From positions 1,201,501 to 1,265,500 of the forward strand of contig NZ_CP115446.1 in assembly GCF_027912455.1 (NCBI RefSeq): a DNA stretch of 64,000 nt, read 5' to 3'. This document shows, one piece after another, positions 1-64,000 of this stretch; positions within the stretch are counted from its first letter, which is position 1; each line of letters starts with the position of its first letter. The translations under genes and the position numbers were made by a program. The DNA is from Aurantiacibacter sp. MUD61 (GTDB taxonomy: Bacteria; Pseudomonadota; Alphaproteobacteria; Sphingomonadales; Sphingomonadaceae). A model generated the notes under the pieces. That model was not told where the DNA came from. It searched no databases and worked only from the letters and a program-made list of their open reading frames with translations.

Positions 1-225
1 GTCGGCCCCGATGTGGGATCGGACCATTTCCCGCTCGAAGTGGATTTGTGCCAGCAGCGCGCGCGCTTTTCCGGGCAGCAGGCAGCGCCCGAATTGACCG
101 AAGAGGCGATTGATGATGCGCGTGAAGAACTGGAGGCAGCTTCAAAGGGCGGCGAAGGACCAGATGCGGAAAACCTCACGCTTCCCGATGGCGATGAAGA
201 TGAGGCTTTCAGCCCTGTCGATTGA
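1..225 (+). CDS. Endonuclease/exonuclease/phosphatase-family protein, C-terminal fragment
   Basis: The gene enters from the left edge in frame, and only its last 74 codons are present. The opening residues VGPDVGSDHFPLEVDL match the usual C-terminal strand of the EEP (DNase I-like) fold, where a conserved Ser-Asp-His triad (GSDH) closes the metal-dependent phosphoesterase site. After that comes an acidic, Asp/Glu-rich tail of about 50 residues with no recognisable domain. Its last 17 bases overlap the end of the convergent M50 peptidase gene. The substrate (nucleic acid, phosphoinositide or other) cannot be told from this fragment. The fold call depends on one short motif. Confidence 0.6.
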   Translation, partial: VGPDVGSDHFPLEVDLCQQRARFSGQQAAPELTEEAIDDAREELEAASKGGEGPDAENLTLPDGDEDEAFSPVD

Positions 226-931
226 GCGCGTATTTCAGGCTGAAACCTATCAGCGCGCCTGACATCGCGATAATCAGACCTGCCCATAACCAGTGCGGCA
301 GGAATAGCGCCTGCTCCATGATCGCCGTGTCAGACGGCATGGCGCGTCCAGCGATCACCCCGCCTTCGGAGAACAGATAATCCCAATCGCGGAACATGCT
401 GAGCGCGGCGAGCACGCCGAGGAATTGCAGCGAAAAGCGCTGCAGCCACGCTTTGCCCTTCAGCGCAATCCAGCCCAGCCCTGCGGCGAGAAGCGGCAGG
501 ACGACCAGCCCGGTCAGGCTGCGCACCCAAATGAGGACGGATAGGGCGATGATCGCTGCAAGGCCCAGCAGGGCCGGTTTCCACCACTCGCGCCGACTGC
601 TGGCTATGATCAGGCCTGCGCCAAATACGCTCGGACCGATCGGGCCTCCCGCTGCAATCAGAGCCCGCGATGGGGCGGAGAGCGGACCGCTCGATGTGCT
701 TTCGGCATAGCCGGAGCCGTTTGGCAGGAGCACCAGCCTTTCGAAATCGAGGCCCAGAAGCATGGCGGTCAGGCCATGGCCCATCTCGTGAAACCAGGTG
801 GTGAGAATGGTGAAGGGGAAAAGCAGGTAATTGCCAAACGGCAGTGCCGGCAGGGCGACAACCAGCACTCCGGCAAGCACCAGCCTGCCGACCTGTTCTT
901 CCTGACTGCCTTTGCGGACGCCGTAATTCAT
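209..931 (-). CDS. M50-like membrane metallopeptidase
   Basis: This 240-residue protein is mostly hydrophobic, with about six candidate membrane segments. HEMGH at residues 48-52 is the HExxH zinc site of intramembrane metallopeptidases, placed in a membrane segment as in the M50B family. A second-site motif of the classical S2P type (NxxPxxxxDG) is not obvious, so it belongs with the short M50B-like group whose substrates are mostly unknown. It starts at an ATG at 931, 44 bases after the AI-2E transporter gene, and is probably the last gene of the gyrB run. Its end overlaps the convergent EEP gene. Confidence 0.75.
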   Translation of the reverse strand: MNYGVRKGSQEEQVGRLVLAGVLVVALPALPFGNYLLFPFTILTTWFHEMGHGLTAMLLGLDFERLVLLPNGSGYAESTSSGPLSAPSRALIAAGGPIGPSVFGAGLIIASSRREWWKPALLGLAAIIALSVLIWVRSLTGLVVLPLLAAGLGWIALKGKAWLQRFSLQFLGVLAALSMFRDWDYLFSEGGVIAGRAMPSDTAIMEQALFLPHWLWAGLIIAMSGALIGFSLKYALNRQG

Positions 932-975
932 GGGCGCTATATCGGTATCTCACCTGCCAAGGTGCAAGGCCTGTT

Positions 976-2076
976 CTACGAAGTGGTCTCCACAGGCCGA
1001 CCGGCGGCGGTTCCCTCTTCGGTGCGCATTTCGAGCAATATGCCCCATCCGGCGAGGAACAATCCGGCAGCCATCGGGCCGACCACGATCCCGGCAATGC
1101 CCATCGCCGCGATGCCGCCCAGCGTGGTGATCAGGATCATCCAGTCGGGGATGCCGGTATCGCGGCCGACCAGGATTGGGCGCAATACATTGTCGACCAT
1201 GCCGATGATCGCGACACCCGAAATCAGCACGACCACGCCTTGCCAGATATCGCCCATCGCCAGCAAATATGCGGCCACAGGCACCCAGACTATGGCGGGG
1301 CCGATGGCGGGCACAAGCGAGAATAGCGCAGTCAGCAGGCCAAGCAGCACGACCGAGGGCATTCCCGCGATCCAATAGGTGATCGAGCCGAGCAGGCCCT
1401 GCACCAGCCCCACCACGACCGAACCCTTGATTGTCGCGCGTACGATGGAGAGGAAACGCTCTGCCAGGCGCTGGGCTACATTGTTGGCGAGGGGCAGGTG
1501 GGCAAGCACGCGCTCGCCGATATCCTTGCCATCGCGCAGCAGGAAATAAACGACATAGAGGCCCACACCGAAGGAAAGCACGAAGCCCACCGCGCTGCCG
1601 GTGATGGCAAGCGCCTCGCGCGCGATCAGGCCGGATGATTCAAGCGCCAATTCCTGTGCGCGTTGCTGGGCGAGTTCGGCAGTGCCCAGCCCCTCCATAT
1701 CGAGATTTTCGCGCACCACGTCGGGCAGGGCTCCGTGCACGGCATTGAACCAGCCGATGAGGTCGATTTCGCCGCGCTGGAAAGCCAGCACCACCGCAGT
1801 CGCCTGCTCCACGACCACGCTGCCGATAAACAGCGCAGGCAGGATCACCGCGAAAGTGATGACCAGCAGGGTCGCAATAGCCGCACGATTGCCGCCGCCG
1901 CCAAGCTTCCTGAGGAACCATTGGTACAGCGGCTGGAACATGATCGCCGCCAGCGTTGCAAACAGCAGCGGCGACGCGAACGGCCATGAAACGAAAACAA
2001 AGCCGGCGGTTACCAGCAGCAGGAACAGCAGATAGCCGCCGGTTTCCAGATTTGCGCGACTGCCTGCCGAATTCAC
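976..2076 (-). CDS. AI-2E family transporter (PerM/TqsA-like membrane protein)
   Basis: This 366-residue integral membrane protein has the AI-2E/UPF0118 layout. Hydrophobic segments lie near residues 15-75, a soluble stretch spans about 90-150, and a second block of membrane segments runs to about 345. The C-terminal motif region around DNVLRPILVGRDTGIPDW is characteristic of the family. Members export small molecules or act as Na+/H+ antiporters; the name comes from E. coli TqsA, and the actual substrate here is unknown. The start is a GTG at 2076, only 12 bases after the gyrB stop, so the two are probably cotranscribed. Confidence 0.85.
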   Translation of the reverse strand: MNSAGSRANLETGGYLLFLLLVTAGFVFVSWPFASPLLFATLAAIMFQPLYQWFLRKLGGGGNRAAIATLLVITFAVILPALFIGSVVVEQATAVVLAFQRGEIDLIGWFNAVHGALPDVVRENLDMEGLGTAELAQQRAQELALESSGLIAREALAITGSAVGFVLSFGVGLYVVYFLLRDGKDIGERVLAHLPLANNVAQRLAERFLSIVRATIKGSVVVGLVQGLLGSITYWIAGMPSVVLLGLLTALFSLVPAIGPAIVWVPVAAYLLAMGDIWQGVVVLISGVAIIGMVDNVLRPILVGRDTGIPDWMILITTLGGIAAMGIAGIVVGPMAAGLFLAGWGILLEMRTEEGTAAGRPVETTS

Positions 2077-2088
2077 GAAGCGCTCCGC

Positions 2089-4853
<2,765 letters not shown>

Positions 4854-5525
4854 ATGAAGACGAAACTTGCACTTTCCGGGGCTGCGCTGGCGATTTGCGC
4901 TGTTGCCACGCCCGCACAGGCCGATGTCCTGAACTACGGTGTCACCAATGCGACCGGCGGCTCATGCCCGCATGGTCTGTGGACCAACAGCCTCGATAGC
5001 GGCTGCTCGCGTTACTACTCCTTCCAGGAAGATGCGCGATTCTCGGTCGATACCGATGCTGGAACCGGTACCTTCACCGGCACTGCGATCAACCCTAACG
5101 GCGAAGTCGCAACGCTCGACCTCTCGCTCAGCGGTCTCCTCGATTCGCTCAACGGAACGGGCTTTGGATACAAGGCAGGCGGCGGAGCTTACGATCCTTC
5201 GGTCCAGGATTACTTCACCAATGCATCCGGTACGATCACCGTTGACGGCGTGACCTACACGCTGAACCCGAGCGATCCGTTCGCTGGCAACACCGTGTTC
5301 CAGTTCGGTACCGGCGCCAATGACAAGACCGGCGACTTCGGTGGGTCCTCCTGGCTCAACATGCTTGACCCGCACCTCAACAGCCTGCCGCATTTCGACA
5401 TCAATTTCGATCTCGCACTGATCCCGGGCACGCCGGTTCCGGCACCTGCCGGCCTGCTGCTGTTCGGTCTCGGCCTTGCCGGTGCATGGGGCATGCGTCG
5501 CCGCAAGCAGCTCGCTGCAGCGTAA
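4854..5525 (+). CDS. PEP-CTERM-type sorting signal protein, exported
   Basis: The 223-residue protein has an N-terminal signal peptide (MKTKLALSGAALAICAV, probable cleavage after AQA). It ends in a tripartite exosortase signal: a VPAPAG motif, a hydrophobic helix (LLLFGLGLAGAWGM) and the basic cluster RRRK. Proteins of this kind are processed by an exosortase and end up at the cell surface or in extracellular matrix. The middle is a Gly/Asp/Asn/Thr-rich beta-type region without a recognised domain. The chosen ATG at 4854 gives a clean signal peptide; an upstream extension would spoil it. No exosortase lies in the window. A strong terminator follows. Confidence 0.8.
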   Translation: MKTKLALSGAALAICAVATPAQADVLNYGVTNATGGSCPHGLWTNSLDSGCSRYYSFQEDARFSVDTDAGTGTFTGTAINPNGEVATLDLSLSGLLDSLNGTGFGYKAGGGAYDPSVQDYFTNASGTITVDGVTYTLNPSDPFAGNTVFQFGTGANDKTGDFGGSSWLNMLDPHLNSLPHFDINFDLALIPGTPVPAPAGLLLFGLGLAGAWGMRRRKQLAAA

Positions 5526-5549
5526 CAAGACTTCAAACCAAACGATCAG

Positions 5550-5584
5550 GCGGCGGTGGCTCGAAAGAGCTGCCGCCGCTTTTG
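5550..5584 (+). terminator. Rho-independent terminator after the PEP-CTERM gene
   Basis: A 13-bp stem (5550-5562 with 5567-5579, two G-U wobbles) closes on a GAAA tetraloop and is followed directly by TTTT. It lies 25 bases after the stop codon of the PEP-CTERM gene. Confidence 0.85.
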
Positions 5585-5651
5585 TTTGCGCCTCTCCTGC
5601 AAGCCATGCGCCTTTAGCGGCATTTTAAGACCCGGAAGCTACGGCGAGGGC

Positions 5652-7274
5652 ATGAAAATCCGCCCATTCCTTCTCGCTTCAGCGCTTGCTGTGTCGGTTG
5701 CCGCTTGCGGTGTGCTCGACAATGCCGATCCGCTTGAAACAGGCCTCGCTGCCTTTGGAGAGCGGGACTATCAGACGGCGCGCGTTTCGCTCGCCAATGC
5801 GATGAACGCAGAGGGTGCCGATCCCCGCGCCGCCGAGTATTACGCCCGCACCTTGCTGGAACTGGGTGACGGCGAGTCGGCAGAGCGGATCATCGCCATG
5901 CTGCGGGATCGCAGCGATCCCCCTGCCGATCTGGACGGACTGTGGGCGCATGCTGCCCTGTTGCAGAACGATTATGATGCGGCGCTGGAGCGCGCTGAGG
6001 CGGCAGGCGACACGCCGCTGGCGCAATGGGTCGCCATCCAGTCGCTCGGCCAATCAGACCGGTTCGACGAAGCCCTGGCGCTCGCCGACAGCGCGATTGA
6101 AGCACATCCCGAGGATGCGCGCCTGCTCGCCCTGCGCGGAGCGATGGCGATTTCACAACGCCAGCCAGCCTTTGCCAAGGAAATGGCGGACCGCGCCCTC
6201 GCTGCCGATGACGAGAATCTGGAATCCTTGCTGCTCGCCGGACAATTGCGCCTGCTGCGTAGCGATTTCGCTGCCGCGCAGGAATACTACGAGCGCGCCG
6301 CAAGTGAGCATCCCTCCAGCATGCGCGCCCGCTTTGCCATCGCCGCGGTAGAAGCCGACCTTGGCGATTACGATGCCGCCGATGCGCATTTGCAGACCAT
6401 CCTCGACACATCGCCCAACCACCCGCTCGCCCTGCTGCTGCAGGCGCGGCTGGCATTCGCGCAAGGCGAACTCGACGATGCCAACGACATCATCCAGAGC
6501 GCAGAGGCCGAGATTGGTGCGATCCCGCAGGGCCGCCTGCTGATGGGCGAGATTGCCTATCTGCGCGGTTTCCCGTCTTTGGCGATTGCCCATCTGCAGG
6601 ACTTCCTCGGCCAGATGCCCGGGCACCAGCACGGCAGCACTTTGCTTGCGAGCGCCCTGGCGGAAGAGGGCGATGTGGATGAGGCATGGGACATCGCAGC
6701 CCCGCTTGCAGATAGCGCAACAGCAAGTCCGCAGCTGCTGGCGCTTGCGTCATCCCTCGCACAGGAGCGCGGGGTTGAGGATCGTTTCGCAGCGCGCCTT
6801 GCGCCCAATGATCTGCCCGACGACTTTGCGAATCGCGCGTCGGCTGCGCAGGCCGCGCTCAATGACGGGGATGATGCGGAGGCTGACCGGCTCTATTCCT
6901 CGCTGATCACAGACGGCGGCGATCGGATCGCCGTTATCATGAACAACGGTGCGCTGGCAGCGCTCGGGGCCGGACGCAATGCCGAGGCGCTGCAGCGTGC
7001 ACGCGCCGCGCATGCCCTCGCTCCGCGCGATCCGCGGGTGCGCGACACGCTGGGCTGGGTTCTGCTGGAAAACGGTCAGGCCTCTGCCGGGCTGGAACAT
7101 CTTTCCGCAGCCATCGACGGCGCGCCGGGCAATCTCCAGATCCGCTGGCACTACGCCAACGCCCTCGTCGCCAATGGCCGGAATGCGGAAGCGCGCGGGA
7201 TTATTCGCGGCATTCGCGAATATGCGACGGCAGAACAACGCGCCGCGATGGACGCCCTGCTGGAGCGCATCTGA
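5652..7274 (+). CDS. TPR-repeat lipoprotein, possibly PrsT-like
   Basis: The 540-residue protein starts at ATG 5652 with a lipoprotein signal peptide and lipobox (LAVSVAACG, Cys about residue 18), so it should be anchored in a membrane facing the periplasm. The rest is alpha-helical with tandem tetratricopeptide repeats from about residue 25 to the end (for example FGERDYQTARVSLANAM and GRNAEALQRARAAHALAPRD). Such repeats mediate protein-protein binding. Because it follows a PEP-CTERM protein it could be related to PrsT, the TPR lipoprotein of exosortase loci, but PrsT is usually longer and no other locus genes are present. That link is inference. Confidence 0.75.
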   Translation: MKIRPFLLASALAVSVAACGVLDNADPLETGLAAFGERDYQTARVSLANAMNAEGADPRAAEYYARTLLELGDGESAERIIAMLRDRSDPPADLDGLWAHAALLQNDYDAALERAEAAGDTPLAQWVAIQSLGQSDRFDEALALADSAIEAHPEDARLLALRGAMAISQRQPAFAKEMADRALAADDENLESLLLAGQLRLLRSDFAAAQEYYERAASEHPSSMRARFAIAAVEADLGDYDAADAHLQTILDTSPNHPLALLLQARLAFAQGELDDANDIIQSAEAEIGAIPQGRLLMGEIAYLRGFPSLAIAHLQDFLGQMPGHQHGSTLLASALAEEGDVDEAWDIAAPLADSATASPQLLALASSLAQERGVEDRFAARLAPNDLPDDFANRASAAQAALNDGDDAEADRLYSSLITDGGDRIAVIMNNGALAALGAGRNAEALQRARAAHALAPRDPRVRDTLGWVLLENGQASAGLEHLSAAIDGAPGNLQIRWHYANALVANGRNAEARGIIRGIREYATAEQRAAMDALLERI

Positions 7275-7304
7275 TCTGTTGATTTTTCGGCTTGTCGGAG
7301 CCCC

Positions 7305-7396
7305 AAAGCAAAAATGGCCACCCCGAGGGGACGGGGATGGCCATTCTGCTTTGATCCGAAAAGCGGGAAGGGGGGAGAGAGAAGCCTTCCGGATCA
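7305..7396 (+). other. Structured intergenic region with two consecutive hairpins
   Basis: In the 361-base gap between the TPR gene and the PAS gene, an imperfect stem of about 18 bp pairs 7305-7324 with 7333-7352. A second stem follows at once: TGATCCG (7352-7358) pairs with CGGATCA (7390-7396), with an inner GAAGG/CCTTC. Neither hairpin has a U-tract, so a classical terminator is not clear. Function unknown: possible 3' end structure of the TPR mRNA or a small RNA. From 7397 to 7635 I see no gene, only AT-richer sequence. Confidence 0.4.
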
Positions 7397-7635
7397 GGGG
7401 TTCTGGTCCGACGCGCCGCTTACCCTTGGCGCGTCCGATGACCGCCAAATAGGCCGCGCAATAATATTGTGCAAATGCGAAATAAGCGACATGTGTTGCG
7501 TGTTTTGCAACAGATATGCTTGGAGCACCCAAAACTCTTATGTGACCAGTGCGGCAAAACGTTTTACATTTGCCCGCTGTGGTCCTTTAATTCTCACGAT
7601 GGCGGTCGCTATCGGCGGCAGCCGCAGCTTTTTGC

Positions 7636-8196
7636 ATGAGGCCGAATGTGGAAGGTGGCGTCGGTATTCTGATCTTTGGCGCGGCGCTGAGCGTCATCGC
7701 GATCATTGCGCTGATCGCCCTCTGGCGCCTGCCTTCCGAGCTTGCCGCGCTCCGCCGATCCAGCCAACGGACCAAAACCACCCTGCTTGCAGCCGAGCGG
7801 CTTGGCGGAATAGGCACATGGTCGATCGACTTGCAGACGCGCGAGGTCTTCTGGTCGAAACGTGTGTTCGACATTCATCGGCGTGATCCTGCCAAAGGCG
7901 CACCGGCAATCGATGCCGCCATTTCCTATTACCACCCTTTGGATCGCGACATGGTGAAGCGATCGGTCGATATGGCGCTGGCACATGGCGATGATTACGA
8001 ATTTACCGCGCGGATCATTCGCGACGACGGCGTACAAAAGCGCGTCGTGTCGCGCGGTATGTGCCAGAAGAATGTTGCCGGCACGGTAGTCGCAGTCTTT
8101 GGCATTTTCATCGAAGCAGACAAAGTTCGCAGCCTTGAGGACGTGATCCGAAATGCGCCCGAGTCAGCCGGCACACCTCCAGCACAGCGGGGATAA
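7636..8196 (+). CDS. Membrane-anchored PAS-domain protein without output domain
   Basis: The 186-residue protein has one N-terminal membrane helix (about residues 9-30), a short linker, and a PAS fold of the PAS_3 type (about 52-160) with motifs such as GIGTWSIDLQTREVFWS and a following FTARIIRDDG strand. PAS domains bind small ligands or cofactors and sense redox, light or metabolites. Unusually there is no kinase, GGDEF, EAL or HTH output after it; the protein ends about 25 residues beyond the PAS fold. It may work by binding a partner in trans. It lies 61 bases before guaA on the same strand. Confidence 0.7.
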   Translation: MRPNVEGGVGILIFGAALSVIAIIALIALWRLPSELAALRRSSQRTKTTLLAAERLGGIGTWSIDLQTREVFWSKRVFDIHRRDPAKGAPAIDAAISYYHPLDRDMVKRSVDMALAHGDDYEFTARIIRDDGVQKRVVSRGMCQKNVAGTVVAVFGIFIEADKVRSLEDVIRNAPESAGTPPAQRG

Positions 8197-8257
8197 TGCG
8201 GCGCCTCGCCGGGCTTGGATGCTTGCCACTGCGGGCTTCGCGCCTTAACCCGCCGCA

Positions 8258-9832
8258 ATGCAGCACGACCATCTCCCTGATTCCATCCTCATTGTCGATT
8301 TCGGCAGCCAGGTAACCCAGCTGATCGCGCGCCGCGTGCGCGAAGCGGGCGTCTATTCCGAAATCGCGCCCTTCAGCATGGCCGAAGAGGCGTTTCACCG
8401 GATGAAGCCCAAGGGGATCATCCTGTCCGGGTCGCCTGCCAGCGTTCCCGACGAAGGCAGCCCGCGCGCGCCGCAAGTGCTGTTTGACAGCGGCCTGCCG
8501 ATCCTCGGCATTTGCTACGGTCAGCAGGTGATGAGCCACCAGCTCGGCGGCGAAGTGCGCCCCGGGCACGAGACGGGTGAAGGCGGCGAGTTTGGCCGGG
8601 CGTTTCTCACCGTCACCAAGGACTGTGCGCTGTTCGATGGTCTCTGGCAGGAGGGCGAGCGCCACCAGGTCTGGATGAGCCATGGTGACAAGGTGACGAA
8701 GTTTGCGCCCGGCTTCGAAATCGTCGCCACCAGCGATGGCGCGCCCTTCGCGGTGATCGCCGATGAGCGCCGCAAATATTACGGCACGCAGTTCCATCCC
8801 GAAGTCGTGCACACGCCCGACGGCGGCAAGCTCCTCGCCAATTTCGTGCACAAGGTGTGCGGCCTCGCCGGTGACTGGACCATGGCTGCCTACCGCGAGA
8901 CCAAAGTCGCCGAAATCCGTGAACAGGTGGGTGATGGCAAAGTCATCTGCGGCCTGTCAGGCGGGGTCGATTCCTCGGTCGCAGCCATCCTCATCCACGA
9001 GGCCATCGGCGACCAGCTGACCTGCGTTTTCGTCGATCACGGACTGCTGCGATTGAACGAGCGCGAACAAGTCGAAACCATGTTCCGCGACCATTACAAT
9101 ATCCCGCTTGTCGTCGTGGACGCCGAGGAGCGCTTCATGAAGGGCCTCGCGGGCGAGACCGATCCCGAAAAGAAGCGCAAGTTCATCGGCGGCGAATTCA
9201 TCAATGTGTTCGAGGAAGAGGCCAAAAAGATCGGCGGCGCGGATTTCCTGGCGCAGGGTACGCTCTATCCGGACGTGATCGAATCCGTCTCTTTCACTGG
9301 CGGGCCGAGCGTCACGATCAAAAGCCACCACAATGTCGGCGGCCTGCCCGAACGCATGAACATGAAACTGGTCGAGCCCTTGCGCGAGCTTTTCAAGGAC
9401 GAGGTCCGCGAACTCGGCCGCGAGTTGGGGCTGCCCGATATCTTTGTCGGCCGCCACCCGTTCCCCGGCCCCGGCCTCGCGATCCGCATTCCGGGCGAAG
9501 TCACGAAAGAGCGCTGCGATATCCTGCGCAAGGCCGATGCGATCTATCTCGAGGAAATCCGCAACGCCGGATTGTATGACGCAATTTGGCAGGCCTTTGC
9601 CGTACTGCTCCCAATTCGCACGGTCGGCGTGATGGGCGACCACCGCACCTATGACAGCGTCTGCGGCCTTCGCGCCGTAACCAGCACCGACGGCATGACC
9701 GCGGATGTGTACCCCTTCGATGCGAGCTTCCTGACCGGCTGCGCCACCCGCATCGTAAACGAGGTGAAGGGCGTGAACCGCGTGGTCTACGACTATACGA
9801 GCAAGCCACCGGGAACGATCGAATGGGAGTGA
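8258..9832 (+). CDS. guaA: GMP synthase (glutamine-hydrolysing)
   Basis: The enzyme makes GMP from XMP, ATP and glutamine, the last step of guanine nucleotide synthesis, in the cytoplasm. The 524-residue protein has an N-terminal class I glutamine amidotransferase domain with nucleophile Cys86 in GICYGQQ and a [11 protein letters not shown] histidine/glutamate motif. The ATP pyrophosphatase P-loop SGGVDSS follows near residue 235. The dimerisation domain ends in the family signature PPGTIEWE. Length is normal. The conserved 3' end of guaA is a known integration site for genomic islands, and a foreign-looking gene starts two bases after the stop codon. Confidence 0.98.
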
Positions 9833-9833
9833 G

Positions 9834-10622
9834 TTGGTGAACCGCCGCCAAACTCGACATTTTGGTAAAATTTACGCGCCAGAAACCGTTGACGAACTGC
9901 TTAAGCTTGTTCTGCAACCGGAGCACCGTGGCCGTGACAACGTATGGATGTGGCGTGGCCAAGCTAACATCGCTTGGCGCGTGGATAGCTCGGCCTATCG
10001 GAGGCTCAAGCTAACGAAGCGCAATCCATCTGACCGCGATCTCATTTCGTACGAAAAACAGCTTATAAAGAAGGCACGATATCGCGGCTATGATTTGCTC
10101 GAAGGTCAGCCGATGTCCGATTTCGACGTCTTGGCTCGTTTGCAGCATCACGGCGCGGCGACCCGACTGCTCGACGCGACTAGAAATGCGCTGATCGGAT
10201 TGTATTTTGCCTCGGAAGCTCATGAGGACAAAGCCGGAGTTTTGCTTGGGTTTCATTGCTGGCACTTAGGCGGCTACGAGGATAACGGTGAGCCTCGAGG
10301 ATACGACGAGGTGGTAGCAGAGTTGGGAGACCAACAGTATTCATGGACTTGGCAGCCACCAGACGTATCAAAGCGCATCGCTGCTCAGCATTCGCAGTTC
10401 CTGTATAGCTCAGTAAAAACCCAGGCGCATGGGAGCGTCGGGGTTGATGACGACAGCAACAGTATGGTGGCAATCGCTATTGAGCCGGATTTGAAGCATC
10501 AAGTTTTGAGCGTGCTCTCTGATACATTTGACATTCGATATCCAACCTTGTTCCCCGATCTTGAGGGCTTTTGTCAGTCAAATTCAGTTCGATATTCGGA
10601 ATACCATTTCCATCGCTGGTAA
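9834..10622 (+). CDS. FRG-domain protein
   Basis: The 262-residue protein carries the two FRG hallmarks: MWRGQANIAWRV near residue 40, and LARLQHHGAATRLLDATRNA followed by LIGLYFA near residues 100-125. FRG domains are of unknown biochemical activity and are common in accessory and defence-associated genes; no role can be fixed here. The start is TTG 9834 (GTG 9837 is equally possible), practically abutting guaA. Base use is clearly more AT-rich and less codon-biased than guaA and the following gene, which suggests recent transfer. No integrase or second attachment site is visible. Partner genes are absent, so this could be a single-gene cargo. Confidence 0.8.
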   Translation: MVNRRQTRHFGKIYAPETVDELLKLVLQPEHRGRDNVWMWRGQANIAWRVDSSAYRRLKLTKRNPSDRDLISYEKQLIKKARYRGYDLLEGQPMSDFDVLARLQHHGAATRLLDATRNALIGLYFASEAHEDKAGVLLGFHCWHLGGYEDNGEPRGYDEVVAELGDQQYSWTWQPPDVSKRIAAQHSQFLYSSVKTQAHGSVGVDDDSNSMVAIAIEPDLKHQVLSVLSDTFDIRYPTLFPDLEGFCQSNSVRYSEYHFHRW

Positions 10623-10656
10623 CGGATTTCAATCGCGCAAGAAACCTCTCAGTTAC

Positions 10657-11208
10657 ATGCCCACAATTATGACACACGCCATCGTCCCGCTCGCCATTGC
10701 AGCAGCGGCTGGGCCAACGCGCATTCCGGCGCGGGTGGCGTTGGCGGGCGCGGGGTTGGCGATGCTTCCCGATGCGGATGTCATCGGATTTGCGTTGGGT
10801 ATCGAGTATGCCGATCCATGGGGTCATCGCGGGGCGAGCCATTCGCTGGTGTTTGCTGCGCTCACTGCTGCCGGGATTGCGCTCGTGTGGAAGCGGGCGC
10901 GCAAGGCATGGGCTTTTGCTTTTCTCGCGCTGGCGATGGCGAGCCACGGCCTGCTCGATACGCTAACCGATGGCGGACTGGGCGCGGCTCTCTGGTGGCC
11001 TTTCGACAATGCCCGCATCTTTGCGCCGGTCACCCCGGTGCGCGTTTCGCCGATCGGTGCGGGGTTCTTTTCAGCCCGCGGGCTCGAGACCATGCTGTCA
11101 GAGATAAAGTGGATCTGGCTGCCCTGCGCCCTGCTTGCGCTCGGCGGCTGGGCGCTGCGATCGCGGCGCGCGGCTGATCAGTCGGCTTCGCGGCGCACAA
11201 AAGTCTGA
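10657..11208 (+). CDS. YdjM-like membrane-bound metal-dependent hydrolase
   Basis: The 183-residue protein belongs to the YdjM/YfhO-type integral membrane hydrolase family (PF04307-like). The pattern is N-terminal MTHAIVPLAI, then MLPDADVIGF, HRGASHSLVF and SHGLLDTLTDGG, giving the conserved Asp and His residues expected to bind metal. Four to five hydrophobic segments are present, the last near residues 150-170. The exact reaction is not established for the family. ATG 10657 is chosen; ATG 10669 is also possible, and a longer in-frame stretch inside the FRG gene is unlikely to be used. The last 31 bases overlap the convergent serine hydrolase gene. Confidence 0.8.
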   Translation: MPTIMTHAIVPLAIAAAAGPTRIPARVALAGAGLAMLPDADVIGFALGIEYADPWGHRGASHSLVFAALTAAGIALVWKRARKAWAFAFLALAMASHGLLDTLTDGGLGAALWWPFDNARIFAPVTPVRVSPIGAGFFSARGLETMLSEIKWIWLPCALLALGGWALRSRRAADQSASRRTKV

Positions 11209-12611
11209 TTGCCGTCGCTCGCGATCAGCGTGCCGTCTTCGCGATACTCGAAAGTGATCAGCTGCGCGTCGTTCGGATCGATCCAGCTGGCATTGCCGAC
11301 GCGAACCATCGTCCAGCTCGCGCCGCTGGGTGCGGTGATGCGCAGCTCGCCATTCTCATCCGGGCGAATGGTCACGACGATGCTTTCATTGCCCTGCAAT
11401 TCATACACGCCTGAGAATGCCTCCATCTCGGCCTCGCTTGCCGGAAGCCGGTCTCGCACAATCAGAGGCGTGGTCGGCCAATCGTAAGTGACATTCGCCG
11501 TCCGCCCGATATCGCCCATCAGCGGCCAGCCATTATCCGCCCCCGTCATAGTGACGATGACGCTGTCGGTGGCGGGATAGGCCATGAAATTGCTCTTGTA
11601 CCCGCGATTGGAGCCCGAATGGCTGAGCCGCACGGCGCCGTCCATGTCGGAAACCCCGATGCCAAGGGCGTAGCCATCATCCACCACACGGGTCATCTCG
11701 CGGACCAGTTCCTCCGAAAGCACGGCATCGGGGTCGCCCTCCAGCGCATCCATCAGGCCGAGCGCAAACAGGCCGTATTCGCGCGGAGTGGTCCACAGGC
11801 TGGCCGCAGCGTGTTCGGGATAGACATTCCATCCGCCGGGAATTTCCGTGCCATCACCATTGTAACCCAGCGCGACATTCTCGCGCGGGAAGTCTCCCCG
11901 GCGCAAGGCTGCGAACAGGCTGCGCTCCATGCCCAAAGGCTCAAGGATGAGGCGATCCACGATTTCCGGAAAAGGCTCGCCCGTCACAGTTTCGGCCCAG
12001 TGCTGCGCAATGGTGTAGCCGCCGCCCGAATAGTTGAACGTGCCTTGCCGCTCGGATGAAATCACGACGCGCGCGGTATTGGTCGGCTCCTCGCCCATCA
12101 CCACCTGCGCGGTGGTCGGCACATCGGTTCCATCGGCATAGCCGGGAAAACCCGATACGCCCGCGCCATTTGTGTGGGACAGCAGCTGCCGCAACGTGAT
12201 CGGCAGGCCCGCGGGGTTGATCAGCTCCAGATCGAGTCCGGCAAGCTCGCCCGAAATATCCGCATCCAGCGACACACCGCGCTCCATTGCCAGCGCGATA
12301 ATGCCGGCAGAGGCTACGGCCTTGGACAAGGATGCAGCCTGAAACAGCGTGTCGGGGTCGATGCCTTCGCCATAGCCGCGCGCCCATTCGAGCTCGCCAT
12401 CGCGATAGACCGCGACGCTGGCATTGGCGATGCCGAGCTGCTCCATCCGCTCTTCAAGGCTGGGCCGCGCAGCTTCCTCCCCGCGGAATGTCACCAGCGG
12501 TGTCAGCGCGCTTTCGATCTCCACCTGTTCAGGCGGCGCATCCTGCGCATTCGCGGGCTGGGTCAGAACGAGCAGCGGAGCTGCGGCGAAGAGGATGGTA
12601 TGTTTCGTCAT
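11178..12611 (-). CDS. Exported serine hydrolase, beta-lactamase/PBP-like
   Basis: The 477-residue protein starts at ATG 12611 with a signal peptide cleaved near NAQ-DA. It has the class C beta-lactamase/DD-peptidase-like fold. The SxxK nucleophile motif is SLSK (Ser94-Lys97), a YSGGGY motif stands in the YxN position, and HSGSNRG is the third (KTG-equivalent) motif. A C-terminal beta-rich domain of about 100 residues (GVYELQGNESIVVTIRPD) resembles the lipocalin-like extension of such esterases. Substrates of this broad family range from peptides to esters, so none is assigned. It is divergent from a second serine hydrolase across 133 bases. Confidence 0.85.
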   Translation of the reverse strand: MTKHTILFAAAPLLVLTQPANAQDAPPEQVEIESALTPLVTFRGEEAARPSLEERMEQLGIANASVAVYRDGELEWARGYGEGIDPDTLFQAASLSKAVASAGIIALAMERGVSLDADISGELAGLDLELINPAGLPITLRQLLSHTNGAGVSGFPGYADGTDVPTTAQVVMGEEPTNTARVVISSERQGTFNYSGGGYTIAQHWAETVTGEPFPEIVDRLILEPLGMERSLFAALRRGDFPRENVALGYNGDGTEIPGGWNVYPEHAAASLWTTPREYGLFALGLMDALEGDPDAVLSEELVREMTRVVDDGYALGIGVSDMDGAVRLSHSGSNRGYKSNFMAYPATDSVIVTMTGADNGWPLMGDIGRTANVTYDWPTTPLIVRDRLPASEAEMEAFSGVYELQGNESIVVTIRPDENGELRITAPSGASWTMVRVGNASWIDPNDAQLITFEYREDGTLIASDGNQTFVRREAD

Positions 12612-12744
12612 GCGAGGATCATGGCGCAGCTGTATTGCCAATGCAAGACACCTGATGCGTAGCTGGCGGAGCATATTTGCAACTTTGGCTCGCCATCATC
12701 CGTATCTGCACCTACGCTCACAGACATTGAGGACGGAGAGGATC

Positions 12745-14400
12745 ATGAGAAATCACATCGTTTCTGCGTTTGCGGCCATTGCCTGCACGCTTTCGCTGCC
12801 AGCACTCGCCCAGCCACTCGACGATGCGGAAAGCGCTGCAATCGACGAGGTGATGGGTGAACTGACCAGCGAAGGCGAGCCCGGCGTTGCAGTCGGCGTT
12901 GTGCGCGGCGGTGAAGTGATTCTGGAAGCCTACACGGGCGAAGCGGATCTCGCGCACGGCATCCCGCTCGGGCCGGAGACCCGGCTCAACATCGCTTCCA
13001 ATGCCAAGCAATATGTCGCGCTGATGGCGCTCGATATGGCGAATCGCGGAATGGTGGATCTGGACGAGGATTTCCGCACCTACCTGCCCGGAGTGATGGA
13101 AGGAGTTGATCAGCGCATCACCGTTGCAGACCTGATCAGCCATACCAGCGGCATTCGCGACATTTACAATCTCTGGTCGCTCACCGGGGTTACCTGGTAT
13201 GAACGCCCGTATCGCAATCGCGATGCGATGGAGCTGCTCAATCGCCAGACCGGGTTGAATTTCGATCCCGGCAGCGAGCATCTGTACAGCAATTCGAACT
13301 ACATCCTGCTCGCCGAGCTGATTGCAGCAGTGAGTGGGCAGGACTTCCATGAATATGCGGGCGAATTTTTCGCCCGGATCGGCATGGAGGATACCGGCTG
13401 GCGGCGGCGATATGGCGCCTTCTTCCCGAATCAGGCGCGCGCTTATGGCCAGTGGAACGGTTGGCTGGAAGATCCCGCGATTGCCAATCTCTTCGGGGAC
13501 GGTTTCCTCTTCACAACGCTCGGCGACCAATTGGCGTGGGAGCAGCAATTGCAGGGCGCGGCTTCTGCGCTCGATGCGGGCGTGATTGCGGCCAGCCAGG
13601 CCCGCGTGGATGATGCGCTGCCGGGCGCTTACGGCTATGGCCTGGAGCACGGCACCTATCGTGGCCTGCAGGAAATCTCGCATGTCGGCAGCACGGGCGG
13701 TTTCAACGCCTATGTGCGCCGTTTTCCCGAGCGCGATCTCGCCATCGTGGTGATGGGCAACACCACCCAGATCAGTGTGGTCGGCTTGGGCTATACGATC
13801 AGCGATATCCTGCTGGATGACAGCTATCCCGAGGAGCAGAGCTATGCCGCAGGGCCGGAGGCGGTGCTGGCGCGGCCCGCGACTGAGGTGATCCTCGGCC
13901 TTTACGAAGGCAGCAATACTCTCATCTGCATCACCGAACGAGACGGCGAGCTGTACCGCGAGATCGAGGGCCGTGACCCGGTTCGGTTGATTCACGAGGA
14001 CGGCAATGTGTTCGCCTATGAGAGCAATGCCGATCTGAAGATGGTGTTCGAGCCTAGCGGTGATGGCGGCAGGCAATTCCGGATATTTCTCTCCAGCCAG
14101 CCGACCTCTAGCTACCGCATGCTCGCCCCGCTTCCCGAAAGTGATGCCAGCTTTGCCGAGCTGGAAGGGCGCTTCGTCAATCCAGAGACCGATACCGAAA
14201 TCGTCATCGAACATGTGTCGGGTACGGATTTCGTCATGATCAAGAACGGCCGTCGCCGCGATGCGCAGATGGTGCAGGGTGATGAGCTGCGCTGGAATGA
14301 CTATCGCCTGCGCTACCAGCGCGATGACGGCGGTCCGATCACCGGCATGCTGGTGGATAACGGCCGGATGCTGAATGTCGATTTCCCCCGCGTCGAGTAA
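12745..14400 (+). CDS. Exported serine hydrolase, beta-lactamase-like, with C-terminal extension
   Basis: This 551-residue protein starts at ATG 12745 after a GGACGGAGAG ribosome binding site and has a signal peptide ending near ALAQ. The SxxK motif is SNAK (Ser85-Lys88), the tyrosine motif is YSNSNY and the third motif HVGSTGG. After the catalytic domain (to about residue 360) a C-terminal beta-rich region of about 190 residues follows, possibly a lipocalin-like module. It is a distant paralogue of the divergent gene on the left. Cell wall or ester substrates are both possible; nothing in the neighbourhood decides. Confidence 0.85.
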   Translation: MRNHIVSAFAAIACTLSLPALAQPLDDAESAAIDEVMGELTSEGEPGVAVGVVRGGEVILEAYTGEADLAHGIPLGPETRLNIASNAKQYVALMALDMANRGMVDLDEDFRTYLPGVMEGVDQRITVADLISHTSGIRDIYNLWSLTGVTWYERPYRNRDAMELLNRQTGLNFDPGSEHLYSNSNYILLAELIAAVSGQDFHEYAGEFFARIGMEDTGWRRRYGAFFPNQARAYGQWNGWLEDPAIANLFGDGFLFTTLGDQLAWEQQLQGAASALDAGVIAASQARVDDALPGAYGYGLEHGTYRGLQEISHVGSTGGFNAYVRRFPERDLAIVVMGNTTQISVVGLGYTISDILLDDSYPEEQSYAAGPEAVLARPATEVILGLYEGSNTLICITERDGELYREIEGRDPVRLIHEDGNVFAYESNADLKMVFEPSGDGGRQFRIFLSSQPTSSYRMLAPLPESDASFAELEGRFVNPETDTEIVIEHVSGTDFVMIKNGRRRDAQMVQGDELRWNDYRLRYQRDDGGPITGMLVDNGRMLNVDFPRVE

Positions 14401-14409
14401 ACACAATTC

Positions 14410-15108
14410 GTGCAGCTTCCACTCGGCCCCGATCCGCGAACGCAAACGCTCGAGCGTATTCATGCGGCGCTGATCCGGGCTTTCGGGCGGATCGTCCGGC
14501 CTGACGATAAACGCCGCGATCCGGTGTGGGTGCTGGTGCAGGGCGTGATCGGCGCGCAGAGCAAGACCGCGATTTCCAACGCCTCCACCGATGCGATCAA
14601 GGCGCGCTATGGCAGCTGGGATGCGGTGGCCGATGCCGACCTCGGTGAGCTGGAAGAGCTGCTGCGGGGCCAGACTTTCCCATCCGTCGCGGCAGAGCGG
14701 CTGCGCGCCAGTTTTCGCAAGATCCGCCTTGAGCGCGGCGCGGTGGATTTGCGCCACCTCTCCAACCTGCCCGACGATATGGCAATGCAATGGCTGGAGG
14801 ACCTGCCCGGGGTCGGCCGCAAGATTGCCGCTGGCGTCATGAACACCAGCATCTTTCGCCGCCGCGCGCTGGTGATCGATGGCCACCACCGCCGCGTGAT
14901 GCAGCGTACAGGGCTTGTCCCGCCCAAGGCAGATACCGCGCGCGCCTATGACGCTCTGATGCCGCTGCTGCCGGAAGAGTGGAGCGCCGAGGATATCGAT
15001 GAGCATCACCTGCTGGTGAAACGCCTTGGCCAGGTCCATTGCCGGCCGCGCGCACCGCGTTGCGAGGCCTGTCCGATCCGGCAAGATTGTGCCACCGGTC
15101 AGGAATGA
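14410..15108 (+). CDS. Endonuclease III-family DNA glycosylase (HhH-GPD, 4Fe-4S)
   Basis: This 232-residue base-excision-repair enzyme has a helix-hairpin-helix LPGVGRK with catalytic Lys138, and Asp157 in VIDGHH. A C-terminal iron-sulphur cluster has cysteines 210, 217, 220 and 226 (spacing 6-2-5). Lysine plus aspartate is the signature of a bifunctional glycosylase/AP lyase. It is divergent from the orthodox Nth encoded 2 kb downstream, so it may have another damaged-base preference. The start is GTG 14410, nine bases after the upstream hydrolase. Its stop overlaps the next start (ATGA). Confidence 0.85.
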   Translation: MQLPLGPDPRTQTLERIHAALIRAFGRIVRPDDKRRDPVWVLVQGVIGAQSKTAISNASTDAIKARYGSWDAVADADLGELEELLRGQTFPSVAAERLRASFRKIRLERGAVDLRHLSNLPDDMAMQWLEDLPGVGRKIAAGVMNTSIFRRRALVIDGHHRRVMQRTGLVPPKADTARAYDALMPLLPEEWSAEDIDEHHLLVKRLGQVHCRPRAPRCEACPIRQDCATGQE

Positions 15109-17018
15109 CGGAAAGCCGCCCACTGTCAGCGTCGCAAAAACACAGGGCGAGCGCGATCGCCTACCGGCCGGAGATTGACGGGCTGCGCGCCATCGCGGTC
15201 CTTGCCGTCATCCTGTTCCATGCGGGCATCCCCGGCTTTTCCGGCGGCTTCGTGGGGGTCGATGTATTCTTCGTCATCAGCGGCTTTCTGATCACCTCGA
15301 TCATCGGGCGCGAAATTGCCGACGGGGAATTCTCGTTGTCGGGCTTTTACGAGCGGCGCGTGCGGCGGATCTTGCCCGCGCTGTTTTTTTACGCGGCCTT
15401 CGCTGCGGTGCTGACGATCTGGCTCTACCCGCCGCATTTCCTGAAGCAATTCGGGCAATCGCTCGCCGCGCTTGCGCTGCTGGCGTCGAACATACTGTTC
15501 ATTCGCAAGACCGACTATTTCAACGACTTTCAGGAAACGGCGCCGCTCCTGCACACGTGGAGCCTGTCGGTCGAAGAGCAATATTATCTGATCGCGCCCT
15601 TGCTGCTGATGCTGCTGCTGAGGCGGTCGCGGATGTGGGCACTGGCGGGCTTGGCAGTGCTGGCGTTCGCCAGCCTCGTCCACGCGCAGGTCATGCTCGA
15701 ATACAGCGCGACCTTTTCCTTCTATTCGGTCACCACGCGTTTCTGGGAGCTCGCGGTCGGCGGTTGTCTCGCTCTCGCAGCGCAGAATTGGCGGCTACCC
15801 GCGGCCAATCCGCTGGTGGCCCTTGCTGGTCTGATCATGATTGGGTGGGCCGTGGTTTCCTACGACCCGCTTATCCCGTTTCCCGGTCTTTCCGCCGCGC
15901 TCCCCGTGCTCGGCTGCGCTCTCATTATCGCATTCTCGCATGGGCGAAGCCTTTCGGCGCAGATCCTCGGGCTCCGCTGGCTCGTCTGGATCGGGCTCGT
16001 CAGCTACAGCTGGTACCTCTCGCACTACATGATTTTCGCGGTCGCGCGATCGCTCGGTTATGAGCTTGGCGCGAATGCGCTGACATTTGGCCTGATCGGG
16101 GTCAGCCTGGTCATGGCCATCGCGACATATGTGCTCATCGAGCAGCCCGCGAGAAAAGCCGTGGCGAGCCGTAAGACCGTATTCGGCCTCGCCCTCGCAG
16201 CGTCGGCAGGATTGGCCGCATTGGGCATGACAATCCACTTCACCGACGGCCTGCGCGATTTCAAGCACAGCCGCTTGTCGCCCGAAATGCGCGAGACGGT
16301 TCTGGATGTGGAAACCGCGCAGCGATCCCGGCGTGCTGACCGCAGCCGGATCATGTCCGGCGCGCGGCGCCCTTTTGCCGATGACGATCTCCGCAAGGTT
16401 GTGGTGCTTGGCGACTCCCTTGCCATCGACTTCTATGTCGCGACGCAATTCGGCGATTTTGCAGAAACGCAGTTCCGCTACACGCGCATGGATGATGAAT
16501 GCATGGCGGCTTCATTCGAGGACGCGCCGATGAGACAGCGTTGCCAGAGGACCTGGGGAAAATTACGCGACCTCGGCTTCTTGGAATCTGCCGATGAGAT
16601 CGTGCTGGTGGCGAACTGGAATGCGACCACCACCAGCAACGTTGCGGACTTCGCGCAGATGCTGGAGGAGCGCGGCAAGGCGGTGACCGTGGTCGGCCCG
16701 GCAGATTTCACCCATGCCTCCTCGCTTAGCTACAATATGGCACGCCGGGGGATCACCGGTGAGGAAACGGAGCGTGTCATGTTCGACAATATGCTCTTCA
16801 GCCGCGATCGCTTCTTCCGGACGCTCGAGGAGGAATTGCAGCGTCGCGGCGTTGCCTTCCGCACAATCGAGAAACGCGATGCATTCTGCGCAATGGCCGA
16901 GCAGCGTTGCGCCCTGATCGCTGACGGAGAGTGGCTCATTTTCGACAGGCATCATCTCACGGCGGCAGGGTATCGCCATGTCGGGCAGCGCATGCGCCCG
17001 CTCGGCTGGTTTCGCTGA
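15105..17018 (+). CDS. Membrane acyltransferase 3 with C-terminal SGNH domain (OafA/YrhL-type)
   Basis: The 637-residue protein joins an acyltransferase-3 membrane domain (about residues 15-370, ten or so helices; motifs YRPEIDGLRAIAVL and SLSVEEQYYL) to an SGNH hydrolase-like domain (about 430-637, with VVLGDSLAIDF and a terminal FDRHHLTAAGYRH Asp/His pair). Such proteins O-acetylate cell-surface polysaccharide such as LPS O-antigen or peptidoglycan: acyl groups are carried across the inner membrane and transferred by the SGNH part. The start ATG overlaps the glycosylase stop, implying translational coupling, although the functions are unrelated. Confidence 0.88.
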   Translation: MTESRPLSASQKHRASAIAYRPEIDGLRAIAVLAVILFHAGIPGFSGGFVGVDVFFVISGFLITSIIGREIADGEFSLSGFYERRVRRILPALFFYAAFAAVLTIWLYPPHFLKQFGQSLAALALLASNILFIRKTDYFNDFQETAPLLHTWSLSVEEQYYLIAPLLLMLLLRRSRMWALAGLAVLAFASLVHAQVMLEYSATFSFYSVTTRFWELAVGGCLALAAQNWRLPAANPLVALAGLIMIGWAVVSYDPLIPFPGLSAALPVLGCALIIAFSHGRSLSAQILGLRWLVWIGLVSYSWYLSHYMIFAVARSLGYELGANALTFGLIGVSLVMAIATYVLIEQPARKAVASRKTVFGLALAASAGLAALGMTIHFTDGLRDFKHSRLSPEMRETVLDVETAQRSRRADRSRIMSGARRPFADDDLRKVVVLGDSLAIDFYVATQFGDFAETQFRYTRMDDECMAASFEDAPMRQRCQRTWGKLRDLGFLESADEIVLVANWNATTTSNVADFAQMLEERGKAVTVVGPADFTHASSLSYNMARRGITGEETERVMFDNMLFSRDRFFRTLEEELQRRGVAFRTIEKRDAFCAMAEQRCALIADGEWLIFDRHHLTAAGYRHVGQRMRPLGWFR

Positions 17019-17069
17019 TGCGCGCTTTTGCGAACCGGAACCGGCAAGGCGACCAAACGCTCAATTGGC

Positions 17070-17726
17070 ATGCTCGATAAAAAACAGGTTGAAGAAGTTT
17101 ACCGCCGCCTGGCCGAGGCCATGCCGGGGCGCACGAAGGACGCGAAAGGGCCCAAGGGGCAACCCGATCCGTTCCGCAGCTGCATTTCCTGCATGCTGTC
17201 CGCGCAGTCGCTCGACAGCAATACGGCCAAGGCCAGCAAAGCGCTGTTCGCCCTCGCGCGCACGCCGCAGCAGATGCTGGAATTGAGCGATGAGGAGGTC
17301 GCGGCAGCGATCAAGCCGTGTGGGCTCTACAACAACAAGGCGCGCAATATTCGCAAGTTCTGTACCGCGCTGCTCGCCGATCACGATGGCGTGGTTCCGC
17401 GCACGCGAGAGGGGCTGCTCAGCCTGCCGGGCATTGGCCGCAAATGTGCCGATATCGTCATGAGCTTCGTCTTCGATGAGGACGTGATCGCGGTCGATAC
17501 GCATGTCCACCGCGTGTGCAATCGCATCGGCCTGACAAAGGCGAAAACCGCCGACAAGACCGCTGAGCAGCTCGAAGAAAGAACCCCCGACTGGGCCTTG
17601 CGCGATGGGCACTTCTGGCTCATCCAGTTCGGCAAGCGCATCTGCACATCGCGCAGCCCCAAATGCGGGGAATGCCCGGTCAGCGAGATGTGCGAATATT
17701 ATGCTGAAACGGGCGGGACCGATTGA
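17070..17726 (+). CDS. nth: Endonuclease III
   Basis: This is a DNA glycosylase/AP lyase that removes oxidised pyrimidines in base excision repair. The 218-residue protein has the family layout: LPGIGRK with catalytic Lys125, Asp143 in AVDTHVHR, and a 4Fe-4S cluster loop with cysteines 192, 199, 202 and 208. ATG 17070 is chosen; an in-frame TTG at 17028 would add 14 residues of no obvious similarity. The next gene starts immediately after its stop. It is the second Nth-family gene within 3 kb. Confidence 0.93.
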   Translation: MLDKKQVEEVYRRLAEAMPGRTKDAKGPKGQPDPFRSCISCMLSAQSLDSNTAKASKALFALARTPQQMLELSDEEVAAAIKPCGLYNNKARNIRKFCTALLADHDGVVPRTREGLLSLPGIGRKCADIVMSFVFDEDVIAVDTHVHRVCNRIGLTKAKTADKTAEQLEERTPDWALRDGHFWLIQFGKRICTSRSPKCGECPVSEMCEYYAETGGTD

Positions 17727-18515
17727 ATGAGCTGGGATGATTACTTTGCCGAAGATGCCGGTGCGGATGAGGCGGAGGCACGGGGCAAGCCGCGCACGGT
17801 AACCGTCGGCTGGACGGTGCGCTGGCCGGGCAATGGCGATGCCATCTGGGCGCCGCCCAAGACCTTCAGCCGCTCCGATGCCAAGGCGGCCAGCGCCAAG
17901 AGTATCCAGGCTTGCCCGGCTGCTATCGATTTCGACCGCCGCCATTTCGTCGTGCCGTGCCCCGTCGACCTGACACTCAAGTTCGAAAAGAACGCGCAGG
18001 GCAAAATCCAGCTGGTCGATGCCGACGGCGAACAATCGGCCATGCGCCCGCAAGGCCGCGCCAACCTGTTCATCGTCCAGCCGCCCAATGAATGGCGCGA
18101 TCCCAACCGCCCGATTGTGCAGTTCACCGCGCCCTATGTCTTTGTGGCGGACCAGCCTTGCTACGTGGTGCAGACCGCGCCCTATCTGCACTGGTTTCCC
18201 ACCCCGCGTCCCGGCGTGCAGATGGGCGGGCGTTTCCCGATCCATATCTGGCCCCGCCCGCTCGCATGGGCCTTCGAGTGGTACGATATTTCGCAGCCGC
18301 TGGTTCTCAAGCGCGGCGAGCCGTGGTTCTACGTCTCGTTCGAGACCGAGAACCCGTCTGCGCGCGTTCGGCTGGTCGAACAGGAAATGACCGAAGAGCT
18401 GGAAAGCTATGTCAATTCGATCACCGACGTGTCGAACTATGTGAACAAGACTTACGGCCTGTTCAGCGAAGCACAGCGCATGCGCCCCGCCAAGCTGGTG
18501 AAGCCCAAGGGCTGA
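17727..18515 (+). CDS. Conserved hypothetical protein, 262 residues
   Basis: The start codon directly follows the nth stop, so the two are probably cotranscribed. The protein has no signal peptide or membrane segment. It is rich in aromatic residues and proline (for example APYLHWFPTPRPGVQMGG and IHIWPRPLAWAFEWYD), which suggests a compact beta-rich cytoplasmic fold. A helical stretch (about residues 220-245) lies near the end, and the C-terminus is basic. I do not recognise a family or catalytic motif. Codon use is like the neighbours, so it looks like a stable chromosomal gene. Confidence 0.7.
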   Translation: MSWDDYFAEDAGADEAEARGKPRTVTVGWTVRWPGNGDAIWAPPKTFSRSDAKAASAKSIQACPAAIDFDRRHFVVPCPVDLTLKFEKNAQGKIQLVDADGEQSAMRPQGRANLFIVQPPNEWRDPNRPIVQFTAPYVFVADQPCYVVQTAPYLHWFPTPRPGVQMGGRFPIHIWPRPLAWAFEWYDISQPLVLKRGEPWFYVSFETENPSARVRLVEQEMTEELESYVNSITDVSNYVNKTYGLFSEAQRMRPAKLVKPKG

Positions 18516-18516
18516 G

Positions 18517-19071
18517 TTACCAGCTGAACCCGGCGTCGATTGCGCGTTGCTCTGCGGCTGTGGTTTTCCGGCCGAGGATATCGTTTCGGTGCGGGAAGCG
18601 GCCAAAGCGCGCGATCATGCGGTGATGGCTGCGCGCGAAGCTGAGATTGCGTCCGCCATTGATCCGCCGGAAAGCTTCCAGCGAACGCAATTGGTCTGCG
18701 ATATCCTCACTATGCATCAATGGCATGGCGAGGAATTGCGCATGTCGCGATGGTAACGCCTGCTCGAAGCCGCAGTCCAGCGCGGTATGGGCGATGCCCC
18801 GGGCCAGCGGATCGAAAGCAAAGGCGTTTGGAGTACCGCGGAAGATATTCCGCGGCATCTGGTCGAACAACAGCACGCCAGCCAATGCCATTTGCGGATC
18901 GATGACGAAATTTTCGGGCCGCAAAGACGAAAGCGCCTCCAGCTCTCGCCGGAAGCGCTTTTCGCATTGTGCGTCTATGTGGTCGGAACCGCCCCACCAA
19001 TCGGCGGGTGTGAGTTCGTAAAACCAGAAGTGGAGCAGGCTCGCGGCCCATCGCCTGTGTGCGAGTGCCAC
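18517..19071 (-). CDS. DUF924 family protein
   Basis: The 184-residue protein matches the DUF924 family through LLFDQMPRNIFRGT, the downstream PLMHSED, and HHRMIARFGRFPHRND near the end. These proteins are alpha-helical with a TPR-like arrangement and no known function. A GTG at 19071 serves as start. It is convergent with the preceding gene, one base apart, and lies 17 bases beyond the end of another minus-strand gene. Confidence 0.88.
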   Translation of the reverse strand: MALAHRRWAASLLHFWFYELTPADWWGGSDHIDAQCEKRFRRELEALSSLRPENFVIDPQMALAGVLLFDQMPRNIFRGTPNAFAFDPLARGIAHTALDCGFEQALPSRHAQFLAMPLMHSEDIADQLRSLEAFRRINGGRNLSFARSHHRMIARFGRFPHRNDILGRKTTAAEQRAIDAGFSW

Positions 19072-19088
19072 GGAGCGCGCGCTAAGCC

Positions 19089-19508
19089 TTAGCCTTCGGC
19101 GCTTTGCACTTCGGTATACGGCACCCAGTCCTCAAAGAAGACGACGCCCGAGAAAATGCCGCTCGTGCGGTCGATCGTGCGTGTCACATCGTGGCGGCAA
19201 AGCTGGCTGCCATACCGCTCGATGATGGGAACATCCCACGGGCCGATGGCGTCAGGCTGCGTCGTGCGCGCGACCCACAGCGTATCGCCGATGCGATAGG
19301 CAAGGCCTACATTCTCGACCACGCGCAGGCGATTGGAATTGAAAATGCTGATGCATGATTGCGCTTCACCGGAAACCTGGCGGTCTTCAACCAGTTCGGC
19401 AAAAGCTTCATCGGAGCGCTGCTGAATGCGCTCAGCGCGATCCTGCGCCATGGCCGGGGCGGAGAGCGCCAGCGCGGCGGTGGCTGCTGCTGCGAATGCG
19501 ATTTTCAT
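19089..19508 (-). CDS. Exported hypothetical protein
   Basis: The 139-residue protein has a clear signal peptide (MKIAFAAAATAALALSAPAMA-QD) and a mature part of about 117 residues with two cysteines (in SCISIF and SQLCRHD) that could form a disulphide. ATG 19508 sits next to an in-frame TTG. AGGAGA lies upstream at a good distance for the ATG. No domain is recognised. It is probably periplasmic. It may be cotranscribed with the DUF924 gene that follows after 17 bases. Confidence 0.7.
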   Translation of the reverse strand: MKIAFAAAATAALALSAPAMAQDRAERIQQRSDEAFAELVEDRQVSGEAQSCISIFNSNRLRVVENVGLAYRIGDTLWVARTTQPDAIGPWDVPIIERYGSQLCRHDVTRTIDRTSGIFSGVVFFEDWVPYTEVQSAEG

Positions 19509-19591
19509 CAAAAGTCTCCTAAACGGTCCATGTGAGCGGCAATATGTAACACTCTATCACTGAACCTAAGCTGACAGGAGGCTTTTGTTCC

Positions 19592-19861
19592 TCAGTAAGC
19601 CGGGTTCTTGCGCGCCGTCTTGGCATCTGCGCCGGTGGCGGAGACATCGGGCACATTGCCATCATCGGCCGGGCCGCCCTTCAGCACGAAACGGCGATCG
19701 CAATAGCCGCAATCGGCAAATCCCGAAGCATCGATCTGCATCCACACGCGTGGATGGCCAAGGCTGGCGGGCAGATAGTTCTCGCCGCCGCGAATATCGC
19801 CGGCGCCATCGCACCAGACGCGGGCGGAATCGACAAGGGTGGTTTCGGGTGCGTCAGTCAT
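19592..19861 (-). CDS. Zinc-finger domain protein (zf-CHCC, NDUFS6-like)
   Basis: The 89-residue protein carries the CHCC zinc-binding pattern: a Cys in VWCDG, His in LGHPRVWMQID, and CGYC. This is the fold of the small zinc subunit NDUFS6 (13 kDa) of complex I, and alphaproteobacterial homologues are proposed to accompany complex I. No nuo genes are nearby. ATG 19861 is the start. The gene is divergent from the ABC ATPase gene with 54 bases between them. Confidence 0.82.
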   Translation of the reverse strand: MTDAPETTLVDSARVWCDGAGDIRGGENYLPASLGHPRVWMQIDASGFADCGYCDRRFVLKGGPADDGNVPDVSATGADAKTARKNPAY

Positions 19862-19915
19862 GGCTTTGCCTCTATCGCTTTACGCCGCTCCGGAAAAGCC
19901 CCAAAGAGCGCAGCG

Positions 19916-20872
19916 ATGTCAAACACCGAACCGTCAGCCGCAATCGAAATCCGCGACCTGAAAAAGGTCTATGCCGGGACCAAGAAATCCGGTCCGAAAG
20001 AAGCGCTGAAAGGCGTCAGCTTCGATGTGCCGGAAGGACAGGTTTTCGGGCTGCTCGGTCCCAACGGGGCGGGCAAGTCGACGCTCATCAACATCATGGC
20101 CGGGCTGGTGAACAAGACCGGCGGCAGCGTGAAAATCTGGGGTCACGATATCGATCGCGATCACCGCAATGCGAAGCTCAACATCGGCATCGTGCCGCAG
20201 GAAATCGTCTTCGATCCGTTCTTCACGCCATATGAAGTGCTGGAAAACCAGAGCGGCATGTATGGCGTTGCGAAAGCGCTGCGGCGTTCGGAAGAGCTAC
20301 TCAAGGCCGTGCGGCTGGAAGACAAGCGCGATGCCTATGCCCGCACGCTGTCGGGCGGGATGAAACGGCGGCTGCTGATTGCCAAGGCCATGGTCCATTC
20401 GCCGCCTATCCTCGTGCTCGATGAACCCACCGCTGGCGTCGATGTCGAACTGCGCAAGCAGCTATGGGACTTGGTGGGCGAATTGAATGCAGAGGGCGTG
20501 ACCGTGGTGCTCACCACGCACTATCTCGAAGAGGCCGAAGAGCTGTGCGAGCGCGTCGCCATCATCAATCACGGCGAGCTGATCGCCAACAAGCCGACGC
20601 GCGAGCTGATCGGCATGATGGGAGAGAAGATCGTCCGCGTGCAGGTGGACAAAGACCTTGGCGGCCCGATCATGGAAGAGGCTTTCATCAAGGCTGAAGT
20701 GGTCGAGCCGCGCGTCCTCGAAGTCACCTATGACAAGGGCGAAACGACCGCCGGGCAAGTCCTCGCCAAGGTGCAGGAGCACGGCTACGCAATCGAGGAT
20801 GTGACAACCCGCGAGGCGGATCTGGAAGACGTGTTCGTGGAGTTGACGAAGGCGACGCAAACCCCTCAATAA
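19916..20872 (+). CDS. ABC transporter ATP-binding protein, CcmA/DrrA-type
   Basis: The 318-residue protein has all ABC ATPase motifs: Walker A GPNGAGKST, signature LSGGMKRR, Walker B ILVLDEPT and H-loop TTHYLEEAE. A C-terminal extension of about 80 residues (EPRVLEVTYDKGETTAG) is typical of ABC-2 exporters such as DrrA or YadG. An ABC-2 permease would be expected next to it, but the following gene is a lipoprotein. It is therefore an orphan ATPase that must work with a permease encoded elsewhere. ATG 19916 is the natural start; the upstream extension reads over the divergent gene. Confidence 0.88.
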   Translation: MSNTEPSAAIEIRDLKKVYAGTKKSGPKEALKGVSFDVPEGQVFGLLGPNGAGKSTLINIMAGLVNKTGGSVKIWGHDIDRDHRNAKLNIGIVPQEIVFDPFFTPYEVLENQSGMYGVAKALRRSEELLKAVRLEDKRDAYARTLSGGMKRRLLIAKAMVHSPPILVLDEPTAGVDVELRKQLWDLVGELNAEGVTVVLTTHYLEEAEELCERVAIINHGELIANKPTRELIGMMGEKIVRVQVDKDLGGPIMEEAFIKAEVVEPRVLEVTYDKGETTAGQVLAKVQEHGYAIEDVTTREADLEDVFVELTKATQTPQ

Positions 20873-20920
20873 GATGCGTATCACCTGTCAGTGTGGCAGA
20901 GGTCCAGGAGGGGGAAAGCC

Positions 20921-21589
20921 ATGAAAACTCGCAGTATTGCCATAATTCCGATCATCGCCATGCTTGCTGCCTGCGGCGACACGGGCGCTGCCACCGAAGA
21001 TGGTGACAACATGTTTGGAGCACTCGTAGAAGAGTCCGGTGAAGTAGGTTCGGAAGGCGATACGGCAAGCGAAGCGACAGGTGCTACAGAACCCGCCAGA
21101 GAAAGCGCGCCCGCACAATCGCGGCCCGAGCTTTCGGATGTTTTTTTCTATGTCGACCCTTCTGACTGCATGACCGATCCCAATCTGATCATGGCGAAAA
21201 TGACCGTCATGCTCGATCCGGATGCCAACCCGATTGATCGGCTTCCCACCGTCGCCCGCAACGCCGCCACGGGCTATGATCGCGGATCCGAAGGGGAGGT
21301 GGCCTATGGCTACATTCGGTTCGACGCTACGTGGCACGGGCTCAAGCTGGATGCCATCGGCTGGAACAATGTGAACGGTGACTGGGGGCAACCGATTTTC
21401 GAATTTGACGAACCCTTCCAGCGCGTGGCCGAAGTGCTGGCCGCGGAGGGTTATTTGGTAGGGCCAAGCGGCACCGAATACGGAATGGAGCACCCGGCGC
21501 AAGGCTACCGCGCCATGATAACGGTCTCGTCAATGCCGATGGATGAAGAGATGTCCTTCTACGAGTGCCAATACGTGCCGATGCAGTAG
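20921..21589 (+). CDS. Lipoprotein of unknown function
   Basis: The 222-residue protein starts at ATG 20921 after an AGGAGGGGG ribosome binding site. It has a lipobox (IIAMLAACG, Cys about residue 18). Next comes an acidic, Ala/Glu/Thr-rich low-complexity linker (residues 20-65). A folded domain of about 150 residues follows, with cysteines at DCMTDP and ECQYVP. I do not recognise the domain. It lies between the ABC ATPase and nadB on the same strand and could be cotranscribed with either. Confidence 0.7.
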   Translation: MKTRSIAIIPIIAMLAACGDTGAATEDGDNMFGALVEESGEVGSEGDTASEATGATEPARESAPAQSRPELSDVFFYVDPSDCMTDPNLIMAKMTVMLDPDANPIDRLPTVARNAATGYDRGSEGEVAYGYIRFDATWHGLKLDAIGWNNVNGDWGQPIFEFDEPFQRVAEVLAAEGYLVGPSGTEYGMEHPAQGYRAMITVSSMPMDEEMSFYECQYVPMQ

Positions 21590-21628
21590 GCTCTTGCGCC
21601 GCAGCCCCGGCGCGTGTTCAAGCGGGGC

Positions 21629-23215
21629 ATGACAGCAATCCAATCAGACGTTCTCATCATCGGTTCGGGCGCGGCGGGGCTTACGGCGGCGCTGACGCTG
21701 GCGGAAAAGTGCAAGGTTCTGGTCCTCGCCAAGGGTACGCTTCACAGCGGCTCGACCGCCTGGGCGCAGGGCGGCATTGCGGCAGTGCTCGATGCGGGCG
21801 ACACGTTCGAGGACCACATTCGCGATACCATGGTGGCAGGCGCCGGGCTGAATGATCGCGACACGGTCGAATTCGTTATCGAGGGCGCACCTGCCGCGAT
21901 TGATCGCCTGTGCGAGCTTGGCGTGCCTTTCAATCGCGAGAGCGGCGATTTGCACCTGACGCGCGAGGGCGGCCATTCGCATCGCCGGATCGTCCATGTC
22001 GATGATGCGACCGGCTGGGCAGTTCAGGCGGCTCTCCTCAAGGCGGCAGAGGAAAATCCCAACATCACCCTGCTGCCCGATCGCACCTGCGTCGATCTCA
22101 TCACCGGCCGCAATGCGGAAAAATATTCAGGATCGGGCCGCGTTTGGGGTGCCTATGCGCTCGATGTGACGACCGGAAAGGTGGAAACCTACACCGCCAA
22201 GGCCACGATCCTTGCGGCAGGCGGCGCGGGCCGCGTCTACCAGTTTTCGACCGCTCCGCGCGGCGCGACGGGAGACGGGATCGCGATGGCCTGGCGGGCA
22301 GGCGCGCGCGTGTCCAACATGGAAATGATGCAGTTCCACCCGACCTGCCTTTACAATCTGGAGGTGAAAAACTTCCTCATTACAGAGGCGGTGCGCGGCG
22401 AGGGCGGGCGGCTGTTCCACCCCGAAACCGGTCACCGCTTCATGGAGGATTACGACGCCGAGCGGATGGAGCTTGCTCCGCGCGATGTGGTTGCCCGCGC
22501 GATCGACGACCAGATCAAGCGCTACGGCCTCGATTACGTCCATCTCGACATCAGCCACATGCCCGCCGATTTCGTGACGCATCATTTCCCGACCATTCAT
22601 GAAAAGCTGATGGGGCTGGGGATCGATATGACCAAGGGGCCGATCCCTGTCGTGCCCGCACAGCATTACACCTGCGGCGGCGTGGTGATCGATCTGGACG
22701 GACGCACCGATTTGCCCGGCCTCTATGCTGCGGGCGAAGTCACTGAAAGCGGCCTGCACGGCGCCAATCGCCTCGCGTCCAATTCCCTGCTCGAATGCTT
22801 CGTGTTCGGAGAAGCGGCGGGCAAGCATATCCTCGAAAACTGGGACGGGTTCGAAGCGCCGCCAGCGATCCGCGAATGGGATGAAAGCCGCGTCACCGAT
22901 TCGGACGAGGAAGTCGTCATCAAGCAGAACTGGACCGAAATCCGCCGCATGATGTGGAACTATGTCGGCATCGTGCGCACCACCAAGCGGCTGGAACGCG
23001 CGGGCAACCGCATCGATCTGCTCGGCGAGGAAATCCGCGACTACTACGGCCACTTCCGCGTGACGACCGACCTCATCGAACTGCGCAACCTCCACCAATG
23101 CGCCGACCTGATCGTAAAGAGCGCCCTCAAACGCCACGAAAGCCGCGGGCTGCATTACACGCTCGACTATCCGGAGACAGCGGACGTGGTGGAGGATACG
23201 GTGCTGGTGCCTTAG
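21629..23215 (+). CDS. nadB: L-aspartate oxidase
   Basis: This flavoprotein oxidises L-aspartate to iminoaspartate, the first step of de novo NAD synthesis together with NadA and NadC (not in the window). The 528-residue protein opens with the FAD-binding GSGAAGLTAAL motif, followed by HSGSTAWAQGGIAA and the active-site region REGGHSHRRIVH. FAD-contacting GLYAAGEVTESGLHGANRLA lies near residue 370, and a C-terminal helical domain follows. ATG 21629 is chosen over GTG 21614, which would add five residues. Length fits the family. Confidence 0.95.
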   Translation: MTAIQSDVLIIGSGAAGLTAALTLAEKCKVLVLAKGTLHSGSTAWAQGGIAAVLDAGDTFEDHIRDTMVAGAGLNDRDTVEFVIEGAPAAIDRLCELGVPFNRESGDLHLTREGGHSHRRIVHVDDATGWAVQAALLKAAEENPNITLLPDRTCVDLITGRNAEKYSGSGRVWGAYALDVTTGKVETYTAKATILAAGGAGRVYQFSTAPRGATGDGIAMAWRAGARVSNMEMMQFHPTCLYNLEVKNFLITEAVRGEGGRLFHPETGHRFMEDYDAERMELAPRDVVARAIDDQIKRYGLDYVHLDISHMPADFVTHHFPTIHEKLMGLGIDMTKGPIPVVPAQHYTCGGVVIDLDGRTDLPGLYAAGEVTESGLHGANRLASNSLLECFVFGEAAGKHILENWDGFEAPPAIREWDESRVTDSDEEVVIKQNWTEIRRMMWNYVGIVRTTKRLERAGNRIDLLGEEIRDYYGHFRVTTDLIELRNLHQCADLIVKSALKRHESRGLHYTLDYPETADVVEDTVLVP

Positions 23216-23289
23216 GTTCGGACCGGCTTAACTAGTCCAATCTACAACGGATGAGACCAATCCGGAAGGCTCAACGCTGCGGGCTACAT

Positions 23290-23862
23290 TCAAATACTGA
23301 GCACGATATCAGCGATTTCACCTTCGGGGCCGGCAAGAAGCCCACCCCAATCGAGGGTAATCTGCCCGTGGTCCGAAATGATTTGCATGGTGTGATAAGA
23401 GGTTTCGGTCGCTGGCGTCCCAGTTCTGTCTAGATACGCGTCATATACAGATGCACTCTGAAGTAGTGCCTCTAAGCGCTCGACAAGCGCAGTGTCGAGC
23501 ATTTGACTATCATGACCCAGTAATTCGTATTCTGTACGGATCGACCCCCACGGATCCAACTGACGGATTTGCGCGAGCTGCCATAGGCCGTCGCCGTCTT
23601 GCCAAGCCAATGTGCTCGCGGTGCGGCTAATGTGGTGAGCTTCCGTGCTTGTGATGACTATCACCGGTTGCTCAGTGGGCATCTCAACGTTGAAGCGGGC
23701 CCAGATCTCCAACCCCCTCTCGATCTCCGCAATAGCCTCTGCGTCTGGCAAAACAGCGTCTTGCGCCACAATGGGAGCGATCGGGGCTGGTGTCGCCTGA
23801 CAGCTAGCGAGAGCAACAAACAGAGTGCACGGGATAAGCCTGACTATCTGCAAATCCCTCAA
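23290..23862 (-). CDS. Lipoprotein of unknown function
   Basis: The 190-residue protein has an N-terminal hydrophobic segment and lipobox (LFVALASCQ). A Pro/Ala linker follows, then a soluble domain with alternating helix and strand. No family is recognised. The start appears to be TTG 23862, which overlaps the stop of the upstream gene as TTGA, suggesting translational coupling. The gene is somewhat more AT-rich than its surroundings. From its end to nadB there are 74 bases with no feature. Confidence 0.6.
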   Translation of the reverse strand: MRDLQIVRLIPCTLFVALASCQATPAPIAPIVAQDAVLPDAEAIAEIERGLEIWARFNVEMPTEQPVIVITSTEAHHISRTASTLAWQDGDGLWQLAQIRQLDPWGSIRTEYELLGHDSQMLDTALVERLEALLQSASVYDAYLDRTGTPATETSYHTMQIISDHGQITLDWGGLLAGPEGEIADIVLSI

Positions 23863-24080
23863 TCCCCCATCATCAGGATGAAGACGAAGGCAAGGAAGGT
23901 TCCGCCCAGGAACAGCATCCAGCTCCAGTAGAAATCGAAATCGATCCCGTATTCGGGCAAAACCACATCGACCTGGAAGATGTTCAGCATGCCGCCCGTC
24001 GCGCCGCCTGAGCCCATGAACAGGGCGACGATCAAGGCGAGCAATGCGCCGAAGGGTATGGCTTTCAGAAAGGCGATCAT
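23859..24080 (-). CDS. Small two-helix membrane protein
   Basis: The 73-residue protein starts at ATG 24080 (MIAFLKAIPFG) with AGGAG ten bases upstream. An upstream in-frame TTG at 24116 is less likely. It has two hydrophobic segments (about residues 5-22 and 47-70) joined by a short acidic loop. The family is not recognised. Its stop overlaps the start of the following lipoprotein gene (TTGA), so the two form a small operon running away from nrdA. Confidence 0.6.
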   Translation of the reverse strand: MIAFLKAIPFGALLALIVALFMGSGGATGGMLNIFQVDVVLPEYGIDFDFYWSWMLFLGGTFLAFVFILMMGD

Positions 24081-24403
24081 GACAAGGCTGGCTCCTGCCT
24101 GAAAATGATTGCCCAATGCTTAGCGGCTTCGCCCCTCGCGTCCAGCGCGGGGAGACGAGCGGTGGACAAATCGAACGAAAATTTCACGCCCGGATTCGAT
24201 TGATTCACGGATCGCTCATTTTGAATCGCATTTGTGAAACTGCACAGATTTTTTTCCGCAGATTGATTTTACCCCTTGCGCATCGCGCGAGCCGTGGACT
24301 TTCCACGCGTCGCGGTGTCTTGTCGTTGCAACACACCGCAAATTCGCGGCACCAATTGGCGGTAAATCGCTTTTAACCCTCTTGCGTCTCACCCGCTGCC
24401 GAT

Positions 24404-24453
24404 TCACTATGGGTTGTGGTCGTGACTGCGGGGCTACCCACTAGACCTTGTTT
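24404..24453 (+). promoter_or_regulatory. Candidate pair of NrdR boxes before nrdA
   Basis: Two 16-base segments resemble the NrdR box (ACACWATATATWGTGT): TCACTATGGGTTGTGG at 24404-24419 and CCACTAGACCTTGTTT at 24438-24453. Each matches about 11 of 16 positions, centre to centre 34 bases, near the three-turn spacing usual for NrdR pairs. A weak -35/-10 pair (TTGCGT 24382-24387, 17-base spacer, CACTAT 24405-24410) would be covered by the first box. The whole stretch 24081-24704 holds no other gene. Sites judged by eye only. Confidence 0.45.
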
Positions 24454-24704
24454 TTCCTCCCTACGTGCGGATTCGCACGAGGGGCCCGGATTCGGCGAAT
24501 TCCGGCGGAGAGAACAGGGACATTGTGGACGATGCAGTGGGTGATCTGGTGATGGGCGGGGGATAAAGATTCCACGCCCATCCATGTGAAAAAGCGTTGT
24601 GAATGACTACATAGGGGTGACAACCCCGAGTCGAACACAAGCGGAACAAAAACGCAGGCGGCTGGGGATCATCCCCACGCCTGGCAGAAACGGGAACGGG
24701 GCAA

Positions 24705-26747
24705 ATGGAATTTCGAAACGGAGACGATGCGGCAATGGGACTGGACGAAAACATGACGACCGACGCTCCTGAAAAGCCCGCATCTGAAAAAACAGCTCCG
24801 AAAAAGGCAAAGGCAGTAAGCATGGATAAGAAAGACGCCGGAAGCGAAGAGCTGGTGGCCGAAGCTGCCGCTGGCGCCATGGCCGAAGCGACCAAGGCTG
24901 CCATGACGGAAGCCGTCAAGCCCAAGAGCGATTCCAAGAGCATCCTGCCGCGCCGTTTCGACGTGAAGATCGACGAATCGCGCGATGCGAACCTGACCGA
25001 ATTCGGCAAGGAAACGCTCACCGATCGTTACCTGTTGCCGGGTGAGAAATATCAGGACCTGTTCGCCCGCGTCGCCGATTATTATGCGGACGATGCCGAG
25101 CATGCGCAGCGCTTGTATGATTACATTTCCAACCTGTGGTTCATGCCCGCAACGCCCGTTCTCTCGAACGGCGGCACCACCCGCGGCCTGCCGATCAGCT
25201 GCTACCTGAACTCGGTTTCGGACAGCCTCGATGGCATCGTCGGCACGTGGAACGAGAATGTCTGGCTCGCTTCGAAGGGCGGTGGCATCGGCACCTATTG
25301 GGGCAATGTGCGCGGCATTGGTGAGCCGGTTGGCCTCAACGGCAAGACCAGCGGCATCATTCCCTTCGTGCGCGTGATGGACAGCCTCACGCTGGCGATT
25401 TCGCAGGGCTCGCTGCGGCGCGGCTCGGCGGCCTGCTATATCGACATCCACCACCCGGAAATCGAGGAATTCCTCGAAATCCGTAAGCCCTCGGGCGACT
25501 TCAACCGCAAGGCGCTGAACCTGCACCACGGGGTGCTGGTGACGGACGACTTCATGGAAGCCGTGCGCGCTGGCGAAAGCTACGATCTCGTCTCGCCCAA
25601 GGATGGCAGCGTCCGCAAGACGGTGGATGCCCGCTCGCTGTTCCAGAAGCTGGTCGAAACGCGTCTCGCCACGGGTGAGCCCTACATCGTCTTCTCCGAC
25701 ACGGTGAACCGCATGATGCCCAAGCATCACCGCGATCTCGGCCTCAAGGTCTCGACCTCGAACCTGTGTTCGGAAATCACCCTGCCGACAGGTGTCGACC
25801 ACCTCGGCAACGATCGCACCGCCGTTTGCTGCCTGTCCTCGCTCAACCTCGAAAAGTGGGAAGAGTGGAATGGCGACAAGCAGTTCATCGAAGACGTGAT
25901 GCGCTTCCTCGACAATGTCCTGCAGGACTATATCGACCGCGCGCCGGACGAGATGGCCCGCGCCAAATATTCCGCTGCGCGAGAGCGTTCGGTCGGCCTC
26001 GGCGTCATGGGCTTCCACTCCTTCCTGCAAGCCAAGCAAATCGGCTTCGAAAGCCCGATGGCGAAGGTGTGGAACCTGAAAATGTTCAAGCACATCAATG
26101 CCAAGGCGAACGAAGCATCGATGATGCTCGCCAAGGAACGCGGCCCGTGCCCCGATGCAGAGGAAATGGGCGCGATGGAACGCTTCAGCTGCAAGATGGC
26201 AATCGCGCCGACCGCGTCGATCTCCATCATCTGCGGCGGCACCAGTGCCTGTATCGAGCCGATCCCGGCGAACATCTACACCCACAAGACCCTGTCGGGC
26301 AGCTTCGTGGTGAAGAACCCGCATCTGGAAAAGATCCTCGACAAGAAGTCGAAGAACTCGACCAATGTGTGGAACTCCATCCTCGAGAAGAACGGCAGCG
26401 TCCAGCATCTCGACTTCCTGACCGACGAGGAAAAGGCCGCGTTCAAGACCAGCTTCGAAATCGACCAGCGCTGGCTGCTCGAATTCGCCGCCGATCGTGC
26501 GCCCTTCATCGATCAGGCGCAGAGCCTCAACCTCTTCATCCCCGCCGATGTCGACAAGTGGGACCTGATGATGCTGCACTTCCAGGCGTGGGAAAAGGGC
26601 ATCAAGTCGCTCTATTACCTGCGCAGCAAGAGCGTGCAGCGCGCCGGTTTCGCCGGCGGCGTGGAAGCGGACAACACCGCCGATGCGCAGAAGTTCGAGC
26701 TGGCCGCAGAGCAGACCGATTACGAGGAATGTCTCGCCTGTCAGTAG
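24705..26747 (+). CDS. nrdA: Ribonucleoside-diphosphate reductase class Ia, alpha subunit
   Basis: The large catalytic subunit reduces NDPs to dNDPs. The 680-residue protein has MPATPVLSNGG and PISCYLNSVSD (first redox cysteine), NLCSEITLP, CCLSSLNL and ERSVGLGVMGFHSF. The C-terminal tail YEECLACQ has the CxxC pair that passes electrons from thioredoxin/glutaredoxin. The first 80 residues are a Lys/Ala/Glu-rich low-complexity tail in place of an ATP-cone, so the usual dATP on/off switch seems to be missing from this subunit. The start at ATG 24705 is uncertain within that tail; ATG 24735 and others are possible. A terminator follows. NrdB is encoded 2.5 kb downstream. Confidence 0.95.
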   Translation: MEFRNGDDAAMGLDENMTTDAPEKPASEKTAPKKAKAVSMDKKDAGSEELVAEAAAGAMAEATKAAMTEAVKPKSDSKSILPRRFDVKIDESRDANLTEFGKETLTDRYLLPGEKYQDLFARVADYYADDAEHAQRLYDYISNLWFMPATPVLSNGGTTRGLPISCYLNSVSDSLDGIVGTWNENVWLASKGGGIGTYWGNVRGIGEPVGLNGKTSGIIPFVRVMDSLTLAISQGSLRRGSAACYIDIHHPEIEEFLEIRKPSGDFNRKALNLHHGVLVTDDFMEAVRAGESYDLVSPKDGSVRKTVDARSLFQKLVETRLATGEPYIVFSDTVNRMMPKHHRDLGLKVSTSNLCSEITLPTGVDHLGNDRTAVCCLSSLNLEKWEEWNGDKQFIEDVMRFLDNVLQDYIDRAPDEMARAKYSAARERSVGLGVMGFHSFLQAKQIGFESPMAKVWNLKMFKHINAKANEASMMLAKERGPCPDAEEMGAMERFSCKMAIAPTASISIICGGTSACIEPIPANIYTHKTLSGSFVVKNPHLEKILDKKSKNSTNVWNSILEKNGSVQHLDFLTDEEKAAFKTSFEIDQRWLLEFAADRAPFIDQAQSLNLFIPADVDKWDLMMLHFQAWEKGIKSLYYLRSKSVQRAGFAGGVEADNTADAQKFELAAEQTDYEECLACQ

Positions 26748-26784
26748 GAGGTTTTCGATCCAGGCCGGATCGATACGGAAACAC

Positions 26785-26824
26785 AATCGCCCTCCCGAGC
26801 TTAGGCCCGGGAGGGCGATTTGCT
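26785..26824 (+). terminator. Rho-independent-type terminator after nrdA
   Basis: A perfect 13-bp stem (26785-26797 with 26808-26820) with a 10-base loop starts 38 bases after the nrdA stop. It is followed only by a short T-containing stretch, so the U-tract is weak. Confidence 0.7.
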
Positions 26825-26923
26825 TTGTGATGAATTGGTCGTAGGCGGCGCAGCAGAGCTTCCCCGCGCCAGAAATCACCGTTAGGCTCTGCCGTTCCAG
26901 CTGACGGGGATGAGGGGACGCGC

Positions 26924-27115
26924 GTGGACGGGAATATACCGATGATTGTCGGGATCGTGGGCACGGTGCTTGCGGTGCTGGTGTTCGTGAATGGCTGGCG
27001 AATGCGCAAATCGGGGCGCTCGGGCGCCGCGCTGGGCTGCGCGCATATGGTGCTGGCGGTGATCTTCGTGCCGATGATCTGGTGGATCATCAACAACCTG
27101 CTCACCGCTGCATAG
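26924..27115 (+). CDS. Small two-helix membrane protein
   Basis: The 63-residue protein starts at GTG 26924 and has two hydrophobic helices (about residues 5-25 and 38-60) separated by a basic loop (WRMRKSGRSG), consistent with both ends outside and a cytoplasmic loop. No family is recognised. It is the first of three closely spaced small genes with membrane or lipoprotein character between nrdA and nrdB. The next one starts 12 bases after its stop. Confidence 0.55.
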   Translation: MDGNIPMIVGIVGTVLAVLVFVNGWRMRKSGRSGAALGCAHMVLAVIFVPMIWWIINNLLTAA

Positions 27116-27127
27116 GGGGAGGCAATC

Positions 27128-27313
27128 ATGGACAATGACACGCTGTTTATCTCCGCCATCGTCGTGGTTGGCGTGCTCGCCATTCTCAATGCTTGGCGCG
27201 GATCCGTATTGATGCGCGGCGGCGACGTGGCGGGCGCGCGCAAGTTCTTCATCATGGGGCTGACCATGCTGTTCATGGTCGCCTTCGCGATCTATATCAG
27301 GCCTGTGGGATGA
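27128..27313 (+). CDS. Small two-helix membrane protein
   Basis: The 61-residue protein starts at ATG 27128 after GGGGGAGG and has two membrane helices (about residues 5-22 and 40-58) around a basic loop (WRGSVLMRGGDVAGARK). Its layout is like that of the preceding 63-residue protein, so the two may be diverged duplicates. It ends 23 bases before the next start. No known family is recognised. Confidence 0.55.
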   Translation: MDNDTLFISAIVVVGVLAILNAWRGSVLMRGGDVAGARKFFIMGLTMLFMVAFAIYIRPVG

Positions 27314-27336
27314 AACGCCGGGAGGAGAATTCCGCC

Positions 27337-27618
27337 ATGTTCCAGAGAATTGCCATCGCCGTGGGCCTCGCCCTGCTGCTGTCAGCCTGCGCGAGCCAGA
27401 TCGATGCGGGCGTCTCTGCAGAGCCTGCCGCACCCGGCTTCTGGTGGGGCCTGCTGCACGGATTTATCTTCCCTTGGGCATGGATCGGCTCGCTCTTCAG
27501 TGACGACATCGCGGTCTATGCCGTGCCCAATTCGGGCGGCTGGTACGATTTCGGCTTCTTCCTCGGCATCACCGTGCTCGGCGGGGGCAGTTTCTTCGGG
27601 TCGAAGAGCAGGGGCTGA
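27337..27618 (+). CDS. Small lipoprotein with C-terminal membrane-like segment
   Basis: The 93-residue protein starts at ATG 27337, nine bases after GGAGGAG. An upstream ATG at 27310 lacks such a site. The lipobox is LLLSACA. The mature part is aromatic-rich (GFWWGLLHGFIFPWAWIGSL), then YAVPNSGGWYDFGFFLG and a glycine-rich hydrophobic end. I recall similar short lipoproteins in other proteobacteria, but no function is established. It is the third gene of the small cluster. Confidence 0.6.
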   Translation: MFQRIAIAVGLALLLSACASQIDAGVSAEPAAPGFWWGLLHGFIFPWAWIGSLFSDDIAVYAVPNSGGWYDFGFFLGITVLGGGSFFGSKSRG

Positions 27619-27631
27619 CACCACAAACGCG

Positions 27632-27677
27632 AAGCCCGGCCTCGCCAGCCTCCTTGAGGCTTGGCGAGCGCCGGGCT
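27632..27677. terminator. Long stem-loop between convergent genes
   Basis: An imperfect stem of about 20 bp pairs 27632-27651 with 27656-27677, containing AGCCCGGC and GGCTTGGCGAG-type halves, and closes on a loop of about four bases. It stands 13 bases after the lipoprotein stop and 45 bases beyond the end of the convergent DUF2171 gene. A bidirectional terminator is likely, but there is no U-tract. Confidence 0.5.
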
Positions 27678-27721
27678 CCTGTTGCTGCCGTCCTCGCGGA
27701 CTGGCAGAAACTGTAGTTCTA

Positions 27722-27964
27722 TCAGACGGTGGCGTCGGCCTTGTTGCCGAGACCCGTCGGGATGCGTGCGTCCTTTTTCAGGTATACGCGATTGTCGTCC
27801 ACGCGGTCCACATCGTCCATGCTCAGGAAGTGGTGCATGTCATCCGAGCTGTCCGACTTGGTGAGCTTGATCTTGTCATTCTCCACCGCGTCCACGGTGC
27901 CGACATGCTCGCCTTCCGAATTGGTGACTTCCATGTGTTCACTGATGCGTAGCTTCTCAAACAT
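27722..27964 (-). CDS. DUF2171 domain protein
   Basis: The 80-residue protein fits DUF2171. HMEVTNSEGEHVGTVDAVEND is followed by IKLTKSD, MHHFLSMDDV and a VYLKKDA end, a PRC-barrel-like small beta fold. Such proteins are common in Sphingomonadales, often in stress-related contexts, with unproven function. The start ATG is at 27964. It is a monocistronic gene convergent with the small lipoprotein gene. Confidence 0.85.
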   Translation of the reverse strand: MFEKLRISEHMEVTNSEGEHVGTVDAVENDKIKLTKSDSSDDMHHFLSMDDVDRVDDNRVYLKKDARIPTGLGNKADATV

Positions 27965-28101
27965 AAAGTAATTAGCCTTTCAAATTAGCGTCTTACTTAA
28001 CCAACGGAGGGGCGCGGGGCACGTTCCTCAACTCGTCGTTTCTGATGCACGCCTCGTTTTTCGTAAGGCCTTTTTAACCAATCCGGGCGTATGGAAATCG
28101 C

Positions 28102-28404
28102 ATGGGTAGCAGAGCCAACAAACGCTTTCCGACGCACCATGGATACGGCGAGATCGGCGTGTCGCGGTTTTTCGTCCTTTACGTCGCGCAAGTGGCGTGG
28201 TTCGGGCTGGGCATCTACCTGTATGCGGACGCCTATTGGCCTTCGACCTGTCAGCCACAGAACCTGCTGGAGATCTACGGTTGCTCGATGCGGCTGCCCG
28301 AAAACGGCGGCTGGCGCGAGGCCGGTCTGCTGACCTGGCTGTGGGCGACACCGATCCTGATCGGTCTCGAAATCTCGCGCCGCATCAACAAGCCGGAACG
28401 TTGA
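28102..28404 (+). CDS. Hypothetical small membrane protein
   Basis: The 100-residue protein starts at ATG 28102 and has two likely membrane helices (about residues 22-44 and 74-90). Between them lies a loop with two cysteines (STCQPQ and YGCSMR) that could pair in the periplasm. The N-terminus is basic (MGSRANKRFP). No family is recognised. The gene stands alone between a DUF2171 gene and a minus-strand small gene. Confidence 0.5.
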   Translation: MGSRANKRFPTHHGYGEIGVSRFFVLYVAQVAWFGLGIYLYADAYWPSTCQPQNLLEIYGCSMRLPENGGWREAGLLTWLWATPILIGLEISRRINKPER

Positions 28405-28443
28405 GACTCCTTTAGCAGGGCGGGGTGAGTCGGCGAGCTGTCC

Positions 28444-28662
28444 CTACTTCACAAAACCATTGGCGAGCGAGCCATCCGCATGGCGAGCGCGCGTGCTCTG
28501 CTTGTGCTGCGGGCCCCGACGTACTTGTGGGGCATTTTCGGCCCGCACACCGACCTGATGCATCTGGGTGACCGATTGCGCAATTTGCGGCGGATCGATT
28601 TGCTGTGGGGGCGGCGGCAATGTGTCTCGGTTCGACTGATCGGCAGGCGATTTCGTAGTCAT
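28444..28662 (-). CDS. Hypothetical small Pro/Gln-rich protein
   Basis: The 72-residue protein is preceded by GGAGAGAGA just before ATG 28662, a plausible ribosome binding site. It is disordered in appearance, with a PPPP run, several QQ/PQ pairs and a basic second half. It has no membrane segment or cysteine. It may be real on the strength of the ribosome binding site, but the composition could also be chance. It is convergent with the membrane protein gene at its end. Confidence 0.35.
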   Translation of the reverse strand: MTTKSPADQSNRDTLPPPPQQIDPPQIAQSVTQMHQVGVRAENAPQVRRGPQHKQSTRARHADGSLANGFVK

Positions 28663-28767
28663 TCTCTCTCTCCAGCGCGCCGGAATTGTTCACGCATGGA
28701 GAAAACGTTCGACGGTAAAACCGCGTTCCCACGGCCGGTCGCAAAAACCCATCAATTCAAACGCAAA

Positions 28768-28789
28768 GGGGCGAGCCGAGGCCCGCCCC
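28768..28789 (-). terminator. Terminator of the small acidic protein gene
   Basis: On the minus strand a 6-bp GC stem (28784-28789 with 28768-28773) and 10-base loop lie 23 bases after the stop at 28813. It is followed by TTTGCGTTTG. It is short but well placed. Confidence 0.5.
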
Positions 28790-28812
28790 CTGTATCAGCG
28801 CCGCGAGGAGTC

Positions 28813-29052
28813 TTACTCGCTCGCGAACTTCTTCCTGATCGCATCGGTCAGGCCCTCGGCGCCGTCTTCGATCGCGCGTTCGATAATGTCGTCGTCCGGA
28901 TTGTTCTCGATATCGGGACGCTCGCCCTCGGCGCGCTTGCGGGCTTCGTCTTCGCGCGCACCGGTGGCGACAAGGCCTGCGCCATCGGGCTCTTCCTGAT
29001 GGGTAACGGCGCGGCTGTCTCCGGGTTCGTAATCGTACTTTTTCTCGGCCAT
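28813..29052 (-). CDS. Hypothetical small acidic protein
   Basis: The 79-residue protein starts at ATG 29052 with AGGAG eight bases upstream. It is very hydrophilic: N-terminal half rich in Glu, Asp and Arg (EKKYDYEPGD), then a predicted amphipathic helix (DDIIERAIEDGAEGLTDAIRKK). No domain is recognised; the look is that of a small stress-type soluble protein. It is divergent from nrdB with 191 bases between the starts. Confidence 0.55.
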   Translation of the reverse strand: MAEKKYDYEPGDSRAVTHQEEPDGAGLVATGAREDEARKRAEGERPDIENNPDDDIIERAIEDGAEGLTDAIRKKFASE

Positions 29053-29243
29053 GGCGGGGTGCTCCTGAATTTCAGCGGGTTCGTACCCCATCAACCCATC
29101 CGCAAGGCCGCCTGTTCCGGCACCTGACCTAAAGCATGCACCTTATCCGGCGAATTATCCCCGACACAAAGTCCATGCTTGCTATCGAATCACGCCTGTG
29201 ATTCCCTATATGAGTCATTCGCACAAACACCGGAGACCACCAC

Positions 29244-30305
29244 ATGTCGTTGCTCGAAGCCCGCAAGACCTACAAGCCCTTTGAATATCCCTGGGCCTAT
29301 GAGTTCTGGAAACGGCAGCAGCAGGTGCACTGGATGCCGGAAGAAGTGCCCTTGGGTGAGGACTGCCGCGATTGGGCGCAGAATCTCTCCGATCATGAGC
29401 GGAACCTGCTCACGCAGATCTTCCGTTTCTTCACTCAGGCCGATGTCGAGGTGCAGGATTGCTACCACGAGAAATACGGCCGCGTGTTCAAGCCGACCGA
29501 AGTGAAGATGATGCTCGCCGCCTTCTCCAACATGGAGACGGTGCATATCGCGGCATATTCCCACCTGCTCGATACGATCGGCATGCCCGAAAGCGAATAC
29601 GGCATGTTCCTCGAATATGAGGAAATGAAGGACAAGCACGACTATTTGCAGGAATTCGGCGTCGACAATGACGAGGATATCGCCCGTACGCTGGCGATGT
29701 TCGGCGGCTTTACCGAAGGGCTGCAGCTCTTCGCCAGCTTCGCCATGCTGATGAACTTCCCGCGCTTCAACAAGATGAAGGGCATGGGTCAGATCGTCAG
29801 CTGGTCGGTGCGCGATGAAAGCCTGCACTGCGAAGGCATCACCCGCCTCTTCCACGCCTTCTGTCAGGAGCGTGACTGCCTGACCAAGGCGGTGAAGGAA
29901 GACATCATGGACATGTGCCAGAAAACGGTGCGCCTGGAAGATGCCTTCATCGATCTCGCTTTCGAGGACGGCCCCGTGCCCGGCATGACGGCGAAGGAAA
30001 TCAAGAAGTATATCCGCTACATTGCGGACTGGCGCCTGCAGCAGCTCGGCCTGCCGACCATCTACATGGTCGAAGACCACCCGCTGCCCTGGCTCGCCCC
30101 GCTGCTGAACGGTGTGGAGCACGCCAACTTCTTCGAAACCCGCGCCACCGAATATTCCAAGGGCGCGACGACGGGCAATTGGCAGGACGTATGGTCGAGC
30201 TTCGACAAGCGCCGCACCGCCAAGGCCGCGAACGAAGAAGAAGTCGCGGACGAAGGCCCGGACATGTTTGGTGAGACCAGCGCTAAGGGTGTTGCTGCGG
30301 AGTGA
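29244..30305 (+). CDS. nrdB: Ribonucleoside-diphosphate reductase class Ia, beta subunit
   Basis: The small subunit holds the di-iron centre and the stable tyrosyl radical used by NrdA. The 353-residue protein has the first ligand helix METVHIAAYSHLL, with Glu, His and the radical Tyr, and the second DESLHCEGI. The acidic C-terminal tail (DEGPDMFGETS) corresponds to the NrdA-docking region. No N-terminal ATP-cone is present. It starts at ATG 29244 and stands apart from nrdA, separated by small unrelated genes. Weak hairpin downstream. Confidence 0.96.
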   Translation: MSLLEARKTYKPFEYPWAYEFWKRQQQVHWMPEEVPLGEDCRDWAQNLSDHERNLLTQIFRFFTQADVEVQDCYHEKYGRVFKPTEVKMMLAAFSNMETVHIAAYSHLLDTIGMPESEYGMFLEYEEMKDKHDYLQEFGVDNDEDIARTLAMFGGFTEGLQLFASFAMLMNFPRFNKMKGMGQIVSWSVRDESLHCEGITRLFHAFCQERDCLTKAVKEDIMDMCQKTVRLEDAFIDLAFEDGPVPGMTAKEIKKYIRYIADWRLQQLGLPTIYMVEDHPLPWLAPLLNGVEHANFFETRATEYSKGATTGNWQDVWSSFDKRRTAKAANEEEVADEGPDMFGETSAKGVAAE

Positions 30306-30317
30306 TTTGATCCGTTT

Positions 30318-30342
30318 CGGCGGTGTCGCCTTGACACCACCG
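30318..30342 (+). terminator. Weak stem-loop after nrdB
   Basis: CGGCGGTGTC (30318-30327) pairs with GACACCACCG (30333-30342) with one mismatch and a five-base loop, 12 bases after the nrdB stop. There is no U-tract. Confidence 0.4.
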
Positions 30343-30387
30343 TCTGAATGATTCAGATCTCGTTTTGTTCTACAAGCGGAGGATCAA

Positions 30388-31035
30388 ATGCTCGACCCGA
30401 ATGGCCATAGTTCTGCCGGAATGTCGCTGCTGGAGACCGCCGGTAGTCAGCAATTTGGAACGATCCTCGCCGATCCTCCTTGGCAATTTCAGAATCGCAC
30501 CGGGAAGGTGGCGCCAGAGCACAAGCGCCTGAACCGCTATGGTACGATGACGCTTGACGAAATCTGCGAATTGCCGGTGTCAGAGATAGCTGATGATCCT
30601 GCGCATCTGTATCTTTGGGTGCCAAACGCCCTTCTCCCGGATGGTTTGCGCGTGATGGAAGAATGGGGTTTTCGCTACGTTTCCAACATCATTTGGGAGA
30701 AGGTCCGCAAGGATGGTGGGCCTGACGGGCGCGGTGTGGGTTTCTATTTCCGCAATGTTACCGAAGTTCTTTTATTTGGCGTTCGCGGGAAGAATGCACG
30801 GACCCTTGCACCCGGGCGTCGGCAAGTGAACATCATTCGCAGCCGCAAGCGTGAGCACTCGCGCAAACCTGACGAGCAGTATCCTATCATAGAGGGTTGC
30901 AGTTGGGGGCCGCGTATCGAACTTTTTAGTCGTGGGGCGCGTAAAGACTGGACGGTTTGGGGTAATCAGGCTGACGAAAGCTATGAGCCTAATTGGAAGA
31001 CCTACGGCTACAATAGCGCCGCACCAGCTGAATAG
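30388..31035 (+). CDS. MT-A70-family N6-adenine DNA methyltransferase (candidate R-M modification enzyme)
   Basis: The 215-residue protein has the MT-A70 catalytic motif DPPW (Asp29-Trp32) right after TILA. Typical downstream blocks follow: LYLWVPNALLPDGL, GFRYVSNIIWEKV, and TEVLLFGVRGKN. In bacteria such enzymes methylate adenine N6 in DNA, often as partners of type II restriction enzymes (for example the MunI type). A good GGAGG site precedes ATG 30388. The gene is convergent with a BglII/BstYI-like endonuclease gene, eight bases apart. Base composition is lower in GC than nrdB. RNA or orphan methylation would be alternatives. Confidence 0.85.
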   Translation: MLDPNGHSSAGMSLLETAGSQQFGTILADPPWQFQNRTGKVAPEHKRLNRYGTMTLDEICELPVSEIADDPAHLYLWVPNALLPDGLRVMEEWGFRYVSNIIWEKVRKDGGPDGRGVGFYFRNVTEVLLFGVRGKNARTLAPGRRQVNIIRSRKREHSRKPDEQYPIIEGCSWGPRIELFSRGARKDWTVWGNQADESYEPNWKTYGYNSAAPAE

Positions 31036-31043
31036 GCCGCTAT

Positions 31044-31874
31044 TTAGTGATCTGATTCCTCGTCGAAGAGATCGTCTGCCTTGATGCTGTCATCGACGAC
31101 CGGGTTTTTCGCCCTCCATTGCTTGAGTTCCGTAAAGATGGGCTCTCGAAAGCCAAGCGCGAGAATCGGGCATCCTCCAGATCTCCCGGCATTCACTCGG
31201 TAGTCCAACTTACCCATCCAAGTAGTGCTCGCACCGTATTTGTCTTTGAACGATTTCTTTTTGTCAGCGTTGGTACTGATGCGTGAACCTATGTCAGCGA
31301 ACATCGCAGATAAGTTAGTTGAACGAGTTAAAATTATTCCGACATCGATGATGCCGCACTCGTAGAACATGCGCATTGCATAAAGGTCACGATCAAAGGT
31401 CTGATCCTTGCTGTTCCATTCAAGATCAAATGCGACTCGCCCTTTCACGAAGTCGATTTGATGGCCGTCCAAAAAATTTTCTAGGACGGATTGGTCTTGA
31501 GACGTCAGAAACTTTGATTTGCTATTCTTCTTGTTGAGGACCTTGGCCGATTTCTTAACGAGAAGATCGGCTGATATTCTTGTTTCATTCCAGCCTAGTG
31601 GATGCAGGAGCCCTTCCAATTTTTTAGCTATACGCGATTTATTTCCCCCGCCTTCCAAGATATCCCGCATTTCAATTTCAAATGGAAGCAGGACATCCAA
31701 CAACTCTTGAAAGAGTACAGGGTGTGCTGACCGTGCAAGCGTAGCGGCATTGCGGAAACTTCGGAATTCGTATTTGTCGGTAAACCCATCTGGAAGCGTG
31801 TTTTCTATGATTTTGTCTTCAACCTTGATCTTTTGGAGCGGTCGAAGTGCGGCTTGCAGGTTTTCGTCGTCCAT
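31044..31874 (-). CDS. Type II restriction endonuclease, BglII/BstYI-like
   Basis: The 276-residue protein has a C-terminal half characteristic of the BglII/BstYI family: FVKGRVAFDLEWNSKDQTF, then DRDLYAMRMFYECGIIDVG, IILTRSTNL, and GASTTWMGKLDYRV with GGCPILALGF. The catalytic PD-(D/E)xK-like residues would be Asp141, Glu152 and Asn154, Asn taking the place of the lysine. ATG 31874 follows GGAG at a six-base spacing; a longer upstream frame exists but lacks such a site. The gene is strikingly AT-rich, a sign of transfer. Known relatives cut RGATCY or AGATCT; specificity here is unproven. Modification would come from the neighbouring MT-A70 enzyme. Confidence 0.82.
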   Translation of the reverse strand: MDDENLQAALRPLQKIKVEDKIIENTLPDGFTDKYEFRSFRNAATLARSAHPVLFQELLDVLLPFEIEMRDILEGGGNKSRIAKKLEGLLHPLGWNETRISADLLVKKSAKVLNKKNSKSKFLTSQDQSVLENFLDGHQIDFVKGRVAFDLEWNSKDQTFDRDLYAMRMFYECGIIDVGIILTRSTNLSAMFADIGSRISTNADKKKSFKDKYGASTTWMGKLDYRVNAGRSGGCPILALGFREPIFTELKQWRAKNPVVDDSIKADDLFDEESDH

Positions 31875-31977
31875 AAGATCTCCGTAGTCGATTGGAATCG
31901 AATTAGAATTACACTTTTGCTTTCTTTCCTTCCTAACCCCTTTCCTACATCCCAAACAAGCTCCCACCCTCCGGCGC

Positions 31978-32421
31978 ATGAGCAGCGCCACATCACCTCG
32001 CCACCCGAAACCCCGCCGCCGCATTCCGGCGTTCCACCCCGTGCCCGTGCGCGCACGCAAGGACGGGTGGACGCCCGACAGGCAGGGCGCGTTTATCGGT
32101 TATCTTGCGCAGACGCTCTGTGTGGCGGAGGCCGCGCGGCGGGTCGGGATGGACGTGACCAGTGCCTATCGACTGCGCCGCCGGGCAGGCGCGGCGGGGT
32201 TTGCCAATGCCTGGGATGTGGCGCTGGGCAAGCGGGTGAGCGGGGTCAATCGCGCCTCGGCAAAGTCCACGGGTCTCTCGGCCGCCTATCGCTTCCACAC
32301 GGGGCTGGTGCAGGTCGTGATGCGGCGCGGGAAATTCCGCAGGATTCTGCGCAAGAATGACGACAATGCGATGCTGCAATTGCTCGCCCAATGCGACAGG
32401 CCGGGGGTGCATTATGGCTGA
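31978..32421 (+). CDS. Helix-turn-helix-type hypothetical protein
   Basis: The 147-residue basic protein has a probable helix-turn-helix (TLCVAEAARRVGMDVTSAYR then LRRRAGAAGF) in residues about 45-75. A Pro/Arg-rich N-terminus comes before it and a short helical C-terminus after. I recall similar short HTH proteins in Sphingomonadales, where the HTH resembles those of terminase small subunits or transposase N-termini, but the role is unknown. It returns to normal high GC directly after the R-M pair, so it marks the right edge of the foreign segment. Confidence 0.6.
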   Translation: MSSATSPRHPKPRRRIPAFHPVPVRARKDGWTPDRQGAFIGYLAQTLCVAEAARRVGMDVTSAYRLRRRAGAAGFANAWDVALGKRVSGVNRASAKSTGLSAAYRFHTGLVQVVMRRGKFRRILRKNDDNAMLQLLAQCDRPGVHYG

Positions 32422-32552
32422 GGGACGCGTGTCTTACACTTGCGATCTGTGTTCCACCCTCGCGCACCGCCCACGCCAGTTTGATCCAGCGCAAAGAGCG
32501 CCGCGCGCTATCGCCCTACACTTGGCATCATCAACCACAGGAAGGATGCCAA

Positions 32553-32807
32553 ATGTCGCAGCACACACCCAACGAACTGACCACGATCTTCAAGCGCGAT
32601 CGCGATCTCGTCACCCGGCTCAAAACCGAGGATGGCCATTTCGCGCGGCTGGCGGAGGACTATCACGCGGTCAATCGCGAGGTGCACCGGATCGAGGCGG
32701 AAACCGAAGCGGCGAGCGACGAGCGGGCCGAAAGCCTGAAGAAGCAGCGTCTCAAACTGCTCGACGAGCTGACCGCCATGGTGACCGCGGCGCGCTCGAA
32801 CGCCTGA
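32553..32807 (+). CDS. YdcH/DUF465 family protein
   Basis: The 84-residue, all-helical, charged protein has the DUF465 pattern. A LKTEDGHFARLAEDYHAVNREVHRIE helix is followed by a basic linker (LKKQRLKLLDELTAMV). Such proteins form coiled coils; the function is unknown. ATG 32553 lies just after AGGAAGGATG, a good ribosome binding site. It ends 50 bases before a convergent lipoprotein gene. A second, shorter DUF465-like gene lies 1.4 kb on. Confidence 0.82.
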   Translation: MSQHTPNELTTIFKRDRDLVTRLKTEDGHFARLAEDYHAVNREVHRIEAETEAASDERAESLKKQRLKLLDELTAMVTAARSNA

Positions 32808-32857
32808 CGTGCTCAGGTGGGTGCGGGCTACCAGCCCCCAAGTCACCAGCCCCCAGT

Positions 32858-33493
32858 TTACCAACCCCAGGCGGGCGGGGGCGGCTCTACCGGGTCGCTT
32901 GCATCGAACTCCACGCGGAACAGGCGGGTGGGATCGTTGCGGCGGGTGAGCTGGTAGGTGAAGCGGGCGCCGGGCGCGTCTGCATCGTCGACCTCGATCC
33001 GCCAGACATTGGTGAGCGAGGCGGTGAGGCCCTCGCGCTCGAACAGGGCGATGGAGTAGGCATCGACGGGGAAGTCCTGCACCCGCGCCGTGCCGGTGGA
33101 CAGCGTGTCGCCGCCATACTGGGTCAGCACGTCCTCGCTGCCGTCCTCATGCCGGTGATCGTGCTTGAGGCGCAGGCCCTCTTCGGTGCGGGTGACGAGC
33201 CAGGTGCGGCTGCGGTTCCAGCCACCGGGATAGGCATCGTCCTCCACATGGAAGGCAATGGCGATGCGGGTGTCCGAACACTCAGCCCAATGCGCGATCA
33301 TCCGCTTGCCTTCCCAGTCGGCATCGCGCTCGTCACTGCTGGCAAGGCCGCCTTCGTAAGCGCTGCCGCAATGGCTGGAGAGCGCATTCCAGAACGCCTC
33401 CTGCGAAGCGGGAAGGGCGGGGACATCCGAAGTGCTCGCACAGCTGCTCAGCGCAAGCGCGGCGGGGGCGAGGAGGAGTGCAGAGGTGCGCAT
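32858..33493 (-). CDS. Lipoprotein of unknown function
   Basis: The 211-residue protein starts at ATG 33493, overlapping the stop of the upstream membrane protein gene (TGATG), so the two are coupled. The lipobox is ALALSSCAS. The mature domain has mixed strands with two cysteines (SSHCGSAY and WAECSDT), and ends in a Pro-rich VEPPPPAWGW tail. No family is recognised. It is probably an envelope protein acting with its upstream partner. Confidence 0.65.
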   Translation of the reverse strand: MRTSALLLAPAALALSSCASTSDVPALPASQEAFWNALSSHCGSAYEGGLASSDERDADWEGKRMIAHWAECSDTRIAIAFHVEDDAYPGGWNRSRTWLVTRTEEGLRLKHDHRHEDGSEDVLTQYGGDTLSTGTARVQDFPVDAYSIALFEREGLTASLTNVWRIEVDDADAPGARFTYQLTRRNDPTRLFRVEFDASDPVEPPPPAWGW

Positions 33494-33951
33494 CAGAACA
33501 ACAGGGCCTTGGGGTTGGGCATCGGGCGGCGCTCGCCTGCCTTTACCAGGGAGAGGATGCTGCGGATGGCGAACCATGCCGACATCGCGAAAAAGAGGAG
33601 CATGCCGAACAGCATCAGGAGGAAGAACCCGCCACGCGGCGCACCGGTCGTCGGCCCTCCATCGAATGCCCATGTCGTGGCGAAGATCGTAAAGAACATC
33701 CCGAAGAAGAACACGAGGGTGACGACAAATCCGATCCAGAACGTGCGGATGAGATAGGTGAAATGGGTCTTTTCCCATTCGCTCGTCCGCTCTTCCCCGC
33801 GCCAGACATAGGCGAGGATCACGCCGATGAAGACGGAGAACCCCAGCACGAAATTGGCAAGATACAGGATCGAAATGATCACCGGCCGCTGCATGTTGAG
33901 CGAGTTGTCCTGCGGCGTGCTGGCCGTCTGCGATTGCGAAGTCTCGTCCAT
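33493..33951 (-). CDS. DUF4870-like membrane protein
   Basis: The 152-residue protein starts at ATG 33951 with GGAAGGGG upstream. It has a polar N-terminal tail of about 20 residues, then three hydrophobic segments (about 24-44, 65-95 and 110-135). The pattern VWRGEERTSEWEKTHFTYLIRTFWIG between the first and second helices matches the DUF4870 family, membrane proteins of unknown role (Tic20-like fold). Translationally coupled with the following lipoprotein gene. Confidence 0.75.
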   Translation of the reverse strand: MDETSQSQTASTPQDNSLNMQRPVIISILYLANFVLGFSVFIGVILAYVWRGEERTSEWEKTHFTYLIRTFWIGFVVTLVFFFGMFFTIFATTWAFDGGPTTGAPRGGFFLLMLFGMLLFFAMSAWFAIRSILSLVKAGERRPMPNPKALLF

Positions 33952-34249
33952 GGTATCCCCTTCCAAGAAAAGCTGTTTCAGCAAGTCTACGCGGTGGCAA
34001 GGCGGGTGGAAAGGGGCATCGCAACTGCATCCGAATGCAAAAAATGCGATTCTGCTTGAAACCAATCGCGATGATATACATTTACATCATGCGGACCGGG
34101 CCCCTCTGGCAAGCGTCTCATTTGCGCTTGTGATGTCGGACCGCATCGGACAGCCGATGCGTGTTTGAACGGAGAGCCGGGCGCTTCTCCCCACACAACA
34201 CGGCAAAAGCTGACCGATCATCTTCAACCCGTATTTTGGGAGAATTTGG

Positions 34250-34435
34250 ATGACGGCCCGTTTCTACAAACTCACCGAGCTTCACCAGAAGCTGGATGCA
34301 GCGCTGCGCATGGAGACCATGCGGCGATTGCCCGATCAGCTGAAAGTGATGGCGCTCAAACGCCGCAAGCTGCGCGTGAAAGACCATCTGGTCCGCCTGA
34401 CGCCAAGCCACGTGCTGGCCACTTCTCGAGGCTGA
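34250..34435 (+). CDS. Short YdcH/DUF465-like protein
   Basis: The 61-residue protein shows the C-terminal DUF465 pattern VMALKRRKLRVKDHLVRL after a leading helix (FYKLTELHQKLDAALRME). GGGAGAA precedes ATG 34250. It is short for the family but complete in outline. It stands 129 bases before nhaA. Together with the 32553 gene this makes two DUF465-type genes within 2 kb, so a duplication is possible. Confidence 0.65.
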   Translation: MTARFYKLTELHQKLDAALRMETMRRLPDQLKVMALKRRKLRVKDHLVRLTPSHVLATSRG

Positions 34436-34564
34436 GCCTCGGCGAGGGGCGGGGCGGAAGCGGCGTGTCCACTTCCCCTCCCCATCCAACGGCTGCGACC
34501 GTTCCGCTCCTCGCACCTGTCATCTGCTGCCACCCGCCACCCGATCCGCTGACGAGACGAAACC

Positions 34565-35779
34565 ATGATTAGCAAAGTCGCTCCCATGCTCACCGATTTC
34601 CTGAAGAAGGAAAGCGCCGGCGGCATAACCCTGATCGTTGCGGCTGCACTCGCGCTGGTGATTGCCAATTCGGCGCTGGCCGAGGGCTATTTCAGCGCGC
34701 TGCAAATCCCCGTGGTGGCAGGCATTGGCTCGGCAATGATCGACAAGCCTTTGCTGCTGTGGATCAATGACGGGCTGATGGCGGTGTTCTTCTTCCTGGT
34801 CGGGCTGGAGGTGAAGCGCGAGGCGCTGGTCGGCCAGCTCAACAGCTGGAACAAGGCCAGCCTGCCGCTTGCCGCTGCCGTGGGCGGCATGGCGATCCCG
34901 GCAGCCATCTTCATCGCTTTCAATACGGGTAGCCCTGAAAACCTCTCCGGCTGGGCGATCCCGGCGGCGACCGATATCGCCTTTGCGCTGGGCATCCTCT
35001 CGCTACTCGGCCCGCGCGTGCCGGTTGCGCTGAAAGCGCTTTTGTTGGCGATTGCAGTGATCGACGACATTGGCGCGATCGCGATCATCGCCCTGTTCTA
35101 TACTGCCGAAACCGACATTAATATGCTGATCGGCGGAGCGATTACGCTCGCAGTGCTCGCCGCATTCGGTCGCGCGAAAGTCGGCTCCAGCATTCCCTAC
35201 GTCATTCTTGGTATTGTTCTCTGGGTCTTCGTGTTGAAGTCGGGCGTCCATGCGACACTGGCGGGGGTTGCTGCGGCGATGTGCGTCCCGGTGCAGGCGA
35301 AAGACGGCTCGCGCCCGCTGGAGCGGATGGAGCATGCCCTGCACCCCTATGTCGCATTCCTGGTGATCCCGATCTTCGGCTTCGCCAATGCTGGCGTCTC
35401 GCTCAGCGGTGTCGGCCTCGACACTCTGCTCGCGCCGCTGCCGCTCGGCATTGCGCTCGGCCTGCTGATCGGCAAGCAGATCGGCATTGTGGGATTTGCC
35501 TGGGCCGCGGTGAAAACCGGTATCGCAACGCTGCCCGAGAATGTCGGGTGGAAGCAGGTGCACGCGGTTTCGCTGCTCGCCGCCATCGGCTTCACCATGA
35601 GCCTGTTTATCGGCAACCTTGCTTTTGCTGACCCTGCGCAGATTGACGCGGTGAAGATCGGTGTCCTGTCCGGATCTCTGATTGCAGCCATTGCAGGCTT
35701 CCTCCTGCTTAAGGCCACGCTGCCATCTGCACCGGCGGAGCCTCGCCGGGAAGAAGTTGCGGGAACTGACGAGGGCTGA
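34565..35779 (+). CDS. nhaA: Na+/H+ antiporter NhaA
   Basis: The 404-residue inner membrane antiporter exports Na+ (or Li+) for H+, giving salt and alkali tolerance. It has about 12 membrane segments. The conserved AIPAATDIAFALGIL region holds the TM4/5 aspartate, and AVIDDIGAIAIIALFY carries the paired aspartates (equivalent to D163/D164 of E. coli). LEVKREALVGQL follows the first helices. Length is normal. It fits a marine or salt-exposed lifestyle, an inference only. Confidence 0.95.
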   Translation: MISKVAPMLTDFLKKESAGGITLIVAAALALVIANSALAEGYFSALQIPVVAGIGSAMIDKPLLLWINDGLMAVFFFLVGLEVKREALVGQLNSWNKASLPLAAAVGGMAIPAAIFIAFNTGSPENLSGWAIPAATDIAFALGILSLLGPRVPVALKALLLAIAVIDDIGAIAIIALFYTAETDINMLIGGAITLAVLAAFGRAKVGSSIPYVILGIVLWVFVLKSGVHATLAGVAAAMCVPVQAKDGSRPLERMEHALHPYVAFLVIPIFGFANAGVSLSGVGLDTLLAPLPLGIALGLLIGKQIGIVGFAWAAVKTGIATLPENVGWKQVHAVSLLAAIGFTMSLFIGNLAFADPAQIDAVKIGVLSGSLIAAIAGFLLLKATLPSAPAEPRREEVAGTDEG

Positions 35780-35847
35780 ATCTGCTTTTATCGGCAAGAG
35801 TGCTATGCCCTTGCGCATTGCGATCCGTTAAAAAAGGAGAAGGTAGA

Positions 35848-36090
35848 ATGACCAGCTTGAGCAAAAGTGCAATCGCCCTCGCGGCCCTTGCGCTGCCTCT
35901 GGCAGCTTGCGGTGAGGCGGAAGAAGAAACCACTTATGAGGCCGATGCAGAAGATCTGAGCGGCAGCGAATTGCAGGTGGCGGACCCCGATCCTGACGCG
36001 GTTCCGGTCAATATTCCCGAGACCGAAATGACCAATGTCCCGCAGGATGAAGTGCCCGAAGATATCGAAGGCGGCGCTGCGGAAGAGTAA
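35848..36090 (+). CDS. Small acidic lipoprotein
   Basis: The 80-residue protein starts at ATG 35848 after AAGGAGAAGG. It has a signal peptide and lipobox (LALPLAACG). The mature part is about 60 residues, strongly acidic (many Glu and Asp, few basic residues) and Pro-containing, likely disordered. No domain is recognised. It stands 68 bases after nhaA, on the same strand, and 12 bases before a convergent nuclease gene. Confidence 0.65.
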   Translation: MTSLSKSAIALAALALPLAACGEAEEETTYEADAEDLSGSELQVADPDPDAVPVNIPETEMTNVPQDEVPEDIEGGAAEE

Positions 36091-36102
36091 TCGCCTCAGG
36101 GC

Positions 36103-36546
36103 TCAGGATTCGCTCGCGCACCAGTCCCTGTCAAAGCCGCTGCGCCGGGCGAGATTGCGTGCCACCATGTAATCGGCCACATCCTCGCCTGCGCGGCGTG
36201 CGCTGCGCAGTTCGCGGCCATATTGATCGCGTGGCGGCTCTGCTCCGCCGTCCATTTCGAAGGGGCCGCGATTGAGCCAACGTGTCAGCTCGTAGCGCGC
36301 AACGGACGCGAGTTGCCGTTCGGCTTCGCAGGCACCGTCGCGTTCGGGGGTGTCGAAGCCCGTCAGGCGAATACGCCTGTCGCCAATCATCAGCGTATCG
36401 CCATCGATGACGCAGGCGGCCCCGCTTCCACTGCCGCATTCGCTCCAATCGTAATCGACCGTGTCCCAGTCCGCTGACCGATATCCAAATCGATCGTAGG
36501 CCCAGGCTGCGGCGACTATGATCACGATAAGCAATGGCCAGCGCAA
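36103..36546 (-). CDS. Membrane-anchored thermonuclease (SNase-like)
   Basis: The 147-residue protein has the staphylococcal nuclease (TNase) pattern VIDGDTLMIGDRRIRLTGFDTPE, followed by DQYGRELR, so it likely cleaves nucleic acid with Ca2+. An N-terminal membrane helix (about residues 3-18) places the domain in the periplasm. The first usable codon is TTG 36546. The frame stays open without ATG/GTG/TTG for 28 further codons up to the stop codon of the PPK2 gene, which is in the same frame, and that stretch looks coding (basic, RRRRKHFWRR before the helix). The true start may be non-canonical. Confidence 0.75.
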   Translation of the reverse strand: MRWPLLIVIIVAAAWAYDRFGYRSADWDTVDYDWSECGSGSGAACVIDGDTLMIGDRRIRLTGFDTPERDGACEAERQLASVARYELTRWLNRGPFEMDGGAEPPRDQYGRELRSARRAGEDVADYMVARNLARRSGFDRDWCASES

Positions 36547-36630
36547 CCGCCGCCAGAAGTGCTTCCTGCGCCGCCGATCCTGCCATTTCGCATCGAAGCG
36601 CGGAGGTGTGCCCGCTTTGCGGAACAGCGC

Positions 36631-37404
36631 TCAGTCCTCCAGCGGAAATGGAGCGATGGGGTGAAGCAGGCCATGCTCTTCGCCGAGAGGTTCGTGGCCG
36701 AGGTCGGGCCACTCCAGCTCCTCGTCCGGCACATGGGTATCGGGGAGCCTGTCCAGCAGATTGCGGATCAGTGTCAGCCGCCCGTGCTTCTGGTCGTTGT
36801 AATCGACGACGGTCCACGGCGCATGCTCGGTATGCGTGGCGGCAAACATCGATTCGCGCGCTGCGGTGTATTCGGCAAACTTGGTGCGGCTCGCCACATC
36901 GATGGGGGAAAGCTTCCAGCGCTTGAGCGGGTCTTCTAGCCGCTCGGCGAAGCGTTCTTCCTGATGCTCCTGATCGGCGGAGAGCCAATATTTGAACAGT
37001 CGGATCCCATCGTCGACCAGCAGTTTTTCAAAAGTCGGCACTTCGCGCAGGAACTTTGCCACCTGCGCTTCATCGGCAAACCCCATCACTTTCTCGACGC
37101 CTGCACGGTTATACCAGCTGCGATCGAACAGCACGATTTCTCCGGCGGCTGGCAGATGCGGAACATAGCGCTGGAAGTACCACTGCGTGCGCTCGACATC
37201 GCTCGGCTTGGGCAGGGCGACTACGCGGCACTGGCGTGGATTGAGGCGAGCGGAAATCGCCTTGATCGTGCCGCCTTTGCCTGCTGTATCGCGGCCTTCC
37301 AGCAACACGCAGATGCGCTCGCCATTGGCTTTCGCCCAGCGCGCCATGCGCACCAGCTCATGCTCGAGCGGTTCGAGCAGCGAATTGTAGAGTTTGCGTT
37401 TCAT
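36631..37404 (-). CDS. Polyphosphate kinase 2 (PPK2) family protein
   Basis: PPK2 enzymes transfer phosphate between polyphosphate and nucleoside (di)phosphates. The 257-residue protein has Walker A EGRDTAGKGG (36-45), Walker B-type VLFDRSWYNRAGVE (91-104), and the lid-type basic residues around ERFAERLEDPLKRWKL. Class I or class III cannot be separated by eye; the single domain and length fit class I or III rather than the fused class II. ATG 37404 is chosen. The thermonuclease frame follows in frame beyond its stop codon. Confidence 0.9.
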   Translation of the reverse strand: MKRKLYNSLLEPLEHELVRMARWAKANGERICVLLEGRDTAGKGGTIKAISARLNPRQCRVVALPKPSDVERTQWYFQRYVPHLPAAGEIVLFDRSWYNRAGVEKVMGFADEAQVAKFLREVPTFEKLLVDDGIRLFKYWLSADQEHQEERFAERLEDPLKRWKLSPIDVASRTKFAEYTAARESMFAATHTEHAPWTVVDYNDQKHGRLTLIRNLLDRLPDTHVPDEELEWPDLGHEPLGEEHGLLHPIAPFPLED

Positions 37405-37478
37405 GCTGGCCAATCTGCCGCAGCTTGGCGGCCTTGGCCAGATCAATAAGCGCCCAGATCAATCTGCAATTAGATCAA

Positions 37479-37631
37479 TCACCGCGAATAGACGCGCGGC
37501 GTGGCGCGGCGGTCTTCGCCGCTGCGACGATCACGGCCTTTGCGCCGGTCCGGCCCTTCGAACGGGAGTTGCGCTTTGCGCCGATCTCCGCTTTTGCGGC
37601 GGTCTCCGCGTCCTTCTTTTGGCTCACCCAT
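37479..37631 (-). CDS. 50-residue DRR-repeat microprotein
   Basis: This gene is easily missed because it is short. From ATG 37631 it reads MGEPKEGRGDRRKSGDRRKA, then QLPFEGPDRRKGRDRRSGED and RRATPRVYSR. The motif DRR occurs five times in 32 residues (at positions 10, 16, 28, 34 and 40). The protein is highly basic and probably disordered, suited to binding nucleic acid or an acidic partner. GGGGGC precedes the ATG. It lies 74 bases upstream of the PPK2 gene on the same strand, perhaps in one operon. No family is recognised. Confidence 0.55.
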   Translation of the reverse strand: MGEPKEGRGDRRKSGDRRKAQLPFEGPDRRKGRDRRSGEDRRATPRVYSR

Positions 37632-37794
37632 GATGCCCCCAAAGGCTGTGAATACGATCTACGGCGAGCCGTGTTTGGCGCTCACCTCAGGGAAAATTCG
37701 CAGAGGTGGGTTAGTATACCGTTAAAATCCACAGGCGCGGACCGGGATCGGAAAAGCTGGCCCTCTGCGCAGATGCGGCTTATGCGGTGGCGGC

Positions 37795-38694
37795 ATGAGC
37801 GAGACACTATCCGATCCCATGCTGGCCAAAGCCGAAACGCTGATCGAGGCGCTGCCCTATTTCCAACGCTACGCCGGGCGCAGCTTTGTGGTGAAATATG
37901 GCGGCCACGCGATGGGCGATCCCGCTGCGGCAGAGGATTTTGCGCAGGACATCGTTCTGTTGAAAGCTGTCGGCATCAACCCGGTGGTTGTGCACGGCGG
38001 CGGCCCGCAGATCGGCGCGATGCTCGCAAAACTGGGAGTTGAAAGCACTTTCGTGGATGGCCTGCGCGTTACCGACAAGGCGACTGCCGAAGTGGCCGAA
38101 ATGGTCTTGTCGGGCGCGATCAACAAGGAATTGGTCGGCTGGGTCAATCAGGCAGGCGGCAAGGCGATCGGCCTCAGCGGCAAGGACGGCAAGATGGTCC
38201 TCGCCGAGAAAGTCAGCCGGACGGTGAAAGATCCTGATAGCCAGATCGAGCAAGCAGTCGATCTGGGTTTTGTCGGTGAGCCCAAGGCTGTAGATACGAC
38301 CATCCTCAAGACCGCGAGCGATGCGGGCATGATCCCGATTGTCGCGCCGATCGCCAGCGATGGGGAAGGGCAGACCTACAATATCAACGCCGATACGATG
38401 GCGGGCGCGCTCGCGGCAGCGCTGGGAGCCGCACGGCTGTTCCTGCTGACCGATGTACCCGGCGTGCTCGATAAAGAAGGCGCGCTGATGACTGATCTCA
38501 CCCCTGCCGACATTGCCCGCCTGCGCGAAGATGGCACGGTCAGCGGCGGCATGATCCCGAAGCTGCAAACCTGCGTCGATGCAGTGGAGGCTGGCTGTGA
38601 GGCGGCGGTGGTGCTCGATGGGCGCGTGCCGCATGCGATGCTGCTTGAATTCTTCACCAGCCGCGGCGCAGGCACGCTCGTCAGCGCGGGTTGA
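37795..38694 (+). CDS. argB: Acetylglutamate kinase
   Basis: ArgB phosphorylates N-acetyl-L-glutamate, the second step of arginine synthesis. The 299-residue protein fits the amino acid kinase fold: VKYGGHAM near residue 33, [11 protein letters not shown] near 65, [35 protein letters not shown], and the C-terminal [17 protein letters not shown] with the conserved lysine. ATG 37795 is the start. Other arg genes are not adjacent. Confidence 0.95.
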
Positions 38695-38787
38695 GCCTTC
38701 GCTTCGCGATCCCTAGATAAAGCGACAGGGACATCATCAGGGCGGCGCTTCTCGCGTCCCTGCCCCATAGGTCGAAACAGGAAACTC

Positions 38788-39063
38788 ATGGCGCCTCTCA
38801 TCGAAATTATCAGCATCATCACCAGCGCGGTTATCATGCTGATCATCGTGCAATTCATCATTGGGCTGCTGTTTGCGTTCAACGTGGTGAGCCCGAGCAA
38901 TGACTTCCTCATGCAAGTCTATCGCTCGATCAACGCTTTGCTCGATCCGATCCTGCGACCGATCCGGCGTATCCTGCCTGACACCGGCGCAATCGACTTT
39001 TCGCCGCTTGTGCTGATCATCGGCCTGCAGATTCTCGACACGATTATTCGCAGCCTTGCCTAG
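38788..39063 (+). CDS. YggT family membrane protein
   Basis: The 91-residue protein has two long hydrophobic segments (about residues 10-33 and 70-90). Between them is the YggT signature (LLDPILRPIRRILPDTGAIDFSPLVLIIGL, abridged in motif terms as P-I-RR-I-P and DFSP). The family is linked to osmotic shock resistance and, in other bacteria, cell division. ATG 38788 is the start. It lies between argB and a lipoprotein gene on the same strand. Confidence 0.88.
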   Translation: MAPLIEIISIITSAVIMLIIVQFIIGLLFAFNVVSPSNDFLMQVYRSINALLDPILRPIRRILPDTGAIDFSPLVLIIGLQILDTIIRSLA

Positions 39064-39103
39064 GGGCTTTGACAAACGCTTCGCACCCGCGCAGGGGCGA
39101 ATC

Positions 39104-39877
39104 ATGAACGCAAAAATCCTTGTTTCTGCTGTCGCGCTCGCCGCCATGCTGGGGGCGTGCACGTCTCCGCGCGAACAGGCGCTCAACCGCCAATCCCGCG
39201 CTGCTGAACGCACTCTGGAGCGCATCGGTTCGATCGGCGACCCGGGCCGCGTGGCCGCCGCCGATTTCGCGTTCGCCCGGCAGGCAAGAGAGAGGGGCCA
39301 GTGGACTGCCTTTGCCGCCACCGCCGCACCCGGCGCGATGCTGCATGGCCGGAACGGCCTGATCGAAGCCGCACCATGGCTCGCCGCGCAGGATGATCCG
39401 GAAGAATCTGTCGTGTGGGGCCCGAATACGGTCTGGTCCAGCTGCGATGGCACGCTGGCGGTGACCTTCGGCCGGTTCCAGGACCCCGAAGGTCTGGTCG
39501 GCAGCTATGTCACCGTGTGGGAATTGCAGGGCGATGGCAGCTACAAGTGGATTTACGACATGGGCGCGCAGGATAACCCGCAGCCGCCTCCGCCAGAGGA
39601 CCCCGACATTCCCGAAGGTGCCATCGTGGTGCCAGGGCTGACTGCGATCAATGGCATGGTTGCGGATTGCCCGCGCGCTGGTGAGGAGCAGCCCGAAGTC
39701 TACGTCCCGCTCATGCCGATGGCCGAAAGCGGCGGGCGCTTTTCCGAAGATCGCACTTTGCGCTGGGACTGGTTCCAGACGGCCAGCGGACAGCGCAGCG
39801 TGATCGTGAACTGGATCAGGGACGGTGAAGTGCAACGCGCTCTGGGCTGGACCGCGCCGCTCCCGTTGGAGAATTAG
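39104..39877 (+). CDS. Lipoprotein of unknown function
   Basis: The 257-residue protein starts at ATG 39104 with a signal peptide and lipobox (LAAMLGACT). The mature part opens with a basic helix (REQALNRQSRAAERTLERI), followed by a domain with NTF2-like flavour: ADFAFARQARERGQW, then APGAMLHGRNG and WGPNTVWSSCDGTLAVTFGRF. That pattern resembles SnoaL/DUF4440-type domains, an inference only. A negatively charged Pro-rich linker follows. It ends two bases before the marC-like gene, so they are probably cotranscribed. Confidence 0.7.
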   Translation: MNAKILVSAVALAAMLGACTSPREQALNRQSRAAERTLERIGSIGDPGRVAAADFAFARQARERGQWTAFAATAAPGAMLHGRNGLIEAAPWLAAQDDPEESVVWGPNTVWSSCDGTLAVTFGRFQDPEGLVGSYVTVWELQGDGSYKWIYDMGAQDNPQPPPPEDPDIPEGAIVVPGLTAINGMVADCPRAGEEQPEVYVPLMPMAESGGRFSEDRTLRWDWFQTASGQRSVIVNWIRDGEVQRALGWTAPLPLEN

Positions 39878-39879
39878 GC

Positions 39880-40515
39880 ATGACACCGGCCATGACCGAA
39901 CTCTTCCTGTCCGCTTTCATCACCCTTTTCGTGGTGATCGATCCGCCCGGCTGCGCGCCGATCTACGCCGGACTGACCAAGGCCGCCACCGCCGCGCAGG
40001 CGCGAAACATGGCGATCCGCGCGTGTTTTATCGCGCTCATCATCCTGCTGGTTTTCGCGCTGTTCGGGCAGGATTTGCTCGGCGCGCTGCATATTGAACT
40101 CGACGCTTTCCGCATCGCAGGCGGGCTGATGCTGTTCTGGATCGCGTGGGAAATGGTCTTCGAAAAGCGCACCCAGCGCCGCGAGGAGCGTGCTGAGAAA
40201 GTCGCCTCCTCCCCGCAGGTGGAGGATGTCTCCGTCTTCCCCATGGCCATGCCGATGCTCGCCGGCCCCGGCGCCATCGCCGCGATCATGCTGCTGCAGA
40301 ACGAAGCGGAAGGTATCGAGGAAAGCCTCGTAGTCCTCGGCGCCCTTGTCGCGGTGCTGTTCATCACAATGCTCGCGCTCATCGCCGCCGGACCGCTTAT
40401 CCGCCTGCTGGGCGACAAGGTGGAGGCGGTAATTACCCGCCTGCTCGGCGTGCTGCTGGCCGCGCTCGCCGCGCAATATGTGATCGACGGCTTGCGCGGT
40501 AGTTTTGGTATTTAG
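39880..40515 (+). CDS. MarC family integral membrane protein
   Basis: The 211-residue protein has six hydrophobic segments with MarC hallmarks: FITLFVVIDPPGCAPIYAGL at the start, FRIAGGLMLFWIAW, and FPMAMPMLAGPGAIAAIMLL after a basic/acidic loop (about residues 95-115). The family is widespread and of unproven transport function. ATG 39880 (a second ATG at 39892) is the start. The stop is followed at once by the inverted-repeat element. Confidence 0.9.
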   Translation: MTPAMTELFLSAFITLFVVIDPPGCAPIYAGLTKAATAAQARNMAIRACFIALIILLVFALFGQDLLGALHIELDAFRIAGGLMLFWIAWEMVFEKRTQRREERAEKVASSPQVEDVSVFPMAMPMLAGPGAIAAIMLLQNEAEGIEESLVVLGALVAVLFITMLALIAAGPLIRLLGDKVEAVITRLLGVLLAALAAQYVIDGLRGSFGI

Positions 40516-40516
40516 G

Positions 40517-40833
40517 GTAGCTTGTTTTGCGAAGCCGCATACGCGGCTTCGTCCTCGGCAAATGTTTATTTCCTGCGGCCACATCCGTGGCCGCGTCCTT
40601 GGCGCTATTCGCTCCGGCGGGCTTCGTCCGCCTGCGCGGCGCCTGCGGGCTTCGCGTTCGCTCGCTGTCGCTGACCTTCGGCCCGCGAGCCCAGCGCTCC
40701 ATTCAATCGGTGTCGTGGAGCACGCTCGGCGACAAGCCGAGGGCAAGGCCGAAAGGCCGCCCGCAGCGAGCGCAGCTTGCCTGCGCGTCTAGCGAGGACG
40801 AAGCCGCGGATGCGGCTTCGCAAAACAAACTAC
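40517..40833. repeat. Intergenic element with 41-bp terminal inverted repeats and internal hairpins
   Basis: Left end 40517-40557 and right end 40793-40833 are inverted copies that match at 39 of 41 positions (mismatches at 40521 and 40541). Each end contains its own perfect 9-bp hairpin with a 4-base loop (40530-40551; 40799-40820). A third hairpin (8-bp stem, ATCC loop, 40575-40594) carries the same GTCCTYGGC tail as the left one. The interior (about 235 bases) has no credible gene. The element fills the gap between two convergent genes and its right end includes the stop codon of the LON-domain gene. It resembles a REP/BIME-type or MITE element; no target-site duplication is evident. Confidence 0.75.
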
Positions 40834-41447
40834 TGAAGCGTCACCGAGCTCTCATCGGGATCGCCCTTGCCGAAGAATTCCAGCAGGCTCGCGAGCAGGT
40901 CGCATCGCTCGCGCAAATCCTTGGCTTCGAGCAGGCCCTGCTTGGCGGCGGCGTCGAATGGTGCGATCTGGGAAATGCCGTTTACCAGCGTCACATCGTC
41001 GAGCTGAGCCACCGAATCCCAGTCGATCGCGTAGCCCTGGCTATCGGCAAATTTGCGCGCTTCGTATTCGAGGCTGGCCCGCTCGCCGAGCGAGAGGAAC
41101 TCGTCCGCTGGCTCTTCGATCAGTTCTGCTTCCACCTGGCGGAAGGGCGTTGCCACTTCCAGCTCATGCTTGATGCGGAAACGCGATTCGCCGAGCAGGA
41201 TGACGTTGTAGCGCCCATCTTCGCTCGTCTCGACATCTTCGATCTTGCCCACGCAACCGACCGAATAGAGCGGCGCATCGTCGACAGGATCGGTGGGCTG
41301 GATCATCGCGATGCGGCGATCGCGCGCTAGCGCATCGCCCACCATGGCGCGGTATCGCGGCTCAAAGATGTGCAGCGGCAATTGCAGCCCGGGGAAGAGG
41401 ATCGCCCCGGTCAGCGGGAAAATGGAAAGGCGTTTTGTCTCGCTCAT
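40830..41447 (-). CDS. LON substrate-binding-domain protein (Lon N-terminal-like)
   Basis: The 205-residue protein corresponds to the N-terminal substrate-binding domain of Lon without the ATPase and protease. It shows LSIFPLTGAILFPGLQLPLHIFEPRYRAMV at the start, then GCVGKIEDVETSEDGRYNVILLGESRFRI. Stand-alone members are common in alphaproteobacteria and may bind unfolded proteins. Start ATG 41447 overlaps the stop of the thioredoxin-type gene (ATGA), so both are coupled, which fits a shared protein quality-control role. Confidence 0.88.
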   Translation of the reverse strand: MSETKRLSIFPLTGAILFPGLQLPLHIFEPRYRAMVGDALARDRRIAMIQPTDPVDDAPLYSVGCVGKIEDVETSEDGRYNVILLGESRFRIKHELEVATPFRQVEAELIEEPADEFLSLGERASLEYEARKFADSQGYAIDWDSVAQLDDVTLVNGISQIAPFDAAAKQGLLEAKDLRERCDLLASLLEFFGKGDPDESSVTLQ

Positions 41448-42394
41448 CCGAACAGGATCAATGACAGTTTGCGGCGCTGGGCCGAGACCCACGGATCTTC
41501 CAGTCCGACCGCTTCGAAAATCTGCAGCAGCTTGGCCTTGGCCGCTTCATTGCCCTCTTCGCCGCCACCTTCAATGGCGCGCAGCAGTACTTCGGCCGCT
41601 TCATCGCGCTCGCCAGCGGCAAATGCGGCTTCGGCAAAGGCCAGCTGCGCATCTGTATCGGCGGGGCGCTCTGCCGCGGCAGCGCGCAAGTTTTGCAATT
41701 CGGTATCATCGACCTGCTGCCCGGCAAGTTCGATCGCCGAATAGGCCTGCTTTACAGCGGCATCGTTTTGGACCTCTTCGGGCAGTGCGTCATGCGCCGC
41801 TTTGGCGGCATCAGCCTGATCATTGGCCACCAGCGCGCGGATGTATCCCGACTGGACATCGGGCCGCTGCGCGATTGGCGGTGGCGCCTGCGTGGCGAGC
41901 TGGGTGAACAGCTCCAGCGCCCTGTCTTTCTCTTCGCCGGCCAGCATCGCTTCGCCCGCCTCGATCATTTGCGCGACTTGCGCTTCCATCTGCGCCATCT
42001 GATCCGCACCTTCGCCATCATGCGCGCCTGCCTGCACCGGCAGCTGCTCAAGCAATTGGTCGAGCGCCTGCTTCAGCTGCGATTCGCTGCGCATCGGCGT
42101 CAGGTCGGCAACCGGCTGACCCTGGAACATGGCATAGATTGTGGGGATCGACTGGACCTGGAACTGGCTGGCGATGAACTTCTCTTCATCGACATCGACT
42201 TTCGCGAGCATGACGCCCTTGTCGGCATATTCTGCCGCGACTTTCTCCAGCATCGGGGCAATCGCCTTGCACGGCCCGCACCATTCCGCCAAGAAATCAA
42301 GGATGACAAGCTTGGTCTGGCTTGGCTCGACAACCTGCTTGCGAAAGCGGTCGACTGCCTTCTGTTCGTCCATATTGAGGCCCATGCTTGCCAA
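41444..42394 (-). CDS. Thioredoxin-domain protein with C-terminal TPR-like region (CnoX/YbbN-type)
   Basis: The 316-residue protein has a thioredoxin domain (about residues 5-115) with active site WCGPC and the cis-Pro motif QSIPTIY, followed by an Ala/Glu-rich helical TPR-like region to residue 316. This is the layout of CnoX (YbbN), a chaperone-redox protein that protects proteins against oxidation; here the full CGPC is kept, suggesting true redox activity. TTG 42394 is preferred as start because AGGAG lies seven bases upstream; ATG 42385 is the alternative. Its stop overlaps the LON-domain gene. Confidence 0.88.
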   Translation of the reverse strand: MASMGLNMDEQKAVDRFRKQVVEPSQTKLVILDFLAEWCGPCKAIAPMLEKVAAEYADKGVMLAKVDVDEEKFIASQFQVQSIPTIYAMFQGQPVADLTPMRSESQLKQALDQLLEQLPVQAGAHDGEGADQMAQMEAQVAQMIEAGEAMLAGEEKDRALELFTQLATQAPPPIAQRPDVQSGYIRALVANDQADAAKAAHDALPEEVQNDAAVKQAYSAIELAGQQVDDTELQNLRAAAAERPADTDAQLAFAEAAFAAGERDEAAEVLLRAIEGGGEEGNEAAKAKLLQIFEAVGLEDPWVSAQRRKLSLILFG

Positions 42395-42586
42395 GGTGAT
42401 GCTCCTGTAAGTCTTGTGATCGCGTAAGCATGCAATGTGGCGTTTCTGTGCGCTTTGTGAAGGGGGCAGGGCGCAGGCGGGCCGACTTTTCGCAAAAGCG
42501 CAAGATTCCCTCTTGCAGGGCGTGATAACCGTTGCTAACTGCGCCGCTCCCCACCCGGAGCGTGTCTTCGGGTAGAGCGCCAGTGA

Positions 42587-42661
42587 GCGGGCGTAGCTCA
42601 GGGGTAGAGCACAACCTTGCCAAGGTTGGGGTCGGGCGTTCGAATCGCCTCGCCCGCTCCA
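42587..42661 (+). tRNA. tRNA-Gly (anticodon GCC)
   Basis: The 75-base sequence folds as a full cloverleaf: acceptor GCGGGCG/CGCCCGC, D arm GCTC/GAGC, anticodon stem CAACC/GGTTG with loop TTGCCAA (anticodon GCC), T arm GGGCG/CGCCT with TTCGAAT loop, and an encoded CCA end at 42659-42661. It reads glycine GGC/GGU codons. The last bases are followed by TTTT. Confidence 0.95.
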
Positions 42662-42719
42662 TTTTCCCATATGTGAAAGCGTTATGGCCACCCGCCCGCG
42701 GGTGCTGTAGCCTTGCGCT

Positions 42720-43250
42720 ATGCTGATTTCCCTCGCGTCTCTCGCCCTGTTTGCAGCCGCGCCGCCGCAGGACTTTGTCCCGCGCGACTACAATCCTTTC
42801 ATGACTTTCACGCGCAATCCATCACAGGTGGGTGACGATGTGACGGTGGAAGTCGGCGTATTGCGCGGAGAAGGGCGGCTGCAATTCTGGTTTCGCCGCG
42901 TATCGATTGCGCAGGATGACCGGACGAGCACGATCCAGTGGACGGATACGCAGCGCTGCCCCGCCGCGCGCGATGCTGTGGTCGCCTCGACCCAGATCGC
43001 GCCGCCGCGCGTACTGGTGCCCGGCATACCCGTGCGCCCCGATGGGTCAGTGATCCTGAGTCTCGACGGCGTCCAATACAGCCTGCGAACGAGCGCGCAT
43101 TACGATAGCTACGGCGGGAATGAACTGTACTTCACGTCGAATATCGACACGCCGCTTGCCAATTGGGTGGAAGGCAGCCTGGCGATACTGGAAGAGTGCT
43201 GGTCAGATGATGCGCCGCTCCATCAGGATGATGACAGCGCGACACCTTGA
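42720..43250 (+). CDS. Exported hypothetical protein
   Basis: The 176-residue protein has a short signal peptide (MLISLASLALFAAA) and a mature part with two cysteines (in QRCPAARD and EECWSDD) likely forming a disulphide. The body is beta-rich and includes FWFRRVSIAQDDRTSTIQW. The C-terminus is acidic. No domain is recognised. It stands alone after tRNA-Gly, before the convergent ToxR-like gene. Confidence 0.6.
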   Translation: MLISLASLALFAAAPPQDFVPRDYNPFMTFTRNPSQVGDDVTVEVGVLRGEGRLQFWFRRVSIAQDDRTSTIQWTDTQRCPAARDAVVASTQIAPPRVLVPGIPVRPDGSVILSLDGVQYSLRTSAHYDSYGGNELYFTSNIDTPLANWVEGSLAILEECWSDDAPLHQDDDSATP

Positions 43251-43293
43251 GACTGGCAGCTGAATGCGCTGCGTGCTTGGCGCTTTCCCTGTC

Positions 43294-43995
43294 CTATAGC
43301 TGCGAGCAAGAGCCGCTCTGCGAAAGCACTTGAAGCGATTCCACAAGTCGGGCGCTTGGTGGCAGGACGAAAAGCGACAGATCATTCGACAGGGTGCAAA
43401 GTGCCCGCGAAGCCTCGGGCGATCCTGCGAGAATGGCTGGAGTAAATGTCGTTTCGATAAGGACTTCTCGTCCTTCAATTATAGCGCGCCCCGGTTCAGG
43501 GAGCTTTTCTCCGTCGGAAGATGATATGCGAATTGCTCCGGTGTCCTGATCAACGAGCACAGGCGGAGTATCATCGCCCAGATACAGGGCGACAACGATG
43601 ATGGCCGCAATCGCTATCGTGACGAGTGCCAGCAGAAGTCTTGCCTGGGACTTCGTCTTGGTTGGCGTATTTGTGTCCGATGCGACCTCAATAATCCGCA
43701 CTCCCGTAAGAGCATAGCCCCGGCCCCTGTCATTGCGCAGTTCGGCTTGGGCCAGTCCGGATTCTGCCAGCGCTTTGCGAAGCATTGAGACGCGCTGGGT
43801 CAGCCGCTCATCCGAGACCACTTCTCCGGGCCAGATTCTTTGCGCCAGATCGGTTTTGGATGCGAAGTCGGGTGCGCTTTCGCCAATCGCGACAAGAAGG
43901 TCGAAGGTCCGGTCCCCCATCGAGATCGCCTTCCCATGGACCGTTGCCGAACGCTCCAAACGGTCAATTTCAATAATGGGAGGATTATTGGACAT
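43294..43995 (-). CDS. Membrane-bound winged-helix transcription regulator (CadC/ToxR-like)
   Basis: The 233-residue protein has an OmpR/PhoB-type winged helix-turn-helix at about residues 10-100 (MGDRTFDLLVAIGESAPDF, then SDERLTQRVSMLRKAL and NDRGRGYAL). A single membrane helix (119-139) and a periplasmic domain (140-233) with Cys200 and Cys230 follow. This is the CadC/ToxR architecture: DNA binding inside, sensing outside, often through a disulphide. Start ATG 43995 is 112 bases from the divergent hydrolase gene, its most obvious target. No phospho-receiver domain exists. Confidence 0.85.
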   Translation of the reverse strand: MSNNPPIIEIDRLERSATVHGKAISMGDRTFDLLVAIGESAPDFASKTDLAQRIWPGEVVSDERLTQRVSMLRKALAESGLAQAELRNDRGRGYALTGVRIIEVASDTNTPTKTKSQARLLLALVTIAIAAIIVVALYLGDDTPPVLVDQDTGAIRISSSDGEKLPEPGRAIIEGREVLIETTFTPAILAGSPEASRALCTLSNDLSLFVLPPSARLVESLQVLSQSGSCSQL

Positions 43996-44107
43996 TTGGG
44001 GGCGCACCTGTCGCAATCTTCAGTCTTCTTTGGTGTTCTTCACATGCCTGCATGCAGCAACTCTGGGAGAAGCCCGCACATCTGACAAGTGAAAGAAGGA
44101 CAATCCA

Positions 44108-46075
44108 ATGATGCGCATCACGATGATGGGGGCGACAGTGTTGGCAGCGGCTGGCTCTGTCCCAGTTCAGGCAAATTCCGGCCCGGTTGTGGCCGTGCAT
44201 CCGGTCAGCGGACTGGCCGAGCTGGTGGAGCGCAGTGAGGATTGCGAACCGCTCCGCCAATTCGATCCAGACCTGCCGCAGCCTGTCTCCCATTCGGATA
44301 TCTCCGCCTGTTTCGTCGCTGGCTACTCGGTCGATTTGCAGGCGCTCTTTGTCGTGGTCGATGTCGCAGATGATTTGTGCGTAAGCGACAGAAGCGCGTT
44401 TTCACTGCCAAATGGATTGGGTCAAAATCCAGATGGAGCATTGCTTTACTTCGACTTCGAACACCGTTCCTCATTTGCAGAGAAAATGGAATTTTCTCTG
44501 GTGGAGCGACCGATTGCAGCAGTCGACGATCGCTTGCTGCCGGAGGGGGCCGTGCAGGTCTCGCGCGAGCAGACAGGCGGAATGACGAGCCGCTACATCT
44601 GGGAGATCGATCTTGCAGCGATTTGGCGGGACCAGAATCTGCCGCAGGAATGGCTTACTTCTGGAGCACTGATCTTCGGCTTTGATATCGTGATTTTCGA
44701 TCGAGATGCTGAACGCGATGGGTCCATCCTCAAATGGACTTCTGGACCGAATGACGGCGCAGAGAACCGCGATCTTGGCGATCTGGTGATCTGGCCAGAG
44801 CCGTTCGCGCCCGTAGCGATCTCAGGCCGTACACATTGGCCTGAGGCGATGGGGGAAACAGAGCCGCCGCGCTTCGCTCATTTTCGATCTGAGCAATTTC
44901 CACATGTCACTTTTCGCACCCTGACCGATCCGCAGGGCAACTTCGCTCTTGATCTGCCGCGCGGTTCCTATCGCGCCTTCACTTCGGACAGTCGATCGCT
45001 CGGGCGAGCTGCGGAGCTGCAGGGTGAGGATGTACAGGTGAGTGGTGCCCAACAGGATCTCTCACTGACAGGCCCTCAGCCAGAGCGCGAGCTCTCCGAT
45101 TTGATGTCCGGCATTGCCATGGAGCACAATATTCCCGCTCTGGGCATCGGCTGGGCGGTGAATGGTGAGGAGCAGTTTGTCCGCACCTTCGGCACACAGG
45201 CGAATGGCGAACTTGCGGATAACCACACAGTGTTTCGCACCGCCTCGATCACAAAACTCGTCACGACCATGACGGTGCTCTCTCTAGTGGACGAGGGGAG
45301 CTGGGACCTAGACCGGCCCCTGGCAGATTTCCGGATGGAACCCGCGTTATCCAATGATCCGCGTTCTGCCGAACTGACGACTCGTATGGTGTTGCGGCAC
45401 CTTACCGGTCTTCCAAACTGGCGGATGGGAGATCCACTTCGATTTCAGTCGGATCCCGGTGAAATGCAGGGCTATTCTGGCGAGGCCTTCGAGCAACTGC
45501 GTCTCGCTGTGGAAGCCCACACCGGCGAAAGCCTCGAGGCGCTCGCCCAGCGCTACGTTTTCGGGCCAGCAGAGATGCACGACACATCGTTTCGCTGGTC
45601 CCCCTACGTCGCAGACAGGTTTGCCGGCGAGCATTGGGCGACTGGTACGCCTCTTCCACATTATCGCGGTGACAGTGTGAATGCCGCGGCCAACATGCTT
45701 TCAACGCCCCAAGATCTGCTTCGCTTTGGGCTCTGGTTTCTCGACTGGCGCGAAGCTCACCCAGAGCTGGCAGAAAGCCTGGCGCGTCCGAATGAGATTG
45801 AATTGATGCCGGAGGACATGCCAGGCCTTGCGCCACACGGTCTTGGCTGGATCGTGCAGGATCGTGACGGGCGGACACTGCTTGAGCACAGTGGCGGCCA
45901 AACGGGCATCAATACCCATCTGATCGTCGATCCCGAGACGCGGTCAGTGTTGGTTGTTCTTACCAATAGCTCGGCCGGCTGGCCCGCCATCCGCGCGGCT
46001 TTTCAAGCGACGCTCAACCGTAATCGCGATCTGCCTGAAACACTTGAAAGCCTCTATGGCGATATTCGCTTTTAG
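44108..46075 (+). CDS. Exported three-domain serine hydrolase: CBM9-like / carboxypeptidase-regulatory-like / beta-lactamase-like
   Basis: The 655-residue protein has a signal peptide (MMRITMMGATVLAAAGSVPVQA). Domain one, about 25-240, resembles family 9 carbohydrate-binding modules (VVVDVADDLCVSD, WEIDLAAIW and FGFDIVIFDRD). Domain two, about 240-325, has the carboxypeptidase-regulatory pattern TDPQGNFALDLPRGSYRA. Domain three is a beta-lactamase/PBP-like esterase with SITK (Ser380-Lys383), YSGEAF and HSGGQTG. I infer a periplasmic or outer surface enzyme tethered to glycan, with the substrate unknown. It is divergent from the ToxR-like regulator gene. It ends four bases before the pyk stop. 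Confidence 0.8.
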   Translation: MMRITMMGATVLAAAGSVPVQANSGPVVAVHPVSGLAELVERSEDCEPLRQFDPDLPQPVSHSDISACFVAGYSVDLQALFVVVDVADDLCVSDRSAFSLPNGLGQNPDGALLYFDFEHRSSFAEKMEFSLVERPIAAVDDRLLPEGAVQVSREQTGGMTSRYIWEIDLAAIWRDQNLPQEWLTSGALIFGFDIVIFDRDAERDGSILKWTSGPNDGAENRDLGDLVIWPEPFAPVAISGRTHWPEAMGETEPPRFAHFRSEQFPHVTFRTLTDPQGNFALDLPRGSYRAFTSDSRSLGRAAELQGEDVQVSGAQQDLSLTGPQPERELSDLMSGIAMEHNIPALGIGWAVNGEEQFVRTFGTQANGELADNHTVFRTASITKLVTTMTVLSLVDEGSWDLDRPLADFRMEPALSNDPRSAELTTRMVLRHLTGLPNWRMGDPLRFQSDPGEMQGYSGEAFEQLRLAVEAHTGESLEALAQRYVFGPAEMHDTSFRWSPYVADRFAGEHWATGTPLPHYRGDSVNAAANMLSTPQDLLRFGLWFLDWREAHPELAESLARPNEIELMPEDMPGLAPHGLGWIVQDRDGRTLLEHSGGQTGINTHLIVDPETRSVLVVLTNSSAGWPAIRAAFQATLNRNRDLPETLESLYGDIRF

Positions 46076-46079
46076 GAGT

Positions 46080-47561
46080 TTAGTCCCAACCCTCAAGCTC
46101 GTCGCCCTGAACCGTCACCACATGCACGAGGTTCGTCGCGCCGGATTGGCCGAAGGGGACGCCCGCCATCACGGCGAGGCGAGAGCCGCTTTCGGCAAAG
46201 CCATGGCGCAGAGCCATACGTTTGCCCTTGGCGACCATTTCTTCAAAGCTGCCGATGTCCTTGGTCGCCACCGGATGCGCGCCCCACAGGAGAGCCACGC
46301 GGCGGGCGACGGCCATACTGGGAGTAAGCACCATGACGGGCACAGCCGGGCGTTCACGCGCCACGCGCCGGGCGCTGCTGCCCGATGACGTAAACACACC
46401 GATCGCGCCGAGCGTCACTGTGTCGCCGATGGTCATGCAGGCATGCGCCATCGCATCGGCAGTGGTTGGATCGGGCGGCGTATCGAGCATGCGGACGCGG
46501 TCCTTATAGGCCTCGTCATTCTCGACCTGGCGGGCGATGCTCGCCATCATCAGCACGGCTTCTTCGGGCCAGTCGCCCGCAGCGGTCTCGGCTGAGAGCA
46601 TGACGCAATCCGCACCATCGTAGACGGCATTGGCAACGTCGGACACTTCGGCGCGGGTGGGTGCTGGGCTTTCGATCATGCTTTCCAGCATTTGCGTCGC
46701 CACGATCACGGGCTTGCCCGTCAGGCGGGTTTTGTTGACGATCTTCTTCTGCAGCGGCGGCACTTCTTCGGGATTGAGCTCCACGCCCAGGTCGCCGCGT
46801 GCCACCATGATCGCGTCCGACTGCTCGATGATTTCATCAAGGCGACGCACGGCTGAAGGCTTCTCGATCTTGGCACACAGCGCACCGCGCGGTTCGCCAT
46901 TGGGGCCGCGCATCAGGCGGCGGGCTTCGGCAAGGTCATCGGGGCGCTGGACGAAGGATAGTCCGATCCAGTCCGCACCCTGATCCATGGCAAAGGCGAG
47001 ATCCTTGCGATCCTTCTCGGTCAGCGCGGGAATGGGAATTTCGGCATCAGGCACGTTCACGCCCTTGCGATCGGAAATGACACCGCCGACTTCGGCCTTG
47101 CAGGTGATGGCCTCTTCGGAAGCCGACAGGACGCGGAAACGCATCTTGCCATCATTGACCAGCAGGCGCTGGCCTTCCTCGATCACGGCAAAAATTTCCG
47201 GATGCGGCAGCTCGACGCGGGTGGCATCGCCCGGCTCGCTCGACCGGTCGAAGGTGAACTTCGCCCCGTGCGAGATGGTCGCTTTGCCGTCGGCAAATTT
47301 GCCCACACGCAGTTTCGGCCCCTGCAGGTCTGCAAGGATAGCGATGGGGCGGTGAAATTCCTTCTCCAGCGCGCGGATATTGGCGATGGTCTTGGCGTGC
47401 ATCTCATGCTCGCCATGGCTCATATTCACGCGAAAGGCGTCGGCCCCGGCCTTGAATAGGCTGCGCAGTACGTCCGGATCTGCGGTGGACGGGCCGGTGG
47501 TTGCGAGGATCTTGACCTTGCGGCCTCTCGGATCGAGCTTTGCGCGTGTTTCATTTGCCAT
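46080..47561 (-). CDS. pyk: Pyruvate kinase
   Basis: Pyk converts phosphoenolpyruvate and ADP to pyruvate and ATP, the last step of glycolysis/Entner-Doudoroff. The 493-residue protein starts at ATG 47561 (MANETRAKLDPRGRKVKILAT). It shows the opening ILATTGPSTADPDVLRSLF and FRVNMSHGEHEMH. The active-site lysine region is RGALCAKIEKPSAVRRLDEI. IMVARGDLGVELNPEEVP follows, and the C-terminal allosteric domain runs from about residue 360. Length fits the single-domain bacterial enzyme. Convergent with the hydrolase gene. Confidence 0.96.
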   Translation of the reverse strand: MANETRAKLDPRGRKVKILATTGPSTADPDVLRSLFKAGADAFRVNMSHGEHEMHAKTIANIRALEKEFHRPIAILADLQGPKLRVGKFADGKATISHGAKFTFDRSSEPGDATRVELPHPEIFAVIEEGQRLLVNDGKMRFRVLSASEEAITCKAEVGGVISDRKGVNVPDAEIPIPALTEKDRKDLAFAMDQGADWIGLSFVQRPDDLAEARRLMRGPNGEPRGALCAKIEKPSAVRRLDEIIEQSDAIMVARGDLGVELNPEEVPPLQKKIVNKTRLTGKPVIVATQMLESMIESPAPTRAEVSDVANAVYDGADCVMLSAETAAGDWPEEAVLMMASIARQVENDEAYKDRVRMLDTPPDPTTADAMAHACMTIGDTVTLGAIGVFTSSGSSARRVARERPAVPVMVLTPSMAVARRVALLWGAHPVATKDIGSFEEMVAKGKRMALRHGFAESGSRLAVMAGVPFGQSGATNLVHVVTVQGDELEGWD

Positions 47562-47621
47562 ATGCCCAGCCTATGGCACGCTAATGTGACAAGACAAGAG
47601 CACTTTGGATGAGGCATTGCT

Positions 47622-47939
47622 ATGCATGACACAACTGACCCGCTGGATGCGCTCCCCGATGACGTGGCAGCGGCCGCCTTCCGCCGGCTGGTGCGCCATT
47701 TGCGCCATCGCCACGACGCGCAGAATATCGAGCTGATGGGGCTGGCAGGCTTCTGCCGCAATTGCCTCGCCGACTGGATTCGCGATGCCGGATATGAAGG
47801 CGACAAGGCCGAAGCCCGTGCGCTCATCCACGGCATGCCCATTGAAGAATGGAAAGCTACGCGCCAGAGCGAGGCGAGCGAAGAACAGATCGCCCGTATG
47901 CAGGCGAGCATCGCGAAAAACGCGGCAGACCTTCGTTGA
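47622..47939 (+). CDS. DUF1244 family protein
   Basis: The 105-residue protein has DUF1244 features: AFRRLVRHLRHRHDAQNIELMG, AGFCRNCLADWI, and ALIHGMPIEEWK near the end. The paired cysteines CRNC could bind a metal. These all-helical proteins are widespread in proteobacteria with unknown function. ATG 47622 is used. It is divergent from pyk by 60 bases. Confidence 0.88.
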   Translation: MHDTTDPLDALPDDVAAAAFRRLVRHLRHRHDAQNIELMGLAGFCRNCLADWIRDAGYEGDKAEARALIHGMPIEEWKATRQSEASEEQIARMQASIAKNAADLR

Positions 47940-48076
47940 TTTCTTGGCGCTGACCTTTCGGCGCTAAAGTTTTCCCGACCAAATTTCGGGCCTTGTGGAT
48001 TGCACTCTTCACCGCGCCATGATGCGCGGCTAACCAGCGCGGCAACTGATTCTCATTCCAACCGGAGTAAACCCAC

Positions 48077-48313
48077 ATGGCTGAAGCCACCGACGACCGC
48101 CTGCGCCTGCTGATCGAGCGTATCGAGCGCCTTGAAGAGGAAAAGAAGGGCATCGCCGACGACATTCGCGACGTTTACGCGGAGGCCAAGGCAGTCGGTT
48201 ACGATGTGAAGATCATGCGCCAGATCGTGCGCCTGCGGAAGATGGACACCAATGACCGCAGCGAAATGGAAATGATCCTCGACACCTACAAGGCCGCGCT
48301 CGGCATGGGCTGA
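48077..48313 (+). CDS. gapR: GapR (DUF2312), chromosome-associated protein
   Basis: The 78-residue protein matches the GapR/DUF2312 family. [26 protein letters not shown] is a dimer-forming coiled coil, then [22 protein letters not shown] and a short last helix. In Caulobacter GapR binds overtwisted DNA ahead of replication and transcription and stimulates topoisomerases. ATG 48077 follows CCGGAG. It is monocistronic between DUF1244 and an exported protein gene. gyrB, whose product acts on the same substrate, is also in this window. Confidence 0.93.
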
Positions 48314-48376
48314 TCGCCCTTTGTCTTGCCCCTTCGCCGGTGATGTGCCAGCCTTTGTAGTGAAGGGGATAGGGTC

Positions 48377-49447
48377 ATGATTTCACGTATTTGTTTCGCA
48401 GCAGCGCTCGCCTTGTCTGGCGCGATGCTCAGCGTGCCTGCGGCCGCGCAGCAGTCCATTTCCTTGGCTGCGGACGAGGCCTACGTACACCCGCACAGCG
48501 AGATTACGGTACCGCCGTCGCTGGGCGGGCTGCAGCGCACCCGGATCAATGAATATGCCGAGAATGCGCTCGATCTCGGCATGAATTTCGCAAGTGCCGA
48601 CAATGGGCAGGTGCTCAGCGTCTACATCTTCCGCAATACCAATGGCTCACTACCGCTGTGGTTCGCGCAAGCGGAGTCGGTGATCGCCATGCACCCCAAT
48701 TTCGACGAGCCCGATGTCAGCATTGCGCCGCGCAGCTTTGCCTTGCCTGGGAGCGACACGGCGTCCGGCCTTCTCGCCGTTTTTGAGCCCGGCGCGGGCA
48801 GCCCGATGCGCAGCACGGGCGTGGCCATGTTTGCCGTCGGTGATTGGTATGTGAAATTGCGCGCAAGCTCTGTCATGCGGACCAGCGATGGCCTGCTGCA
48901 CTGGATGGAGAGCGCGCTGGCGGAGCTGCAATTGCCGGCTCACGAAGCGGTCGCGGCCACTCCCATTGCAGATTGCGAGAACGAGCTGCGCTTCCGCGGT
49001 CGTTCGCGCGATGTTCGCGGTGATGCAGCGGACAATGTCGTGAACAGCCTGCTTGGCGGGCTGCTTCAAGGGCTCGTCGCGGAACGGCAAGCCGAAGCCG
49101 GGCCCGTCGCCTGGTGCCGCGATTCTCAGCTCGAGATCGGCCAGGCCGTATATCGCGCGAACGAAAGCGAAAACAGCTATCTCCTGGCGCTGGGTGACAA
49201 TGGCAATGCCGTCCATGTAGCGCCGCAATTGCGGGTCGAGGGAATTTCGCCCGATAGTGAAAATGACGAGGCCTTTTCTCTCACGCTGCACCGTGCGGCG
49301 GAGGATGTGATGCTGGTGTCGCAGGATCGCCTGCCGTCGCCACGGCGCGTCATCGATCTGCTCGACAACAACCGGATCACCTCGAGCCGCAACACTTGGG
49401 GCGATGATCGCACAGTCACAGTGCGATCCGGTGAGCTGGGCAAGTAG
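48377..49447 (+). CDS. Exported hypothetical protein, 356 residues
   Basis: The protein has a clear signal peptide (MISRICFAAALALSGAMLSV, cleavage near AAAQQ). The mature part has two halves: about 30-185 (with YIFRNTNGSLPLWFAQAESV) and 190-356 (with three cysteines in ADCENELRFRG, AWCRDSQL). No known domain is recognised. Codon use is like the neighbours. It is the only gene between gapR and yebC, on the same strand with 63 bases to gapR. Confidence 0.65.
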   Translation: MISRICFAAALALSGAMLSVPAAAQQSISLAADEAYVHPHSEITVPPSLGGLQRTRINEYAENALDLGMNFASADNGQVLSVYIFRNTNGSLPLWFAQAESVIAMHPNFDEPDVSIAPRSFALPGSDTASGLLAVFEPGAGSPMRSTGVAMFAVGDWYVKLRASSVMRTSDGLLHWMESALAELQLPAHEAVAATPIADCENELRFRGRSRDVRGDAADNVVNSLLGGLLQGLVAERQAEAGPVAWCRDSQLEIGQAVYRANESENSYLLALGDNGNAVHVAPQLRVEGISPDSENDEAFSLTLHRAAEDVMLVSQDRLPSPRRVIDLLDNNRITSSRNTWGDDRTVTVRSGELGK

Positions 49448-49536
49448 GCCAAGCCGCGAACAATAACCTCTCGAGCTTGCGTCTTGCTTCGCCATCGGAG
49501 TAAGGCGCTCGCATACCGACAACTTAGAGTAGTACG

Positions 49537-50283
49537 ATGGCAGGCCATTCCAAATTCAAGAACATCATGCACCGCAAGGGTGCGCAGGATAAGAAGCGTT
49601 CCAACCTATTTTCCAAGCTGAGCCGCGAAATCACCGTTGCGGCGAAGATGGGAACGCCCGATCCGGACATGAACCCGCGCCTTCGGCTCGCGGTGAATAC
49701 CGCCAAGGCCCAGTCCATGCCGAAGGACAATATCCAGCGCGCCATCGACAAGGCGAGCGCGGCTGACGGCGAGAACTACGAAGAAGTCCGCTACGAAGGC
49801 TATGGCCCCGGCGGCAGCGCGATCATCGTCGAGGCGCTGACCGACAATCGCAACCGTACCGCCACTGCCGTGCGCACCGCGTTCAGCAAGAACGGCGGCA
49901 ATCTCGGAACCGAAGGCAGCGTGCAGCACGGGTTCGAGCGGCGCGGCCTGATCGAATACCCGGCCTCTGCCGGGGATGAGGAAACCGTACTGATGGCAGC
50001 GATGGAAGCTGGCGCGGACGACATCGAAAGCTCCGAAGACGGCCACACCATCTGGACCGAGCCCGAAGCGCTCCACCAGGTCGCCACCGACATGGAAAAG
50101 GCTTTGGGCGAAGCAGAGAACGTAAAACTCGCGTGGAAGCCCAACATCACGGTCGATATGGACGAGAAGGCGGCGGGCACGCTGCTGAAGCTGGTCGATG
50201 CGCTGGACGATGACGACGATGTGCAGACCGTCTGGGGCAATTACGAAATCTCCGATGAGATCATGGAGAAGCTGGAAGCGTGA
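49537..50283 (+). CDS. YebC/PmpR family DNA-binding regulator
   Basis: The 248-residue protein starts [21 protein letters not shown], the invariant YebC opening, followed by [22 protein letters not shown] and [19 protein letters not shown]. YebC proteins were described as transcription regulators and more recently as translation factors that relieve ribosome stalling; which applies here is unknown. ATG 49537 is the start. The gene precedes ruvC, the usual order. Its TGA overlaps a possible GTG start of a tiny membrane gene. Confidence 0.94.
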
Positions 50284-50378
50284 AGGAATGGGTCGGCGGA
50301 TTTTTCGTTGGCCTTCTTTGCTTCGCATTCCTGCTTGCCCTTACATGCCGGCTCGGCTGGCGGATTGGCCTAGGGTGA
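50280..50378 (+). CDS. Possible 32-residue single-helix membrane protein
   Basis: From GTG 50280 (overlapping the yebC stop, GTGA) the frame reads [20 protein letters not shown], then [12 protein letters not shown]. This gives one hydrophobic helix with a basic end. It sits in the 105-base gap between yebC and ruvC. The overlap and the helix argue for a real micro-gene. The GTG start and the small size argue against it. Confidence 0.3.
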
Positions 50379-50388
50379 GATCGCGCGC

Positions 50389-50853
50389 GTGATCATTCTC
50401 GGCCTCGATCCATCGCTGAGCTGCACCGGCTGGGGCGTAATCCGGGCTGAGGGCAGTCGCATCTCGCATATCGCCAATGGACAGGTGAAAACGGACTCCA
50501 AGACACCAATCGCCGCGCGGCTGACGCAGCTGCATGCGGCGATCGCCGAGGTGATCGCGCTCCACACGCCTGATCGCGCGGCGGCGGAGGAAATCTTTGC
50601 CAACAAGAACGCACAATCGACAATCAAGCTGGCGCAGGCGCGCGGCGCAGTAATTGCGGCATGCGGAGGGGCCGGGCTGGAGGTGCGCGAACATGCCGCG
50701 CGCCTCGTTAAGAAAGCGGTGGTTGGCACCGGCGGCGCGGAAAAGGCGCAGGTGCAGGCCATGCTGAAAGTCCTGCTGCCCGGCGTGCAACTTGCTGGTG
50801 CCGATGCAGCGGATGCGCTTGCTGTCGCGATTGCCGACGCCAATCTGGGATGA
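50389..50853 (+). CDS. ruvC: Holliday junction resolvase RuvC
   Basis: RuvC cuts four-way junctions made during recombination, with RuvAB. The 154-residue protein has the four metal-binding acidic residues: Asp7 in LGLDPSL, Glu in AAAEEIF (about 67), Asp139 and Asp142 in LAGADAADALA. GTG 50389 (IILGLDP) is the start. ruvA and ruvB are not found next to it in this window, unlike the common ruvCAB order; a lipoprotein gene follows instead. Confidence 0.95.
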   Translation: MIILGLDPSLSCTGWGVIRAEGSRISHIANGQVKTDSKTPIAARLTQLHAAIAEVIALHTPDRAAAEEIFANKNAQSTIKLAQARGAVIAACGGAGLEVREHAARLVKKAVVGTGGAEKAQVQAMLKVLLPGVQLAGADAADALAVAIADANLG

Positions 50854-50966
50854 AATATCCGGTAGTCTCGCCATGAATGCTTTTCGGAACAAGCGCTTGC
50901 CAGTCTCGTAGTGAATACAAACCTTGAGCGGGGACGGGTGTGTCGAGGCAATTGGAGAGACTCGAC

Positions 50967-51308
50967 ATGCGCAACAAATCCCTGATCGCCCTTGCAGCAT
51001 CGGCCCTCGCATTGAGCGGCTGTGCCAATACCTATGGTGGCAATCCGCTCGGAGACCTGCTGGGCGGGATCCTGGGCGGCAGCGGTGGCTACAATGATCG
51101 CAACCTCAGCGATTTCCAGCGTGCCGCTGTTCGCGAATGCGGTCAGGAAGCCAGCCGGATTGGCCGGGTCCAGATCACTGACGTGCGGCAGGATGATCGC
51201 GATATCGTGGTGGTTTATGGTCGCATCGATACCCGCGATTCGCGCCGCGACGAATTCGCCTGCGCCTTCCGCAGCGATGGCCGCATCGTCGAATTTGACC
51301 TGGGTTAA
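50967..51308 (+). CDS. Small lipoprotein
   Basis: The 113-residue protein starts at ATG 50967 after GGAGAG. It has a lipobox (ALALSGCAN) and a Gly-rich stretch (GGNPLGDLLGGILGGSGG). A domain of about 65 residues ends in FACAFRSDGRIVEFDLG, with a second Cys in RECGQEA. No domain name can be attached with certainty, though the end resembles small YfaZ-like or Spy-like folds only vaguely. It is followed by a terminator 49 bases on. Confidence 0.65.
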   Translation: MRNKSLIALAASALALSGCANTYGGNPLGDLLGGILGGSGGYNDRNLSDFQRAAVRECGQEASRIGRVQITDVRQDDRDIVVVYGRIDTRDSRRDEFACAFRSDGRIVEFDLG

Positions 51309-51357
51309 TTCCGTATCGCGCGCAGCGCGCGCTAGTCTATAGCTTTAGAATGTTCAC

Positions 51358-51393
51358 GAGGTCGGGGGCACAGTTCGCGCCCGACCTCAATTT
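51358..51393 (+). terminator. Terminator between lipoprotein and ArsC-like genes
   Basis: A 9-bp stem, GAGGTCGGG (51358-51366) with CCCGACCTC (51380-51388), has a 13-base loop and is followed by AATTTG. It lies 50 bases after the lipoprotein stop. Confidence 0.6.
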
Positions 51394-51423
51394 GTCATAG
51401 CTGAAGGTTAGTGCGAAGAGACC

Positions 51424-51777
51424 ATGATGATCCACATTTACGGCATCCCCAATTGCGACACGGTGAAGAAAGCGCGCAAATGGATGGACGCGCAGAGCAT
51501 CGATTACACCTTCCACGATTACAAGAAGGAAGGCGTGTCTGAAGATGACCTCTCACGCTGGGCGGACCGCTGCGGCTGGGAGGTCCTGCTAAACCGCCGC
51601 GGCACTACATTCCGCAAATTGGACGAAGACCAGAAAGCCGACATGACCCGCGAAAAGGCGATCGCGCTGATGGTCGAACACCCGAGCATGATCAAGCGCC
51701 CGGTCATGGAACGCGAGGGCGATGAGCACGTGCTTGTGGGCTTCGCAGAGAGCGAATGGGAGAACGCGCTTTGCTGA
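51424..51777 (+). CDS. ArsC/Spx-family reductase-like protein (YffB-type)
   Basis: The 117-residue protein has the ArsC-family fold: IYGIPNCDTVKKARKWMDA with the family cysteine, a Gly/Trp region (WEVLLNRRGTTFRKL), and PSMIKRPVMERE. It has one cysteine in the active loop, as in YffB-like proteins that use glutathione rather than true arsenate reductases. No ars genes are adjacent. The next gene begins inside its last 22 bases. Confidence 0.85.
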   Translation: MMIHIYGIPNCDTVKKARKWMDAQSIDYTFHDYKKEGVSEDDLSRWADRCGWEVLLNRRGTTFRKLDEDQKADMTREKAIALMVEHPSMIKRPVMEREGDEHVLVGFAESEWENALC

Positions 51778-52853
51778 CACGTTTTATCGTGTTTACAGCA
51801 CTTTGCTGCGCAGCATTGGGTGCAGCATTTTCTCCTGCTTCTGGGCAGGAAGAGGGGGAGGGTGGCATGCTGATAATTGCCCATCGCGGCGCGAGCGGAG
51901 AGCGGCCCGAACACACGCTGGAAGCCTACGATCTCGCCATCGATTTCGGTGCGGATTTCATCGAGCCCGATCTGGTGGTGACAGCCGATGGCGTGCTCGT
52001 CGCGAGACATGAGAATGAAATCTCCGGCACAACCGACGTGGCAGATCGGCCCGAATTTGCAGAGCGGCGGACGACCAAGGTGATCGATGGTGAAGAGGTG
52101 ACCGGCTGGTTCACCGAGGATTTCACTCTGGCTGAACTGCGCACGCTACGCGCTCGCGAGCGATTGCCCGAAATTCGACCGGACAATACGCGCTTCGATG
52201 GGCTTTACCAGGTGCCGACGCTTGCAGAAATCAACCAGCTCGTGCGTGCGCGTGAGGCCGAATTCGGCCGCGTGATCGGCATTTATCCCGAGATCAAGCA
52301 TCCAGCCTATTTCGCGACACTTGGCCATGACGTTGCCACGCTGCTGGTCGAGCAATTGCATGCCGCCGCATATGAGGGCGCCGATGCGCCGGTCTTCATT
52401 CAATGTTTCGAGATCGAGCCGCTGCGCCGCTTGAACGCGATGACCGATCTGCGGCTGGTCCAGCTCGTTTCAGACGAAGGCGGACCAGCCGACGATCCTG
52501 CAATCGATTATGCGGGCATGGTATCGCGGCAGGGGCTTGCCGAGATTGCCACCTATGCGGATGGCATCGGTGCAGCGATACCCTTGCTGGTGGACGAGCG
52601 GGCAAACTCCACCGGCGTTGTTGAGAATGCACATGAGCAGGGCCTGCTTGTCCATGCGTGGACGGTACGCAAGGAAAACGCTTTTCTACCCCCTTCTTTG
52701 CAGCGCGGAGACGACCCGCAAGGGCTTGGAAGCATGCGCGATCTCGTCGCAGTGCTCGTCGGCATCGGCGTCGACGGGATTTTCACCGACGATCCCTATT
52801 ACGCGCTCGATGCGCTGGGCAGAGCGTGGCGCGTCAGGCCGAACGAGCAGTAA
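51756..52853 (+). CDS. Glycerophosphodiester phosphodiesterase (GlpQ-like)
   Basis: The enzyme hydrolyses glycerophosphodiesters to glycerol-3-phosphate and an alcohol, probably in the periplasm. The 365-residue protein has an N-terminal hydrophobic signal segment (FIVFTALCCAALGAAFSP) and the GDPD motifs IAHRGASGERPEHTLEAYD, FIEPDLVVTADGVLVARHE (with the Glu-x-Asp metal pair) and IYPEIKHP, and ends with IFTDDP. ATG 51756 lies inside the preceding gene. TTG 51771, eight bases after GGGAG, is an equally good start. The end overlaps the convergent ubiG by 20 bases. Confidence 0.92.
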   Translation: MGERALLTRFIVFTALCCAALGAAFSPASGQEEGEGGMLIIAHRGASGERPEHTLEAYDLAIDFGADFIEPDLVVTADGVLVARHENEISGTTDVADRPEFAERRTTKVIDGEEVTGWFTEDFTLAELRTLRARERLPEIRPDNTRFDGLYQVPTLAEINQLVRAREAEFGRVIGIYPEIKHPAYFATLGHDVATLLVEQLHAAAYEGADAPVFIQCFEIEPLRRLNAMTDLRLVQLVSDEGGPADDPAIDYAGMVSRQGLAEIATYADGIGAAIPLLVDERANSTGVVENAHEQGLLVHAWTVRKENAFLPPSLQRGDDPQGLGSMRDLVAVLVGIGVDGIFTDDPYYALDALGRAWRVRPNEQ

Positions 52854-53571
52854 GAATATAATTCAGCGACCTATCATCGCTCACATGCAGGCCCTTCAGC
52901 GGTGAAAAGGCGATGCCTTTGGTGCGCGTGACCTTGAGACACGCCACGCCAAGCAAATCCTCGAGCTCTTCGGGTGTCACGAAATCTTCCCAATGATGCG
53001 TGCCCTTTGGCACTGCGCCCAGCGCTTCCGCGCCTTCGACGAGGAAGGCCTTGCTTATCAAGGTGCGATTGGGTGTCGAGAGGACCATCAGCCCGTCCGG
53101 CGCCAGATGCGCGGCCAGCTGTGCAAGGAAAGCCGCCTTGTCCGCCACATGTTCGATCACTTCCATGCAGGTCACGAGATCGAACTTGCCGAGCCCGAGT
53201 GAACCGAGTTCTCCCGGCACGTAGCGAATATCCAGCCCTGCACCTTCTGCATGCAGCGCGGCGACTTGCGTATTTTCCGGCGCGGCATCCACGCCAGTCA
53301 CTTCGGCTCCCATCCGCGCCAGCGGCTCGCACAGCAGCCCAGCACCGCAGCCGACATCGAGCGCGCTCTTGCCAGCCAGCGGTTTTATGCTCTCCACATC
53401 GCCTGCCCAATGCATGTCGATCGCTTCACGAATGAAGCCGAGGCGCACAGGGTTGAGCTTGTGCAGCATGGCGGATGATCCCTTGGGATCCCACCACTCT
53501 CGCGCCAGCTTGCCAAAGTGTTTTGCCTCTTCCGGGCGGATAGTTGCAGATGTGACAGTTGCGTCGGTCAT
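52834..53571 (-). CDS. ubiG: Ubiquinone O-methyltransferase (UbiG)
   Basis: UbiG carries out both O-methylation steps of ubiquinone synthesis with SAM. The 245-residue protein has the SAM-binding motif ALDVGCGAGLLCEPLARMG, the family start IRPEEAKHFGKLAREWWDP, and FDLVTCMEVIEHV, with LSTPNRT near residue 155. ATG 53571 starts it, 52 bases from the divergent lysC. This pairing of ubiG and lysC is common in alphaproteobacteria. Confidence 0.95.
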   Translation of the reverse strand: MTDATVTSATIRPEEAKHFGKLAREWWDPKGSSAMLHKLNPVRLGFIREAIDMHWAGDVESIKPLAGKSALDVGCGAGLLCEPLARMGAEVTGVDAAPENTQVAALHAEGAGLDIRYVPGELGSLGLGKFDLVTCMEVIEHVADKAAFLAQLAAHLAPDGLMVLSTPNRTLISKAFLVEGAEALGAVPKGTHHWEDFVTPEELEDLLGVACLKVTRTKGIAFSPLKGLHVSDDRSLNYILTARSA

Positions 53572-53623
53572 GCTCTGCCCTTAACAGCCCCGGGGGCATT
53601 CAACCATACCGACGAGAGTTACC

Positions 53624-54904
53624 GTGGCACGCATTGTGATGAAATTCGGGGGGACATCGGTCGCAGGGACCGAGCGCATCCGCCGTGTCGCCAATATCGT
53701 GCGCGCGCAAGCGGCTGCCGGGAATGAGGTTGCCGTCGTCGTCTCCGCCATGGCGGGCGAGACCGATCGGCTGGTGAATTTCTGCCGCGAAGCGAATCCG
53801 CTCTACGATCCGGCAGAATACGATGTAGTCGTCTCAAGCGGCGAACAGGTGACGAGCGGATTGCTCGCGCTCACCCTGCAAAGCATGGGGTGCAAGGCGC
53901 GCAGCTGGCTCGGCTGGCAGGTGCCGGTCAAGACTTTCGCCAATCACGCCAATGCCCGCGTCGGCGACATCGAAGCTGCGCAGATGATCGAAGCGATGCA
54001 GGGCGGCGAGATCGCCATCATTCCGGGTTTCCAGGGCGTATCCGACAATGGCCGGATTACGACGATGGGGCGCGGGGGATCGGATACCTCGGCTGTCGCC
54101 GTGGCCGCCGCTATCGAGGCTGACCGCTGCGACATCTACACCGATGTGGACGGCGTCTACACCACCGATCCGCGCATCGTGGCGCGCGCGCGCAAGATCA
54201 AGCACATCGCCTTTGAAGAAATGCTGGAGCTGGCATCGGTCGGTGCCAAGGTGCTGCAGACCCGCAGCGTCAGCATGGCGATGAAATACAACGTCCGGGT
54301 GCAGGTGCTTTCATCCTTCGTGGATGAGAATTCGCCTGCGGCAGACAATCTGCCCGGCACCATGATCGTCTCCGAAGAGGAGATGGGAAAACTTCTGGAG
54401 GAAGGCCAAGTGGAACGCCAATCCGTTACCGGTATCGCGCATGACAAGAATGAAGCGCGCGTTGTGCTCACCCGCGTGCCGGACAAGCCGGGCGCCGTCG
54501 CCGATATTTTCACCCCGCTGGGTGAGGCGGGCATCAATGTCGATATGATCATCCAGAACGTCGGCCGCGACAAGGGTGAGACCGACGTGACTTTCACTGT
54601 CCCGCAGGCAGAGCTCGCCCGAGCGCAGGCAATGCTGGAAGACCGGCAGGAGGCTCTCGGTTTCAATCGCCTGATCACCGACAGCAAGGTCGCCAAGATC
54701 AGCGTTGTCGGCATGGGCATGAAGAGCCATGCGGGCGTCGCCGCAACCATGTTCAAGGCGCTCGCCGATCGCGGCATCAACGTGCAGGCGATCTCGACGT
54801 CCGAGATCAAGGTTTCGGTATTGATCGACGAAGATGAGACCGAGCTTGCGGTCCGCGTGCTGCACACGGCCTATGGTCTCGATGCTGAAGACGATGCGGC
54901 GTAA
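53624..54904 (+). CDS. lysC: Aspartate kinase
   Basis: The enzyme phosphorylates aspartate, the entry to lysine, threonine, methionine and diaminopimelate synthesis. The 426-residue protein begins at GTG 53624 ([14 protein letters not shown]). FGGTS is the catalytic lysine motif. [15 protein letters not shown] lies near residue 150, [13 protein letters not shown] at 175-190, and two ACT domains occupy about residues 265-420, where lysine or threonine feedback inhibition acts. No leader or lysine riboswitch is evident in the 52-base upstream gap. Confidence 0.96.
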
Positions 54905-54907
54905 GGC

Positions 54908-56086
54908 ATGAGCCACACCGCGAAAATCCTGTTGCTTGGCTCGGGCGAGCTGGGCCGTGAATTCGTGATTTCGGCCAAGCGGCTGGGCGCTTATGTCGTG
55001 GCCTGCGATGCCTATGACAATGCGCCTGCCATGCAGCTGGCAGACGCTCGCGAAGTCTTTTCCATGCTCGACGGCAGTGCCTTGCGCGAAGTGGTCGAGG
55101 CGCATCAGCCCGATTATATCGTGCCGGAAATCGAGGCGATCCGCACCGAAGTGCTCGCCGAACTGGAAGAGGATGGCTTTACCGTCGTCCCCTCCGCGCG
55201 CGCCACGCAGCTGACGATGAACCGCGATGCGATCCGCGATCTTGCGGCGCAGGAATTGGGCCTGACGACTTCGCGCTATCGTTACGCGGAAAGTCTTGCC
55301 GAAGTACAGGCGGGGGCGGAGCACACCGGCTTCCCGCTTGTCATCAAGCCGGTCATGTCATCATCGGGCAAAGGCCAGAGCAAAGTCGACAGCGCGGCTG
55401 ACTTGGAGGCTGCATGGAATTACGCGGTCGAGAACATGCGCGGCGATCGCCAGCGCGTCATCGTCGAGCAATTTATCGCTTTCGATTACGAAATCACGCT
55501 GCTCACCGTGCGTCATTCGGGCGGTTTCACTTTCTGCGAGCCCATCGGCCACCGGCAGGAGCGCGGCGATTACCAGGAAAGCTGGCAGCCCGCCGCGATG
55601 AGCGAAGCTGCTCTCGCCAAAGCGCAGGACATGGCCGAAAAGGTCGTGACCGCGCTGGAAGGCGAGGGCCGCGGCTGGGGTCTCTACGGCGTCGAATTCT
55701 TCGTGAAGGGAGAGGAAGTGATCTTTTCCGAACTCAGTCCGCGCCCGCACGATACCGGCATGGTGACGCTGATTTCACAGGGTCTGTCCGAATTCGACCT
55801 GCACGCCCGCGCAGTGATGGGCCTGCCGATCTTTGCCGACGAGCCCGCGATTCCCGCCGCCTCCGCCGTGATCCTCGCCGATCGCGAGAGTGCGGATTTC
55901 GGTTTCGAAGGCGTGGCCGATGCGCTCGGCCTTGGCCCCGATATCGATGTCCGCATTTTCAGCAAGCCCACCACACGCCCTTACCGCCGCATGGGCGTGG
56001 CGCTCGCTGTGGGTGAGACGACAGACGATGCCCGCTCCCTTGCCGCAGAAGCTGCGGGCAAGGTGCGGATCGACTATCGCGACTAA
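54908..56086 (+). CDS. purT: Formate-dependent GAR transformylase (PurT)
   Basis: PurT makes formylglycinamide ribotide from GAR, formate and ATP, an alternative to the folate-dependent PurN. The 392-residue ATP-grasp protein has LLLGSGELGREFVISAKRLG at the start, PVMSSSGKGQSKV in the ATP-grasp domain, and EVIFSELSPRPHDTGMVTL with metal-binding residues. The ATG at 54908 lies three bases after lysC, so the two may be cotranscribed. It is convergent with the aldehyde dehydrogenase gene, six bases apart. Confidence 0.95.
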   Translation: MSHTAKILLLGSGELGREFVISAKRLGAYVVACDAYDNAPAMQLADAREVFSMLDGSALREVVEAHQPDYIVPEIEAIRTEVLAELEEDGFTVVPSARATQLTMNRDAIRDLAAQELGLTTSRYRYAESLAEVQAGAEHTGFPLVIKPVMSSSGKGQSKVDSAADLEAAWNYAVENMRGDRQRVIVEQFIAFDYEITLLTVRHSGGFTFCEPIGHRQERGDYQESWQPAAMSEAALAKAQDMAEKVVTALEGEGRGWGLYGVEFFVKGEEVIFSELSPRPHDTGMVTLISQGLSEFDLHARAVMGLPIFADEPAIPAASAVILADRESADFGFEGVADALGLGPDIDVRIFSKPTTRPYRRMGVALAVGETTDDARSLAAEAAGKVRIDYRD

Positions 56087-56092
56087 TTCGTC

Positions 56093-57574
56093 CTAGCCCA
56101 GATCGTCCGCGCTGAAAGGCAGCTGGCGCTTTTCATGCTGCACACTGATCCAGCGTGTGGTGGTGAAGGCATCGATGGCCCAGCGACCGTTGAAGCGACC
56201 GATGCCCGAATTCTTCACGCCGCCAAAGGGTGACATCGGACTGTCGTTCACCGGCGCATCGTTGATGTGGCACATGCCGGACTGAATTTGCTTGGCAACG
56301 CGAAGCGCGCGGCCTTCATTCTCCGAAAAGACCGAAGCGGACAGGCCGTAGCTTGTCGCATTGGCGAGGCGGATCGCGTCGTCCTCATCCTTCGCGCGTG
56401 TGATCGGGCAAAGCGGGCCGAAAATCTCATTATCGACCAGGCAATTGTCCTCTCCCACATTGGTGAAGACATGCGGCGGGATGACAAGGCCGTCGGGCTC
56501 TCCGCCAAGAGCACAGGTCGCGCCCTGTTCCTTCGCCTTGGCGATCATGTCGGTTATCCCGTCGAACTGGTCGCGATTGACGATGGGGCCGATGAAACAA
56601 TCGGCGGCATCGCGCTTGCCCACGGGCAGTTTCTTCACTCGTTCGACGAATGCCTCGACGAAGGCATCGTAAATGCCGTCTTCCACCACGATGCGATTGG
56701 CAATCATGCAAATCTGGCCCTGGTGCATGAACTTGCCCCACACGCTCGCCTCGACCGCGTAATCGAGGTCGGCATCGTCCAGCACAACGATGGGCGAATT
56801 GCCGCCCAGTTCCAGCTCGACCGACTTGATGAGATCGGCATCGAGCGCCGCCTTGCCCACGCCGCGCCCCACGCCGGTGGAGCCGGTGAAGGAAACGACC
56901 GAGGGGATATCATGCGCAATCAGCGGGTCGCCGATGTCGGAGCCGCCGCCCGGCAGCACGGAAACAAGTCCCTTGGGCACTTCGGCTTCTTCGCAGATCG
57001 CGGCGAAAATGGTGCCGCCAGTGACGATGGAATCGCTCGACGGCTTCAGCACCACGGCATTGCCAAGCGCCAGCGCGGGCAGCAGCGTGCGCCCAGTCAG
57101 CTGCAGCGGGAAATTCCACGGGCTGATGAGTGCCACGACGCCAGCGGGTTGGCGATAGGCGCGGCTCTCCTTGCCAGGAATATCCTCCGGCAGGATCAAT
57201 CCTTCGACCATGAAAGGCAGCACCGCGCCCTTGCGCGCCACATCGGTGCACAGCTTGTGTTCGAGCGCGGCCTTCACCTGCGTGCCGCCGATTTCGCGCA
57301 CGATCCATTCGGCAATCTCGTCCTTGCGCGAGTCCATCACCTCGGCGATGCGCGAGAGGACGGCAGCGCGCGCGGCGGGCGGCATTGCGCCCCATTCCTT
57401 TTGGGCTTCGGCAGCGGCCTTGCAGGCCTCATCCACATCATCTGCCGTGGCGCCTTTCATCGTGAAGATGGTGCTTTCGTCCCACGGACAGATATTGTGC
57501 ATCTCCTTGCCGGAGCCTGTGCGCCATTCACCGGCGACGAAGATGCGATCGAGTTTTTCGTAAGCTTTGTTCAT
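56093..57574 (-). CDS. Aldehyde dehydrogenase (NAD(P)-dependent)
   Basis: The 493-residue enzyme oxidises an aldehyde to the acid. It has SPWNFPLQLTGRTLLPALALG, the FTGSTGVGRGVG cofactor loop, Glu in ELELGGNSPIVVLDDAD and the catalytic Cys289 in GQICMIANRI; it ends in PFGGVKNSGIGRFNG. ATG 57574 is used; an upstream extension lacks support. The sequence resembles salicylaldehyde/benzaldehyde dehydrogenase-type subfamilies, but the substrate cannot be deduced. It is divergent from a nitronate monooxygenase-like gene by 70 bases. Confidence 0.93.
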   Translation of the reverse strand: MNKAYEKLDRIFVAGEWRTGSGKEMHNICPWDESTIFTMKGATADDVDEACKAAAEAQKEWGAMPPAARAAVLSRIAEVMDSRKDEIAEWIVREIGGTQVKAALEHKLCTDVARKGAVLPFMVEGLILPEDIPGKESRAYRQPAGVVALISPWNFPLQLTGRTLLPALALGNAVVLKPSSDSIVTGGTIFAAICEEAEVPKGLVSVLPGGGSDIGDPLIAHDIPSVVSFTGSTGVGRGVGKAALDADLIKSVELELGGNSPIVVLDDADLDYAVEASVWGKFMHQGQICMIANRIVVEDGIYDAFVEAFVERVKKLPVGKRDAADCFIGPIVNRDQFDGITDMIAKAKEQGATCALGGEPDGLVIPPHVFTNVGEDNCLVDNEIFGPLCPITRAKDEDDAIRLANATSYGLSASVFSENEGRALRVAKQIQSGMCHINDAPVNDSPMSPFGGVKNSGIGRFNGRWAIDAFTTTRWISVQHEKRQLPFSADDLG

Positions 57575-57644
57575 GACAGGCAAACGGCATGCGGCAGGTG
57601 CAGTTCCGCTTGCGGGCCGAAAGCCCGTATCATAGGGAGCGGCC

Positions 57645-58673
57645 ATGACTGATTATCCCAAGACATCTGCGCTGATGGCGCGCGGCCGCGAATTCCTTGG
57701 CACCGAGCATGCGATCATGTGCGGTGCCATGAGCTGGGTATCGGAGCGCAATCTCGTCTCCGCGATCAGCAATGGCGGCGGCTTTGGCGTGATTGCCTGC
57801 GGAGCGATGACGCCCGATCTGCTCGATGCCGAAATCGCCGCGACGAAAGAGATGACGGACAAGCCCTTCGGCGTGAACCTCATCACCATGCATCCCGACC
57901 TGTTCGAGCTCATCGCGGTCTGCGAGAAGCACGCCGTCGGCCATGTCGTGCTGGCAGGGGGCATCCCGCCAAAGGGCAGTGTGGAAGCCATCAAGGGCGG
58001 CAAGAACCCCGCCAAGGTTATCGTCTTTGCGCCGACACTGGCGCTCGCGAAGAAACTGCTGCGATCGGGCGCGGACGCCTTGGTGATCGAAGGCAGCGAG
58101 GCGGGTGGCCATATCGGCCCTGTTTCCACCAGCGTCCTGGCGCAGGAATTCCTGCCCGAACTGGCGAAGGAATTCGTGGTGTTCGTCGCCGGCGGCATCG
58201 GCACTGGCGACATGATCGCCGCCTATCTGGAAATGGGTGCGAGCGGCGTGCAGCTCGGCACGCGTTTTGCCTGCGCCACCGAAAGCATCGCCCACCCCGA
58301 TTTCAAGAAGGCCTTCTTCCGCGCCAAGGCCCGCGATGCGGAAATGAGCGTGCAGGTCGATCCGCGCCTGCCGGTTATTCCGGTGCGCGCGCTGAAGAAC
58401 AAGGGCACCGACGCCTTCACTGCCAAGCAGCGCGAAGTCGCCAAGATTCTCGATTCAGGCGAGATCGAAATGGCCGAGGCGCAATTGCAGATCGAACATT
58501 ATTGGGCAGGCGCGCTGCGCCGCGCAGTAGTGGATGGCGATATCGAAAACGGTTCGCTGATGGCCGGGCAAAGCGTGAGCCTCGTCACCGAGGAAGAGCC
58601 TGCTGCGGACATCATCACGAAGCTGATGGAGCAGAGCGAAGCCGCGCTGAAGCGCCCCTCGCGCGCAGCATAA
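57645..58673 (+). CDS. Nitronate monooxygenase / FabK-like flavoprotein
   Basis: This 342-residue FMN-binding TIM-barrel protein is of the NMO/2-nitropropane dioxygenase family. It has IMCGAMSWVSERNLVSAISNGGGFGV at the start, ALVIEGSEAGGHIG in the middle, VFVAGGIGTGDMIAAYLEMG, and GASGVQLGTRF. The family covers nitronate detoxification and FabK-type enoyl-ACP reductases; the GSEAGGH motif with the catalytic His fits nitronate monooxygenase. ATG 57645 is the start. A long stem-loop follows. Confidence 0.88.
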   Translation: MTDYPKTSALMARGREFLGTEHAIMCGAMSWVSERNLVSAISNGGGFGVIACGAMTPDLLDAEIAATKEMTDKPFGVNLITMHPDLFELIAVCEKHAVGHVVLAGGIPPKGSVEAIKGGKNPAKVIVFAPTLALAKKLLRSGADALVIEGSEAGGHIGPVSTSVLAQEFLPELAKEFVVFVAGGIGTGDMIAAYLEMGASGVQLGTRFACATESIAHPDFKKAFFRAKARDAEMSVQVDPRLPVIPVRALKNKGTDAFTAKQREVAKILDSGEIEMAEAQLQIEHYWAGALRRAVVDGDIENGSLMAGQSVSLVTEEEPAADIITKLMEQSEAALKRPSRAA

Positions 58674-58703
58674 GCGGGGCGGGATCCTGGGATCACGCCC
58701 CGC
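58674..58703 (+). terminator. Stem-loop directly after the NMO-like gene
   Basis: GCGGGGCG (58674-58681) pairs with CGCCCCGC (58696-58703), with a second inner stem GATCC/GGATC. It begins right after the stop codon and has no U-tract. It probably stabilises the transcript end or assists termination. Confidence 0.5.
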
Positions 58704-58828
58704 GGTGTGTTGCACGGGCTGTCAAGCTATCTGCTTCTCGATCAGCCAATGCGGTGATGCCCTGGCATCACAGCGCGCCCTCCGCAGCCAGACGGCCGCG
58801 ATGCCAAGGCAAACTGCGACTGGCTGCG

Positions 58829-59332
58829 TCAGTGACGCGATGCCGGCACGACGTTCAGCGCCAGGATATGTGGCTCGTAAGTCCGTTCGCTTTCCTCGGC
58901 TTCGAGACGACGGGTCAGGCGCCCGAGCTCATACTCCGAATTGGCGAAAATGATATTGGCCTGGACTTGCTGGCCGTCTTCACTGCCCCACGGAGCTGGC
59001 CCCACGCTATCCATACGACTGACGGCCTGCACGGCGGCTCGGTCAAGAAAACGGCTGCCCGAGCTTTCGTAGATATAGGCTTCACCCGGCGTTCCATCGT
59101 CATCGGTGACGAAGCGAACCCGGACTATGCCGGTATCTTCGACCCGCAGCGGAAACCGGACCCGTGCAAGTTGCTGATCAAGCTCCTGCGTCAGCCGTCC
59201 GGCAAAAACGGCTTCGCTGGATGCCGGTTGCACGATGATGGTGTCTTGCGCCTGGTCCTGCGCGTGTAGCGGCACGGAAAGGCCGCCGGCGACCAGAGCG
59301 ATTGCGAATGTTGCGTTGAGTAGTTTTGTCAT
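58829..59332 (-). CDS. Exported protein with TonB C-terminal-like domain
   Basis: The 167-residue protein has a signal peptide (MTKLLNATFAIALVAGG, cleaved near HAQ). The domain shows VRFPLRVEDTGIVRVRFVTDDDGTPGE followed by AYIYESSGSRFLDRAAVQAV. This is the strand-helix pattern of the TonB C-terminal domain, though the usual N-terminal transmembrane anchor and Pro-rich spacer are missing. It is probably a free periplasmic relative of TonB. ATG 59332 is chosen; an upstream in-frame extension is unlikely to be used. Confidence 0.7.
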   Translation of the reverse strand: MTKLLNATFAIALVAGGLSVPLHAQDQAQDTIIVQPASSEAVFAGRLTQELDQQLARVRFPLRVEDTGIVRVRFVTDDDGTPGEAYIYESSGSRFLDRAAVQAVSRMDSVGPAPWGSEDGQQVQANIIFANSEYELGRLTRRLEAEESERTYEPHILALNVVPASRH

Positions 59333-59660
59333 GTGATCATCCTTCTTGTTACAAAAGATGATCGGCCACAGAAAAAAGCGCGCCTCCCCGCGTCCCGATA
59401 GTTTCGGCGTGTTCGATCCAAGGTCGATCACATCCAGCGGTGTCTGCGGAACACTGCGGACGGCTTCTCTTAGCGCAATTCAGAATAAATGGAATTTGGT
59501 CCGCGAAATTCGCAAGGATCAATCCGGGCGGCTCTCATTCATTTCTGATCGAAGCAGGGATTCGACGCTGTCACAGCAGGGACACATCGCGTGACTGAAC
59601 AAAAATTGCGGCGTCTTTTTTTCGCCATTTTCCGACTCGCATGTTGGAGAGTTGGACGGA
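59333..59660. other. Intergenic region without a recognisable gene
   Basis: These 328 bases separate the TonB-like gene from the TM2 gene. They are somewhat AT-richer and contain a run of T near 59614-59620. I see no tRNA, repeat or credible coding sequence. An 82-codon plus-strand reading frame within it has no recognisable features. Confidence 0.5.
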
Positions 59661-60137
59661 TCAGCCGTACTTTTCCCAGAACCGCTCATCATCCATCGTC
59701 AGGTAGATAATGCCCTCGATCAGGCCGAGCAGTCCGGGAATGCCGGTCCAGAAGAACAGCGTATAGAGAATGCCTTGGCCGACACGACCAAGATAATATT
59801 TGTGCACGCCGATCCAGCCCAGCAGAATGCCGAAGATTGCTGCCGCCACCTTGCTCTTGTTGCGGGTGTAGGCACGGCCGCCGCCGGCGCGACGTTCGGA
59901 CATTTTCTCGCGGCGCATATCGGGATCGAGCACTTCACCGCAGTGACGGCACTTCTTGGCCCTTGCGGAGATATCCTCGTCGCAAACCGGGCAGTTGATG
60001 CGCCCGTCCCGCTCCGCGATATTTGCCGGGCGCGTGATGTCCGCGCGCGGTAGATTGCCGCCATCGTAGGAGCCGCGATCCAGCTGGATCGGCCCCTTCT
60101 GGCTCATTTTACGAATTTCTTCCGCCCTCTTGTCCAT
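59661..60137 (-). CDS. TM2-domain protein with zinc-ribbon
   Basis: The 158-residue protein starts at ATG 60137. Its middle has a zinc-ribbon-like pair CPVC and CRHC (residues about 49-69), a basic linker, and a TM2 domain. The TM2 domain is marked by AAIFGILLGWIGVHKYYLGR and QGILYTLFFWTGIPGLLGLIEGI, two membrane helices joined by the short DRF-like loop typical of the family. The family function is unknown. The zinc-ribbon would face the cytoplasm, where it might sense metal or bind protein. Confidence 0.82.
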   Translation of the reverse strand: MDKRAEEIRKMSQKGPIQLDRGSYDGGNLPRADITRPANIAERDGRINCPVCDEDISARAKKCRHCGEVLDPDMRREKMSERRAGGGRAYTRNKSKVAAAIFGILLGWIGVHKYYLGRVGQGILYTLFFWTGIPGLLGLIEGIIYLTMDDERFWEKYG

Positions 60138-60308
60138 GACTGTAAAATGCCGATTGCGGCGGAATAATCAAGGAAATGATCGACAAGCGACATATGCGCC
60201 GGACGAGGGGCAAATCGCGCCAAGCCCGCCACATCCATTGGTCCGCTTTGCACAAGTGACTGACAATGCTACGCCCACTGCGGACGGGAAAACAGGAGAG
60301 TATCTGCC

Positions 60309-61178
60309 ATGTGCGAACGCGATCAGTTTTCCGCGATCAATCGACCCGTGAATCGCCGCCAGTTCGGCGCCCTGGGCGCAGCAGGGGCAGTTGCTGCCTG
60401 TGCTCCCATGGAGCCGATGGATACCGAGGCGACCGGCCTGGTCGAGCGGCAAGTGACCTTCGCCGCCGATGGCGGGACGATGGACGGCGTGTTTATTCAT
60501 GCGACAAGCGGCTCTGCCCCCGCCGCAATCCTGTGGCCCGATATCGCAGGCCTGCGACCAGCCAAGATCCAAATGGGGCGACGGCTGGCCGAATCCGGAT
60601 ACAGCGTGCTGGTGCCGAACCCTTATTACCGATCAGTCGCAGGTCAGCAGTTCGAGGACTTCAGCGACTGGCGCAACAACAATGGCTGGGAACGCGTGAC
60701 CCCGTGGCGCGAAGTGAACACGCCCGCTGCAGTCATGGCGACCGCACGCAGTGTGGCTGCATGGCTGGATGATCAGCATGCCGTCGATTCTAGCAAAGGG
60801 ATCGGCAATCTGGGCCATTGCATGACGGGCAGCTGGACGATTTATTGTGCCCACGCCGTGCCTGATCGCATCAAGGCGGCGGCCAGTTTCCATAGCGGCG
60901 GGCTGACCCGCGGTGAGGATATGGCGCCTGTTAACCTCCTAGGCGATCTGCCTGCAGATAGCGGCGTTCACATCGGCATCGCCCGTGATGACAATGCTAG
61001 CAGCGAAGGCATGAAAGCCGAATTGGAAGCTGCCGCCGCTGCCGCCAGCGCTGACGTGTCGGTCGAGCTATATGACGGCGATCACGGCTGGACCGTCCTC
61101 GATAGCCCCGCCTATGCCCGCGAACCCGCGGAACGCGCGTGGAGCAACCTTCTGGCGCTGTTCTCCCGAACACTCTGA
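60309..61178 (+). CDS. Tat-exported dienelactone hydrolase-family lipoprotein
   Basis: The 289-residue protein has a twin-arginine motif (NRRQFGALGAAG, Arg16-Arg17) and a following lipobox-like AVAACAP with Cys31, so it is probably Tat-exported and lipid-anchored. The alpha/beta hydrolase of the dienelactone hydrolase family has its nucleophile Cys171 in GHCMTGS, and GDHGW near the end gives the catalytic His. Dienelactone hydrolases act in aromatic ring cleavage, but homologues have diverse esterase activity; the substrate is unknown. Start ATG 60309. Confidence 0.82.
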   Translation: MCERDQFSAINRPVNRRQFGALGAAGAVAACAPMEPMDTEATGLVERQVTFAADGGTMDGVFIHATSGSAPAAILWPDIAGLRPAKIQMGRRLAESGYSVLVPNPYYRSVAGQQFEDFSDWRNNNGWERVTPWREVNTPAAVMATARSVAAWLDDQHAVDSSKGIGNLGHCMTGSWTIYCAHAVPDRIKAAASFHSGGLTRGEDMAPVNLLGDLPADSGVHIGIARDDNASSEGMKAELEAAAAAASADVSVELYDGDHGWTVLDSPAYAREPAERAWSNLLALFSRTL

Positions 61179-61398
61179 TTCGCTGGGCATTCCGACCGAC
61201 AGAGACCGCTGAGCGGCGAAGCGATTTCGCGAATGGCGCTTATGCGCGACATTCCCAACGTTTCGTCGCGAGCAGCGCACAGCTTTCTCTGATGATCGGC
61301 TTTCGCGCCCTATTCGGCGCGGGCGCAGTTGTGATGCCGCGGCGCCAGGCGCAGCTTTCCTCTCGGGGGCGTGACAAACGCTACTGAAGGACGATCAA

Positions 61399-61812
61399 AT
61401 GAAATACTGGATAATCAGCGCGGCGGCAGCGGGGTTGCTGGCGGGCGGGAGCGCGGCTGCGCAGGACATCTCACCCATTCCGCCCGTACAAACGCCCGAA
61501 CCCATGCAGGAAACACCCATCCCGCCTGCCGACCCTGAAACTGATATGGAGCTGACCGGCGAAGACATCACCGATGCCGAAATCGCAAGCTTCGCCGCAG
61601 CGGGCATCCGCATGCGCCAGGAGCGCGATCCGGGAATGACGGATGAAGCGCGTCTCGCGCAGGCTGAGGGCATCGTCGTGGAAGAAGGCCTCGATCCCGC
61701 AAGATACGCCGCCATCGGCCGCGCCGCGCAGGCTGACCCTGCGGTCGCCATGCGCATACGCCAGGCAATAGAAGCGATGATGAACGAGACGCCCGAAACG
61801 CCCGAACCATAG
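61399..61812 (+). CDS. Exported DUF4168-like protein
   Basis: The 137-residue protein has a signal peptide (MKYWIISAAAAGLLAGGSAAA-Q), a Pro/Glu-rich linker (residues 25-50), and a helical domain: EDITDAEIASFAAAGIRMRQE then GLDPARYAAIGRAAQADPAV. This matches the DUF4168 pattern, small periplasmic helical proteins of unknown function. ATG 61399 is the start, with AAGGACG upstream. A terminator lies 84 bases after its stop. Confidence 0.7.
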   Translation: MKYWIISAAAAGLLAGGSAAAQDISPIPPVQTPEPMQETPIPPADPETDMELTGEDITDAEIASFAAAGIRMRQERDPGMTDEARLAQAEGIVVEEGLDPARYAAIGRAAQADPAVAMRIRQAIEAMMNETPETPEP

Positions 61813-61895
61813 ACCGGCACAAAAGCCGGCGTGGCCGGACGTGACGATCGGCCACCACAGCAGCAGGCCCGGTCCATGCCTGCACATCCGAGCCC

Positions 61896-61931
61896 TGGCC
61901 CCGCCATCCACTTGCTGGCGGGGCCATTTTT
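61896..61931 (+). terminator. Rho-independent terminator
   Basis: A perfect 11-bp stem pairs TGGCCCCGCCA (61896-61906) with TGGCGGGGCCA (61916-61926), with a nine-base loop, followed by TTTTT. It lies 84 bases after the DUF4168-like gene and ends its transcript. Confidence 0.9.
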
Positions 61932-62050
61932 ATGGGCTTTCCTCAAGGCCAAAACATTGCTTCACTGTCTCTTGGTCGAGATCAGCCCATACCTATATGG
62001 ATTCGACATAAGTCGGCGCGAATGACCGGCACACAGATGGAGAGAATGAC

Positions 62051-63679
62051 ATGGTCGAGCAGCGCCTCGAAAAGGCTCATTGCGATTGGTACGCCGATGA
62101 GGAAATCCTCGATACCACGATAGGCGGATTGCTGCGCGAACAGGCCGCGAAGAACGGCGACGCAGAAGCGCTGGTCGAAGGGCTGATGGATGGCAGCACC
62201 GGCCGTCGCTGGACCTATTCCGAATTGCTCGCCGATGCGGAGCGGATGGCCAAGGGCCTTGCCGCGCGCTTCCAGCCGGGCGAACGCATCGCCGTGTGGG
62301 GCCCGAACATCCCCGAATGGGTCCTCGTCGAATATGCCTGCGCGCTCGCTGGCCTCACTCTGGTCACTGTCAATCCCGCCTATCAGAAGCGCGAGCTCGA
62401 CTATGTGCTGCGCCAGTCCGGCAGCGTTGCCCTGTTCCTGATCAAGGAAGTGCGCGGCAATCCGATGGCTGAAATCGGCAAGGCTGTGTGCGAGGAAATC
62501 CCTGCCGTCCGCGAAGTCGTCGACATGCACGATGAAGCGGCCATGTTCACCGATCCGAGTGGCACTCTGCCAGAGGTCGAGACGAACGATCCCGCGCAGA
62601 TCCAGTATACTTCGGGCACGACCGGCTTCCCGAAGGGAGTCGTCCTGTCCCACCGAAACATCACCAACAATGCGCGCATCTTTGCCAAGACGGGCAATCT
62701 GGAGGACCGCCAGTCGACCATCGGCCTCACCCCGCTGTTTCACACGATGGGCTGCTCCATGGGCGTCCTCGGCTCGCTCCAGACCGCTTCCAAATATGTG
62801 CCGCTGCCTTTCTTCGAGCCCAACGCAGCGCTCGACATCATCGAGCGTGATAAGGTCACCTGGACGCTCACCGTGCCGACTATGGCCGTTGCGATGATCG
62901 CGATGCAAAAGGCCAATGAGCGCGATCTGTCTTCACTCAAAGTGCTCGGCATGGGCGGGGCAATGGTTGCCCCGGAACTCGCCCGCGCCGCAGAAGCCGT
63001 GCTGGGCGCGCAGGCGCTGGTCGCCTATGGGCAGACCGAAAGTTCGCCGGTCATCACCAGTGCGCGGCCATCGGACTCGGTGGAGGATATCACCACTAGC
63101 ATCGGTCGCCCGGCGCTCGGCTGCGAAGTCGGCATTTTCGATCCGGCGACGGATGAGATCGTCGATTGCGGCGTGGTCGGCGAAATCCGCTCACGCAGCT
63201 ATGCGACCATGCTCGGCTATCACGAGAACCCGGAAGCCACCGCTGAAGCAATCGATGCCGATGGCTGGCTGCACACCGGTGACCTCGGCACGATGGACGA
63301 GCGCGGTTTCGTTCGCATCACGGGCCGGGTGAAGGAAATGATCATTCGCGGCGGCGAGAACCTGTTTCCGGCGGAAATCGAGAACGTCCTCGCCGAACAT
63401 GAGGGCGTCGCCGAATGCGCCGTCTTCGGCGTGCCGGACGATGTCCTGGGTGAAGCCGTCGCCGCCTATGTGCGGATGGAAGACGGACACACCTTCGATC
63501 CCGAAGAACTGCGTGCCTATTGCCGTTCCGAGATCGCGCCGCAGAAATGCCCGGCCTATTGGGAAGTGGTAAGCGAATGGCCGCTCACCGGTTCGGGCAA
63601 GATCCAGAAGTTCAAACTGCGCGATCAGTGGATCGCCAAGAACGTGAGCGCAAAGGCCGAAGGCGTTCTCGGCGGATAA
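62051..63679 (+). CDS. AMP-forming acyl-CoA synthetase (fatty-acid type)
   Basis: The 542-residue ANL-superfamily enzyme activates a carboxylic acid to acyl-CoA through an acyl-AMP. It has the P-loop-like YTSGTTGFPKGVVLSHRN (near residue 190), YGQTESSP, and GWLHTGDLGTMDERGFVRITGR with RIKEMIIRGG-type hinge (VKEMIIRGGENLFPAEIE), and the conserved lysine in TGSGKIQKFKLRD. Substrate class cannot be fixed; the sequence fits medium/long fatty acids. Start ATG 62051; no fad genes adjoin. Confidence 0.92.
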   Translation: MVEQRLEKAHCDWYADEEILDTTIGGLLREQAAKNGDAEALVEGLMDGSTGRRWTYSELLADAERMAKGLAARFQPGERIAVWGPNIPEWVLVEYACALAGLTLVTVNPAYQKRELDYVLRQSGSVALFLIKEVRGNPMAEIGKAVCEEIPAVREVVDMHDEAAMFTDPSGTLPEVETNDPAQIQYTSGTTGFPKGVVLSHRNITNNARIFAKTGNLEDRQSTIGLTPLFHTMGCSMGVLGSLQTASKYVPLPFFEPNAALDIIERDKVTWTLTVPTMAVAMIAMQKANERDLSSLKVLGMGGAMVAPELARAAEAVLGAQALVAYGQTESSPVITSARPSDSVEDITTSIGRPALGCEVGIFDPATDEIVDCGVVGEIRSRSYATMLGYHENPEATAEAIDADGWLHTGDLGTMDERGFVRITGRVKEMIIRGGENLFPAEIENVLAEHEGVAECAVFGVPDDVLGEAVAAYVRMEDGHTFDPEELRAYCRSEIAPQKCPAYWEVVSEWPLTGSGKIQKFKLRDQWIAKNVSAKAEGVLGG

Positions 63680-63694
63680 AGATGCTCTTTGGCA

Positions 63695-63721
63695 GTCGCC
63701 CCCTGCTCAGGCGGGGGCGAC
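63695..63721. terminator. GC stem-loop between convergent genes
   Basis: GTCGCCCCC (63695-63703) pairs with GGGGGCGAC (63713-63721) with a nine-base loop. It stands 15 bases after the acyl-CoA synthetase stop and 21 bases from the transaldolase stop. There is no U-tract, so a bidirectional transcript end is only likely. Confidence 0.45.
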
Positions 63722-63742
63722 ACCTCGCTTTCCGTATCGCGA

Positions 63743-64000
63743 TTACAGGATCGATTGCCCGGTGGTTTCCCAGTCCTTGAGGAAGCCCTCGATGCCCTTG
63801 TCTGTCAGCACGTGCTTGAACAGCGCATGGATCACTTTGGGCGGCGCGGTCATGACGTCTGCGCCGATGCGCGCGCTTTCGAGAACATGGACCACATGCC
63901 GCACGCTCGCAACGAGGATTTCCGTGTGGAAATCGTAATTGTCGTAGATCAGGCGGATGTCGCGGATCAGGTCCATGCCATCCGTGCCATTGTCATCATG
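63743..64000 (-). CDS. Transaldolase / fructose-6-phosphate aldolase-like protein, C-terminal part
   Basis: The gene runs off the right edge; 85 C-terminal residues and the stop codon are present. [20 protein letters not shown] is followed by [27 protein letters not shown], the late strand/helix with the serine-arginine phosphate site of the Fsa/Tal type (class IB transaldolase), and KDWETTGQ at the end. It would act in the pentose-phosphate pathway. The lysine Schiff-base site lies outside the window, so fsa and tal cannot be distinguished. Confidence 0.88.

Follow-up and report, generated by a model that had tools for sequence, protein, structure and literature searches.

A BglII/BstYI-type restriction-modification pair behind nrdB in Aurantiacibacter sp. 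MUD61 with its predicted target in the putative methyltransferase promoter region

The Nph3I system of phage NrS-3 combines a methyltransferase with a neighbouring PF09195 endonuclease (PMC10734518, PMC9723563). R.Nph3I cut probes of all four RGATCY forms, N6-methyladenine (m6A) blocked this cutting, and M.Nph3I made RG(m6A)TCY in vitro (PMC10734518). RGATCY was 100% methylated in both the host and the phage NrS-3, and M.Dor12838I has been named as a relative of M.Nph3I with the same site (PMC9723563). Likened to the present system by site alone, m6A at RGATCY has also been reported from the methylome of Azospirillum thiophilum (enzyme M.Ath2165II; PMC4706337), from Zymomonas strain CP3 (PMC8088579) and from Sulfitobacter genomes (PMC9025767). 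Rhodobacter blasticus is reported to protect RGATCY by m4C (PMC6256690), a product that would not be expected of an MT-A70 enzyme. Methylation-controlled methyltransferase promoters have been reviewed for CfrBI, AhdI and LlaDII (PMC12707154, PMC3874152). The cognate site of these three systems lies in the methyltransferase promoter, as the predicted site does in the putative promoter region described here, but the CfrBI genes are described as divergent with overlapping promoters, whereas ours are convergent (PMC12707154).

We analysed a stretch of 64,000 nucleotides of Aurantiacibacter sp. MUD61 (the window), which contains a type II pair of an MT-A70 methyltransferase and a BglII/BstYI-type endonuclease. 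The features of the locus, in window coordinates, are as follows.
29244..30305, + strand: nrdB, ribonucleotide reductase beta subunit (NF007186, 586 bits); left border of the cargo spot
30331..30336, + strand: TTGACA, candidate −35 element of the methyltransferase promoter (TTGAC at such spacing in 20 of 32 related loci)
30355..30360, + strand: AGATCT, predicted own target in the methyltransferase promoter region, possibly overlapping the −10 element (RGATCY in 21 of 27 aligned promoters)
30363..30370, + strand: TTTTGTTC, conserved element (TGTTC in 27 of 27 aligned promoters, by construction)
30388..31035, + strand: MT-A70 DNA N6-adenine methyltransferase, 215 aa, predicted product RG(m6A)TCY (PF05063, M.Nph3I identity, PADLOC)
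31044..31874, − strand: BglII/BstYI-type restriction endonuclease, 276 aa, candidate active site Asp141, Asp150 and Glu152 (PF09195)
31179..31184, no strand: AGATCT inside the endonuclease gene, at this position in no other locus compared
31876..31881, no strand: AGATCT just 5' of the endonuclease start codon
31978..32421, + strand: small ORF whose similarity to helix-turn-helix proteins stays below threshold; right border of the cargo spot

The pair is a member of a widespread, previously named kind of R-M system. Relatives in plasmid records already carry the names 'MT-A70 family methyltransferase' and 'BglII/BstYI family type II restriction endonuclease', and, as in the Nph3I system, an MT-A70 gene adjoins a PF09195 gene. 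A preliminary description made from the letters of the window had placed two convergent open reading frames here, and eight bases indeed separate their stops. The profile search that it proposed as a check put both proteins above the Pfam cut-offs, the methyltransferase for PF05063 MT-A70 (E=1.4e-29, 103.6 bits, cut-off 23.9) and the endonuclease for PF09195 Endonuc-BglII (E=3e-44, 151.1 bits, cut-off 26). Together with the DPPW motif, which begins at Asp29 as had been noted, the profile match identifies the former as an MT-A70 DNA adenine methyltransferase. Its MT-A70 domain covers residues 23–194, with no second Pfam match, and the protein is close to the type II methyltransferase models of PADLOC (MTase_II, 2.9e-93) and 73% identical to M.Nph3I over residues 14–210. 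The PADLOC match of the endonuclease was weak (0.0018) and its identity to R.Nph3I is about 33%. The genes of Nph3I stand in tandem with R before M, whereas ours converge, and a search of some 200 nt upstream of each Nph3I gene found no RGATCY.

The endonuclease is predicted to adopt a BstYI-like fold, of the BamHI/BglII kind, although its identity to the solved structures of BstYI (2p0j) and BglII (1d2i) is 20% and 18%. Its open reading frame is full length and keeps the residues that are invariant in 19 aligned relatives. Asp141, Glu152 and Asn154 had been suggested as the active site. The alignment to BstYI instead picks out Asp141, Asp150 and Glu152 as the acidic residues, in register with the metal site and invariant in 20 aligned sequences; Asn154, likewise invariant among these, lies beyond those positions. 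Asp150 sits over a Glu and Glu152 over a Gln of BstYI.

The composition also agrees with the preliminary description, which had called the endonuclease gene AT-rich and had proposed a GC scan. The gene has a GC content of 0.466 against 0.585 for nrdB and 0.551 for the methyltransferase gene, and high GC returns in the next gene (0.673; whole window 0.607). Of sliding 831-nt intervals at a step of 100, 0.16% are as AT-rich as this gene, and the only ones with GC of at most 0.49 start at 30901–31201, over the endonuclease gene. With intergenic gaps of 82, 8 and 103 bases, the locus is too compact to contain a C gene, so that, as had been stated, no small control gene stands beside M and R at the locus.

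From the gene identities, the predicted fold, and the promoter site and its conservation, all obtained here, we consider it likely that the locus holds a type II R-M system of the Nph3I kind with its own predicted target in the methyltransferase promoter region, in a cargo spot behind nrdB. The RGATCY-like m6A specificity guessed earlier is well supported, since the homologous pair makes and cuts such sites in vitro (PMC10734518); the earlier interpretation is partly supported, and one of its three active-site residues is not borne out. By analogy with that homologue, for which others have established RGATCY cutting, m6A and the block of cutting by m6A, the exact specificity of the present pair is very probably RGATCY. 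The analogy is weaker for the endonuclease than for the methyltransferase: being only about 33% identical to R.Nph3I, the endonuclease may cut RGATCY or a subset of it. BstYI, unlike R.Nph3I, is reported not to be blocked by m6A (PMC10734518). Avoidance of the site was rejected, as AGATCT is not depleted in the genome of strain MUD61 (317 in 2.97 Mb) relative to three same-genus genomes without the system (406, 291 and 316 in 3.4, 3.2 and 3.1 Mb); this counts against our explanation. RGATCY occurs 40 times in the window against 76.5 expected from shuffles, from which nothing is concluded.

New here is that the methyltransferase promoter region carries the predicted target of the pair itself, conserved across relatives. 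Window positions 30331–30370, upstream of the methyltransferase gene, read TTGAC-N19-AGATCT-NN-TTTTGTTC, with AGATCT 33 bases before the start; of the three AGATCT sites at the locus, this is the only conserved one. In place of the TTTTGTTC element, many relatives have TTATGTTC with a start codon that is a candidate for leaderless translation. We compared 32 loci in which the methyltransferase comes first or the genes converge and methyltransferase identity is at least 75%. RGATCY lies within 150 nt upstream of the fixed methyltransferase codon in 23 of them, and any of 31 other palindromes of the same shape in at most 8. Upstream RGATCY was found in 2 of 54 R-first loci and in 0 of 15 methyltransferase-first or convergent loci below 75% identity. 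Loci with less than 60% methyltransferase identity were excluded from the promoter-site counts. Left out of the 32 were L068 (run of N), L044 (same locus as L191, which has longer flanks), and loci with a methyltransferase match starting after residue 25 or with less than 150 nt upstream. The comparison was made after the site had been seen in the window, with start codons chosen by simple rules.

Two of the 23 sites miss the promoter position, lying at −139 in L154 and behind an in-frame ATG in L155, which leaves 21. TTGAC-N19..21-RGATCY occurs in 20 of the 32 loci, and the 20 spacers, almost wholly diverged, form 19 clusters at 70% identity. The site is therefore not merely inherited with unchanged DNA; kinship of the loci is handled partly, through these clusters. 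In a methyltransferase tree of 99 rows, the loci with the promoter site belong to a single clade of 28 (support 100/92), 27 of which were aligned (L150 has no anchor). GATC is present at the site in 25 of the 27 promoters, as RGATCY in 21 and as YGATCA in four, with GGTC in the other two, and the spacer columns mostly hold less than 0.2 bits. TGTTC is found in all 27 by construction, because it anchored the alignment. RGATCY is missing from the promoter place in 7 of the 28 clade loci (L033, L147, L150, L152, L154, L188, L189) and in 11 of the 32 loci in all, which counts against the self-target explanation. YGATCA, outside RGATCY, stands at the same promoter place in L033, L147, L188 and L189.

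All 20 distinct instances of TTGAC-N19..21-RGATCY in 1.23 Mb lie upstream of methyltransferase genes, in a sample biased by being collected around the system. In 396 whole genomes of the order, the motif TTGAC-N19..23-GATC-N4-TWTGTTC gave 20 matches and its reversed control none. Fifteen matches lie at methyltransferase genes, two at 5' remnants of such a gene and three elsewhere; the 16 with RGATCY comprise 14 at methyltransferase genes, two at remnants and none elsewhere. Since the motif was written from these promoters, matches at known loci follow by construction, and the informative part is what else it finds. The motif with its TTGAC is absent from 13 of the 28 genomes of this draw with the methyltransferase, a further point against our explanation. 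One remnant (L231, genome G345) matches the methyltransferase in tblastn (8.9e-8) and is followed by a frame that we take to be transposase-like; the other (L226, genome G039), cut short, is 88% identical over 25 residues to the start of the L034 methyltransferase (4.9e-12). Both retain the promoter motif and the RGATCY site.

A strict sigma-70 scan found no promoter in 30250–32050 and the window offers a poor −10 match (TCAGAT, 3/6), so the placement of the −10 element is one that we infer. The predicted cognate site is present and conserved in this putative promoter region. A self-site in the endonuclease promoter was rejected: RGATCY within 120 nt upstream of R is rare in convergent loci (3 of 23, namely L038, L082 and that of the window). 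A tandem AGATCCAGATCT close to R in four loci was likewise rejected as regulatory, since it lies inside the R coding sequence with the chosen starts in L109, L135 and L138 and, though upstream of the chosen start, in an open frame in L098.

The pair would then work as follows. The MT-A70 enzyme would methylate the adenine of RGATCY on both strands, and the BglII/BstYI-fold enzyme would cut incoming DNA wherever RGATCY, or a subset of it such as AGATCT, is unmethylated. In place of an adjacent control gene, RGATCY downstream of the TTGAC box would act in the methyltransferase promoter region, where full methylation would lower transcription. Methyltransferase transcription would be high when the system arrives in an unmarked cell or when the DNA has just been replicated, and would fall once the DNA is marked. 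The TTGAC box and the spacing would put RGAT at the end of the −10 element; in many relatives transcription would start at the A of a leaderless ATG, with a longer leader in the window. Methylation of both adenines at the −10 element would plausibly lower initiation, as Dam methylation does at the transposase promoter of IS10. The methyltransferases of CfrBI, LlaDII and AhdI belong to families other than MT-A70. Feedback through methylation of the promoter site is our best reading, and we hold it, including its sign, to be on balance probable.

Such a site bears on the old question of how an R-M pair enters a new cell without killing its host. Many well-studied answers use a control protein; the conserved self-target site would be an answer that needs none. 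The same pair may instead use the promoter RGATCY as an operator, bound by the methyltransferase or another protein and acting by occupancy. The nearby TGTTC is also conserved, which suggests a footprint of more than six bases, so another factor could bind, and autorepression of methyltransferases by operator binding is known in other systems (PMC3874152). However, the autorepressors described in that source use an N-terminal helix-turn-helix domain, and the present protein of 215 aa has MT-A70 at 23–194 and no other Pfam match, which leaves an operator rather unlikely. We consider it less probable still that GATC is mere promoter sequence unconnected to the specificity of the enzyme. It does sit at a possible −10 position and four clade members have it as YGATCA, outside RGATCY, but a −10 element needs no outer R, Y or C, the full palindrome is found in 21 of 27 promoters, and all 16 RGATCY motif matches in the 396 genomes lie at M genes or remnants. 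A solitary regulatory methyltransferase beside a dead endonuclease would fit the undepleted AGATCT, relative L191 with M and no R found, and 11 Azospirillum genomes with M outside the examined flank of R, but is very improbable given the full-length endonuclease frame, its retention of the residues invariant in 19 relatives and its predicted BstYI-like fold.

The endonuclease (E<=1e-3) was found in 18 of 199 family genomes, that of strain MUD61 included, all of which also have a methyltransferase of at least 63% identity, in broken pieces in G007 and on the same contig about 14 kb away in G075. An orphan methyltransferase was set aside because 18 of the 19 family genomes (of 199) with such a methyltransferase also have the endonuclease. 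Across the order, the methyltransferase (E<=1e-60) is present in 28 of 396 genomes and, apart from strain MUD61 itself, in none of the 12 same-genus genomes of this draw; other same-genus genomes (G499, G516) have a related pair at another place. The profile search of genome contigs with an alignment was based on the best 80 of 460 relatives. Among 83 loci with both genes, fetched by similarity and hence not an even sample, R precedes M in 53, the genes converge in 23 and M precedes R in 7.

Judged from sequence, the nuclease partner is far more variable than the methyltransferase. In 173 of 456 locus pairs with methyltransferase identity of at least 80% (99 loci), endonuclease identity is below 35% or there is no match, so the nuclease is replaced or fast-diverging while the methyltransferase stays. 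The clade of 28 contains all three endonuclease classes; these result from single linkage at 42%, and each may pool more than one of the several subfamilies lumped in this way. On the whole tree the class changes 8 times, with 2 as the least possible; one of 200 shuffles was as low, so the endonuclease labels are also clustered. Loci without R, or with M below 170 or R below 150 residues, were left out of the tree and the partner comparison.

The spot behind nrdB varies in content. Among same-genus genomes, G506 has the nrdB most like that of the window, with 97% identity up to window position 30303. Similarity to G506 breaks off at the stop codon of nrdB and picks up again at window position 31940, the two parts being separated by about 2.2 kb of other DNA. 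Variable DNA lies 3' of nrdB at 30306–31940 of the window and in L181–L187, L190 and L192–L211. No methyltransferase or endonuclease relative was found in the DNA behind nrdB of 28 same-genus relatives, where the spot holds varying cargo including defence-type genes. The leading cargo protein was searched against Pfam for 20 of these flanks (without L194–L198, L201, L204 and L205): nine proteins have matches above the cut-off, three only below it (SIR2_2, DndB, 7tm_1) and eight none. The nine are AIPR, putAbiC, ThsB TIR, FRG, HNH_2, AAA_16 twice (once just at the cut-off, which KAP_NTPase exceeded in the same protein), an IrrE-like peptidase and MerR. PADLOC on ten of the 20 cargo proteins returned AbiU (1e-171), HNH, DpdB, ThsB and weaker matches, and nothing for four.

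This R-M system recurs on the 3' side of nrdB: in 16 of the 28 clade loci it follows nrdB on the same strand at a distance of at most 600 nt, as it does in 1 of 76 other loci. The other loci span many phyla, and for L035 the upstream DNA is too short to tell. Both methyltransferase remnants also lie behind nrdB. To call this side a defence spot is a description that implies no enrichment over other spots. Among the papers searched, none mentions nrdB together with 'defense island' and 'hotspot'. The spot offers a fixed genomic place in which to seek defence genes in these bacteria.

We give an even chance to a broader reading, in which the methyltransferase would form a mobile, self-limiting module with a promoter read through its own m6A target, a partner nuclease swapped among BglII-fold subfamilies, varying gene order and repeated housing behind nrdB. 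If so, its transcription would report the marking of the genome, on in unmarked or freshly replicated DNA and off in marked DNA, and the module would be kept across genera. Our literature search, which left out most subscription journals, found no such circuit described for the MT-A70/BglII kind. The family has many natural variants, some of them without the promoter site.

Some related loci are arranged differently. In Azospirillum, endonuclease genes about 48% identical to that of the window have no MT-A70 relative within the flank examined (16 loci: L063–L067, L070–L077, L080, L083, L090), and a methyltransferase about 70% identical occurs outside that flank in each of the 11 genomes searched (G525–G535), apparently a case of split R-M genes recurring throughout a genus. 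In Methylococcus capsulatus str. Texas (L101), a methyltransferase 72% identical is preceded by an endonuclease relative 43% identical; MCA0246 of strain Bath, with RGATCY as predicted site, is reported not to lie near a predicted endonuclease (PMC13390346). Such methyltransferase-endonuclease pairs are also carried by phages, namely Mesorhizobium phage vB_MloP_Lo5R7ANS (L141) and Nitratiruptor phage NrS-3 (L140).
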